Below, piece after piece: positions 1 to 64,000 of a DNA stretch of 64,000 nt. A program made the position numbers and the translations under genes. The DNA is from Acholoe squamosa (taxonomy: Eukaryota; Annelida; Polychaeta; Phyllodocida; Polynoidae). Each line of letters opens with the position of its first letter. The first letter of the stretch is position 1. The stretch lies in NCBI GenBank assembly GCA_949317995.1, contig OX439040.1:60360089-60424088 (forward strand), written 5' to 3'. A model generated the notes under the pieces. It saw only the letters and a program-made list of their open reading frames with translations, searched no databases and had not been told where the DNA came from.

Positions 1-455
1 TGGACAATAGCCAATTTGGATGTACCTAGCAGTATACATTATCATCTCAGGCCCACTTTTTAATGGGAAATGAGCCCTAAGGTTAGGAGCTTGATTCAGA
101 GTCACATCTGAAATCTTAGTCTATATACTCCTGAAAGAAGGTTATGGGCTTGTAGGGAAGACAGGCAGTAGGATATTTAGTCGAATAGTGTAAAAAACCT
201 TGATGTCCTTGGCTTCAGTCGCTTCTGCTGCTTTAATTAGCCTATTACCCATTTAACAGGTCCCAGCGGCCCAGAAGTGCCAGGCATCCGACACTGGGAT
301 TTTACCATTTGCCTGAAATGCTTTTAGCCTAGTGTCTACTGTTATCCACTGTGAGTGGGATACTCCTGGCTATTTTGCCTCTTCTGCATTAGCAGTGTCC
401 TTTCCATATGTACCTCATTCATTAGAACACTTAGGTTCTTGTGATTACTTTACCC
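1..455. other. Non-coding DNA with a diverged repeat shared with 15420-15570
   Basis: No credible gene is seen. The stretch at about 130-260 resembles 15420-15570: both contain the phrase TTAGCCTATTACCCATTTA and a similar preceding 100 bases. It is therefore probably the edge of a further copy of the duplicated C/D material found at 6640-16780. Confidence 0.45.
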
Positions 456-573
456 CTGTCTGTCTGTATCTGTCTGTCTCTGTCTGTCTGTCTCTGTCTC
501 TATGTCTGTCTGTCTCTCTCTGTCTGTCTGTCCCTTTCTGTCTGTCTCTCTATCTCTGTCTCTGTCTTTGCGA
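456..573. repeat. CTGT/CTCTGT microsatellite
   Basis: About 118 bases of imperfect TGTC/TGTCTC repeats. The Leu/Ser/Cys-rich reading frames that cross it are by-products of the repeat and are not proteins. Confidence 0.95.
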
Positions 574-2457
574 TCTCTACCCTGTTTTCACAATTTGCCT
601 GTATGTCTCCAGTGATGTGCTAAGAGTATTTAAACAATATAACATAGATAAGAGAAAATCTAGTAGAGTAAGTTTAGAAAATAAATATGAGTGAGCAGGA
701 TGTTTGGCGAAAAGGGCGCTGGGAGTGTTAAGACCTCCCGTATTAGTGTTATCAGATGACAATCCGAACACCCTGAGATGAGCTGGCCAACCTTCCCTAT
801 TATAGCCTAGCATTCAGGGCAAGGTGTCAGGTCTATAACCCCAAGGTTACACCTCCATGGTTATAGATGGTGTAGTCAGATAAAAAGTAGGAAGGGAGCT
901 TTCTTTACTGATGAAGCATCTGAAAACCTCTCGACAAGTTAGTCCATGTTCCTTCCACCAGTCCAGCAGAAAGCTGGTTTGGCCTTGGAGGTGTGTGCCT
1001 GTCTCAAGGGTCACAGAATGGGATTCGTGCTGGTCATACATTTCCCCAGAGCTGCTCCACCAGCCACCATAACAACCCTGACCTTTGGGAGAAGAGCAGC
1101 TCATGGCAGTGCCACCAGAGGGCGATGTAGGTCTCCATCAAGTTGCAGGCAGCTGGTCTAACAAGGTCTTCCTGTATGCAAGGTACCCCTGCACTGCTCT
1201 CTACTAACACTCTATCTTGGCCTCTCTATGGATTCAGCCAAAAAACAAAATTGACTGAGCAGCTATCTCAAAATATGGTATTTGGATTTATTTTTGTGAA
1301 ACTAGTTGAGACTATACATATCAAAATATTTTACAAAAGACAACTTCAATATCTGGTTTAGAGCTAAACAGATGCACCATATATTTCTAAAGTACATTTG
1401 TGACATGTCCACTTTGTGCAGATGGTTTTCTATAAGATGGGCACACTTTAGACAGGAGATTTGTGATATAAGAATGGTTATACAAGTGATACAGTATCTG
1501 CTAACAATGGTTTATCAATGGCAGACAAGCAAACATAGCATGACATGGATAGGCCACAGACAATGTTTCCTTTCGTGCAATGCTTTGTCTATTTGAGTTC
1601 ATATATCTTCAGTAAGAATTGGATACCATGCCCTGAGCAGCAGTCAGTAGTACATGCATAGGCGGTATGAGAGAGATGTAAATCTACATGATAGTAACCA
1701 GATCAGGCCGTATAGTACGTTAATGGATTAACAATGACGATTTCTGTTCTCCTGTAAAATATTCATTATCGACATTTGGTATCTAGTGACACGAACTTAT
1801 AAAACAGCCACTTTATTGGACGTTCAAGAGATTACTGTGCGATCCAAAGATGAGCATGACTCCGGAAAAAAAACCAATAATTTTCCATCTGTATGGTCAC
1901 AAACTGCTTCCGATTATTTGGTTGCCAGGATACTACCGGCCACAGGAATGGCTCCATGGTTCTAAATGCAAAATAACCCAAGGCTTCTACAAACAGCCAG
2001 CATTCAAAATGTTTCAAATGGATCATCCTTTTTTCACTAAGTTAGTGGAAGCAGGCGAGAAAGCAGAAAGACGGAGATGATGTGATGTAAAGAAAAGGGA
2101 AAGTGGGGGAGATTTTTGATTAATAGAAGAGCAGACGGGGTACTACCGGGTGACGTGAAGTTAAAATGTGAAAGGAAGGCCATGGCCAAAACGCTGCTGC
2201 TTATCTGTCATGTGAAAGCCAAACACACTGGAAGCTATGCAGGGACTTTCTGATGACTCTTACAGTATCATTTTATTTCACTGCATGAAATTTGGAAGTT
2301 AAGCAAATATCTGTTTGCTTAAAGTGGCTAAGTAAACAACTTAAAGTTACCTAAATTCCGCTCAAAGTCGCTACAGGCAATCGGATATTTGCTTAAATAC
2401 CAACAGTCACAAAGTGTTTTCAAAAGCTGAAGGGGACTGGACATGGTCCAGTCAAGA
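574..2457. other. Gene-free stretch with a dispersed repeat at about 960-1130
   Basis: Only short open frames are present and none resembles a known protein. The part around 1010-1130 (CTGACCTTTGGGA, then GAGCAGCTCATGG, then a CCACCAGAGGGC core) recurs at about 25440-25540 and 44590-44660, so it is a dispersed repeat or old duplicated segment. The remainder shows no recognisable structure. Confidence 0.5.
1112..1124 (+). promoter_or_regulatory. CTCF-like motif inside a dispersed repeat
   Basis: CCACCAGAGGGCG fits the bilaterian CTCF core (CCASNAGRKGGC). The same core is kept in the related copy at 25510-25521 (CCACCAGAGGGC) and is disrupted by a small insertion in the copy near 44630. A sequence match alone does not show binding. 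Confidence 0.3.
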
Positions 2458-2600
2458 CGCCTAGTTGTTACCTGCTGAATATTAAGTAATAAAGTCCTAC
2501 CCGAGAGGTAGGGGTATCCGGGGCTTTGCCCAACCCGAACTACTCGTGTTGTGTTGGTATCTCTAGTGATAAGCGAGCCAACGAGCCACCCAACATATAA
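2458..2600 (-). repeat. Possible tRNA-derived SINE head
   Basis: Read on the minus strand, the segment starts near GGTGGCTCGTTGG, which is close to an RNA polymerase III A box (TGGCNNAGTGG). About 45-50 bases later comes GTAGTTCGGGTTG, a weak B-box match. The spacing suits a tRNA-like promoter, but no cloverleaf, tail or target duplication was identified. It may be chance. Confidence 0.25.
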
Positions 2601-4747
2601 GTCGAAACGAACCATTACAATACTACTACCGCAACCAGAAAGAAAATCGTAAAGTAAGATAGTTTTCTAATAACGACTACTGACTAAAGAATATTTTCTA
2701 TAACGATTCTTTACTGACACACATGACAATGCATCACAGGAATGGGATAGTCCTGTATAGGCTCTCAATTGTGGTGTCATTGGCTTTGAATGATCAGAAA
2801 ACAATAGGTTCAAACTGCTAACAGTGCCGAGCTCTCTGCCATACTATGTCAGTTTAAATCTTCATCAGTCTATGTCTGGGTCTTTCTTTTAATTACATTG
2901 GGAGGGCTTCTTCTCATGCCTATGTTCCACACGCTGCACACCTTTTAATGACAGGAGATCAATTCCAGGTGATAGACTGTCTACTTATTACTTTCCTGAG
3001 TCTTTTGCAAGTAAGTTTATAGTCTAAATAAAAAAGTGGGTGTATTATCATACCTATACAGTCAGAATTTTAGTCAGCTTTTCATGGTCCTTAGGACCAA
3101 TAATCATCATTCCAGTAATATTGTTGTTATTGTGTCAAAAGATTCTCAGGATAATCTATACTCCTATACAGTACAGAATGCCATAGACATACAATGAGAA
3201 TTATTGTTTAGTACATAAAATGTGCCATGTCAGGGGCATAGGAAAGGGGGGGGGGCTGCCCCCCACCAATAATAGGAAGGTCCCCTATATAAGCCTATAT
3301 AAATGTATTGCTTCCTATGCCTCTGCATGTGTGTATAGTCCCTAATGAAGTCAAAACCAGCTTCAAGACGATCACTAGGCCTCATTCTGTGGCTAATGAG
3401 CTTAGGACATGACCAAAGTATATCAGCTCTGATGGATCACATTTGTGATTTCATGCAAGTGAATAGGGAGCTTGTAGAACAATCCGAATTACCAAAGTAG
3501 ACCCTTAGGAGACATGCAGCTGAAAGACAACACAAGGCTGGTCTCCCTAAAGAACTTCTTTGGTGAGGCCGCATGGCACATTTGGCTGATTAGCATGGCT
3601 GCAGTATTAATGGGCGAAATGGGATAGACTGCATTAAATGATTGATAAGAGAGGAATAATTAGAAGGAGAATGTGGATTGTCAGAAAAGGCTTTGGCGGC
3701 AGGAGGTATTAAGCAGATTTTTGTCTCATCTTGTGAGCAGTTGGCAACCTTTGTTTCTATTATGGGGTAATTCCCCTCTGCCTTTGTATAAGAATAACAC
3801 TGTACTAAAGCTGTACAGAGCTATTGTTCCAGGTTAGTAGAAACACCACAATGAGTTGCTCCACTAGTCATTAATTAGGGTGATATCGGGAATAGGAGTG
3901 GAGTATTGATCTCATTTATATCAGGCAATTTCATAGCACTAATTTACCAATAATATATCACCCCATAGGGACTTATTGACACGATTTTCAGCAGTATCGA
4001 TATAGAATATTTAAGGTTATTGTAGGCTCCCTGCAGCGGCTTGATCCACACTGCTTGTAAAAATCAAATCTCTTGTTCATATGTGATTATTCAGGCTTTT
4101 CTACACCTAAAAACTAAGTGCAATTTTCCCCATATATCATTACTAGGGAGGAATTCAAATAACGGAGGCACCATGCAACAACATTTTTGTTTTTTGTGCT
4201 CGTTCCGTTACCCCCATCTTCGAATTTCACTTAATCTCCCTCTCCAGTTTTAGATATTTATTTCTACCCATCTCTGGTCCAGCATTTGGGTGAGAAGAAG
4301 TTATGGTTTTACCATAGTGGCTGTGCGCGCCAATGAGTCACATCATTGCCAATCTGTCAAAGCCCATTCACTGGTTTCATCACCTTTATGATGAGTCTGC
4401 AGGGGCGTGTTGCTCCATTACTGTTTAACAATTGCAAAGACCCAAATGAAAAGTCAGAAATATTGGTCCATGCATACATGTACCCTTGGCCTTAAGTAAC
4501 ATAGGGTGCTATCTTGAGCTAGTTGCATAAAAATAGATGCACATCAAGGGAGTTGTATGGTCTGTTGCATAGTGGAGCTTACTATTAAAATCTTCATTCC
4601 TGCAATCGCCTGAAAAGCAACATTTGATGTGATCTGCTAAAAGGGGTCTTAGTGCAGGGTACAATAAGGCCCCCTTTCCAATTACATGTCACATGATTAT
4701 CACCCATGAGTGAGTCTGATGCAACTGCAGACCCAGTGCAATGTCTA
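2601..4747. other. Gene-free stretch with duplicated segments
   Basis: No coding sequence is supported. The part at 3160-3360 is paralogous to 7230-7470, including a shared MITE. The part at about 4490-4747 matches 51985-52160 in block B and gives the left flank of an empty site for the TTTAG element that follows. Confidence 0.55.
3231..3325. mobile_element. Short MITE with CAGGGGCATAGGAA termini, copy 1
   Basis: About 95 bases bounded by imperfect inverted ends, CAGGGGCATAGGAA on the left and TTCCTATGCCTCTG on the right, with a G-run/C-run core. CAGGGGC ends are typical of hAT-derived MITEs. No clean 8-base target duplication could be defined. A second copy lies at 7307-7409, in the same paralogous context, so the two may descend from one insertion. 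Confidence 0.6.
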
Positions 4748-5653
4748 CACTGCAGAAATGGTGTTTAGATTTTAAACATGTTTAGGTCTAAACACGTTTA
4801 AAACCTAAACATATAGGTCAGTTAGGTGTCTCATCAACTACACATTTAGGAAATAAACACTTTTATTCTAACTACATAAACATTTATGCTAAACATGTTT
4901 AGATGTTTAGAGTTGAGACAGTTGAATAATAGGTGTTTAGATTTAAATATCAATATGTTTAGATACTTGGATGTTGAATCCACACCAGGTAGCAGCACTA
5001 CCTTTGACTGGACTATCTGCACACAGTTATAATCAATTGTTGTGACAAATGTCCCCAAATCCCATGTTTAGCATGGTTTCATTTCATAGAATGTCATGTG
5101 AATAGAAAGGGCAATATAAAATTGACTAGATTCACCTCATGCCACCATCATTACCATAAAATAATCAATAAACTCCATGACTGACACCTATTTGATGTTA
5201 TTCTGGAATAGATAAGGCAATGTCCTTCCTGCCAAGCTGTTGTACTTTCTCAAGTCTCTCATTCTGATGCAGTGTGTAATATATGTACACAAAATAGGTG
5301 TGGCTGACATCTTTGGAGACTTTGACAAGTAAATACCTGCTGATGCCCCCCCCCCAGTAAATGAGAAAAAAAATATATATATCTCTGTTTTTTAATGCAT
5401 ACATGTCTGCAAACCTTAACTCTCCATCAAATTATTTAAACGTCTAAACACAAAAATTCTTAAACACCTCAACACAAAAATAATTATTCATATATCTAAA
5501 CACAAAAGTTTTAACCTAAACACCTACATTTCTAAACACTTCAGCTAAGCACATTGTTTGGCTAAACATGTTTAGGAAATTAATGTGATTACAAAAACGT
5601 TGCAAGAATATGTTTAGAATTGTGTTTAGGATCTAAACACCATTTTTGCAGTG
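4748..5653 (+). mobile_element. TTTAG-motif non-autonomous DNA transposon, copy a (906 bp)
   Basis: The termini are inverted: CACTGCAGAAATGGTGTTTAG on the left is mirrored by CATTTTTGCAGTG on the right, and the element is flanked by TA (4746-4747 and 5654-5655). Both ends are packed with TGTTTAG/CTAAACA in both orientations, and the first 100 bases can form hairpins. There is no transposase. The related sequence at 52158-52180 reads TTCTAGTTGC where this copy has GTCTA, element, TAGTTGC. That is the empty site and confirms both borders. Confidence 0.85.
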
Positions 5654-6639
5654 TAGTTGCAAAACGGTTTAGTCTCACAGTGGACTTGGTAATCTGTGGA
5701 CCTACAACCTGTTTCTAACATACCTATGGGTCATTTCGTGGATTATGAAATCATAGATACCGATCTTAAAACAATTTGCCACTCAGGGAACAGTTCCCAC
5801 TAATTTAGTACAAATGTTTCGACTGGCTTGAAAGGGTTCTACCACACTGAAGGTCTACCATAATCATTAATGTTGCCATAAGGCAAACAACAGGTCCCAA
5901 CAGTGAATTCCTGATATGTCATGAGTAACAATTGTTATAGACATCGAAATTATGCATTCTGCCATGTCGAATTGGTGTCCTATTTATTCTCTTGTGGTTA
6001 CTTTAAGTTAATGATTTTGCACTTTATTTAGATCTATCTGTCCAATGTCATCAGTCTGAAAGCCTCTGAAAGTACACTCTTACTGCTGCCTAAGTACTGT
6101 GTGTCAGACTATCTAGTCATCTGCAGGTTAAAAGCTCCCACCTCTTGTGGTGTCCAAGGTGATCAGCTATGCACGTGATACATGAAGGTAGCTCTAATGT
6201 CTAGTGCCTTCACATTTAGCAGCTTGACTCGTTAAAAGGGTTAAAACACAGAGGGGTCAGGGATCACAACTAGTTTAACCCCTTCCATTTCCCATGCAAC
6301 TAATGAAGGGTGACCCTGTACAAACCCCCATGGTTTGTACAAGATAAGGTGATTTTAGCATATGGCACCCCCTATGGATATCTCAAAATAGAGAGCCATG
6401 GGGCATTTCTTAACTTCATTTTCAGATTCAGCACCCTCAAGTCATCTAATTGGTATGTCTCTGTTTTTTGTTGTTGGCCGCTGCACAGGGTTAATATATA
6501 TAGACATTGTTTCAGCCACGAAACCATTGTTAATATACCCATTTAGTAACTCCTAACCTAACTGCTGCCAAAATATGGGCACTCTCAATCAACATTAAAA
6601 ATCAACAGTGCCCTCACTATATAGACCAGACCTGTCCCA
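5654..6639. other. Gene-free stretch
   Basis: No gene or clear repeat is recognised. A short inverted repeat lies at about 6318-6341 (arms TGTACAAACC). The first bases, to about 5700, are the right flank paralogous to 52165-52200. Confidence 0.4.
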
Positions 6640-7306
6640 ATGCAATACAAGGCGGACATAAAAATAGCACTTGCTAATGGCTTGCTGACTTGCATTAAAG
6701 GATTTACTTAAGGGGCAGTCAGGGTTGTTGGGAGCTGGATGGTGACTAGGGGAGTGGTAGGCCAGTCAATTGAATGTCATGGAGCCTGCCCACCATGGTC
6801 CCTACTCCATCACTCTCTCAGTGTCTAAAGGGGTTCCATGAGACGTGTGCGTGCCTGAAAGCAAGGTCAACCCAAGAGGACGATGCACTACCCTCCACCG
6901 ATACTGGATCAGCTGAGAGAGTAAGAGAGAAGTTTACAAAGGGGCACATTGAATGGCTCTTTGATTAACCTTTTCGATAAAGGTGTGGTCAGTGGTGATA
7001 GCCTTTGGGTTCATTTTATCTTCAATGATAGTTTTATCTTTCAGGAGTTTAGCAACCCCATAGGATCAGCATAATGCATGAACCCCTGCATCTAAAATGA
7101 GTATACTGCAAAAATTACTTTCACCACCTCCCCTGACAAAATGAGAGCTGCCCACCAAACTACACATCTATATTATAGAGTTGCGACAGACAGATCCTCC
7201 AGCTCATAGAAGGTCAATGATGCTCGCGGCCTATACTCCTATACAGTGCAGTATGCCATAGACATACAAGGAGAATTATTATTCAGTACATAAAAACATG
7301 CCAAGT

Positions 7307-7409
7307 CAGGGGCATATGAAAGGGGGGGCAGGGAAGCTGCCCCCCCCCCCCAATAATGGGAAGGTCCCCTATATAAGCCTATATAAAAGTATTGCTTCCT
7401 ACGCCTTTG
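7307..7409. mobile_element. Short MITE with CAGGGGCATA termini, copy 2
   Basis: Same arrangement as 3231-3325: CAGGGGCATATGAA on the left, TTCCTACGCCTTTG on the right, and a poly-G/poly-C centre (GGGGGGG and CCCCCCCCCCC). Confidence 0.55.
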
Positions 7410-8613
7410 CATGTGTGCAAAACATGATATTACAGTGCTGAATACAGGATAACTACAACCCCTAATGCAGCTCATAGACTGTGGCTAAAATATTCTCTTT
7501 GAAGTATGAAGAACATCCTCTATAGAGCAGCAAGCAAGCTGACTTCTAGAGCAGCTCAGCTCAGGTCCCAGGAGGCAGTCCTGACAGGGTAGACTTGCGG
7601 TGTCAGTTTGAGCCATGTCTGTAATAACAAGACAATCTGTAATAGGAGATAATGATATCATGTCAGGGGCCTTTATTTACTCAACATCATTAGGAGCTCT
7701 CTAGAAGGAAACAAGGTCAACTTTAGTCTGGTTTGGAAAAAAATTTCTTTCTTTGTTAATTATAAAAAAAATAAGATCCAACTGATAAGTCTGTCTCAAG
7801 CACAGAAATTCAGATAGATTTTTCACATAAAATCATCCAGGCCCACAAGCAGACTGGTCATTCGGTTGGTCCCGCAGCCCCAATGCACACCAAAGCACCT
7901 ATTTTCTGAGCAGATAATGAATGTGGTCTGTAAATCCATTGCCCATAAAATGTTAATAAGATGGTCTAGGTACAACCTGATTTACGGCTGTGGGATGTGT
8001 ATATAAGGTTAGGGCAGCATAGTCGGTGGTATCAGTGTAGAGGAGGAGGTGGTGGATGAAGGAGTTCACCCAAAATTGGAGCAGTCCATCTCCAGTTTGT
8101 GTCTAGCCTAGTTCAATAGGCAATATCATGGAAGGTGGGTGGGCTGGAGTTAGGTTAGGCCAAAATATATCAAGGCCTTTTATTACAAGACATGTATATA
8201 AGTTATATGTAGTTGATTTTATGATCTAATCTTATCACAGTTATCTGAGCTATCAGGTTGAATTAGGCATTAAAGTCTGTTATTTATGTTATATCAAGTG
8301 CATGCTAAAGGGGTGCTCTTTAGGCAATGTACACTATTTGAGCTTTTGGTCATGGGGAATCAACAGGGTTGTCATATTATCTGATACAAGTATGTTTTCT
8401 GTAATGAAACCATTTTATTGAATTCTTAGATATCTGTTATTACTGAAATAATATCTGTTAATGCTTTGGTTATTCACAGAATCTAGAAATATCTTGGCTT
8501 GTCAATCTACACTGATCCTTGACATATTACGTACACAATCATAATCATCTCGGTTTATATGTCTATAGGAAATCACGAGACCTGCTTACACTTTGGGGAA
8601 AACATGAAGATAC

Positions 8614-9288
8614 TGTCAGTAGACCGTTATAGGTATTGTACTTATCATATTTATTTTTCACCTTGACTCTACCATGTAACCCAGTGTCCGAGTCTACCCA
8701 CAAGCCAAACCATACCAAAGACCAAACGCTGGCGGTGTCAACTGCACTCAGTGACCCCGCCTCCTCCCACTGGAGGATACGCCGTCAATCACAAGCAGCT
8801 CGCTGCATGCTGGAGATTCCTAGCAGACAATGTTTAGACCAACTCCTCCTGCTGGAGGACATGCCCATTGATCATGAGCAGCTCACAGCATACCGGGAAT
8901 TCCCAGCAGCTATATTTAGAACCATACTGAACTCTGTGAACCCCAGTGCTATGTTTGGGATCCCCCCTACATACCTGCACTGGAGTTCCCCAGTTACTAT
9001 ATTTAGCTCACCTGATACTATTTTTAGGATGAGCTGGGTGAGCAGCTCCTACTACAAATACCTGTGGAGGGAGCAGCTCACTCATCTTTCCACCTTCATA
9101 CTTCATACCTCACACATTCACGTGAGACCAAGGCCCTTGGCTCAAGGGCTAGGCTTGGACACTGTTGGGCACCTTTATACTGTATCACCAACTATACCTC
9201 GTAGACTTCAATGAATAAAGTGGATATCAAACTGGATTCCTGATTCATCTGTATTCATCCTTATTCATCATTTACGGACTCGTTGACA
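8614..9288 (+). mobile_element. Solo LTR of a retrotransposon (675 bp)
   Basis: The segment opens with TGTCA and closes with TGACA, the short inverted ends expected of an LTR. It is flanked by ATAC on both sides (8610-8613 and 9289-9292), and has an AATAAA signal at 9214-9219 about 70 bases before its end. Block D lacks it: D runs from GAGAAAAGATTAAG straight into GGGAATCAATAGTAG near 14740. No gag or pol sequence is nearby, so this is a recombined solo LTR. The 192-codon frame at 8636-9214 lies almost wholly inside it and is not a gene. Confidence 0.7.
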
Positions 9289-11339
9289 ATACAGTGGAAT
9301 CACTAATAGTAAATCACATAGCAAACCCTTTATGTGGAAAGAGGAAACATCATTGCACTGTATGGATGATAATCTTTGTTCAGATGTCATGCCATGAAGA
9401 CTGCAACTCCATCTTTAACCTGCCCTTTAATTATTTAACAATGCAATGGCGATGTGCAACTGCATTGAAACATAATGACTACCATTTGAGGAAATATCTA
9501 TCACAAAGGGCTGCCAAAAGGGACACTATTGTACTCCAGCCCCACACAGTTTGTAGTAAACAAGCGTGTACATCACCTGACCTGGTAGCTCCTGTCATGG
9601 TAAACCATCTGATTTGGCATGCAATGGCACCTTCTGGGCTGACCATCTTCAAGATATAAGGTGTGCAGGAGGACAAGAGTCAATATCCATGACATTGATA
9701 TTGATGATATACCACAGTGCCTTGTCAGGCAGAGGTCACACATAGAGTAGCATTAGGTTTCCCATTCTGTAGTAAAGGGAAACGGTATTTATCAAAGCTT
9801 CTTGATGAAAGTGCTGAATCTAGAAGATCTAAAGGCCTATACCTCAGGCGACCTGGTCAGAGATTATGTGATAGGAAGAAAAAGAACCCTGAACCACTGG
9901 GCCATCTTCTATATAATGTCAATTTTCCAGTAGCCCAGAAGCTTCCCAGTTTACCAACCTACCAGAATCATTGGCAACAATGGCTGCCAATCTTTCACCG
10001 TTTTTTTAACGGTCACCATTTTTTCAAAGTCACCATAATTTTTTACGGATTTTCACCATTATTTCTAAACAATGACTAAGGTTAATTAATTACATATTGT
10101 TTTGGTTTCAATGCTATACACCATGAACCTTTCATATGAATGTTCAGCCTCTGGCTTAACATTTTAGAAATTCCACTGTAAATCCAAAATGGACTTGGTT
10201 ATCTTTATACATGGTTTGGTTACATATGCAGTTCATCTCGGCATCCTAGTGTGAGGACATTGTAATCATTATGATTATCAATAAATCAGTCCTTGAGGCA
10301 CAGTATGCCCTTCATAACTTTGGAGTAACAACCTCAGAACATAGATTACTGCACAACTTTGATGAAACTGCAGTAGTATGTCTATGTATTTTTTCTATTA
10401 CCACATAATGAGTGTTTATGACATCCCTGCTACTCTCCTTTGCTACACAAAGATGGATTATTTTTTGAATATCTGAAATCTATGAAACTACAATGTAGAC
10501 TTGCATTTTGATGACATGGTGCATAAACCAAATGGGATACACTTTGAATTTTATGACAATTTGATCTGTTTAGGGTGTAGGGCACTGAAGAAAGTCTCAA
10601 AGTGAGACCTGAGGCCACCTAGTAGGAAGATATGAAACTTCCGGAAGGACAAAGATTCACTGTAAATGAAATAACAGTACTTTTCTGTAGTGTTTTAGAC
10701 AGATTCACTCTAACATCACTTAATCTAAGGGTGTTTCACTGTAATAGAAATAATGGTGAAAACCCGTAAAATTTGACAATGGTTCTCTGTGAATTCACGG
10801 AAACAGTGAAGGTCGTAGAGTATAGCTTAGACTTTGGGGCTGGTTAGACATGTACATAGGTTGCTTTATTGGTCCCTGGTCGAAGGTATGATAAGTATTG
10901 CTTCACTTTCTTCTTTATTCTCCTGTGCATTGCCAAAATCTATTACCTGAAAAAATTTTCATATTGAACCTATACAATTGGCACACTAGGAAAGGGAGAA
11001 AATTAGCTCCAAAATGGATTTCCTCCAGATTATGCACATTTGCCGATATATTTTGGAGAATTATGCTATACCTTTGTGTGGTTTGATGGATTATCATTGT
11101 TAGTGACTGATACTTCATCTAGCTTAAGAATTTATGTCTCAAAGGACATATTTCTGTTGTGTATGCTATAACATTATCGGGGGATGATAACACCGGGAGT
11201 GGAACACCACTATTTATGTGGCCTAGCACTGAAAACCAGCTGCTGACTGTGCAGACAGAGAAAAGCTGTCAGGGAGTTATATATCTTGGGTTTTGCCTCT
11301 ATTTATGGAGAAATTCCATGCATTGGTAGCTGCAGGTGC
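9289..11339. other. Rest of block C and the C/D junction, no gene
   Basis: To about 10960 this is C material with D counterparts. The stretch 10000-10800 has low-complexity patches (TTTTTTAACGG, ACCATTTTTTC). No open frame has a recognisable domain, and no RNA gene was found. Confidence 0.4.
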
Positions 11340-12876
11340 AACTTAAGGCATACATTAATAGTATATGTGAATGGATAGCTGAGTTACATTAATGGATTTA
11401 GTTAGGGTACAGCAGGGTTGCTGAGCACTGGATTGTGAATGGATGAGTAGTAGGTGAGTCAATTGAATGTCATGGAGCCTGCCCACCATGGTCCCTACTA
11501 CATTACTCTCTCAGCAGCTAAAGGGGTTCCATGAGATGTGTGTGCCTGAAAGAACTGTCAACCCAAGAGGATGATACACCCTCCACTAACACTGGAGCAG
11601 CTGAGAGAGTGAGAGGGCAGCTTACAGAGGGGCACATGGAGCAGCTCTTTGATTAACCCTTTGGAATTATATATGTAATTTGATATGTTTAGGGTTCATG
11701 TTATCTTTATGGTAGCATTGCATTTTCCAAGAGTGTAGCTGCTCCATAGGATTGGCATAATGTATGCATGAATGCTTGCATTTGATATGAGCATAATGCA
11801 TAGAGTACTCCCCCTTTTCTTTGAAAAAATGAGAACAACTCGACAAACTACGCAGCTGTATTGTTGTTCCAGATTGACCTTTCTGCTCATAGAAAGATAG
11901 TACTACTACTCCCAGCCTATATAGATACTCCAGAATCGTTTCTGGGACAACATTCAGGAAACCCTACTGTGCTGTATGCTCTATACATACATAGACAACT
12001 ATGATGCAGCACCTAGTACTGAAATTCCATTTGTGCAGAACAACATGATATCACAGTATAGAATAACTACCCAGCAAATTAGAGTCAGCTAGGGTGAGCT
12101 TGTGTGAGGGTGAGCGAGGTCACTTTGCGCTCAGACACTAGGTGTTAGATTGAGCGACCTCTGCATGACCTAGCTCATGTCTAACACATGCTCACTCATA
12201 CTCACCCAAGTCTAAGTAGACAATTGAGTTGGGTAGTGTGAGGATCAGGGAGGGCTTGTGTTAGGGTATTCTCATTTATAACTCAATGTGTTAGGATGAG
12301 CCAGTTTAGTGTAAGGTGCCACTAATGTCACTCATCCTCACTCAAGTATGAGCACTGACAGACTATATGAGAACTCTAGATACCCCTACTGTTTTGTACC
12401 ATGGAAAGGGGAGATGTATGGAGATCATTGATTTTGGTGAACATCCTCAATAGAGCCATTAGCTTTCTTCATTGTTTTAAAACATCAATGAAAACATATT
12501 GATGTCTAGGAATGTGGTTTTGCTACTATATTTTTATCATTATGGGTCATTTGATTTCTCTATGGGACATAGCACTGAACTAGGTGAACCTAGAATTTAT
12601 ATAACTATGGATTATGTATGCCTATGTTCTGAGCTGTATTAGAAACTAGTATCTACAGAGAACAGAAAGATGTTATGTATTCATGACAAGATAGTAGGAA
12701 TTCTAAGAATTAAGCTAAAATACTTCTCATTGGGTGATAATAAGGGTCTATGCATGAGGGAGATTTGGGAAAGAATTCTCACTCTACCTTACACATGTTC
12801 ACACACAGTCACACATCCTCACACATGGTCACTCAAACTGACACTCAGTGTATACTGTGATACCATGTGCTCTTCT

Positions 12877-13292
12877 CTGATTGGTCCTTGGAGTATGGTG
12901 TGATGCTATGCTCCTCTCTGATTGGTCCATTTTCAAAATCAAAGGTTCTTTGTCCATGATAGAAGCAGTTACAACAGACATCTACTGGAGAGAGGATGTA
13001 AGGTAGGTAGTTCTCTAAATTCTGTATTCTAAGGCTTGATGGTTATTGCTAGTGATATGTTCATACACTATTCATGCTGTGTCTATCACCACCATTCTTA
13101 TGTAGGGCTGATTGCTTCTTTAACAGGTATGTCCTAAGAAGAGGAAACCCTTTGGAATCACAAGACAGTTGTTTCACACTAAGGAGGAAGATAGCACATG
13201 AGTGCTATTGTGGAAGAAGAACCACATATACCCTGACATGAGTGCTATTGTGGAGGAAGGAGCAGTTAAATTGATGTTTCAAAAATAATAAA
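12877..13292 (+). other. Possible two-exon mini-gene inside the 12070-13598 element
   Basis: Two copies of CTCTGATTGGTCC (inverted CCAAT boxes) lie at about 12876-12888 and 12916-12928. They are followed by an ATG at 12956, a frame of 14 codons to 12997 (ends Asp), a plausible donor GTAAGG at 12998, and a pyrimidine-rich acceptor ending TTTAACAG at 13126. After the acceptor a frame continues through a basic run PKKRK to a stop at 13199-13201. AATAAA lies at 13287-13292. The predicted protein is about 38 residues. The alternative donor GTAGGT at 13003 gives a different downstream frame. Order and spacing look gene-like, but every signal is short and no homologue is recognised. Confidence 0.3.
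13196..13262. repeat. Two tandem copies of an ~42-bp unit
   Basis: ACATGAGTGCTATTGTGGA occurs at about 13196 and again about 42 bases later, each followed by a GAAG-rich stretch. It overlaps the end of the putative second exon. Confidence 0.7.
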
Positions 13293-15739
13293 GAATTAAA
13301 GTAATATATTAGAGCCCCCCCCCACCCTAAATAAAAAGTACCCACATAGTGCCAATAAGAGTCACTGTGAGTCTAACACAATGTGTCAGTTTGAGTCACT
13401 GTGGGTCTAACACAAGGTGCCAGTTTGAGTCACTATGAGTCTCACTCATTGTGTGAACGTGAGCCTGTCTGAGTCTGTACACAAGGTGTGAGATTGAGTC
13501 ACCTTGAGTCTAACTCATGCTGTCACTTGGTGCACGTTTTGGACTCTAAGTGTGACCCCTTTACACTAGCTCACCCACCCTCACACTAATTTACTGGGTA
13601 GGGTATGGCCCATAGGGCAGCTTATGGACCACATCTGTGGATTGTTAAGAACATCCTCTACAGAGCAGTGAGCAGTCTGACTTGTCGAGCAGCTCAGCCC
13701 AGGACCCAGTTGGCAGTACTGATAGGGTAGACTCACAGTGTCTGTCAGAACCATGTCTGTAATAACACAACCTGTGATAGGAGCTCTTATCCCAGTAGTT
13801 TCAATTGCTATGAGATCATCATTAGGAGCTCTCTAGAAGTCCTGTAGTAAATAGAGTCAACTTCAGTCCTGTTTGGCAGAAAGTGTCCACCCTTGTTACC
13901 TATTTTTCTATATAATATAAGGAAAATTCTTTAAAATTCACCACGGTGAATTTGCTTTAAGCACATGAATTTGGATACATTTGGCTATTAGGGAACACCC
14001 TCATTCATGAAAAGTGCATGCCAGGCCACATGCAAGGCCCACAAGCAGTCTGGTCAGTCAGTTGGTCCACAGCAACCTTTTTCTGAGCAGATAATGAATG
14101 TGGCATATGAATCCATTGCCTTGTGCAATCTGCCATGAAATGGAAATAAGACGCTCTAGCCACAGCTTAATTTATGACCGTGGGATGTGTATATGAGGTT
14201 AGTTCTGGATAGTCATAGGTGTTGGTGGAGAGTAGGTGGTGGATGAGAAGTTCAAGCAAAATTGGAGCAGTCCATCGCCATGTATCATCTAGCTTAGCTG
14301 AATAGGCAATGTTATGATGGGTGGTGGGGCTGGAGTGTTAGGCCAAAATATATCTTATATGTACTTGATTTTATGTAAGAAACATTAGAGGTCGGTTATA
14401 ATTTCATTACATTATTCTGAGGCAGCAGGTTGAATTAGCCATTAATATTGGCTTTTGTTGTTAAAATAAGTGCATGCTAAAAGGATGGTTTGTAAGGTGA
14501 TGTAGAGTATTTGAGCTCTGGGCCATATATAGGAAAGCAGGGTTGGCACATCGGAACCTTATTTTATTGGTTAGTACTGAATATGAAGTGTTGTTTATTC
14601 ACAGAATCCAGCAACATTGGACTGTCCTTGCACATTGGTCTTTGCTTTATTACTGTACACAACGATCACCAGCTCGGTTTATATGTATGTAGGAAATGAC
14701 ATGGCCTGTCTACACTTTTGAGAAAAGATTAAGATTCAAGGGAATCAATAGTAGTGAATGATTGAATGATCTGTTGGATGAGGAAAGACTTCTAAAGGAC
14801 AATCATCATAGCATCATATGGTTGATAATAATTGTCCATATTGAAATGCATGTCATGAAAACTGCAACTGCATCCATCTTAAATCTAATAAAACAGCCTT
14901 TTCCCTAAGTGCAACCTCTCCCATAGTCATATGTAAGAATGTAATGCCAGTGTGCAACGGCATTGAAAGGTAATGAGTACCTTTTGAGGAAGTTTCTATC
15001 ACAACGGGCTGGCATTGAAGTACAAAGAGACTCATTTATTAAGACACTATTGTTCTCCAGCCCAATCAAGTAGTGTAGTAAACAAACGTGTACTACCTGG
15101 TAGCTTCTGTCGTGGTAAACCATCTAATTTGGCATGCAATGGCACCTTCAGGGCTAACCAGCTTAGAGTCAATATCCATGACATTGATATCTATGTTATA
15201 CCATAGGGCCATGTCAGGCAGAGGTTGCATACTTATAGTGCTATTATGTATCCCATTCTGTAGTGAAAATAAGTCCGAATCTAGCTTGATTCCATGACAG
15301 GATAAGCTTTACACCCCTATTACACATAAAGGCGTGTCCTCAAGTGAACCCCATTCTTTTGTGTCTGTCCTCAAAGTTGAAACGTTTTTCTGGACGATAA
15401 ACTACGTAAAAGAACCAGGAAATCATAAATAAACTATGACTTTGGGGAGCATCGTCTTGTAAAATAGGAAGGACAGATGGTTAAATATTGAGTAGTGGAG
15501 TGCAAAGGTCTTAGCATCAGACACCTGAGCTACCTCAATTAGCCTATTACCCATTTATTGGGTCTTATGTACTATAGAGGCCTGTCCCCAGATCATGCAC
15601 CAGTGGGCATCTGAGGCCCAATGGTAACTTTTTTTGTCATAGGAAGCATGTAACTCTCATTTCCCCTTTTTACCACTTCTCTGCCATCTTCTCCTGCCCA
15701 ACTGCCATCCTGCCCCCACTTCAAATGCAATATATTTTT

Positions 15740-15774
15740 TAGTGCCTCCCCGCGGAGCGCGACGGGAGGCACTA
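15740..15774. repeat. Short GC-rich hairpin
   Basis: TAGTGCCTCCC and GGGAGGCACTA form 11-base perfect arms around a 13-base GC-rich loop, in otherwise AT-rich DNA. Confidence 0.7.
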
Positions 15775-16182
15775 TGATGATTGCATTTCCCCCATGTGAT
15801 GAGGTGTCACAATACAGAATCCCCAAACTGGCACAAGCTAAAATCTTTATATCCACTGCAACGCACATGTTAGTAAAGCATGGTGTACTAAAATAAGGTA
15901 TGTCTAAGGACCCAATTATAGAGGCATATTATTAATGAAATTGATTTAAACACCACAAGAACTATAGTGTAGATCTATATATATATTTGTTTTTGCGGGG
16001 CACCGATTTTCAGTCTGTTTTGAGAGTTAGTGTGAACTGGCACCTGGTGAAGTGAGCCATTTCTGGAAATGGACAGTTTGACGGATTGCCGATTCGACAA
16101 GACGATTATAAGATACATTATAGATATATGGAACTTTTCTTGGAAAAAATGCATTCACCTTGAAACTAAATTCCCTCGTATG

Positions 16183-16256
16183 CAAGAAATGAGGTTATGA
16201 CCGCTTAAAAAAACGCCTCCCGGCGTTTTTTTAAGCGGTCACAACCTCATTTCTTG
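16183..16256. repeat. Near-perfect 35-bp inverted repeat with 4-nt loop
   Basis: The left arm at 16183-16217 (starts CAAGAAATGAGG, ends AAAAACGCC) and the right arm at 16222-16256 differ at one position and are separated by TCCC. Such conservation is unusual beside the heavily diverged block C/D background, so it is probably a recent insertion or inversion product. Confidence 0.9.
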
Positions 16257-16961
16257 TTATGTCTTGTAGTACCAACTAACAAGAAAGGAAACCATACAGT
16301 AGCACCAATGCATTAAGATGATTTGGTCAAACATTGTGTAATAAGAAGAAAGGGAATCCTGAACTCCTGGCACACCTCCTTTTCATAACTACTTTTACTA
16401 TCTTAGTAGCCCAGAGGTTTTCCAACTCACACCAATCAATTGCAGCTTCGGTGCGATGTGTGTGACAGTCCTCCAAGGTCAGAGAGTATAGCAGTATAGC
16501 TTAGGTTGGGGGCATGGCTTGCTCGACTGCTCACCAGAGTAACTCTGACCTCTTAAAGGTGAGAAGTTCATGTACACATCAGACGGCATGTAAATATACA
16601 TTGATATACAATTTTAAACTGCTTAAACCAAATCCTCTATATAGTTGAAGGTACGATATTGTTTCGTTTTCATGGGCTCTACATCTTGATTGCTATCCAA
16701 CATCTATACCGCTTGGTTTGGAAGTCAATTCCTTTTCCAGGCAATAATCTATTAATATGATACATGTAACTTAGGCATCGCTGAATAACTTAAACACTAT
16801 TAGCTTTACAACAGTTAAAACTCACATCTGCAGGAACTGTATGCGAGCATCAGGATCAGAAATTCAAATTCCTAACACATTTCTTTAAGTTAAGTCAATA
16901 TGTGTTTGTAATTGATTGGATTCTCAATGGGAAGAAAACAGCTCTTGTCTGCATTGACTCA
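16257..16961. other. Gene-free stretch, end of block D
   Basis: To about 16780 it has counterparts in block C (9860-10960). No gene or further repeat is recognised after that. Confidence 0.45.
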
Positions 16962-17709
16962 GGAGCTTAATTCAAAACATCCTGGGATCCCAACCCCAGC
17001 GATCTTAGTGTAGGCACATATCATAAGACCTGGCTGGTCTACCCTATGTAATGCAGTGGTTGCAGGCCTGTCCAGAATAGCTAGTCCTGGGATCACTTCA
17101 CTATTCCATTTCCACCACTAAGATCACTGCGATCTTAGTGAAAGAAATGCATAGTGGTTTCACCTGAGTACAAGAGCACTTACAGGGAACACTCCTGATC
17201 GAAAGAGTGAATAGCCTGCTGCATACATAAAGAGGGGAGGGAGGAAGTTTGCTGAGTGTCCTTGAGGGCTCTTAGGGCTACTCATGCGTTAAGTGCACTG
17301 TAAGGTAATTCTTCCCTTCTCTCTCTTTGTCCTGGGGGAGGGCACAATGCTTCTAATAGGCAAGCATAAATCATACATTCATGGGAACAACTCTTGAATA
17401 CTGTACAGGGGTCAACTGCACCCTGTGCTCTTTGGTAGCCCATATGGGGACGGGGAACGATGGTATAAGCACTCTTGTGAAGAAGTGTGACTCCACAGCT
17501 ATTCCTTTATTTTGGGACTCTTACCCCTGTGCCTAGTCAGATCCTCTTCTTGGAATAGTGTAGGAGGGCTGAGGCTAAGGTCGATGCGATCTTAGTGCTG
17601 GCTAGGATATGTGAACCCAGTCAACTCTTAAGTTCGCTTAATAGGATAAGGCTGATTTATTCCTAAGATCGCTGGGGTCGTGATCCCAGGATGTTTTGAA
17701 TTAAGCTCC
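16962..17709 (+). mobile_element. GGAGCTTAATTC element, copy 1 (748 bp)
   Basis: Long inverted ends: GGAGCTTAATTCAAAACATC on the left is mirrored by GATGTTTTGAATTAAGCTCC on the right, and the match continues into ACCCCAGCGATCTTAG, giving about 45 paired bases. Inside, short palindromes of the CTAAGATCNNNGATCTTAG type recur. There is no coding capacity. A second full copy at 18234-18980 is nearly identical, so the family moved recently. No target-site duplication is obvious. Confidence 0.85.
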
Positions 17710-17753
17710 TGGTTGAAGTATCAGAGTTGAATCTTTATAATATGCAATTCATT

Positions 17754-18087
17754 CACTTAATGCATGAGTAGCCCTAAGACCCCTCAAGGACACTCAGCAA
17801 ACGTCCTCCCTCCCCTCTTTATGTATGCAGCAGGCTATTCACTCTATCGATCAGGAGTGTTCCCTGTAAGTGCTCTTGTACTCAGGTGAAACCACTATGC
17901 ATTTCTTTCACTAAGATCGCAGTGATCTTAATGGTGGAAATGGAATAGTGAAGATTTCCCAGGACTAGCTATTCTGGACAGGCCTGCAACCACTGCATTA
18001 CATAGGGTAGACCAGTGAGGTCTTATGATATGTGCCTACACTAAGATCGCTGGGGTTGGGATCCCAGGATGTTTTGAATTAAGCTCC
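17754..18087 (-). mobile_element. GGAGCTTAATTC element, copy 2, inverted and truncated
   Basis: This is the left half of copy 1 on the opposite strand, from the GCATGAGTAGCCC point to the terminal GAATTAAGCTCC. Copies 1 and 2 are head-to-tail in opposite orientation and only 44 bases apart. The flanks beyond the pair also mirror each other (GACTCAGG on the left, GTTGAGTC on the right). Confidence 0.8.
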
Positions 18088-18233
18088 AGGACCCCTTGTT
18101 GAGTCACTGCTGTGGTGGCTATTTAGTCAGCAGGCAGTACGATCACCCAGTAATGTAGCCAGCCATCTAGCCACTATAACCAAAGTCCTGAGATCACCTG
18201 GTAAGATTTGGCCCCTCCAAGTCATAGGGTCCT

Positions 18234-18980
18234 GGAGCTTAATTCAAAAGATCCTGGAATCCCAACCCCAGCGATCTTAGTGTAGGCACATATCATAAGA
18301 CCTGGCTGGTCTACCCTATGTAATGCAGTGGTTGCAGGCCTGTCCAGAATAGCTAGTCCTGGGATCACTTCACTATTCCATTTCCACCACTAAGATCACT
18401 GTGATCTTAGTGAAAGAAATGCATAGTGGTTTCACCTGAGTACAAGAGCACTTACAGGGAACACTCCTGATCGAAAGAGTGAATAGCCTGATGCATACAT
18501 AAAGAGGGGAGGGAGGACATTTGCTGAGTGTCCTTGAGGGCTCTTAGAGCTACTCATGCGTTAAGTGCACTGTAAGGTAATTCTTCGCTTCTCTCTCTTT
18601 GTCCTGGGGGGAGGGCACAATGCTTCTAATAGGCAAGCATAAATCATACATTCATGGGAACAACTCTTGAATACTGTACAGGGGTCAACTGCACCCAGTG
18701 CTCTTTTGTTAGGCCATAAGGGGACGGGGAACGATGGTATAAGCACTCTTGTGAAGAAGTGTGACTCCACAGCTATTCCTTTATTTTGGGACTCTTACCC
18801 CTGTGCCTAGTCATTTTATCTTGGAATAGTGTAGGAGGGCTGAGGCTAAGATCGATGCAATCTTAGTGCTGGCTAGGATATGTGAACCCAGTCAACTCTT
18901 AAGATCGCTTAATAGGATAAGACTGATTTATTCCTAAGATCGCTGGGGTCGTGATCCCAGGATGTTTTGAATTAAGCTCC
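18234..18980 (+). mobile_element. GGAGCTTAATTC element, copy 3 (747 bp)
   Basis: Complete copy, same strand as copy 1 and differing at few positions. The left end has AAAAGATCCTGGAATC where copy 1 has AAAACATCCTGGGATC. Ends are GGAGCTT and AAGCTCC. Confidence 0.85.
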
Positions 18981-19512
18981 AGAACCTGTCGTAGGATCTA
19001 TTGAAACACGATCCAGTGCTAATAAGGACCTGGGATTAATACATGTCCTAATGTCTCACATGTGCATTTCTCAAGGTTTAACTATAGACAAATCCATCAG
19101 CAGATGAGGTTGACATTTCTCTATGCCGCAAAGATATTGCAGACATTGACACAGATTATTCACACCTGAAAAATTATTCCTGGGGGCCATTCATAAATTG
19201 TGCCACGCTTTTTTACCCATTTCTGACCCTGCCCCCCCCCCCTTTGTCACGCTTTTACAGTAGAAATATATGGGAGCCAGGACCCTCCCCCTTCACCCTG
19301 CTGCGTGACATCACCCCTAAGTAGGTTACAGCATATAAATTTAAAGTGATTTCTCAGAATGTCAACTTTACAAATGCGTACTTTTTTGTTCAACCTGTAC
19401 CTGGCAATAAAAATCGCACACACAAAGATAATTATACAATACAGTGGTTGCCAAGACATGTGACACCTATGTCAGACTGAGATCAAATTATTGTAGATAC
19501 TGACAGCTGGGG
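18981..19512. other. Gene-free stretch with a GC-run MITE remnant
   Basis: The stretch at about 19180-19320 begins GGGGGCCATTCATAAATTG, runs through poly-C and contains TGTCACGCTTTTA and GCGTGACATCACCCC. I recall this layout from a common invertebrate MITE type with G/C runs and GCGTGAC words. Its right end is not clear. Confidence 0.35.
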
Positions 19513-19513
19513 T

Positions 19514-21174
19514 CATGAGATACTCGTGTCTATAAGACCTGCTATTCACACGAGATTTCATGATAATTATACAGGGCAACACAAGGAATGATAAGAAATA
19601 GAACATGTAAGATATATGACATCAAAAGTAATGGTAAGATATAGGACGTGTAAGATAGAGGAGCACACAAGGACATTAAGCATCACATTACCCTTGTGGT
19701 TAAGACCTGCTATTCACATGAGATTTCTTAATATACAAGACCACTGGAAGAATGGTAATTTACGGGACATAAAACAGGACCACACCATACAGCACTACCC
19801 CAAGGAATAGTTAGATACAGGACCACCATGGGGAATGGTAAGATACATGACCACTAAAGGGATATATCGATGGTAAGATACAGGACATTTAATTTGTCCT
19901 GTATCTTACGCTTCTTGGTATGGTCCTGTATATGATATATGTCCCACATCTTAGTGTTTCTCATACTGTCCTGTATCTGATATGTCCTGTATCTTACCCT
20001 ACATGGCAAAACATAAAAAAAAAACTAGGGTTTGAGAGGGGTTGGTACCTGCACTGCAAAAATGGTGTTTAGAACCTAAACACAATTCTAAACATATTCT
20101 TGCAACGTTTTTGTAATCACATTAATTTCCTAAACATGTTTAGCCAAACAATGTGCTTAGCTCAAGTGTTTAGAAATCTAGGTGTTTAGGTTGAAAATTT
20201 GTGTTTAGATATCGATGAAATTTTTCGTTTAGATGTTTATGAATTTTTGTGTTTAGATGTCTAAGTGATTTGGTGGGAAGTAAGGGTTTGCAGACATGTA
20301 TCTGTTAAAAAAAAAATAAAGGAATATCTTTTGTTTGTTTTCTCATTTACTGGAGGACATCAGCAGGTATTTACACTGCAAAGTCTCCAAAGATGTCAGC
20401 CACAGCTATATACATATATATGTACACACTGCATTAGAATAGGAGACTTGAGAAAGTACAACAGTTTGGCAGGAAGGACATTGCTTTATACTTTACAAAA
20501 TAACATGACATAGGTGTAAGTTATGGAGCTCATTGATTATTTTATGGTAATGATGGTGGTGTAAGTTGAATTTAGTTAATTTTCTATTGTTGTGTCTATT
20601 TTCATAACATTTAATTAAATGACATTATGATAAACAAGGAGTTTGGGGATATTTGTCACAACAATTGATTATAACTGTGCGCAGATGGTCCATTCAGAGT
20701 TAGTGCTGCTACCTGGTGTGGATTTGACATCCAAGTATCTAAACATATTGATGTTTAAATCTAAACACCTAATATTCAACTGTTTAAACTCTAAACGTCT
20801 GAACATGTTTAGCAAAAATGTTTATGTATTTAGAATAAAGGTGTTATTTTCCTAAATGTGCAGTTGATGATACACCTGACTGACGTATATGTTTAGATTT
20901 TAAACATGTTTAGACCTAAACATGTTTAAAATCTAAACACCATTTTTGCAGTGTGGGTGCCTCAGACTTGACGGCAGGCTCCTTATCCATTAGGTTGGAG
21001 AATTGAAGTGAGAAGCCTATCTATAAACTAAAATATTGAATGGGTCCTGTATCCTGTGTCCTGTATATCAGGAAATCATATATACAAAATATATCCTGTA
21101 TCTTACTAAAATAGGTCATGTATCTTACAAAATCTCGTGCCAATAGGGGTTTTATTCGCACGAGAATCTCGTGC
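19514..21174. mobile_element. GTAAGATACAGGAC-motif element (about 1.66 kb) carrying a nested TTTAG element
   Basis: Inverted ends of about 40 bases: GAGATACTCGTGTCTATAAG on the left pairs, imperfectly, with the complement of CGCACGAGAATCTC on the right, and CACGAGATTT follows at both. Between them GTAAGATACAGGAC or close variants occurs a dozen times, forward at 19609-19885 and reversed at 19894-20000 and 21045-21130. A perfect 15-bp hairpin of two units lies at 19873-19909. A TTTAG element (20052-20953) sits inside. No transposase is present. Borders are approximate. Confidence 0.65.
20052..20953 (-). mobile_element. TTTAG-motif element, copy b (902 bp), inverted
   Basis: Termini CACTGCAAAAATGGTGTTTA and CATTTTTGCAGTG, reverse orientation relative to the copies at 4748 and 28490. 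The flanking dinucleotide is TG on both sides (20050-20051 and 20954-20955) where other copies have TA. The 70-codon frame it contains is shared among copies and is an AT-rich by-product. Confidence 0.85.
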
Positions 21175-21406
21175 GGATATCGCTTGCCGTCCTGACCGGG
21201 ATATGTTGACTATACTGTCAGCAACTTCACTTAATCGTTCATCTGCCAATCATGGATCATTAAAAAATGCTTGACTATACTACATATAGCTCATAACCTC
21301 ATATATAGACCTTTACTCCCGCAGATAAACCTTTGGTCAATAATGATACATTACCCTCTGTGCTGTACAACTGGGTGCTCTATATCTGTGACAGTATAAA
21401 CAGAAA
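21175..21406. other. Gene-free stretch
   Basis: Nothing recognisable is seen. Confidence 0.4.
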
Positions 21407-21612
21407 ACTCCTGCGTATAAGCCAAATCTTGTATGTGAATCAGAGGCTTCCAGCAGCTTATGGAATGTCTCTCAATCCAGGATGCGGCTTTTGCACTGGT
21501 ATTTAGCCCTATAGAACAGTACTACATCTTTCATTATCAAGCAGGTGTTGCTTAAAGCTCATTTAAAGTCGGGGATGCAGCTTATATGCAGGTGCGGCTT
21601 ATACACAGGGGT
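21407..21612. mobile_element. Short MITE with GTATAAGCC termini
   Basis: ACTCCTGCGTATAAGCC on the left is mirrored by GGCTTATACACAGGGGT on the right. A second inner word, TGCGGCTTATA, recurs beside the right end. No target duplication was fixed. Confidence 0.5.
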
Positions 21613-21910
21613 AAATAGTAGTACTGATCACTTCACATATAAACAATAGTATTGACAGATTCTTGTAATTACCGCAGTATTGATAGCTTCATAATAATGA
21701 CAACAGTGGTGACAAGCTTGTGTATGACAGCAGTAGTACTCATGGCTTCATGTTTGAGAGCCGTACAGACAGTTTTATGTTTAATGATAGCGGGGCCGAC
21801 TTAATATCGTGACTGCAATACTGACAGCTTAATGTATGACACCAGAATTGCCAGCATCGTTTAGGATAGGAGAACTGACAGCTTCATGTATGACAGCAGC
21901 ACTGAAACAT
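21613..21910. repeat. Diverged tandem repeat of a GACAGCTTCATGTATGACAG unit
   Basis: Variants of TGACAGCTTCATGTATGACAGC return about seven times at spacings of roughly 35-60 bases. The unit is heavily mutated. It runs into the start of the 159-codon open frame at 21836-22315, which is therefore repeat-derived at its N-terminus. Confidence 0.6.
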
Positions 21911-22490
21911 TCACACACCGTAGAGGCACACCGTAGAGCTCTGCAGAGGCCTGTGTGTACACCCGAATACCTGAATAAACCTAAGAGATGTCCTCATGAG
22001 TCTAGTGACTGGATTTTCTTTGACATTTATTGTACCACCTCTATGTTGCCATATGGAAATGTGTGTAGGAGGGTCCTTCATCACCCCACACCAAATAATC
22101 ATATAATGGCACAAATAGGAATCGACCTGTCAAATGCTCAGGTTACACTTGAACCACTTGAATTTGTTCTAATCACTGCAGGTCATATAAAAATAGGTCG
22201 AATAAGGTGCAATGTGGAAACATCTAAGGCCAACATGGTTTCACAGGATATACATGTAATTGCCATGATTCTAGAATTGCTGCTATGCATATATATAGAT
22301 AACTGCACCCCATGACAATTATACCCACTAACCACTGTCATGGACTGACATTCAACGTGACAGGATTTTTATTTTCTTTGTAGAGAAAAATGATTTATTA
22401 TTCCATGGTGCCAACTAGCAGAGGTCATTGGTGGGCAGTGGATTAGGAGTATAATCTGTTGTGTGAAAGACTGGCGTGATGGACCCTCTG
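21911..22490. other. Stretch with one unrecognised open frame, probably non-coding
   Basis: The plus-strand frame at 21836-22315 gives 159 residues with no recognisable domain, signal peptide or membrane segment. Its first 25 codons lie in a diverged tandem repeat. I leave it as unsupported. Confidence 0.3.
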
Positions 22491-22740
22491 CACAACCACT
22501 ATCTGTGTAAATTTACGTTATCTGTAAAAACATTTCCGACAATATGTTAAGGCACACAAGCAGTATTGATATACTTAATGTAGGGGGAATAGATCTTATG
22601 TGGTGTTGCTATGAATAACAGCTGTTTGGTACACTGAATTTGATACAGATAGCGTTACTTTTACACAGATAGCGGTTGGATGGTCAGCCTCTAACTGTAG
22701 TACTACAGATAGTGGTTCTTTACACAGATAGTAGTTGTAC
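22491..22740. mobile_element. Short hAT-like element with 8-bp target duplication (250 bp)
   Basis: Flanked on both sides by ACCCTCTG (22483-22490 and 22741-22748), an exact 8-base direct repeat as made by hAT transposases. The ends are inverted: ACAACCACTATCTGTGTAAA on the left and its near-complement TTTACACAGATAGTAGTTGT on the right. The word CTATCTGTGTAAA or its complement appears about five times inside. There is no coding capacity. Confidence 0.8.
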
Positions 22741-23204
22741 ACCCTCTGTGGCATGGGAATAGGGACGGCCATTTTTTTTCTGAGGTCCTGCAAAGCTTAT
22801 AAATCCTAACTAATTCCAACCCCATACATCATGGCATGACATGGACGTGTAGGCTGTGAGTCAAGTAAACTGGTAAAGTGTTGTACATGCTTAAACTCTC
22901 TAACAACTCTTTTTAAAGACCATGCAATAGTGTACACATACACACACATGAGCGCACGCACGCAGTAGGATGTTTTACTCTTCTGAGCTGACCTTACCGA
23001 TAATAGTACCAAAGAGAAATTGGCACTCTCTCCTACCTCCTACCTAATAAAGAATAACAGTACTGTCACATACAAGACATTCCCCCTGTTAAGCCAGCCA
23101 CTGGCTAATGGGCATGCTACATGCTAAGTGAGGTCTGACAGAGGGGTGAGAGGTAATATGACCTACCTAAGGGAACTTCCACTCCGTGGCTCTGTAGTAA
23201 TTAG

Positions 23205-23267
<63 letters not shown>

Positions 23268-24589
23268 ATGCTTGAGAGGAATCATATGATATGGTAATCT
23301 TGACACAAAGGACGTGATAGAACAGGTGGGAAGAGTAGATGGGATGAACACGTGAATGAAGAAGGTAAATATCAACTGAAGTATTTTGATTATTTGTGAA
23401 GCAAGGAATTGTATTGAATTATTGCCCTGGTGGATACAATGTGAGCATAGAATTGGGGTGGGAAGGTTAGTCAGAGAGATTATATTCATCCAGCACAAGT
23501 GCAAAGGCCCTAGGAACAATACAGGAAGCCTTGACGCATTCTACTAGTATTTCTTTAAAGGGTTCCTGAGATGATTAAATTAGATATTTAAAGTGCTGTT
23601 GAATGAATGTTCATTACCCAAACACAGCAATATGCACGGACGAAAGACTTTCCACTTTAAGTTATATCAAGCTTGCTTTATCAACATTGGGCTGCAATGA
23701 ATATTACATTTCTGAAGTTTAAACGGGACCACCATTACAGCTTTCTCATGACCCTTTCGAACCATATACTCGTGCAGGGACACACAGCGTCTTTTTACTT
23801 TGTTAACCGGTTCCCAAATTTGAAAACTTGTCGATGTTGACTTGAGTATCTAAGGAAACTACTCGTGCCTATACTATATGTACATAGAACTGCCATAGTG
23901 GATTCTACATGCCTCGTGACTCAAGGCTGACCTAGTGGGTACAGTTGCAATGTAATATTGTACCTGGTCAACATTTAAGTAGCATGTACAGGGAGAAGGG
24001 GTCTTAAAACCCCTGCACTAAGCCCCCTTTTCACAGATTGTGTCACAGGGATTTACTAGCTGTGAACATTGAAATGATTGCTCTGTCCACTGGCATGTAT
24101 ACTAAAAATAGATGTCACTGCACAATGTATAATAAATAAGGATATGAGAAACTGACGAGACATTGTTTTGGGATGTAACTGTAATATGAATAATAATGAT
24201 CACGGGTATACATGCAGATCTTTAATAAGGTTTACCATTGGTTATAACATCCTCTGTTAACTAGGATCTTAATGCTATATGGGAATCGGCAGCATCAGGG
24301 AAATACAAAACTAAATTACGTACATAAAAGGTAATGAGATTTCGAGGTTCTGACCCACCCAGTCCTTACTTTTATTTCATCTTGTCCATGGAGCCAATAT
24401 AGTTTTACATTCCTAGACATTAAGGATCAAATAGAAACGGATAAATCAGTGACTACTTCACACAGGGGAATTGCGAGATAAAACAGATCCCAAAGAATTG
24501 ATTTTCGAACAAAATAAATGCATTGGCTTTCTTTTCAATTGTCTGCTGCATAGCTTAATTCATTACTATTCCTTCAGGTCTTTAAATTG
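22741..24589. other. Gene-free stretch with a (TA)n tract
   Basis: The (TA)n microsatellite lies at 23211-23263. A short AAGGGGTCTTAAAACCCCTGC segment near 23995 resembles AAGGGGTCTTAGTGCAGGG near 4645. A CA-rich patch lies at 22930-22965. No gene is seen. Confidence 0.45.
23211..23263. repeat. (TA)n microsatellite
   Basis: 53 bases of uninterrupted TA. The Tyr/Ile-rich minus-strand frame across it is by-product. Confidence 0.98.
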
Positions 24590-27014
24590 CATCAATGTGT
24601 TATCCCAAAGGTCTAAATGCAACCTATCAGAAACTTTATTTAATGTGCTTTTTTTACAGGTGAGCAAATCATAGTTATATTACTCTGCACAGCTACACGG
24701 TTGCTGGTTGGGACTGGTGATGTATGACCTTTCCTCTTTCATTAAGCCATAGAGCTTATATATTAATCTCTCCTACTCCATTTCATCCTGTGTTGCTCAT
24801 TGGCTTCAAAACAGTTGATATAAGCCCTCCTCCTCTGCCATAGGCTCCCTGTGATATTAGGTGCTTGTCTCATGCTATGCCTTTCTATTACAGCAATGAC
24901 TGTCACATCATTAAAAAAATGAAGCATGCAGTCAATAGAGCATCTCAGAACCTGCTGATGTTGTTTATAACTGTACAGACACATCTGGTATGAGCTAGGT
25001 CAAACTGCATGACCACCTGCTCAGAGCCCTTTAAATTTCATCTTGCCATGTCCACCACTGTCTCCAGAGGGTGTAGCTCAGATGGGTGTTGCAAAAAGGG
25101 GAAAAGGTAGTTTTGCTTAAGAAGTGCCTCACCTGCAGCAGTCACTTCCTTTTCAATCCTGACTTTTTCCGTGTTTCACCGAAGTGCTCTTGTCAGCCAG
25201 ATACAAGTACCTGTCAATGAAGATGATAGCTACTCAAAATAAGAAAACTTAAAAGAGTCACATGGTAAAGTATGTGCTTGTATAATACACATTATTCTTA
25301 AAGAAGGCATTCTCAGTCTAATATGTGGTGAGTAAAAGTAGAATAGTGAAGTGAAGCATGAGAGGACATGAGAGAGTACCTACTTGTAGGCTGTTGCAGA
25401 TCTTATGTGCAACAGCCTCCTGGTCTGACTGGTCACACGTGTGCCAGGTTTGCTTCACTGGTCACTAGGGCAGCTCTGACCTTTGGGAAATGAGCAGCTC
25501 ATGGTACTACCACCAGAGGGCATAATAGACAGACTGGCGTTTGGCTCCATTTTTGAAGCAGCTGCTTGTACTTAAATGGATATCCAGCTAGCTGTAGTCT
25601 GTGTATAATTAGCACTAACTTGATTTGATCCTTCACATTGTACCGGTGGTATCTCTTTTTCAGAATATACCCATCTCTTGTTCATGATATACCATGTTTT
25701 CTTTTGTTTTAATTTCTTCCTGCTGTACTTTTTTCTTGTGTTACATAGAAGGATTCATAGTGATTGTGACGTTATAACCTTAAAGTAATTCCTTCTCGGA
25801 ATAAAGCCGCTTTTCATATGTTTCATAACAGGGAAGCATCATTGCTAGAATGATATTTTTCTGAAAGAATAATTTCTAAATATGTGTATGTTGTTTTGGA
25901 GAAAAAAGAAATATAGATATTTTTCTTTTTTTATTTGCAAATAATATAACGTTCATTTTTATGATATTCGTTACATTACGTTCTTGCATTAGATATTCGC
26001 TGTGGCTAAGCTAGGTTAAGATGTTAAGACATGAATTTGGAATAGACCTTAGAAATCAAATATGGTCATTACACATAAATATGTATACTACACTTATTAC
26101 TTGCCAAATATACCATAAATATTAGTTCATGCGAATAGCAGTGTTTGCCAGGTACTGCTGAGCAATTCTATTGGTGATACAGTATGATGAATGAGGTGAG
26201 ATGAGTTTTGTGAATTTACAGTCAGCAGACAGAGAGAGAGAGTGTTTTGAATATCAACTCGCAGGTGGTATAGTGAGCAATGTAATACAAATGGGATGGG
26301 GGGAGGGGTGAGGGAAACCAGTGAGGTAAGAATCAAGGGTCAGGTAAGTCAAGAGTCAACAGACACTCCCAGGCGGTTAGTCTGGTAGTGCTTGGGGAAG
26401 CTTGTATTTGTTAAAGAGTTTCTTGATATCCATATATAACAAAGTAACACAAAAAACATATGCAGCAGAATAATTCCACCTGAACTGTCAATGTAGTTTG
26501 AAATCTGCTATTATAATATGGCATACGATATAACTAACTTTCATTCATTCTACTTGAGATGTCTATATCACTTTGCAAGGAAATTAATTATGGTTAATTG
26601 ATAGTAATATGCACATGTGTGTATCATGACAATTACCTTTGTAAGGATATAGACAAAGGTTCACGAGTGAGATAACCCTTAGTCAGACCCACTATGAGAC
26701 CCAATATGAGGCCATAAGGAGTCTTCAACCTGATCCCTTTAAAACGGTCCATATCTCCTCTCTCCTATCCCCTCAGATGTGTGTGGTGCACATATGCACG
26801 GCCACTGATACATTCCTCTGTATTACTCGCTCACTCCCTATTTTGATATAAGTGCATCACCGATGCTTCTCCCTCTCCCTGTTTCTGCTATTGTCCAACA
26901 CTGCCATCTATATTCATTTGTCTTCCTCTGACTATTTTTTTTCTGTCTCTCCCTATTCTCTCTGCCATTTTCTCTCTATTTCTCTGTACTTCTCTGTCCC
27001 CACAGACAGGTCAT

Positions 27015-27135
27015 CCCACTCAACAAAAAAACGTTATTTAACATCAAAAAATCGTTTTTAACGTTTTAATACGTTTTGCCCTGATAAGGAGCCATAGGGA
27101 AACGTTCTGAAACGTTTTGCAACGTGCTAGGCATG
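27015..27135. mobile_element. Small AACGTT-rich insertion specific to block A
   Basis: Eight or so ACGTT/AACGT words crowd about 100 bases (for example TTTTTAACGTTTTAATACG). Block B reads directly from CCCACAGACAGGTCAT into GGTACCTCCCACTCC near 46605, so this is an insertion in A. Exact ends are uncertain. Confidence 0.5.
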
Positions 27136-27152
27136 TTACCTCCCACTCCTCC

Positions 27153-27538
27153 TATACAAATGTTTTATCAGTTTGATACACTAGATGGCGTCCTAGTTAA
27201 CCCCTAGGCTACAGGGGCTACTCACCCAGCCAGGCCCTGCAGCCTCGTAGGTCTATTAAGAAGGGCAGAAACACCTCTCACAATTATACTATTTTGAAAT
27301 TGAAAACCGGTTCCAAGAGCTTAGAAATCAGAGATATGCAGAGAGAGATAGTGTATTTAGATATTCCATAAATATTGCATTGAGAAAATGAACCAAACAC
27401 CTTCCATAGCATTTCAAAACTTGAGGTACACTCTGCAGTGAGTAAGAGAGGAACTCACCATGCCCCTGTAGCAGGAGCAATTTGACTTGGTCGACACTAG
27501 CGCCATCTGCTGTATATCCTTGATAGAACTTTTGTATA
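27153..27538. mobile_element. TATACAAA MITE (386 bp) specific to block A
   Basis: Inverted ends of roughly 40 bases with mismatches: TATACAAATGTTTTATCA on the left and the complement TGATAGAACTTTTGTATA on the right, with ATGGCG/CGCCAT further in. Block B lacks it (CTCCTCCCACAGGTCATGG near 46635). The ends and TA borders suggest a Tc1/mariner-type MITE. There is no coding capacity. Confidence 0.7.
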
Positions 27539-28886
27539 GGCCATGGTTACCATGGAGGATGCCAGCCACCATCAGGCTCCCACAGGGGGCTTGTCAACAC
27601 ATGATATCACTACTACTGGTTATTTCATAGGTTGTAGGGGCAGGCTTAGGGAGAGAGTATTGGGGTCAAGGAGCAACTTCTTGTTGTGAATAGCGTCAAA
27701 TTGGACAGCACACAATGGTTAGACATTTACACCCCAAGTCCCCCCCCTGCATCTCTGTAGAGTTGTTGTTTTTATGCAGAAGCTGTATCACAGTATGCAC
27801 AGGACAGCCACCGGGTGGCATCAGTCTGGTTACATTATGCCTTCTACTTGGCTAGCTGTCACCCACCTCCAGTTTCCCACCACACAGGCCCTTCCCAAGG
27901 TAAATTAACAAATGTTGTCTGCCTGCTGTGCTGAGTGACATTGGGCCTAGCAGTTGGGCTTTTTAAGGAGAGAGTGTCCCAAATGGAAAGGATGCTAGGC
28001 CTGATGAGAAGTGAGTGAGCATACACAGAGAAGCTCCATCATACACTGCGCATGTGTGAGGTTCCTTTGGCTTCCGGCGATGGCTTTTTGCTGATGTATA
28101 TACAGCACGATGGGCATGGCGTGAAGAGAGTTGGCACAGGATGTGGCAAACATCCGGTTATGGTGGGGAGGAGATGGAGTGGGCAATGAGGGGATATGGT
28201 GCCTGCAAAGATGTTATAAAGGGCTGAGGTCAGGCATGAAGAAGTGTAAGGATGTTGAGATATGCCCCCTATGGGCCATCATAGGCCAGGGGCATCAATA
28301 TTCACATTTTAAGCCTACCAGACAACCCTATCTGCCTGTAAATCCCTAAAAGGTGGTAGTCTGAGATAAACAGTCATGCATTTGGTTATACATGGTTAGC
28401 AGATAATAACATCAGTGACAGTGATTGGAAAGGTGATGTATAAGATTAGGTTCTGCCTATGTGAACCAAGGATAAGATGGAGCTTACTACACTGCAAAAA
28501 TGGTGTTTAGATTTTAAACATGTTTAGGTCTAAACATGTTTAAAACCTAAACATATACGTCAGTTAGGTGTATCATCGACTACACATTTAGGAAAATAAC
28601 ACTTTTATTCTAAATACATAAACATTTTTGCTAAACATGTTCAGACCTTTAGAGTTTAAACAGTTGAATATTAGGTGTTTAGATTCAAACATCAATATGT
28701 TTAGATAATTGGATGTCAAATCCACACCAGGTAGCAGCACTACCTCTGAATGGACTATCTGTACACAGTTATAATCAATTGTTGTTACAAATATCCCCAA
28801 ACACCTTGTTTATCATAGTGTCATTTCATTAAATGTTATGAAAATAGACACAACAATAGAAAATTAACTAAATTCAACTTTGGGTG

Positions 28887-28897
28887 AACATGGCGGC
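28887..28897 (+). promoter_or_regulatory. YY1-like site at the LINE 5' end
   Basis: AACATGGCGGC at +7 to +17 of the LINE fits the YY1 consensus (AANATGGCGGC). Human L1 carries a YY1 site in the same position, where it directs accurate start of transcription. The match supports 28881 as a true, untruncated 5' end. Confidence 0.5.
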
Positions 28898-29019
28898 GTT
28901 GGGTTAGCAGCGGTGAGCGACAGGGGGACTGTATTTTCCCAAAATTATCAGTGTTCAAAGACAGAAGAACATTTGAAACTTTGATAAATAACTAGTTAAA
29001 GTGTCGCACTATTGATATC

Positions 29020-30387
29020 ATGGCAAACCAAGGACCTAGATCCCGTACCAAGAAGAAGACAATGGATTTAATTCCACAAGAGGCTTCGATAAAAGAGGTG
29101 ATTGCAGCTGTCAACGCCATGGATAAAAGGTTGCTGTCAGTGGAGGAAACACAAACATACATGCAATCTAACATCGAAGAAATTAGAGAATCCATTGACG
29201 GTTTAAACCAGACGACATCTAATATCAATGAGACCCTTGACAGTATAAAAGGAAGACTCACATCATCTGAAGGGACTATGGAAGCCATGTCAAAGGCAAT
29301 CTCGGAAACTGGAGACGCCATTAAAATCCAGAATGACAGTGTCAAATCCCAAACGGCCCTACTACTCCAACACACAAAAAAATTCGATAGAATGGACCAA
29401 GACATCAAGAAAAAAATCCTAATAATTAAAGGACTTGAAGAAAGCAAGGATGAAGATATTTCGGTCAAGATTGCTCAATTTCTGAGAGATATTAAATTTA
29501 ATCAGGGATTGGAATGTGTAGATTCTTGCAGTCGCGAGGGGCCGGAAACACTGATCCAAGATGGCGACCACCAGGGCGTAAACAAACCAAGACACAGGCA
29601 GGTACGAGTTATTTTCCGAAATATCTACACCAAACCCAAGATTATGAGGAATTTGAAGTATCTGAAGGGTAAAACACTATACAAGTTCGTATCTGTGGGC
29701 GATGAATTGAATGAAACCGAGCAGAAAGACATCAATGACCTCCGTGCCATGTACTACCTTGCGAAGAAACTCAACTACAACGTTCAGCTCAGGCAAAGAT
29801 TCCTCATCCTGGAAAAGAAGACTATATATCCTTCTCAGCTAAACCAAATGCCTTACCAAGATCTTACCATGCAGAAAGCTATGGAAGCCACTACCCCGGA
29901 TGGTTTAATGTTTAAGTCGAAACATCACATGCTCTCCAACTTATACGACTGTAGCCTAAAATATCGAGGAGTGGAGTACAACAGCGCTGAACAGGCCTAC
30001 CAAGCCACCAAGGCTCGTACATGTAAACAACCTGACATAGCAGACAAAATTCTCCAGATGGACAATACCATAGAGATCATGTATGAGGGGAAAAAGGTCA
30101 AACCTACACCAGAATGGAATAAGGGAGCTGAAGCCATCATGGAGGAAATAATCACTGCAAAATTCTCCAACAAACACCTGAGGGAATACATAGTTTCTAC
30201 AAAAGGTATGACTCTATACGAAGCTAGCTATCATCCGATCTGGGGCGTCAAGTACCATTTTGGACAGGCCAACATGTGTAAAAGGGACAATATTAAAGGA
30301 GAGAATCTGCTTGGCTTCATCCTTACCAGAGTACGAGACAAGATCATTAACGAGGATACAGGCAAAGACGTCGAGCAACCCGTATGA
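29020..30387 (+). CDS. LINE ORF1 protein: coiled coil, L1-type RNA-binding core and C-terminal NADAR domain
   Basis: 455 residues from ATG to TGA, intact. Residues 1-15 are basic (RSRTKKK). Residues 20-130 look like a coiled coil with heptad-like leucines and many charged residues. Residues 131-270 match the RNA-binding core and C-terminal region of L1-type ORF1 proteins (KILIIKGLEES, then RVIFRN, then DELNETEQKDIND and RQRFLILE). Residues 296-442 are a NADAR/YbiA-like domain: LSNLYD (305-310), SAEQAYQATKA (322-332), WG (408-409), GENLLG (427-432), RVRD (437-440). Family members act on ADP-ribose derivatives, including ADP-ribosyl-guanine. The usual Asp before the WG pair is absent (SYHPIWG), so activity is uncertain. 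The role in the element is inference; the first two regions should bind element RNA. Confidence 0.85.
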   Translation: MANQGPRSRTKKKTMDLIPQEASIKEVIAAVNAMDKRLLSVEETQTYMQSNIEEIRESIDGLNQTTSNINETLDSIKGRLTSSEGTMEAMSKAISETGDAIKIQNDSVKSQTALLLQHTKKFDRMDQDIKKKILIIKGLEESKDEDISVKIAQFLRDIKFNQGLECVDSCSREGPETLIQDGDHQGVNKPRHRQVRVIFRNIYTKPKIMRNLKYLKGKTLYKFVSVGDELNETEQKDINDLRAMYYLAKKLNYNVQLRQRFLILEKKTIYPSQLNQMPYQDLTMQKAMEATTPDGLMFKSKHHMLSNLYDCSLKYRGVEYNSAEQAYQATKARTCKQPDIADKILQMDNTIEIMYEGKKVKPTPEWNKGAEAIMEEIITAKFSNKHLREYIVSTKGMTLYEASYHPIWGVKYHFGQANMCKRDNIKGENLLGFILTRVRDKIINEDTGKDVEQPV

Positions 30388-30710
30388 GCTGTACTTACAG
30401 ACCTAGCAAAGGAAAATGAACTAAATTTTCTGTGTGACATCGTACACAAATTTGTATAATTATTATTTTTTGAATTGGGAAAATACGGAAAACCCTAAGT
30501 GATATCTGCTATAACTGTATTAATTTATATCGTAGGTAGCCATAAGTGCTGTAAACCTATGATGGGAGGGGGGCTAGATTACTTTTGGTATAAAAAAAGA
30601 AGGGATATCATAAATTGGATTACAGAGGATAATGTACATACATGGAAAAATTGTACCGGTATATTTGTCTCTCTATTATCCATGTTTATAATAAGTAGAA
30701 TTTTACTAAT
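30388..30710 (+). other. LINE inter-ORF spacer
   Basis: 323 bases between the ORF1 stop and the ORF2 ATG. An in-frame TAG at 30696 fixes the ORF2 start at 30711 or later. No internal promoter or ribosome-entry structure was recognised. Confidence 0.6.
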
Positions 30711-31073
30711 ATGCAAGTAAATAAGGAACTTAAATCCAAGTTTGAGAAAGGCTTCTCTGTGGTACACTTAAATACTCGCAGCATAAGAAACAAATTTACA
30801 GGATTAAAAGAGGAACTATCTGATTGTAACATTGATATTGTACTTTTCTCTGAAACATGGTTAAACTCATCAGACTGTTCGGATATGTATAAGTTTCCAA
30901 GGTATAACTTATTTAGACTCGATAGAATTAGTATATTTAGGGGTGGAGGACTCTGTGCCCACGTAGATGAAGCTATATCATGTACAAATGAGAAATTTGG
31001 CTTTTTAAACCGAACCAATAAGGATATCGAAATACAATGGTTATTCTCTATAAAAGGTTCAAGCAAAAAGGCA

Positions 31074-31077
31074 ATAA
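31074..31077. repeat. ATAA target-site duplication, left copy
   Basis: ATAA directly precedes the insert and is repeated at 33429-33432 directly after it. Counting it once keeps the ORF2 frame in phase. Confidence 0.85.
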
Positions 31078-33428
31078 GGGTCAGTGTCAGAATAAGTGTA
31101 CAAAACCAGGAAAACCATGGTTGTTGGCCTTTATGCAGCCATAGAATAAATTATGCTTATCCAATCTTGTCTTCCATGGTCTCATCTTACAGAAGACATT
31201 CTAGCCTTTCAGAAAAATATCCATTTGTGTCTGTCGGGTAAAAATTCTTTGAGTTAGGGTGACCCAAAGTCCCAAAATCACTAAAAATTCTGTTTTTTTG
31301 CAGTTTATGTCATTTTGCACATGTCCTATTGTCCACTCAAAGACTAGAAACCCATCCAAAATTGCCTGTGGTATTAGGCATATATTAGGCCTACACTATT
31401 TATGTCAGTTTAGGTGGATGTTGATTGAGATTTTTTTACTATGGTCACTCATGTGTGGAATTTTACTCTTCGAGGCGTCTGTGACAATAACTCTTAGGTC
31501 AGAATAACTCTATCAATAATAGTGATATAATGTCTCTATTACATGTCACATAAAGAACTTATAAAGGGGTGAAGTTGGTAAAAAAATTTTAGCCATCGGT
31601 CAAATGGTCCCTGATTTATGGGTCAGAATGTCCATGTGGACTGGGTTTTCGTCACAGACGCCTCAACTAGATGTTATAATGTTGCTAATTTATTTAAGTA
31701 TCTATTTGTGTTTCTTACATGTCATATCAACCATCACAGCCAGCTTATCAATTCTGACAAGCATTGGTAGGCTGTGGGCCTCCAGTGTAGCATTTTGAGT
31801 ACCATTTCTCATATAGGGGGTTTTCGTCACAGACGCCTCACGATTTTGTTTATTGCAAAGTCAGGCTCATCTGCTGTTACCCAGTGGAAGTCAATTACTT
31901 GGGAGAGCTTTGTTTTTGTCAAATAAGTGTTACAACTGGTTGTTTATCAAAGATTTTTTGAAGATTCTCTGCAGACTTTGACAAATTTTGCTATCAAAGT
32001 TTAGGAATCCGATCAAACTAGTACTTGCTGATGCGGTTAAATTTGGTTAATTTGGTCTTATTTTGATGAAAATAGTATAGCTTGATTGAATCATCAAGCC
32101 TCTTGGACTTGGCAGGTGGCTGCCATGTTGATTTTGGGCGATATTTGATACAGACTCATATTCGTGAGGCGTCTGTGACGAAAACTCCTGTTGAACAAAA
32201 TTCTCTCTGGCGAGCACCATATGCTGCCCTAAGGTCAAAAATGGATTGAAATGTGCAGAAATGATGTGCCCCAATTATTTTAGGGCATTTGCTACATGTT
32301 CTGTTGATTTTATTCAAGAGTTGGTGGGTCTAAAATTGTGTTTGACCTAAAATTGCCTCAAATTGCTCCAGAAATTCCTACCTGTACATGAAATGAGGGT
32401 ATTCAATTGACTTTTCTGTGGTTGATATGATGTTCTGTACTCCTCTTCATCAATTGTGTGTGTTATAATTAAAATCCCATTACTTATTTGGCCACAACAA
32501 GCACCAAAGCGCAGAAATGAGTTTTCGTCACAGACGCCTCCGACAGAAATGAAATTCTGTTCTTGTAATCTTGCAAAGCATCATCTATACTATATTTATT
32601 CTTGGTAGACTATGATACATTATTATTCAATGTCCTGACCTAAAATAATTACATTTCCAGCATATTTATCTAAATTTATTGCATTTTTAGTTTTCGTCAC
32701 AGACGCCTCATTTCAACATTTTCCCCCAAAAAAAATATTTTCAGTCCATATAACCAACTAATTCTCTACCACAAGATGCCCCTAGCCTAAGTCCATTTTG
32801 GTACAGAGCAGCTTTGCAATTGCTGAAAAAAACCTTTTGGGGGCCCTTTTACCTGTGTGAAATTTGGATTTTCCTCATTTTTTTCCACTTCGGCAGACAT
32901 TCAACACTCAAGGGTACAAAATTGGTTTTAGTGAGGCCTCTACTGTTTTATTTTCTCCAAACTAGACAGCATAAGGATTAGTTAGAGCAATTCTGGAGCT
33001 AATCAGTGCATTATTGACAGAACTACAGTAAAGTTAGTGATTTGAAGATAAAATTGTCCAATTTTTCAATATTTTGATAATTATGTCCGGGCTCTCACAA
33101 AAAATTTTTAAAGATACAGTTTTGCATTCTTGTATGCTTAATCCAGTTAGTAATAGCTACTTGCAGCCCAAATTTCAAGTTGCTGTGATTGTCCTAACTT
33201 GTTTTAGAGCAATCCTAGAGTTTTCGTCACAGACGCCTCACAAAATTCGCTGATATCCAGTTGGCCATGAATAAAAACTGCAGTTCTTGGAGGAAGCCAG
33301 TCCACCAGGGGTTTTCATATGGCCAAGATGTTGCATTATCAATATAATACACTTTTGTAATGTTATCTTGACTTTTATCTTTCTGTACTGTGTGCACCAG
33401 ATATGTGCACTTTTTCTGACATTCACCC
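31078..33428. mobile_element. 2351-bp non-autonomous DNA transposon inside LINE ORF2
   Basis: Terminal inverted repeats of 25 bases match at 21 positions: GGGTCAGTGTCAGAA at the left, TTCTGACATTCACCC at the right. ATAA flanks both sides. Four-base duplications occur in several superfamilies (Chapaev, Sola, Ginger among them), so I do not assign one. No frame longer than about 80 codons and no transposase motif is present. Inside, the 14-mer GTCACAGACGCCTC occurs seven times at near-regular spacing on both strands; the rest is not obviously repetitive. It is younger than the LINE insertion. Confidence 0.88.
31472..33239. repeat. Seven dispersed copies of a 14-20 base motif on a ~175-bp grid
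   Basis: GTCACAGACGCCTC lies on the plus strand at 31651, 31826, 32527, 32696 and 33226 and on the minus strand at 31472 and 32166. Six of the seven extend to the identical 20-mer GTTTTCGTCACAGACGCCTC; the copy at 31472 differs upstream. Start-to-start distances are 179, 175, 340, 361, 169 and 530, close to 1, 1, 2, 2, 1 and 3 times 175. Confidence 0.95.
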
Positions 33429-35894
33429 ATAATCTGTAATGTATATAGACCACCATCTGGAAACTTGACAAATTTTTGTAATATTATTCAAGCATTATTT
33501 TTACAGATTGAAAATCCAGATTCCTATGAGATTTATGTACTTGGTGACTTTAATATAAATATAATAGGTAATACAAGAGAAAAAAGACAATTGTACGAAA
33601 CTTTTGATAATTTTCATCTAACCCAATTAGTAAATCAAGTAACAACTTCTTCAGGCTCCAACTCATGTATCGACTTAATTTTCACAAACTGTACTGGAAT
33701 TATTTCGTCTGGTCCCCTCAATATTCACCTATCTGATCATCTTCCTGTACATATATTAAAAGGAAACCAATATGTTAAGCAAGGTTTCAGGAGTTTCTTG
33801 GGAAGATCGTATAGAAACTTTAATAAGGAAAAATATATACTTGACCTGACAAACTGTAACTGGGCTTACTTTGATAATAGCACCGATCCTACAGAATGCT
33901 GGGATATCCTGGTTAATTATATGAAATATATGCTAGATATCCAATATCCAGTAAAGAAATTTAAGATAAAAGATAAATCAAGTCCATGGATGACAAATGA
34001 ATTGTTAGAACGTATTAATGATAAAAATGTACTATTAAAAGAGGCTAGACGAAACTTGGATATTATATCATGGCACCAAGCCAGAGTATCTCGAAATATT
34101 GTAAACCGTGAGGTACAGCAAGCAAAAGAAGAATATTATAATAATCTATCTGAAGTCTATAAGAAAGATTCCAAAAAATTCTGGACTACTATGAAAGAAG
34201 TATTGCCTAATAACAAAGGAAAATCGAAAACAATTAACTTAGTAGATGATACTGGTCAAACTATTACTCTGGAAGACACGTCCACGTACATAAATAACTT
34301 TTTTGCAGATATAGGGCCTAGGCTTGCTAGACTTCATGATACAGAATTTTTATTCAAAGGACAAAGATGTGTAATGGATATGCCTGATATGTCGTTTACT
34401 GATGAAGAAATTATTAAATGTTTAGAAGATATAGATGTATCAAAATCATCCTCTATTGAATACTTACCTACTAATATTTTTAAGCTAGCTGTGATGAAAT
34501 TCTCTGATAAATTTATAAAAATTATAAATTTGATTACACAAACTGGTGTTATACCTGATAGCTGGAAAGTTGCCACGGTCACTCCTCTACCTAAAGGTGG
34601 AGATCCATCAAACGTATCTAATCTAAGACCCATCAGTGTATTACCTGTACCTGGTAAAATACTGGAACGTCTGATACATACCAAAATCAGCTCTCATTTG
34701 ACTTTACATAATATATTGTCTAAATTTCAAGGAGGATATCAAAAAAACAAATCGACTCTAGATACTATAACTAGTCTAGTGGATGATATACTAAAAAATC
34801 GGAACCAAAATAATATTACTTTGGCTGCATTTATTGATATAAAAAAAGCTTTTGATTCTGTTAATCATAATATCCTCTTGACTAAGCTGGAACAATACGG
34901 TATAAGAAATAGAAACCTTACGCTGATTGAAAACTACCTTTCTAGGAGACAGCAGTGCTCTGTGGCGAATCATGTAAGATCAGGGTATAAGAATTTAACA
35001 TGTGGGGTACCACAAGGGTCAATTTTGGGTCCTTTATTTTTCCTATTATATATTAATGACTGTATCTTAGAAGATGACACCCATAAAACAATGTTATATG
35101 CAGATGACTCAGTTTTATATGTATCAGGCAAAGACATAAATATCTTGCAAACCGAGCTAGAAAATGCTTTAAAAAATTTTTATTCTTGGTCTACAAGTAA
35201 TAAACTAACTATGAATGAAAACAAAACTAAAATTATGACCTTTGCCTCTTCAATAAAACTGAAAAATCTGAGAAAACCAAATATTATCATTAATAATAAA
35301 GCACTTATGAATGTATCTTCCTATAAGTATCTAGGAGTAACCCTAGACCCTGAATTGAAATTTAACATGTATCTACGCACAGTAATTAACAATGTAAGAT
35401 ATAAGTCGTTAATATTGTATAAAACTCGAAAATATATGTCTCATGAAGCAAGATTAAGAATGTACAAGATGCATATACTACCATTAATAGATTACTGTGA
35501 TATATTGTATAACGAGGCTAAAGCTGACTACCTGTTAGAACTACAACATTTACAAAGTAAATGCCTGAAAACTTGCTTTGATTATCATATATTAACACCT
35601 ACTCATACTGTACACAATAAGGCTAATTTACCTACGTTAACATCTAGGAGAGTCTATCATATCAAACTTGCGGCCCACAAGAGATCATGTAATAATGATT
35701 TTATAGAGACCAAGGTCAGAGAAACACGGTTAGCTGCTGCGCCTGTACTAAAATACCAAAAAATAAACTGTAAATCATATGAAACATCACCAGAAGTCAA
35801 ATGCGCTCAAACTTGGAATAGATTACCAATAGAAATTAGAAATATTAAAGACAGGGACAAATTTAAACTGGAGTGTAAAAAAGAATTGCAATAA

Positions 35895-36427
35895 GTTTAA
35901 TAAGCTCTAAAATATCAATCAATTATGCATTGTATAGTGTCTATACATGATTCTATATCCTCTGTAAAAATTATTGACTTTATAATCATGTGATATGTTT
36001 TTGGGGGAGGGCATTCGTCATTATAAAATTTTTAAAGTAGAGAATAATGCTGCTGTTCAAATATATAATGCTATTCTACCATCTGTGTATTCTATGAATG
36101 GTATATGTACTTTTTTTCATGGCTTGGCCGAGACAACATCCTATGGATGATGGTCAGTCATTAACTTGATAGCCACTAAGAATGTAGTTTTCCTTATATA
36201 TAATTATCAAATCTGTCAAATGGTTACGTGGTATTTATCATATTTCCTCACTAAATCGATAAAAATTATTTCAATTATTATACTCGAATGTAATTATCAA
36301 AGCTGTCAAACGGTTATGTGGTATTTATCATATATCTTATCAAAACAAGGAAATTTTTTCAATTTATGTACTCGAATGAAATGAATGATATCTTTGGCTA
36401 AATAAAGTTTAAATTGTTTCAAAAAAA
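35895..36427 (+). other. LINE 3' UTR with an internal direct repeat
   Basis: About 533 bases. The stretch 36196-36290 is repeated, diverged, at 36291-36380 (shared TAATTATCAAA, CTGTCAAA and GTGGTATTTATCATAT). AATAAA at 36401-36406 and nine A at 36421-36429 close the element (the last two A may belong to the target duplication). Confidence 0.7.
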
Positions 36428-39400
36428 AACTTACACCACCATCATTACCATAAAATAATCAATGAGCTCCATGACTTACACCTATGTCATGTTATTTTGT
36501 AAAGTATAAAGTAATGTGCTTCTTGCCAACCTGTTGTACTTCCTCAAGTCTCCTATTCTAATGCAGTGTGTACATATATATGTATATAGCTGTGGCTGAC
36601 ATCTTTGAAGACTTTGCAGTGCAAATACATGCTGATGTCCTCCAGTAAATGAGAAAACAAACAAAAGATATTTTTTTTTAATGGACACAATGTCTGCAAA
36701 CCCTTACTTTCCACCAAATCACTTAGACATCTAAACTCAAAAATTCATAAACATCTAAACATAAAATTTCATCCATATCTAAACACAAATTTTGAACCTA
36801 AACACCTAGGTTTCTAAACACTTGAGCTAAGCACATTGTTTGGCTAAACATGTTTAGGAAATTAATATGATTACAAAAATGTTGCAAGAACATGTTTAGA
36901 ATTGTGTTTAGGATCTAAACAGCATTTTTGCAGTGTAAGTAATCATGTGGGATGTAATACGGTTGGTTATATTAGCCATTCAGAGACTCAAAACCTGCTG
37001 ACAGGCCTTGCCAAAAGGGAAACATGAACCCCCTAAAATGAACTTTATCTTTATACTTTTATATTTTTTATCAACTGAGACAGAAAATGGAGTTTTACAC
37101 ATCAAAACGTGCATGTTTCGTCTGTAACAAATATAGGAGTATTGGGTGAATACGAGAGGAAACTTTTGGCAAGACCCTCCTGTTATCTTGCTTTTATGTC
37201 CGCTGGGTATTCTGAATTCTATATATTGTACAAATCTCCGTCGCCTGCCCCTCCCATTTTACCCACTTTATTTCATGCTTTGCTTGCTGCATTCGTTTGT
37301 TGTGCCATTAAGTTTATACATGTACATTCATCTGTCTTTCTACCTTTCTCCCCATTCAATATAATCATGGAAATGAAATAATTTCCCTCTGCATTTAACT
37401 ATTCTAGGATGACACATTAATACCTAAAGGTCTCATGCACCATTGTTGTTTGATACACCAGGTGGCCATTTCTAAACAACTGCACCTTCCAAGTAATACT
37501 ATATTCCCATAGGAATAGCATTGGGTTTTCAAGTTGTAGGGCTAATCAAACTTTTAGGAGTAGGTCATTATGATAGGCTACCTGGTAATTTGTTTGCATT
37601 CAACATCATGCTGAAACAAAATCATCACACTGACCATGCTCAAGCAGCAAGACCCATAATACAGGAAGCAGCAAGCTTAATGTCTTGCCTGGCTAGCACC
37701 CTTATTTTTAATTCATGACATTATGTCATAATGGCACGACTATAGACAAAAAGGACATCAACCGTCATGTCAAGCACGCAGTTATGTCAGCAAGTTTTGG
37801 CAGCTAGCTCCCTTTTCACACTAAGTAGCCATTTACAAAACATTAACGCTGGCAGTTAGCAACACCTTACAACCTGCCTGTATGGAACACATGGGGCCTG
37901 AACATTGTGCCAATATCCAAGCCTCTGCATGCTTTAAGGTCTGTTAGTCCACAGGCTTTAAATAAGGAATTGGCAGGAAAATCTATTTATAGGTGCTCTA
38001 CAGATACCTCTTTCCATCCAGTGGCATCTTCTATTTTCAAACACATTTGTATATAAACTGAAGCACAAATTGTGCCTTGCCCTGCTACATTAGATAAGGT
38101 ACTGAGGAAAGCTAATCCCTAGAACTATAATGCATACAGTAACTAGAATACTCCTTCATGCCAACATTGAATGTTGATTATTCATATTCAACACAACCAG
38201 CCTGGTGAATTTAAAGTTCAAAATAAATGCATAGTGCTCCACACCTGTATATTGTATTGTAAATTAATTTTGTGGGAACACAGACAGGAATTTCCCAGAG
38301 GTCATTCTCTATCAAATAATATTGTTTTATCCTGATAGTATACATGCATTCTCATGCCTTCTTCAAAGATATTGGTATAAAATGACATTAGCCTAGACAT
38401 AGCCTGACTCTTAATTTATGAATGTTTTTTTTTCTTGGGAAAAAGTTTAAAAGAAAGATAGTGCAGACAATGGAGGATAAAGATGATGCATTTATAAAAA
38501 AAAAAAAGATGAGGAATTCTGCCCTTGAAGTTACTATATGCTTCAGACATGTTTGTACATAGAAGAAATACCATTGTCACTTGCATCTTATAACTGAGTT
38601 TCTAATGAATTCTGTTCCACTAGTACCTATTAGTAAGACATTAAATAATTATTCCAGTCTGAGGTCCTAATTGCTGATATGGATATTATCTTCCCAGATA
38701 TCAAATTGATGTACAATTGCATTTCATATGGATGCTTAACTATGGATTTGTTAGAATTTGAGGCTGGTATCATTGTCCCAATCACAATACCAGGAGTTGT
38801 CTTTTCATTGATGATATTATCATTCTTAGTCACTGGGAATGTATAACTATGATGAGTCAGTATGAAGCGTGTAGCACTGGCAAGTCAGGCCTACTGGGTT
38901 AGCCCCGAGTAGGCTCACAATAGGATTGTATGTGACGTTCTTGTTTTTAGTTATATTGACTAAGTGCTTCAATTACCGCTTTGCCAAAAGACCTGTATTC
39001 CTTTGGTATGTCCATGCATTAGGGCCATCATTCTATTCTGACATTTTAAAATTGGACCCTATACTGAAGGTCACACATCATATTATGCCTACCCCTTATA
39101 GAGACCAACATGGATTCCACAGACACTGGAGCACCCTTTGCCACATTGAGCAGTAGATGTGCAGGCTTTTCTGAGGACATGATAGGAAGTAGTGGTTTAT
39201 GTGTCCTCTAGTGCATCTTTTACATCCCTGCTCTCCTGCTGCTGCAGCACTTCTCTTATTTAATGCCAAGACCGAAGTTCCAGTCTATATGACCAGTTAC
39301 ATTATTCTTAGAATTTAATACCTTAAGGACCAGTTAATGGTTCGACGAGAGCAGACAGCTACTATCAAGTTATTTCAACCATTAGAGTTGGACATTACTA

Positions 39401-39831
39401 AATCTCAGGCTACTGAGTCACAGGATGTTATCAAATGTCATCCTTGTAGATGTACATTGCCAAATGTATGTATGGTGATCCATGGGTTGGTACATCGGGA
39501 TCCAAATGAAGCCTTAAGGCCTGAGTTCTTTGGATAGGAAATAATGACGCAAAAGCATTATGTTAACACTTTATACAGCGATTCAGTATCAAAATAGAGA
39601 TACACCAGTGCAGTAGGGACTGCACCAGACGCACTCAGGAGGTGAGGACAGATGATATGGCATATGGCCAAAGCAGTTCATGTCTGAACGATGAGGGAAT
39701 GCAATATCACTCCAGTAATATCTATATAAACATCTCAACATCTTTTACCTCATCTTACATCGACATTTCTATATTTTATCATTCAACCGATCTCCCTTCA
39801 CAATCCAAATCTGCATTAACTTTATTTAGAT

Positions 39832-39895
39832 CCTAAACACAATTCTAAACATTTTCTTGCAACGTTTTTGTAATCACATTAATTTCCTAAACGTT
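39832..39895 (-). mobile_element. TTTAG-motif element fragment
   Basis: GATCCTAAACACAATTCTAA and the following CTTGCAACGTTTTTGTAATC match the inner-left region of copy b. Neither terminus is present. Confidence 0.75.
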
Positions 39896-40003
39896 ATTAT
39901 TCAAGTTATTATTCATGTTATTTTCATCTAAATCAGATAAATAGAATCAAATTTACCAGAATGACTCCCCGTGCGCACTGTTTACATGGCCATCTTGGAC
40001 CTA

Positions 40004-40076
40004 TGACGTCATCAAATGGTCACATGACCTCGGCGTGTGATATTTGCGCGGGTTATCGCACGGGGGGTGTGCGATA
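40004..40076. promoter_or_regulatory. CRE palindrome and GC-rich hairpin
   Basis: TGACGTCA, a perfect CRE/ATF site, at 40004-40011 follows a YY1-like GCCATCTTGG. It is followed by the hairpin TATCGCAC/GTGCGATA (40054-40061 and 40069-40076, 7-base loop of mainly G). The cluster stands out in AT-rich DNA, but no gene starts nearby, and it may be the end of an unrecognised element. Confidence 0.35.
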
Positions 40077-43000
40077 CGGCCCTCGACTGCTAGAGCTATG
40101 GGCTGTCAGTATCACGGGCATATCAACATGAAATAACACTGAATTCCCCACAAAAAATTGATATTGATCCAAGCCATTTTTTGGTATATTTTTCAGTGTT
40201 TTACTCATACACTGCTCCCTGGTGGTCAAATGCAGAACTAAAAATCTCCCCTGGATGCATGTTTTGTCCAGATATTTTGTGCCAGCGCTCTTAAGAGGCC
40301 ACTACTTAGTAGATACAATTGATAGACTAGATATGGAAATACTTTAATTTCTGAACTGGAACTGAAAATTGATTTAAAATTTTAAAATGAATATAAGTAT
40401 TATATGTTTTTGCTATTACAGACAGTCTGATAATCTCTGTGATCTTAGTTCTATTGCTTATAAGCAGAAATGACAAATAATGCATAGAACCATCCAATAT
40501 TTTTTTTTGTTCCAGCTTTACCACACTATTTTAATGATTTTACGTGGCAGCTGAACCTTTATTTCCTCAATTAAATCTTTGCACAATATATTCCTGGAGT
40601 TTACATACAATATATAATTTGTCATGCAGATAAACTTCACATAATATAGGATAGTAGGAGAAGGAGGTTGGTAGGATACAGATAAAAGTGTGCACTGCTG
40701 ATGCCGTCCAGACAGTGAGAAAGTAGATTATTTGGATGAGTTAAGGTAAAGTAGAGATGTGATGATAATGGTAGTTATTTTCCCGGCGGTGTGGGTATTT
40801 TCTACATCTATGGGGCATTTGTAACTCTCTTTAGACAGGTGAGGTCAGCTAAAAGCAGAATGAAATATAAATTATGTTTGCGTTACTTCAATGTAGTTGT
40901 ATCTTTACCGGTGCATAGTGTATCACCAGAGTTGATGGGCGGCCTTAGGTCAATGATTACCCAGTAAAACAAAGACAGGAGCCCATTGACTCATGATGTA
41001 ATTCTTAGCTGTTAGCCAATTAAGGCTGGGGCGAGGTTATACTTGCTGTATATGGCTTTAAATTCTACGATAGCCTTCGCTTTCTGGGCTCTAGAATCTA
41101 TGTTGGCTGTGGCCATACAGAGACTGACAATATTGCTTGTCCTTAATTAGACAGCCCCTTATTTATACATGGCTCACTGACTATGGAGGTGCCCAGGGGC
41201 ATTACAGGAGAGCATGCAATATAATTATACATACCCCAGAACACTGCCATCTGGAGTAACATACAGTCTTATGGCCTCAGGGGTCTGCAGAATGATATTA
41301 AGGCTGTAACAAGTACTTGGATATGACTGTGTTCAGGTTGATGGTCGAAGACAAAAGACCACTGGCTTAAACCCTGTGTCTAAAGGGAGTTGGTGAGCTT
41401 TGGGGTGGAGGATGGCATTACATTTTTGGACCCCTCCTGATGCTCTACAATGAAGTACTACACAACTTGATGTTAGGTGGGTGGCGAAAAGAATTTTGAC
41501 TTCTCCTGAGGGGGTGGCGGAAAAGATTTTGGTACCTATCACGGGTGTGGTGTGGTTGAAAAAGATTTCAGGGGTCAAAACAAAAACTCACCAACTTCCC
41601 CCTGTTGTTAAAAGATGAATACTCCCTCCTAGTTGTGGGGGAGGCAGTCTTTCACATGACATGAAGCAATTAGCGGAGTCCTTCTATTGAGTTAAATATA
41701 TGCCCCTGTCTCAATAGATATGGTATTTGCATGGTAGGTCTCTGATGTAGATTATGGTTCTTATGAGTTGCTTTAACGTTACAATGACATTAGGGACACA
41801 GTTGATTTTACTTTTTCAGCTGCTCTGCTCAAAATCACAAGTGGTGCACAGTGATTAAATCATCATAAATAGGATATAGAGCAATCAAATTTTAATTGAT
41901 TTTCTGGCATCCTTCTAAACACTGTCCGTGGGTATAGGTTTTGTATGACCCAGTTGAAAGCTGGCTTGAAAACTCCCGTTTGATCCTACCATGATGAGTG
42001 ATATCACAAATCCTTTTTTGGTTGATGCTGAAGTTTTTCAACAGCAAATTATGAATCACACTTTAAATTCCTCCAGCCTTTTGTGCTTGTGACTACGGCC
42101 TGTCATATTTCATCTTTCAACTGTATGACTTTCTTGAGTAGAATACTAAGTGCCAACTCCTTTTTCACAGGAGAAATTAATGATACAATCCATTCCAAAT
42201 GTATTTTCAGAATTACAGTGCCAGAGTCACCAAAACAGTTACATTTATGTGGTAATATTGCAACAGGGCGTACAACATTCCCTTAAATCCTACTATGGGA
42301 TTAGGAGCTTGGGAAACCTTGGGTTATGTTGGGTAAAATGCAATCATCTCCGCCTTCAGGGCCTCTAGATCAATATAGGTTCATTTTGAATATGCCCTCT
42401 GTTTGGGTAAATGTTACTCCCATTGCTGCAAACAACAGACATGTAGACTAATCAAAGGCAGGCCATTTATAGGCCCATATAAAGCTCTTACAATGGTCCA
42501 AAGCAGAGACTTGGCCCTTTAGTGTAGGTTGAATTCCTGCGATACCAATGGTTTTCTTTAGACATTTAAAGGGATAGAATATTCTTACCATACCCAAATA
42601 TTGGACAGGTAAAAATGGAAGGGTGATACATTTTTGTAAAGGTAAATATATAATGATATTGCTAAAGCAGACCTTTAGAAGCAGAGCATCACCTCCTCTC
42701 CCACATGCTAACTGCAGACACATTGAAAGAGAGAGAGCAAGTATTCTTATAATGAGGAACTCACATGAATTAAACTTGTCAGGCAAGAAAGGCATCAGAG
42801 AGTCCTATTAACAAAGTAGCAAAAAATGAATATCGACCCATTCAAAGAAGATATCACGATTTGATGGCCCATGGGCTAAGGCTTATTTATGAGACATCAG
42901 TTGAAAGACGAGCCATATTCTTTATTCTGTTAACTTTATTCTGTCTTTCTTTATTGTGGTTTTGGGATATCTCTTGAGATTGGAGTTCATATCAAATAAA

Positions 43001-44693
43001 GGTTAAATCCCAAGAATCATGAAAGACCAGATCATCCAGGTCCGGAGAGCATGGAAAGGTCACATCAAGTTTTATTTTAGACACTGAAAAGTAAAAGTCT
43101 ATCCAATTCAGGTAAGCAAGGCTTTTTCAACTGCTTATATTGCTTCTTCCATTTAGCAATATTTCATTTAGTCTTTTCACGGTGCGCATGCAATAGCGAC
43201 ATTCCTATGATTTTCTGTATGTTGAAATTATCACACTTGAAGGAAGCTTATAACAGTACAATTATTTTCTCGAATGCACAATGATGGCCTCTATTCATGG
43301 TACCTGTGTAAGTGGTGCTTGTCATTGTTACTTTAAGTTAATCCAGTTTAGCGTTGTGCCCAGTAGAGCAGACATAATGCAGAGTTGTATGCACTGGTCC
43401 ACACAGACAGGCTCCTCTTGCTAGATCTAACTCTCCAACTTGGACTCTATAATCGTCTTCTATTCAAATGTATATCTATTATTATATCTTATGTGTTCTC
43501 TATATTGATAAGTCCTTATCTCACCAAGTACTATTGTATTGATATTGCATTAACTCTTTGAAAAACATACAAAAGGTATTCTTTATCGAAGTATCAACTT
43601 TAAGTTGTGTAGAAAATGAATATAGACCCCGTCTTCATGAAGGTCCAGTTTTAAAATATCTATCTGATTATTAATACAGCAACATATCCATGCTTCATTG
43701 AAGTCTATACAGCACAGATGTTTAATGCTTTACCAGCAGAAGATAGAGTTATTGAAAAATAATCAGATTTTAAAAAGAAAAAACGGCCCTTGAGGATACC
43801 ATCCCAAATAATTTGATAAATCACTAGGATCTAAACATTAGGTCTATAAAGTGCATCAATGTAATATCCCAAAGGTCTAAACTGCTAAATGCAAACTCTC
43901 TGAAACTTTATTTCATATCCTTGTCTTACAGGTGAGCAAATCCTAGTTATATTATTCTACTGGTTGGGACTGGTGATGTATGACCTTTCCTCTTTCATTA
44001 AGCTGTAGAGCTTCTCTATACTAATCTCTCCTACTCCATTTCATCCTATGTTGCTCTTTGGCTTCAAGACAGTTGATATAATCCACCCTTCTCTGCCATA
44101 TGCCCCCTATGATATTAGGACCCTGGCTCATGTTATGCCTTTCTATTTCAACAATGACTGTCATGTTATTAAAAAAGGGAGAGAATGAAGCATGCAGTCA
44201 CTAGAGCATCTCAAACCTGCTAGATGGTGTCTGGAACCATACAAACACATCTGGTCTGAGCTGGGCCCAACTGCAGGACCACCTGCTCAAAGCCCTTTCA
44301 ATTTCATATTGCTGTGTCCACGACTGACTCCAGGGTCAGAGGTTGTAGCTCAATGGAGGGTGTTGCACATATGGGAAAAAGTAGTTTTGCCTTAGTAATG
44401 CCTGACCTGCAGAGGTCACTTAGTCTTCAATTCTGACTTTTTCTCTATTGCGCAGAGGTGCTCATGTCAACCAGGTACAAGTACCTGTCAATGAAAATGA
44501 TAGCTACTCAAAACAAGAGCATGACTTTTTAACATGAGACGGTACCTACTTAGTGCTCTCTTTAGCCTATCGGCTTATATGCAACAGCCTCCCTGTCTGA
44601 CCTTTGGGAAATGGGAAGCTCATGGTACTGCAACCAGAGCGAGGGCATAATAGACAGACTGGTATTTGACTCCATTTTAGAAGCAGCTACTAC

Positions 44694-44771
44694 ATATGTG
44701 GATCAACACGGTAAAAGGTATGCCCACGCACCCCCTCGCGGGCGTACCTTTTACCGTGTTGATCCACATAT
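44694..44771. repeat. 78-bp hairpin insertion specific to block B
   Basis: The arms 44694-44725 and 44740-44771 (32 bases, one mismatch; left arm begins ATATGTGGATCAACACGG) enclose a 14-base GC-rich loop. Block A near 25560-25585 reads CTGCTTGTACTTAAATGGATATCC with no hairpin, so this arrived after the duplication. No terminal signature of a known transposon is seen. Confidence 0.85.
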
Positions 44772-47697
44772 ATCCAACTAGCTATAGTCTGTGTACAATT
44801 AGCAATAACTTGCTTTGGTGCTTCACATTGTACCTGCGGTATTGCCATGTTTCTTTTTTTCAGAATATAACCCATCTCTTGTTCAGAATATATCAAGTTT
44901 TCTAATTTTTTTTCTTGCTGCTGAACTTATTTCTGGTGTTACACAAAAAGATTCACAGTGATTGTGAGGTTAGGACCTAGAATCATTCCTCTGAATAAAG
45001 CCTCTTTTTCATATGTTTCATACCAAGGAAGCATTATATATTTCTGAAAGAATAAATCTTAAACGTATGTATGTCGTTTTGGAAAAAAAAAAGAAATATA
45101 GATATCCATAATGTTCATTCTAGGTACTACAATGTCTCAATGAATAGAGTATTTAGATCTTGACAACCATGAGTTAGGTGCATGACCTTATTGAATAGTG
45201 CCACAGATGGAGCAGACTATTGGAACTGACAATACCTGACAGACTAAGTAATAGTGCCACATATGCAGCAGTATAATTCTTACTGTCAGTGTATTCTTAG
45301 CTGGCACAGTCTATTCAGGCTGGCAACAGCATAATGAATAATGAAGATAAATATAGTTCTGGGTGATAGTGATTAATTTGTGGGAACAAAATGAAAATGA
45401 TTGATAGTCATGTCAAATTTGCAGTATGGTAAAATCCTTTTGTGTATATAATGTACATATTTTGGGCTACAATGCCCATATATGAGGGAAGTATAAATAT
45501 ATTTTTATAGGATGCCCACAGTACAATGCCTTATTACATGGTCATAGACATGTCCATGCACTATATATTCAATGCCATAGCTCAGAGTTGCAGTCAGGCA
45601 GAATATCTTCGCTTACATGCACTGTTCCTTTCATATCAAGGAACAAATAACATATAATGGTTTAACTTAAATAGAAAGCAGCTTGCTGTATGACTTCATG
45701 TATAGTCTTAGACGTGTCTCTGGTCATAGACGTGTCCTTGCATTTGTATTCAGTGTCATAGTGTCATCACAAAAGATAATGCATGGACCCCCAATTGTTA
45801 CTGTTCATAGGGATGCAGTTGGTGGAGGAAATAATGGAAGGCATGTTAGCCAGAATAGAAAATTCAGAGCACAAAATCAGGTTATACTTTGGTTACTGAG
45901 CAAAGATATTCATTTGTATCATTGAACCAGTAGATAGGAAGGTGACTAATTTGCGCAGGGAATGGATGGATACCATGTTTGTCATCTCGTTGGCATATAA
46001 ATGTAGTATCATAGATAGTAAAATGATATACTTATTTCACATATAACAGCAGCAACGAATGGGATGACCTGGTAGTGCAGCCCCCATGTATATCTGCTGA
46101 GTAGCAGGCAAGGTGCTCCTCAGAGATAAGGTTACAGCTAGAGTTGCTCACCAGGTCAAAGCTCTCCTGTCCTACTCCATCAGACTTACAAGGCTGCACC
46201 TTCGACACTTATACAAGTCTAATGCTTATTCAGGATAAAGTTTACAATATATGTTACTTATTTGATACAATTGCATCACTGATGCTTCTCCCTCAAGATC
46301 CCTGTTTCTGCTATTGTCCAACATTGCTCTCTATCTTCCTTTGTCTTCCTCTGTCTACAGTGTCTGTCTTTTCTGTCTACCTATTCTCTCTCCCAATATC
46401 TCTTCATTTCTCTGTCTTCCCCCCTAATTCTTTCTTTTCATATTGGCAGTTTTCTCTTCCTCTCTTACCTCTTCTTGTATGGACCCACCTGCATATCTTC
46501 AGAATTCCCTGTCAGCGTTACCATATCCCACATTACCTGTTAGGTGTCAAGAGGCTGATCATGTATGGGGTCTCATTACTTTAAGGTCATGGTGGGGGTG
46601 GTCCCCACAGACAGGTCATGGTACCTCCCACTCCTCCCACAGGTCATGGTTACCATGGAGGATGCCAGAAACCAGGAAGGCTCTCAGAGGAGGCTTGTCA
46701 ACATGTGGCAACACTGCTACTGGTTATTTGGCAGGACATAGGGGCAGGCTGAGGGAGAGAGGGTTGGGGGCCAAGAGCAGCTTGTTGTTATGAAAAGTGT
46801 CAATTGGACAGCATATAATGGTAACAAATTATACCCCTGACAAAAAAGTCCCCATCTCCCCTTGCAGTTGTTATTTTTATGCAGAAGCTGTATCACAGTA
46901 TGCACAGGGCAGCCACCTGGTGGCATCAGTCTGGTTACATTATGCCTCCCGCTGGTCTAGTTGTCACTCTCCTCTAGTTTCCCGCCACACAGACCCTGCC
47001 CAAGCTAAATTGATGAATGTCGTCTGCCCGCTGTGCTGATCGGCATGGAGCCTAGCAGTAGGGCCATTTAAGGAGACAGTGTCCCAAATGGAAAGCACAC
47101 TAGGCCTGATGAGAAGTGAGTGAGCATGCATGGAGAAGCTCCCTAATACACTGCGCATAGGCAAGTTTCCTTTGGCTTCTGGTGATGGTGTTTTGCTGAT
47201 GTATATACAACATGATGGGCATGGGGTGGAGGGAGTTTGCGCAGGATGTGGCAAACATCTGGTAATGGTGGGGAGGAGATGGAGTGGGCAATGAGGAGAT
47301 ATGGCGCCTTATAAAAGGCTGGGGTCAGGCATGAAGAAGTGTAAGGGTGTTGAGATATGACCCTTATGGGCCACCATAGGCCAGGGTCATCAATATCCAC
47401 ACTCTGACCCTACCAGACAAACCTATCTGTCTGTAAATCCTTATCAGGTGGGAGTCTGCAGATAAGCAGTCATGACCTTGGTAATACATGGTCAGCAGAT
47501 AATAACTTCAGTGACAGTGATTAGAAAACTGATGTATGAGATTAGGTTCTGTCTATGTGAACCAAGGATAAGATGGACTTTACTGAGTAGTTGTGTGGGA
47601 TGTAATATGGGTGGTGATATTCAGAGCCTCAATACCTGCTGACACACAACAATTGAGTTTTACACATCAAAACGTGCACATTTTATCTGTAACATAT

Positions 47698-48237
47698 GTG
47701 ACCCATCAAGGTAAAACACCCCTCTGTGGGGAATTTTTAACTCCCCATTTGGCCACCAGGGGGCATTGGAGGGGCAAAATGACTCTAAAGTAGAAATGGC
47801 CCATATTTGGATAGTAAAATGAACATTTTCATGAAAAATCAATCTATATGCCTGTTCCTGGTTGCCATGGCATTCCAATAGTCATAATTTGCAGATTTCT
47901 ATACCATTTTTCAGGGATATTCACCAAAAACCCAAAACTGAAAACAGAAATGGAAAGTTCCTTCTTGATCAAAATCTATGATAAAAATCTCTATATTGTT
48001 ATGTATTTTTCTTTATGAAAAAGGCTGATTTATTGTGTTTTTAGACATTATTATGGTTAATAATGTATTTAGAGCTTAATCCTCAATTTCAAATATGAAA
48101 AACGACCTATGTTCAAGGAGGAGTTCTGACATAACTACTGAGAATATTTAAGCCAATGATGTCTCATTTTAAAGATCTTGAGATGAACTTTGATAATGAA
48201 TTTCCCTGCAGAGGGGTGTTTTTGCTTGCCTGGTCAC
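47698..48237. mobile_element. GTGACC MITE (540 bp) specific to block B
   Basis: Inverted ends of about 40 bases with few mismatches: GTGACCCATCAAGG on the left, TTGCTTGCCTGGTCAC on the right, both followed inward by a shared AAAACACCCCTCTG. ATAT borders both sides (47694-47697 and 48238-48241). Block A is the empty site (CTGTAACAAATATAGGAG near 37122). There is no coding capacity. Confidence 0.82.
47753..47765 (+). promoter_or_regulatory. Strong CTCF-like core inside the GTGACC MITE
   Basis: CCACCAGGGGGCA is the consensus CTCF core sequence. It lies 55 bases inside a mobile element present in block B only. Confidence 0.35.
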
Positions 48238-48632
48238 ATATAGACCTATTGAGAGCAGTGTCCTGAGTGAAAACGAGTTAGGGCATGCATGTTTCCCTCT
48301 GTACCATCTAAAATAACTTTCAGAGGTTCTTGCTCAGCAACTTTTGGCATGGCCCTCCTCATATGTTGCTATTATGTCTGTTGTGTATTCTGAATTCTAT
48401 CATAGAAATCTCTCTCTGTACCAGCCCCTCACATTTTACAAATTTATTTCATGCTTTGCCTGCTGCATTTGTTTGTTCTACTGTTAAGTCTATACATTCG
48501 ACTCTTTCAACCTTTATACCCATACAATAATTATCATCATGAAAAATGATATAGTTTTCCTCAGCATTCAACTATTCTAGGATGCACCTTAATACTCAAA
48601 GGTCTCATGCACCATTGTTGCCTGATACACCA

Positions 48633-49259
48633 GGAGGTTAATTCAAAACATCCTGGGATCACAACCCCAGCGATCTTAGGAATTATTCTACCTTATCCTA
48701 TTAAGCGATCTTAAGATCAGACTGTGTTCACATTTCCTAGCCAACACTAAGATTGCATGGATCTTAGCCTCAGCCCTCCTACACTATTCCAAGAGGTACT
48801 GACTAGGCACAGGGGTAAGAGTCCCAAAATAAAGGAATAGCTCTTCTTCACAAGAGTGCTTATACCATCGTTCCCCGTCCCCATATGGGCTAAGAAATAT
48901 ATTAAATTCCATCTGTAAATAAGGTAACTTTAATGAAAATGTTAAACCAGGATAAAATAAATAGAGAGAGACAGATGAAATTCCCCAAAGACAGAGTCTG
49001 GCTTGCAGCAAGAGGACACCAAAGGGAGTGGGGTAGGACTTCACTTCAAAACTTGAGAAGGAAGAATTACCTTAGATTGCCCTTAACACATGAGTAGGCC
49101 TAAGGGCCCTCAATGACTCTCAGTAAACGTCCTCCATCTCCTGTTTATGTATGCAGCAGGCTATTCACTCTTTCCATCAGGAGTGTTCCCTGTAAGTGCT
49201 CTTGTACTCAGGTAAAACCACTTTGCAATTCTTTCACTAAGATCGCAGTGATCTTAGTG
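48633..49259 (-). mobile_element. GGAGCTTAATTC element, copy 4, truncated and rearranged
   Basis: Reverse orientation. It starts GGAGGTTAATTCAAAACATC and stops at GCAGTGATCTTAGTG, about 140 bases short of the other end. The middle (48895-49060) differs from copies 1 and 3. Block A has no such element between ACACCAGGTGGCC (37460) and TGATAGGCTACCTGG (37570). Confidence 0.75.
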
Positions 49260-50640
49260 CTGGATAGGCTACCTGGTAATTGGTCTGGATTCAAGCATCA
49301 TGCTGAAACAAATCATCCCACTGACCATGCTCATGCAGCAGGACAAATAGCACAGGAAGCAGCAATCTTATTGTCTTGCCTGGCTAGTACCCTTATCTTT
49401 AATTCATGACGTGTATGTGATAACATCACAACTATACACAAAAAGAACATCAACTGTCATGTCAAGCACGGCATGATGTTTGCAATTTTTGGCAGCTAGC
49501 TCCCTTTTTACACTAAGTAGCCATTTACAAAACATTAATGCTGGCAGTTTACAACACATTACAACCTGCCTATATGGAACACATGGGGCCTGAGAATTGT
49601 GCCAATATCCAAGCCTCTGCATTATTTATGGCTCTTAAGACCACTGACTCTGAATAAGGAATTAGCAGGAAAATCCATTTATAGGTTCTCTATCGCTACC
49701 CCTTTCTATCCAGTGATGTCTTCTCTTTTTAAGCATGTTTGCATATAAACTGAAACACAAATATGCTTTGCCCAGCTACATTAGGCATGGTGCTGAGGAA
49801 AGTTAATCCCTAGAGTTATATTGCATATTGAAACTAGAAAGCGGTTTAGAGTAAAGTAACATGGCCACAGTTATTCATATTCAACATAACCAGCCTGGTG
49901 TACTTTTCTTTGTTAGATATCAATGTGTTGTGTTCCCCACCAAAATACTGAATTGTTAATTGATTTTGTGAAAATATGGAAAAGAATTTCCCAGAGGTTG
50001 TTCTCTATTATATAACCCTCATCTTCAACCATTTAATATGTCACCATAGGTCTCGTATTTGATTGTGTAACTTGCCAGCATTGGATAGGCACATTATATC
50101 GACCTTTTAGGAGTAGGTCATCATGAAAGGCTCTGATGTATGAACTGCATTCAAGCATCATGCTGAAAGATAATCATACCACTGACCATGCTCATGCAGC
50201 AGGACCAATATTACAGGCAGTAGCAAGCTTACATTCTTGCCTAGCTAGCACCCTTGTCTTTAATTCATGACATGTATATCATAACGTTATGACTATAGAC
50301 AAAAAGGACATTAAGCGTCACGTCAAGCACAACGTTACTTCGGCAATTTTTGGCAGCTAGCTCCCTTTTTACACTAAGTAGCCATTTACAAAACATTAAC
50401 TCTGGCAGTTTACAACACCTTACGACCTGCTTGTATGGAACACATGGGGCCTGAACATTGTGCTAATATCCAAGCCTCTGCATTCTTTATGGTCTGTTAG
50501 ACCACAGGCTCTGAATAAGGAATTGGCAGGAAAATCTATTTAAAGGTCCTCTATAGCTACCCCTTTCCATCCAGTGGCATCTTTTATTTTCAAACATATT
50601 TGCATATAAACTGAAGCACAAATTGTGCCTTGACCTGCTA
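49255..50640. repeat. Internal tandem doubling within block B
   Basis: The unit beginning near GCATTCAAGCATCATGCTGAA and running through TGGCAGCTAGCTCCCTTTTT and GGAACACATGGGGCCTGA is present at 49280-49700 and again at 50145-50560, against one copy in block A (37590-37930). A fourth, heavily diverged relative is at about 57210-57450. Confidence 0.7.
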
Positions 50641-53181
50641 CATTACATATGGCACTGAGGAAAGTCAATCTCAAAAGCTTTACTGCATAATGTAACTAGA
50701 ATGCTCCTTGAATGTTGATTATTTATATTCAACATGACCAGCCTGGTGTATTAAAATAAATATGTAGTACTCACCACCTATATATTGTTTTACAAATTAA
50801 TTTTGTGGGAATACAGAGAGGAATTTCCCAGAGGTTGTTGTTCTCTATCAAATATCTATCAATATCGTTTTATCCTGATAGTATATCATGCCTTCTTCAA
50901 AGATATTGGTCTAAAATGACATAAGCCTAAGCATAGCCTGACTCTTAAAATATGAATGTTTCTTTCCCTGGCAAAATTGAAGGACAGTGGAGGATAAAGA
51001 TGATACATTTATAAGAAAAAAAATAATGAGGAATTCCACCCTTGAAGTTACTATGCTGCAGACATGTTTGTACATAGAAGAAATACTATTATCACTTGTA
51101 TCTTATAGCTGAGTTTCTAATGAATTCCGTGATTTCTGTTCCATTACTAGTAAATAATTTATCATATCTGCATTCCCTTGACATTCCTTGGAAGAAGATC
51201 TGTTAAAACTACACTTTGAAATGCTCTTTTACAATTTTCAGTAAGCCGCTGTGTGGTGCATACATGCACAACATGTTTATTGTAACCTGCTGGTAGCCAT
51301 AATCCAATTTGTCAGATAGGACACATAATATGACATAATATGACTGTTAGATGGAAATAGCTGTACTTTTTGGTTAGATATTATCTTCCCAGCTATCAAA
51401 TTGATGTACAATTGCATTTCATATGGATGCTTGATTATGGATTTGTTAAAATTTGAGGCTAGTATTATTGTCTCAATCACAATGCCAGGAGTTGACTTTT
51501 CCATGCTTCATTGATTATATTATCATTCTTAGTCACTGGGTGTGTATAACCATGATGACTAAGTATGAAGCATTATATGTAGCACTGGCAAGTTAGGCCT
51601 ACTTGGTTATCTCCGAGCAAGCTCATAATATGATTGTATGTGATGTTCCTATTTATATTCCCTGAACCGCTAGGTTCCCTTCGTACAATCTTAACTATAC
51701 CTCAATTTACAGGTAAGTATAAAATAATTTCAAAATTATATTGACTTAGTGCTTCAATTACTGCTTTGACAAAAGTTATGCTCTTGATATGCACATGTAT
51801 TAAAGGAATGGACCAGGGCCATCATTTTATGCTGAAATGGGAAATGGCGAAACTCAGTTGGAGAAATCCTTAGATCCTACACCTGCCTCATTGGACTCTA
51901 CAAATTGCCTACCCTCTTATAGAGACCAACAGTGATTCTACAGACACTGAAGCACCCTTTAGCTGCTGGTTCACTCAGCAATATAGGATGCCATTCTGAG
52001 CTAGTTGCATAGAAAGAGATATACATGGAGGAAGTTGTATGGGCTTTTGCATAGTGGACACTACTATTAGAATTGTCATTCCTGCACTTGCTTGAAATGC
52101 AAAATAATTTGACTATCATGTATGAATTAGTCTGAGGCAACTGCAGACCAAGTGCAGGTTCTAGTTGCAACAAGGTTTAGACTCACTGTGGACTCACGCC
52201 TTTGCCACATATAGTAGTAGATGTCCTGTTCTTTTCTGAGGCAGGATGAGAAGTAGTGGTTTATGTCTCCTCTCGTGCATCTTTTACATCCCTGCACTCC
52301 TGTTGCTGTAGTACCTCTCTCATTTAATGCCAAGACCAGTTAATGGGTTCTCAAGAGCAGACAGTGGCTCTCAAATGATTTCACCAAGACACATAAAGGA
52401 CCACAGAAGTTCCAATATATCTAGTTAAATACTGTGTGAAGAATTCCCTAGGTTTCCATGCATGGATCACCATAAAACGTCTTAATGAAAGGATATACAG
52501 TATTATATTTTACATATACAGGCCCCATAGCTGTGTGTCTTTGTTTTCTATGTTTCACCAATTGTTCCCTCTTGTTTAATTCCTCCATGCTTATACCACC
52601 GGACCTACATACCAGCTGCAGCTGAATGAACTGCTTCCTGTATCAATGCAGCTTTATACTGACACATAATATGACTCTAATACACTGCTCTTTTATCATA
52701 AAGAGTGAGGCTTAAAGCCATACTACTTTACTAAATAATTCCCTATAATCTGTACCTATCATGGTAACATGGAAGGAGACAAGAACAATTGTTTTCATTA
52801 CATCTAATTGCAGAAAAAGGTTCTGACACTATTAGTCTAGTCATAAGCATAATATTAGGAAGAATTAATCATTGAACAAGCTGAATATATGAGGATAAAC
52901 TACCCTGACGGTTCACTATGATACAGTTTATAATTCAAAGGACAGCGATGCATATCCCAAATTCAGTTGGCGAAGCTGGAATGTAGTCTGGCATGTGAGC
53001 ACCTGTCTGTTATTTCGACAGGGCAATATATGTACTGTAATTTGTCTGGGAATCTGGGCAGGTGCAGTCCAAAAATAGATGTGTATATTTGTGAGTACAC
53101 ATTGGACTGAAATGGAGTGACAGCACACGGGATAAGGTTGTACATAAGACTGTCTGGAGACGTTTTGCCTGATATCTATCA
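50641..53181. other. Block B sequence without a recognised gene
   Basis: Paralogous to 38100-39330 as far as about 52400. The stretch 52440-53181 has no counterpart in A and shows nothing recognisable. Confidence 0.4.
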
Positions 53182-53747
53182 GGTCAAAAATCATAGAAAG
53201 TGTGCAAATAGGCCTTGGTGGAGTTTTGAGAGGTCTGAGAAAAAATTATGTAGTATCTCAAAAATATTTTTTTGTGGATAGTGTATAGGTGTTGGGATAA
53301 CTGCACATGAAATATTATGAGTTAAATATGAAAACCGTTGCTATGGCAATGCCCAGAACCTATCTACCTGGAAACGATGTCCTCCCGAGTGACCATTTGG
53401 GGTATTTTCCCTTTATTGATTCAAAGTGACCTATGATATGCTTTTGGTCCACTGTTATTATGTTTTTGCTTGTAGTACTGGGTCTAATGGTTGGGTTTGG
53501 AGTATTGTAGTCAGGTGTAATCGGCTTTTTGCATTGGCCTCAGGTCATTTTCCTATACGGCCTAGCCTGGAATTCAAGTAAATCTCAGATTCTAAGATAA
53601 TTATTTCTTTCTGTTCAATATAAAAACTGAACAGACTATGGTAGGAACTATTGATTATATGGAATACAATGCCTATGGCATGTACTTGCAGGTGGTATTT
53701 AGTCTTGATGGGGAAAAAATCTGTAATTTCTGTTCAAAATACCTTGT

Positions 53748-53938
53748 GAGTGAGTGAGTGAGTGAGTAATAGATGTTTAACGCCATTCCGACAGCTAAGG
53801 TCATATTCATGGTGAGAACTACATTACACAATTTAACAGAGGAATGTGTCAGTGCCCACGAATATGTGTACCACACACATCCTGAGGGGATAGTAAAGAG
53901 GACATATAGACCCTTTTAAGTGGGCTAGGGTAGCCCAG
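53748..53938 (-). mobile_element. SINE-like retroposon with 12-bp target duplication
   Basis: About 191 bases flanked by perfect direct repeats AAAATACCTTGT (53736-53747 and 53939-53950). Read on the minus strand it ends ...GGCGTTAAACATC followed by a (CTCA)n tail, i.e. a microsatellite 3' tail as in SINEs. I recall GCGTTAAAC-(CTCA)n ends from molluscan repeats. No clear polymerase III promoter was found at its head. It sits inside the 53182-56010 element. Confidence 0.75.
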
Positions 53939-54240
53939 AAAATACCTTGTAGTTCATCACTCACCTGGACATTATGTTCAGAATTGTGATCAAAATCTAT
54001 TAAAAGTAGGCTCATTTTATGATAGCAAGGAATCAGCTGACATAGAAAACAATGTAAGTTCCATCATCCACTGCTCAAGATGGTCCAGATCTGTGATTTT
54101 CAATGAGATAAAATGATTATTTCTGTAGGAAACCAAACCCTCAACATGGCATGTTACTCAATGGTCACTCGCCCGGACACAATATCACCTAGACAAAAAA
54201 AAACGCTTCCCATCCCTGATACTGCAAAGGTTTAGCAGCA

Positions 54241-54712
54241 GGTCGAAAATCATAGAAGGTTTGCATATGATGAATTTGGAGGTATTCCAGCCCCTACTCT
54301 TTGAATTTTGTTTCCCCCTCTATTTCTTTGGCTCAAAGTGTCAGGCTGGATAAGATCTTCAGGTTACATATGGGGTTTGAAGGTCCCATATGCATTTTTT
54401 GGGCTCCAGGGGGGTAAAATGTGCCCAAAATGACCAAAATTGTCTGGGCGAAATTGTGTCTGGGAGAATGACAGTTGAGTTACAAGCTATGTTGAGGGCT
54501 TAATTTCCTTCAGAAACAATCTTCATACCTCCATGAACATCTCAGGTCCAGACTATTTTGACCTGTAGATTAAGAAAATCACATTATCATTTATGTCAGA
54601 TGTGTCCTTGCTATTGTAAAAGAAGCATACTTATAAGAATTCTTTTTCTGGGCACATGTCTGGGCGAATGACATGTAAGGCCCCATATGCACAGTTTCTA
54701 TGATTTGTGACC
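54241..54712. mobile_element. Nested short relative of the 53182-56010 element (about 472 bp)
   Basis: GGTCGAAAATCATAGAAGGT on the left and TTTCTATGATTTGTGACC on the right repeat the outer element's termini. Flanks AGCAGCA and AGCAATCA are similar. It also contains two of the TGTCTGGGCGA words. Confidence 0.5.
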
Positions 54713-56010
54713 AGCAATCAATTATCCCATACATTGAGTACTAAGGTATATGTAGGGGGTAAATAACTGGCATAGATAGGATATTTGAATATCCCTATTG
54801 TGCAGAGGAGGGGCAGGAATATTGAATGTTGTGTGAGGACAAGAAATGTTGGCAGAATCATGGTAAAAGCCGTTAAAAGCATTCTCATTTTACGATAATA
54901 AGGTCACATCTGACATAAAGAAACATGTTATTTTCATGATATACAGGTCAAAATGGTTTAGATCTGATATTATCATGTTAATATGACAATTGTTTCTGTA
55001 GAAAATCAAGCCCTCAACATGGCATATAACTCAAATGTCATTCACCCTGACAAATGCCAAGAATCAAAAACATTTATCATAAGTACACTCATTTTATGAT
55101 ATAAAAGACACATCTGACATACATAACAATGTGATTTCTGTAATCTACAGGTCTAAATGGTCTAGAGCTGTTATTTTCATTAAGATAAAATTTTAATTTC
55201 TGTAGGAAATCAATCCCTCAACATGGCATGTTATTCAATGGTCACTCGCCCGGACATGATTTCGCCCGGACAAAATAGCACTTCCCATCTCTGCTACTAT
55301 AAAGGATGAAGAGTAATCCATTGTCCTATACATTGGGCACTTATATGTAGGGGGTAAATAACTGACTTAGTTAGAATAGTTAAATGTCTTAATCCTACAC
55401 AGGAGGGGAAGGAACATGATTTTTTCGCCCGGACAAGGAAAAAGGGGGATTTTCAAGGAAAATCACTTATTGCCCCCACACAGTGAAGTTTATGGAGGAA
55501 ATCAAATTTTATTTTCAACATACTTTACCCCCAACATGTAGCAAATCTTTTAAGGCATAATTGAACCCATCTCACTTTTAGGTATTTAATGGGGGAGGCC
55601 AAATGACCAAATTATCACCCGGACAGACCACTTTACAAAAAGTAAAATGCTCCAGAAGAATAGAAAAAATCTGACCAGGAACATAATTTTTGCTCCTATT
55701 TCACCACAAGACTCTATAATTTACATAATAAAAGTGGACAGACACATACCTAGTCCTCATTCTACAAAAAAATGATGAAATATGTCGATTTTATTGATTT
55801 TCCAAGCTGAAAGGGGTCAATTTTAGGTATGTTCAACCCCCTGGAGGTCAGAATATTGATATTGGACCACTAAAACACATACATAACATCAAGAACTCAT
55901 TGAGCCCAAAAAAACGACTAAAAAAAAATTGGGGAAAAATCAAAATCCTAAGTGTAGGGGGCTGACTTTCACCAAAATTCCCATTTGCACACCTTCTGTG
56001 ATTTCAGACC

Positions 56011-56724
56011 ATCTATATGCAACTTGCAGCAGATTAAATGTAAAAACCCTACCGATATGAATACACTGCCTGTTGCTTAAATGAATGCATTTTATTTCCC
56101 CTGTATACCACTTAACAAACTATCTTTTTAGATCCTCTTTTGCTATACAATTACAACCCTGGAGGGAACAGGTCTTTATCTGCTCATCTTATAATGGTCT
56201 AGCATCTGATGGGACAATCCTCCAGCAGTGCAACCATTTGAGATGGGCATTAATAAATCTCAAGCTACTAAGTCATAGGATGTTATAAAATGTCATCCTT
56301 GTAAATTGCTACATGTATTTAAATGGCGACCCTTGGGATGGTACACCAGGATCCAAATGAAAGCTTTTGTGTCTTGCTGTCCTTCCATACTATCCTTATC
56401 ACTTTATACATTGGGTGATTTAGTAGGTGTACTGAAGTGTGGATATTGAAGGATTTTGTTTTATAGGTATCATTCCTGAAAGATAGTGAGTGCTGTAGGT
56501 GGACGTGTGAGATAAAGCTTGGCTTGTTTATCAATCGGGGGTTATTTGGGTTTGATAAAATAATTCATGACATGCAATATTAAGATTGATGTTCGTCTTC
56601 CCAAACTTAGCTACCTCTAGCAGTTCAAAATAGAGATACACGAGTGCAGTAGAGGTTGCACCAGACGCACTCAGGAGATGAGGACAGGAAATATCGCATA
56701 TGTGAGTGTATATATATATATATA
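56011..56724. other. Block B sequence, then a (TA)n start
   Basis: 56240-56690 is paralogous to 39385-39640. 56709-56724 is (TA)n. No gene is seen. Confidence 0.45.
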
Positions 56725-57024
56725 CACTGTAAAAACAGTGTTTAGGGATTAAACACCAGTGTTTAGAAGTTAAACACTTGGTTAAACACTTATTTGTCCC
56801 ACTTTTCTCAACACTTCTTAAGCGTTAAACACGTTTAATTTTAAACGCGTTTAACTAAGAAGTGTTTAACCAAGTGTTTAAATGCTAAACACTTAAACAC
56901 TTCAGTGTTTAGGTGTTTGAGAATAAGTGTTTAAAAGCTAAACACCTAAACACTTCAAGTGTTTAGATGTTTAAATATTGGTGTTGAGAAAATTTGGTGT
57001 GTATCTTTAAACACCTTTTTTGCA

Positions 57025-57027
<3 letters not shown>
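56725..57027. mobile_element. Short TTTAG-type element (303 bp) inside a (TA)n tract
   Basis: The ends CACTGTAAAAACAGTGTTTA and CACCTTTTTTGCAGTG are the TTTAG-family termini. The interior is a dense series of GTGTTTA and TAAACAC words in both orientations. (TA)n lies on both sides, so the TA target is satisfied but the exact duplication cannot be seen. It looks like a short deletion or sister family of the 906-bp element. Confidence 0.75.

Positions 57028-57078
<51 letters not shown>
57028..57078. repeat. (TA)n microsatellite
   Basis: 51 bases of TA directly after the element. With 56709-56724 it probably formed one tract before insertion. Confidence 0.97.
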
Positions 57079-57081
<3 letters not shown>

Positions 57082-58198
57082 CCAAAAGTAATGGTGCACC
57101 TTATCTATCAAAGAGTACTATCACACTGCTCAAAGGCAGGCCGTGGCTTCATGGTGTTTTTCTTCCCCTTGGGTTGCGCCTTATATGCGAGGTATTTTAG
57201 TAGATATCACAATAGGAGTGTAAAGTGTTATCATGGGTATGACAGAGACAACATCAAACATTACGTCAGTCACAATGCCATGATATTAATTTGTACCAGC
57301 CTATTGACTTAAAATTACACAAATTGAGTAGCCATCCTTGTCACGGTAATAGTGGTACTTACAAATGGCTGATGACCATAGTATATGGGGCTCACTACCC
57401 CCAACATTATGCCAAACACCTCAGCCTCTCTGTGCTTTATAGGGATGTGTTCACTATGAATAAGCAATCAGGTAAAGTTGAATGTTATTTAGTTGTAAAT
57501 CTGCATAACATACATTGTCTGACACGAGGTATTTAATCTGACAGAAAACACACAAAATTATGTCTGGTCCAGGTGACATTGTCTGGAGATGTACACATTT
57601 TACGTCCTGTGATCTTTTTGCCGATATAAAACACAAATTCATCAGCTGCTAGTGTCAATGGTGCAGCATTCATCCACCATGCTCTGGCTCTTGACAATGC
57701 TACAGGATACAGCATGAGATTTTAAGTATGGCTCACCAAAGCAGGGTGTAGCTCATGAGAATGACACAGACTGCATCCTTGAAAATGTCACAAGCGTAGT
57801 AGCAAAATATCATCTTGAGATTTTTATTAGAATTAGTGTAATTATAAACAAGATTCATATCCCAAAACGTAGTTGACAATTTTAACATTCTAACAATATT
57901 GTCAAGTATTTTCTATGACACTTTTCTAATTTTCTATGTTTTCCATAAAATTTCCCTTATATGGAAATAAAATAATCATTCATCACTTTTTTCTATCAAA
58001 ATAATTTAAAAATAATACAGCAGATAGGCAAATATTTGTGAATGATATAGAATGATTGGGAATTTTAAGTAGCCTAGATGTTAATATTCATTTTCAGGAC
58101 TTAAAAATATATATTTGGGCCTATTTACAAGGTTTTAAAGTCAATACCACTAATCGAACATGGTAAGAACGTCTGTTAGGCATCCGTTACGCTATTTG

Positions 58199-58234
58199 GG
58201 GTCAAATGAGGTCAAAAGGGGTCAAATGGGGTCA
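58199..58234 (+). repeat. Four RGGTCA half-sites at 10-bp spacing
   Basis: GGGTCA, AGGTCA, GGGTCA and GGGTCA start at 58199, 58209, 58219 and 58229, each followed by four bases. This is a DR4 layout for nuclear receptors, or simply a decayed 10-base tandem repeat. Confidence 0.5.
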
Positions 58235-58524
58235 TATGGGGCCCAATGAAGGAAGGGAAATTCCAATATTTGGCAGGCCCTAGCTTCGTTAACATTCATC
58301 TTATGAAAGTTCTAAGGTTACCTACCCCCCAGTAAATCAATATCAAGGAATCTGATGGTGCTATCCATTTTGTTCTATACCAAATGGTTGCTTAGCAACG
58401 GGCCCTTTCATTTGAATATGTGCCATGCTTAGTGGCTACTAGTGGCAATAAGGAAAACCTATCATTTTACAAGGTATTTTCATGATTATAATTTTCCAAG
58501 AAGGAATCATAGCTATATCATGAG

Positions 58525-58563
58525 ATTCTATGAGCATGTTCCTGAAGAACATGCTCATAGAAT
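58525..58563. repeat. Perfect 17-bp hairpin
   Basis: ATTCTATGAGCATGTTC and GAACATGCTCATAGAAT flank a 5-base loop (CTGAA). There is no terminator context, and its function is unknown. Confidence 0.85.
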
Positions 58564-59590
58564 ATATCTTCCAGTGTAATTGATAAATAATCGGGAAAGA
58601 CAAATTTATTTTTGACAATTTTTTCACTTTTATTTGTTGCAAACTCATGAGCTTGAGTCAGCAGTGCTTGCTATGTATTCTACCAAGCATTGTAATGCCA
58701 GGTCCATATGGAGTCCATAAAGGGTTAACCTCATTTTTAATTATCAACTACTATCCGAAGGGCCAATACTTGGACCGAAAATCAGTTGTTGTGGCGCACC
58801 AAATCAATTGAAGAGTGGGAGGTCTTTTCAGATGTCACCATTGTGGTCATTCACTCTAAGAAATAACTTTGAATCCACCAAGCACCCAACTGAAGCTGAA
58901 CACTGAACCTTCACAATTGTGATGTGGTGGCTCCAGTAGTCTTGACAATAAAGCCCCAATGGGAAGTATAGATAGTAACGCACGCTGTTACAAGGAATCT
59001 CTGTAGAAATAACGGTAAAACATTTGTCCCAAAGATACGGGAGAACCAGTGTTAATTGGACGACATTTTTTTTTAACATTGTCTTTTTTCCCACCTCAAT
59101 GAGGCCCTTAAAGTTTGTGGAAATTGTCTGGGATGTTTTAAGGTCTGACCATTAATACATTCATTAGGACCAAGTACTCCATCCATCTTGGCATGGGATG
59201 AGATTCACTGACCCCTTTGAGAGGCAGGTTTCATCCCTCAAGGATAGCGCCATTCATCAATATGACAGGATCGAACTTTGATTAAATAGAATAGAAAAAA
59301 TCTTAAGTGGGAGATTGAGAAGGAGCGGTTGGGAGAGATAAAAATAATTCTGCAGGTCGATTATGAAATCTCCGCAGTCCTTTTAAAGTAGATTTGTTCT
59401 GTGCATCCTGTGACGACACTGGGTTTGAGCAAGTCCTCATGATTGAAGGAGGTAAGATAATGACGCCTGTAGGAGGTAAGATAATGACGCCTGTCCGCTT
59501 GACGAGAGGCTCCTTGCCTCCTGGATATTGTTCAGTGGTTTGATGTGATGGTATCTAGTAACTAAGGTTGATCAAACATATGTATTCCAC

Positions 59591-62560
59591 GCAAAGGCTC
59601 TTAAAAAGCCACTACTTCGTTCACTGACAATTATTAGACTATATATGGAAATACTTTATTTTCTGAACTGGAACTGAAAATTTATTTTAAATCTAAAAAT
59701 GTTTATAAGTATAATAATTATGTTATTGCTGTTACAGACAGTCTGATAATCCCTTATGATCTTAGTTCTGTTGCTTATAAGCAGAAAGTATTTTAATACC
59801 TAGGCTCACACAAAATAATGCATAGAACCGTCTAATCTCAGTTGGCTGTGGCCATACATACACTGACAATATTGCTTGTCCTTAATTAGACAGCCCATTA
59901 TTTATACATGGTTTTCTGACTATGGAGGTACCCAGGGGCATTATAGGACAGCATGCAATATAGATACAGACCCCAGAACAATGCCATCTGGAGGAACATA
60001 CAGTCTGATGACCTCAGGGGGTCTGTGGAATGATGTTATAAAGGATATAGCAGGAACTTCCATATAACTGTGTTCAGGATGATGGCCGAAGACAAAAGAC
60101 TAATGGCTTAACCCTTGTGTGTAAAGGGCCCTGGCAGACACCCATACACATGTAGGGCAATATAACATGGTCCTTAGCGTTCCCCGGAGGACAGGGTGGA
60201 TGGGTACTATTGGCCTCTCAGAAGGTACAGCATGGGGAACGTGTATATACTGGTTGATCACTTGTGGGACCCTTCCAGGGAAGGAAAATCAGTGATTAAT
60301 GCTAGATCTTGGTGTGTGTTCTGTTAATGTACTCAGATAAGTGAGGAAGAAAAAAAAAACAATTGTCTACTTCATGTGTTACATACAAAGGGAACATTGT
60401 TTATAGTTGTAGGGGAGACGGTCTTTCACATGACAGCAAGCAATTAGCAGTATCCCTCTATTGAGTCAGATATCTGCCCCTGTCTCAATAGATTTGATAT
60501 TTGCATGGTACATGTCTGATGTAGATTATGGTTCTTATACAAATTGCCTTATCCTTACTCTGACATTAGAGACACAGGTAGTTTTATTTTTCAGCTGCTT
60601 CATTCATGGTGCACTGCTTCATTCGTGGTGCGTAGTGAAATAATTATCATAAATAGGATATCAAGCAATTAAATTTGAATTGATTGTCTGGCGTCCATGT
60701 AAATAGTTTCTATGGGTATAGATTTCACATGGCACAATTGAAAGCAGGCTTGACAACTCACGTTTGATCCTGCTATGATGGGTGATATTACAGTTCCTTG
60801 TAGGATTGATGCTGATGCTTTTTACAGCAAATTACAAATCACACTTTAAATTCCTCCAATTTTTGTGTGAGTGACTATGGGCTGTCATGTTTCATCTGTC
60901 AACTCTATCTTGTCAACTCTTTCTTGAGTAGAATACTGAATGCCAACTCCTTTTTTACAGGACAAATCAACTATACCATCCATTCCAAATGTTTTTTTCA
61001 GAATTACAGTGCCAAAGTCACAGAAGAAAGTTACATTCCTGTAGTAATATTGCAACAGGGCATGCAGCATTCCCTTAAATCCTATTATGGGATTAGGAGC
61101 TAGGGAAACCTTGGGCTATGTCGGGTAAAATGCAATCATCTCTCCCTTCAGGACCTCTACACCTAAATCAATGGGAGATCAATACCTGGGTTCTTTCTTG
61201 AATATGCCCTCTGTTGGGGTGAATGTTATTCCCATTGCTGTCAACAACAGATTGACAAAGCCAGACCATTATATGCCCTTATGAATCCCCTTACAATGGC
61301 CCAAAGCAGAGACATGATTGTTTTTATTAGTTAGTATTGCACTTGTGTGTATCCCAAATTCCTACAATATCAAGGGTTTTCTCTAGGCATTTAAAGGGAG
61401 AGTGCATTTCCAAAATACCCATATCTTGGGCAGGTAAAAAATGGAAGAGTGATATACTGAAAGGGAGAGAGCATTCTTACAATGATGAACTCGCATGAAT
61501 AAAACTTTTCAGGCAAGAAAGGTATCAGAGAGTCCAATTAACAAAGTAGCAAAAATGAATATCGACCCATCCAAAGAAAATATTACAATTTAATGGCTCA
61601 TGGACTAAGGCTTATTTATAAGACATCAGTTGAAAGACGTGTCATCTTCTTTAAAGATTCTGTTACCTTTGTCTTCCTTTATTGTGGTTTTGGGATATCT
61701 CTTGGGTTTGGAAGGAGGCAACAGGGATGTCAGGGGCTCATACCAAATAAAGGACAAACTCCAGGAGTCCTGAAAGACCAGACCATCCAGGTCCGGAGAG
61801 CATGAAAAGGTCACATCAAGTTATATTTCAGACACTGAAAAGTAAAAGAGTCTATCCCACCCAGGTAGGCACAGCTATTTCAATCATCTATATTGCAGAC
61901 ATCATGCTGAGAGACATTAGAAGAAATTAAAAATGTGAATGTCATTGCATGATTCTTCCATTCAGCGATATTTCATTCAGTCTTTTCACTGTTTGCATGC
62001 AATAGTGATATTCCAACAATTTTCTGGATTTTGAAATTATGACACTTGAATGAAACTGATCACAATAATGATAGTGTTCTCCAATACATGATGCTCCTTT
62101 CTAGTCATGGTGCATCAATGCAGCCCTGGTGAACGACATACAATAAATACACTGAGTAATAAGCAGGTAAGATGGCCTCTATCTAAGGTACCAGTGTACA
62201 CGGTGCTTGTCATTGCTACTTTAGGTTAATCCAGTTTAGCATTGTGCCCACTTGTGCAGACATAATGCAGAATTTTATGCGCTGGTCAACACAGACAGGC
62301 TCCTCTTGTTAGAGCCAACTCTCCCACTTGGACTCTATAACGATCTACTATTAAAAGGTGAATCTATCATATAAAGGTATATTCTAATCATGCCTGTACT
62401 CGATATTGAACCTGATAGGGCCATTATTTAGCCAAGTACTAGTGTATTGATATAACAGTATGAAAGGATATACATGATGTATGCGATGTTAAAAATCATA
62501 CAAAAGGCGCTGGATGGTATTCCTTATTGGAATATTAGCTTTAAGTTGGTTTACAAAAAG
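59591..62560. other. End of block B, no gene recognised
   Basis: Colinear with 40300-43560. The copies share non-coding and open-frame stretches alike. No domain is recognised. Confidence 0.45.
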
Positions 62561-64000
62561 GATTTAGCTAATAGCAATGCTTCTGCACTGAACTTCCCAC
62601 AAGAAGGCCCTCACTATATATTCCAGTGCTATCCCTCAGCGGAGTGCCTCAATGATTTCTAAGTTGCACTGGTCCTAAATGCAATGTTTGCCAATTGGGA
62701 ACTATGTTCTGGTACAAAGGCAATCTAATCGGCTTTATATACTGTGCAATTAATCTACAAAAAGCGCCATTTGTAGGTTCTCTTGTGCACATAATGTCAG
62801 GATTGTGCAAATTTGCATACCACGTTGTGCTGTAAATGCATTTGAATAGATCTAGGGTATTTATTTTTTATGTCAAAGCTAAAACTAAATCAGTAAGTAT
62901 GATATCATATTACTTACTAGACCCTAAAAGAGCAGGTGGGATGTCGGTCCTAAAGAGCAAGTCAGTGCAGCCCTATACTGCCCTATGATAAGGTTATAGG
63001 TAAAGGCCAGCAGGACATGGCAGTTCAGGAACCAGCTGAATAAGGGCCTATTGATCCTACAAAGATATTTCCAGATCTACTCAGCCAATGCTGATACCAA
63101 CGTCACCCCCAATCAGGGACCACAGTCACAAGTTTACAATTGGAAAGGGAGGGCTTAGGGACGTGGCAATGGAGGAAACGAGGGTCTGCAGCATCTCTGT
63201 CAAGTCCAATGATCAAATTACGATCTGGGGAGACTTTTGGCGAGGTAGGGCAATCATCTTTCCTTTCAGTACCTTTTATAACCAACTAAAGGAGAGATCA
63301 ATACGGAGATGGTTCTCTCTTAAATCTTCATTTGGTTCCAGTTATCTGAAACAGAAGGATTCTGGTAAGTGCTTTGCAAGTGATATAAATTATGAAAGAA
63401 AGGCGCCAGTATTAACCCTTAACTAGTACCTTTTTGACGATGTACACTTGATATAATACTGTACTGCTTGTTCCATTAACTCCCTCAGTGGTATCTATGT
63501 GTTCAGACTATAATACAACCAGAAAGTGTAGCTCACATATTAAATGACAAAGATGGCTTGGGTAACTCAAGTACAACGTAGTCCATGGTTTTCCCTTCAC
63601 CAGACCTTTTAAGAACTCCCTTGATGCCAGTAGAGCTTATTGTTAAAGAGAACATAAGCCCACTGAAGCTGACATGGATAAAACACCTTCAGGCAAAAAG
63701 GGAATCAGTCTCCATTTAATAAAGTAGTGAATGATTATTAACTAGGTTGTAAAAGCAAGAATAAACGCTTTTGCAGAATCACTATGTGTGTTACAAACCA
63801 TGATAGCATTGATTCTCTCTTCACTCTGTTCTACTGTGGATACGAACATAGTTAAGCACAGTTATTTTACATTATCATGTGCACACAGTGACATTACGCA
63901 ATTGAAAGGTTTTTATTCACAGTCCCAGTAATGTCCCATTCAGAATCCCTACTTTTATGCCCTTCCAGCCCCATGATAGCAGGATGAAACAGTCCATCTT
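62561..64000. other. Gene-free end of window
   Basis: Beyond the B block similarity fades. The plus-strand frame at 63088-63426 (112 codons) has no recognisable domain, and I do not call it a gene. A phrase near 63090-63300 (GGGCAATCATCTTTCCTTTC, AGAGATCAATAC) weakly resembles 42340-42360 and 61130-61190, so distant copies of the duplicated material may continue. Confidence 0.35.

Follow-up and report, generated by a model that had tools for sequence, protein, structure and literature searches.

A NADAR domain of YbiA type in the ORF1 protein of a non-LTR retrotransposon family

The closest described systems are retroelements in which a NADAR domain has been noticed before. According to the available part of a 2025 Ectocarpus paper, the Pol of Gypsy elements in Ectocarpus contains such a domain, as does, according to Repbase, the ORF1 of several Crassostrea gigas Tx1 LINE families, and the suggestion is made there that NADAR processes RNA intermediates (PMC12477816). 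The Gypsy elements share with the present case the capture of a NADAR by a retroelement, but they are LTR elements with the domain at another place, in the polyprotein. The oyster elements likewise have a YbiA-family NADAR in a non-LTR ORF1, so that the question whether this fusion was already described is answered by one sentence on Crassostrea gigas Tx1 LINEs; the available text of that account is without selection, abundance or pocket analysis (PMC12477816). No other report of a NADAR-retrotransposon fusion was found among the matches listed in literature outside subscription journals and preprints; the main text of PMC4120745, on ORF1 types, has 0 occurrences of NADAR, and there is none in the main text of PMC11203168, on gastropod LINEs. 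New here are a reverse transcriptase (RT) partner that is not L1-like, the conservation of the pocket, and selection.

Both NADAR subfamilies hydrolyse guanine-ADP-ribose, and changes at the equivalents of E125 and K50 of the reference 8BAU (P. nicotianae NADAR with ADP-ribose) impair hydrolysis, as stated in the accessible part of PMC11543638. From the portion of PMC11125620 at hand, the characterised NADARs of E. coli and phages all keep hydrolytic activity, NADARs outside DarT operons are inefficient against DarT toxicity in cells, and physiological roles outside toxin operons, animals included, are stated to be unclear. RNA viruses as well as phages carry NADARs (PMC9503650). The DarT1-linked NADARs (DarG1, BC4488 type) belong to the same superfamily and are demonstrated guanine-ADP-ribose hydrolases; they have a catalytic Asp and a toxin partner, whereas the domain described here has a Glu and no such partner in its element.

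The window, i.e. the whole stretch of 64,000 nucleotides that was analysed, contains a LINE copy, recognizable by an ORF1 followed by an ORF2 with endonuclease and RT and by an A-rich 3' end. Its features are as follows.

28886..36430, + strand: LINE copy from 5' end to A-rich 3' end, including a later insert of 2351 bp
29020..30387, + strand: ORF1 of 455 residues, a single open frame with coiled coil, core and NADAR
29020..29403, + strand: residues 1-128, a predicted coiled coil (numerous coiled-coil families and chains match weakly)
29404..29895, + strand: core, residues 129-292, possibly an L1-type RRM plus CTD (hhalign to the core of L011/L015)
29917..30345, + strand: NADAR domain, residues 300-442 (PF08719, E=2.9e-26)
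30711..31077, + strand: 5' part of ORF2 with the endonuclease start (weak Exo_endo_phos match, E=0.13; homologous to the endonuclease start of family copies)
31078..33428, no strand: 2351-bp insert within the endonuclease region (breakpoints 31077/33429 in L024-L027 and L029)
33429..35894, + strand: remainder of ORF2 with the reverse transcriptase (RVT_1 at about 34593-35345, E=4.1e-36)

All nine family copies compared by blastn begin to align at 28881-28890, and at the other end the matches stop at 36428-36429 in two family copies, next to an A run. ORF2 also matches Exo_endo_phos_2 at E=7.6e-6, just below the Pfam cut-off of that family. With its endonuclease region split by the insert, the copy is no longer intact, although ORF1 remains an open frame; five family copies (L024-L027, L029) have the uninterrupted junction, and in L029-L035 the ORF2 frame continues across the insert site. 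The insert has, by eye, imperfect terminal inverted repeats of about 19 bp starting with GGGT and an ATAA flank, as well as a motif of about 20 nt, GTTTTCGTCACAGACGCCTCA, in seven copies (five direct, two inverted), and resembles a DNA transposon that lacks a long ORF. On either side of the LINE, 8.4 kb apart, 33-nt inverted repeats (28488-28520 and 36905-36937) are 91% complementary; given these repeats, the LINE seems to have inserted within an older inverted-repeat element.

The earlier note had claimed, from the letters alone, a NADAR domain fused to a LINE ORF1 protein, and had named a Pfam profile search as a check. PF08719 scores 93.1 bits on ORF1, where the cut-off is 35.1 (E=2.9e-26), with an endonuclease-RT ORF2 downstream, which bears out both the fusion and the claimed position; no other ORF1 region has a Pfam match over the cut-off. 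On its own, the window NADAR reaches PDB entry 8BAU only at E=0.0017 (phmmer), while an alignment of 12 NADARs from this genome finds 8BAU at 1.6e-26 and E. coli YbiA (2B3W) at 1.5e-21. A coiled coil in the N-terminal part, also proposed in the earlier note, agrees with resemblance through many weak Pfam and PDB coiled-coil matches, the Pfam ones all being below cut-off. Its third assignment, an L1-type RNA-binding core, could not be confirmed: the core has no Transposase_22 or RRM match in Pfam and no PDB match, and what speaks for it is a profile similarity to the ORF1 core in L011/L015, whose RT is L1-like (hhalign probability 97.2, E=4.3e-11, the target profile consisting of two sequences). 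PF02994 has no match in the genome, and since 14 control genomes are equally silent, this is uninformative. The similarity suggests that these elements (class C below) and those of the window type (class A) have a homologous ORF1 core, and the window core is probably RNA-binding. Among the CR1/L2 ORF1 types I-V, the coiled coil plus core may resemble type II, and ORF1 modules have been swapped between clades, as described in the available part of PMC4120745, with no NADAR in its main text.

NADAR-ORF1s occur with three very different RTs. Class A comprises the window element, L012-L014 and L018-L028, whose RTs are alike (phmmer). Class C comprises L011 and L015; the L011 RT matches LINE-1 ORF2 chains at 6.8e-68. 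Chain 8c8j, which we take to be a LINE-1 RT, is found at 5.8e-68 with the L011 RT as against 1.5e-12 with that of the window. The window RT matches R2 at 2.6e-11, and chains labelled LINE-1 ORF2 are not among the matches listed for it. Judged by these comparisons, it is not L1-like and falls outside the Tx1/L1 group; by its motifs it is presumably CR1/L2-like. In this it differs from the oyster Tx1 LINEs, while the class C loci look like the oyster kind, a likeness drawn by description only and from the available part of PMC12477816. Class B (L009, L010, L016, L017) is set apart, with the L010 RT matching LINE-1 at 2e-26 and with ORF1 frames of 729 (L009), 774 (L016), 566 (L017) and 287 (L010) residues. 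In L009, the ORF1 stretch after the NADAR (6473-6982, - strand) has a weak, sub-cut-off carbohydrate-esterase match (SASA, E=0.002). L004-L008, read over 3.4 kb each with the RT out of view, were placed by NADAR likeness alone in class A, except L007 in class C; L003, split by a stop, was left out of the classes.

In a NADAR tree (60 of 111 rows, with most near-copies left out and 21 of 53 bacterial loci used) the LINE NADARs fall into separate lineages, with a long-branch warning, and the AU test does not reject a single clade (p=0.41 with all LINE rows, 0.40 with class A and 0.50 with classes A and B together). No relatives of the window NADAR or of L012 were found in viral contigs, and none of the window NADAR in bacterial genome contigs; 632 phage records contain something similar, all below 60% identity (tblastn), and the window RT has one distant, uninformative match in plasmids. 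The top two Pfam matches in the genome are stand-alone NADARs, L001 (1486-1944, - strand, on C17) and L002 (1477-1959, - strand, on C14). L001 is up to 59% identical to Paenibacillus proteins and is a host gene, its origin being possibly bacterial.

To place the domain within its family, the 1.48-Gb assembly (63 contigs) was searched, with frames counted through stops inside the match; absence among the matches listed means little in these searches. The best 150 of 3224 first-look candidates were scored with the Pfam NADAR profile, and 150 of 150 exceeded the cut-off; the corresponding numbers scored were the best 150 of 3198 candidates for the window NADAR, 142 of 19540 for the window RT, and 150 of 1626 for the ORF1 core (151 matches). 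Loci from the Pfam search were chosen by Pfam score, which biases them toward conserved domains. Twenty of them, 10 kb each (L009-L028), were selected to cover a range of scores, mostly with long frames; in every one an RT sequence follows the NADAR in the same orientation, its frame being broken in some.

Seen from the RT, 19 copies combine 85% identity or more with an ORF2 frame of 900 or longer, and for 17 of these a NADAR is listed 2.2-2.95 kb upstream; of the remaining two, one is cut inside the NADAR and one is without ORF1. For all RT copies of at least 85% identity a listed NADAR lies within 12 kb in 41 of 75, and at 75-84% identity in 17 of 67. Nine long-ORF2 RT copies without a NADAR among the matches of the Pfam search (L029-L037) were read upstream, and a NADAR ORF1 is present in eight, three with breaks and one ending a few residues early; in L037 there is no ORF1 in the 3.5 kb read. 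The same holds for L039, while L038 is cut inside the NADAR and L040 has lost, by internal deletion, the NADAR together with 75 residues at the start of the endonuclease region. Seen from the core, a listed NADAR lies about 0.3-0.65 kb downstream in 66 of 85 window-family cores of at least 69% identity (80 cores, 63 with a listed NADAR, plus five partial rows), and in 31 of the 32 with a frame of at least 400 residues. The sole exception, L117, has an internal deletion that fuses the core in frame to the C-terminal part of the RT and also removes endonuclease sequence, and there is one stop in its core. A Pfam NADAR match is present in 26 of 26 aligned class A ORF1s, members preselected as NADAR-bearing. 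The earlier note had regarded full-length copies without the domain as the outcome that would make it a one-off capture. No complete NADAR-less element is present among the copies read, L037-L040 and L117 all being incomplete; of the 19 window-family cores that lack a listed NADAR this check covered two, the other 17 having frames of 126-386 residues, and it covered some of the RT copies without one. In this genome the NADAR belongs to ORF1 as a fixed component kept by selection.

Some RT copies with ORF2 frames of 945-946 have identical scores (C8:59268084 and C15:4772758; C1:63190863, C9:24771100 and C17:25427431), which suggests recent activity of the family or segmental duplication. In L022 (4913-6307, - strand) two additional ORFs of 214 and 238 residues lie between the NADAR-ORF1 and ORF2, with no Pfam match up to E=1.

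Selection was estimated from ORF1s whose frames are intact, 21 of the window family and seven of the sister family; those with a broken or short frame were dropped. The median dN/dS of the NADAR is 0.075 in the window family (210 pairs, 21 copies) and 0.086 in the sister family (21 pairs, seven copies), compared to 0.068 and 0.072 for the core and 0.076 and 0.051 for the coiled coil, so that the constraint on the NADAR is about equal to that on the rest of ORF1 and no tighter. The short C-terminal tail is loose (0.30 and 0.90), and in the 13 closest pairs pN/pS of the NADAR is 0.12. Purifying selection on the pocket residues, another check put forward at the outset, was also found: E324, K331 and E401 are constant in 28 of 28 family and sister copies, while their codons vary synonymously (GAA/GAG 23/5, AAG/AAA 24/4 and GAA/GAG 21/7, respectively; n=28).

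The ADP-ribose contacts in 8BAU are E43, K50, R79, W89, R93, E125, D130 and W133 (PMC11543638, available part). Pocket sites were counted from alignments to 8BAU, in which the chain numbering is two higher, over 31 LINE NADAR rows (7 window family, 3 sister, 13 other class A, 4 class B, 4 class C).

29989..29991, + strand: Glu324, which corresponds to E43 (distal ribose) in the P. nicotianae protein; invariant in 31 of 31
30010..30012, + strand: Lys331, equivalent to K50, which contacts phosphate and is essential in E. coli C7 NADAR; the 31 rows have Lys 26 times and Arg 5 times
30115..30117, + strand: Trp366, equivalent to W89; invariant in 31 of 31
30220..30222, + strand: Glu401, equivalent to E125, the YbiA-type catalytic Glu (role from the available part of PMC11543638); invariant in 31 of 31
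30232..30234, + strand: His405, replacing D130; His in 22 and Asn in 6 of 28 family and sister copies

Compared to the free-standing enzymes 8BAU and YbiA, the window NADAR keeps E43, K50, W89, E125 and W133 of 8BAU and differs at D130, R79 (Lys) and R93. The usual Asp before the WG pair is indeed absent, as had been noticed beforehand, His405 standing in its place. Across the LINE NADARs, D130 is Asp in 21 of 31, with His or Asn in the ten of the window and sister families only; at W133, 19 rows have Trp and the other 12 have Phe, Tyr, Met or His; R79 and R93 vary, with Lys or Arg at R79 and Ala at R93 in the window family. In 29 bacterial, phage and stand-alone NADARs E43, K50, W89, E125, D130 and W133 are invariant and R93 varies. 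The eight contacts are more conserved than random column sets (p=0.002, 15 LINE representatives); for the four best of them p=0.0001 in the same representatives, but these were chosen after viewing the alignment. In the available text of PMC11125620 the YbiA subfamily is recognized by a Glu at the catalytic place of the last strand; E401 is such a Glu, rather than Asp or His, and the Asp that characterizes the BC4488/DarT1-linked type at this place is lacking. Conservation of E43 alone is little informative, because in E. coli C7 NADAR Ala at the equivalent had a minor effect, although Gln inactivates; a K-to-R change in the same protein was active in vitro and lost cell rescue (PMC11543638, available part). 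The pattern fits an enzyme in which the pyrophosphate end of the pocket is altered, and does not by itself prove catalysis.

We propose that the ORF1 protein of this non-LTR family is a coiled-coil, probably RNA-binding protein with a C-terminal YbiA-type NADAR, a working hydrolase that protects copying; we consider this reading about equally likely to be right or wrong. Judged from its residues, the domain is most likely an active YbiA-type ADP-ribosyl hydrolase that would ride on the RNP of the element via ORF1p. Since LINE ORF1 proteins coat their own RNA, it may act on element RNA, cDNA or target site during target-primed reverse transcription. It would cleave ADP-ribose off guanine bases, or a similar N-glycosidic ADP-ribose adduct, and host ADP-ribosylation would thereby not stall copying. 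The idea of such a counter-defence, which would keep the nucleic acid of the element free of ADP-ribosylation, is appealing, since a clam has a guanine-directed transferase, CARP-1, and since RNA viruses and phages carry NADARs. Counted against the proposal is the loss of D130 and R93 in the window family; the poor protection given in cells against DarT by NADARs outside DarT operons would speak against counter-defence (PMC11125620, available part).

The substrate might instead be an RNA-end product or some small molecule (NAD-capped RNA, by-products of RNA repair, free derivatives of ADP-ribose), so that the NADAR would aid RNA processing, an alternative that we think unlikely but take seriously. 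It accords with the processing of RNA intermediates proposed in the available part of PMC12477816, and with SNA-3 NADARs, which function in nematode trans-splicing; NADARs also act in riboflavin metabolism, and by analogy with these roles other substrates are conceivable. Phage NADARs are argued to act mostly on soluble ADP-ribose derivatives, those of eukaryotic RNA viruses mainly on macromolecules (PMC9503650). However, the fusion to the element's own ORF1p suggests a macromolecular substrate in cis, and guanine-ADP-ribose in DNA is a biochemically demonstrated substrate (PMC11543638, available part).

The earlier note had also considered that the missing Asp could leave a binding-only module, in which the pocket docks ORF1 on ADP-ribosylated chromatin or RNP, e.g. 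PARP-marked breaks, for targeting without hydrolysis. The Asp is absent, together with R93, and ribose-holding glutamates would be expected to be conserved in a binder too. The objection is nevertheless weaker than feared, given the conservation of the catalytic site and because D130 makes a water-mediated contact in 8BAU and is kept in 21 other LINE NADARs (PMC11543638, available part, for the contact). E125 and a basic residue at K50 are each kept in 31 of 31, and the Asp equivalent of E125 is required for efficient catalysis, as reported in the same part of that paper. With both ribose-flanking glutamates and the basic residue kept, an enzyme is favoured over a dead binder, which we regard as distinctly improbable.

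A NADAR that is kept purely so that ORF1p can fold or assemble, or that came along as a passenger when ORF1 was swapped long ago, would agree with a dN/dS no lower than that of core and coiled coil, so that the fold could be what is selected, and with several non-contact residues that are invariant across the LINE NADARs as well. Named ADP-ribose contacts do, however, figure in the invariant columns across domains only 23-30% identical to that of the window (the sister at 53%), and we hold this explanation to be very unlikely. A one-off capture or chance match, for which nothing was found, is rejected with near certainty by the family-wide occurrence (31 of 32 long-frame cores and 17 of 19 long RT copies carry a listed NADAR).

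Returning to the proposed hydrolase, several LINE lineages in one, probably animal, genome may carry on ORF1 an active ADP-ribosyl-guanine hydrolase that erases host ADP-ribosylation from the RNA, cDNA or target site of the element, in parallel to the DarT/NADAR defence and counter-defence of bacteria and phages; this wider reading is tentative and on balance doubtful. A retroelement present in many copies, with its NADAR under strong purifying selection, provides a concrete setting for the role of such domains, and a testable system. The domain extends the known types of ORF1 domains, and its presence with unrelated RTs bears on ORF1 swapping. Finally, the retention of the catalytic residues by selection hints that genomes and their parasites may be engaged in a chemical contest which is so far unexplored.
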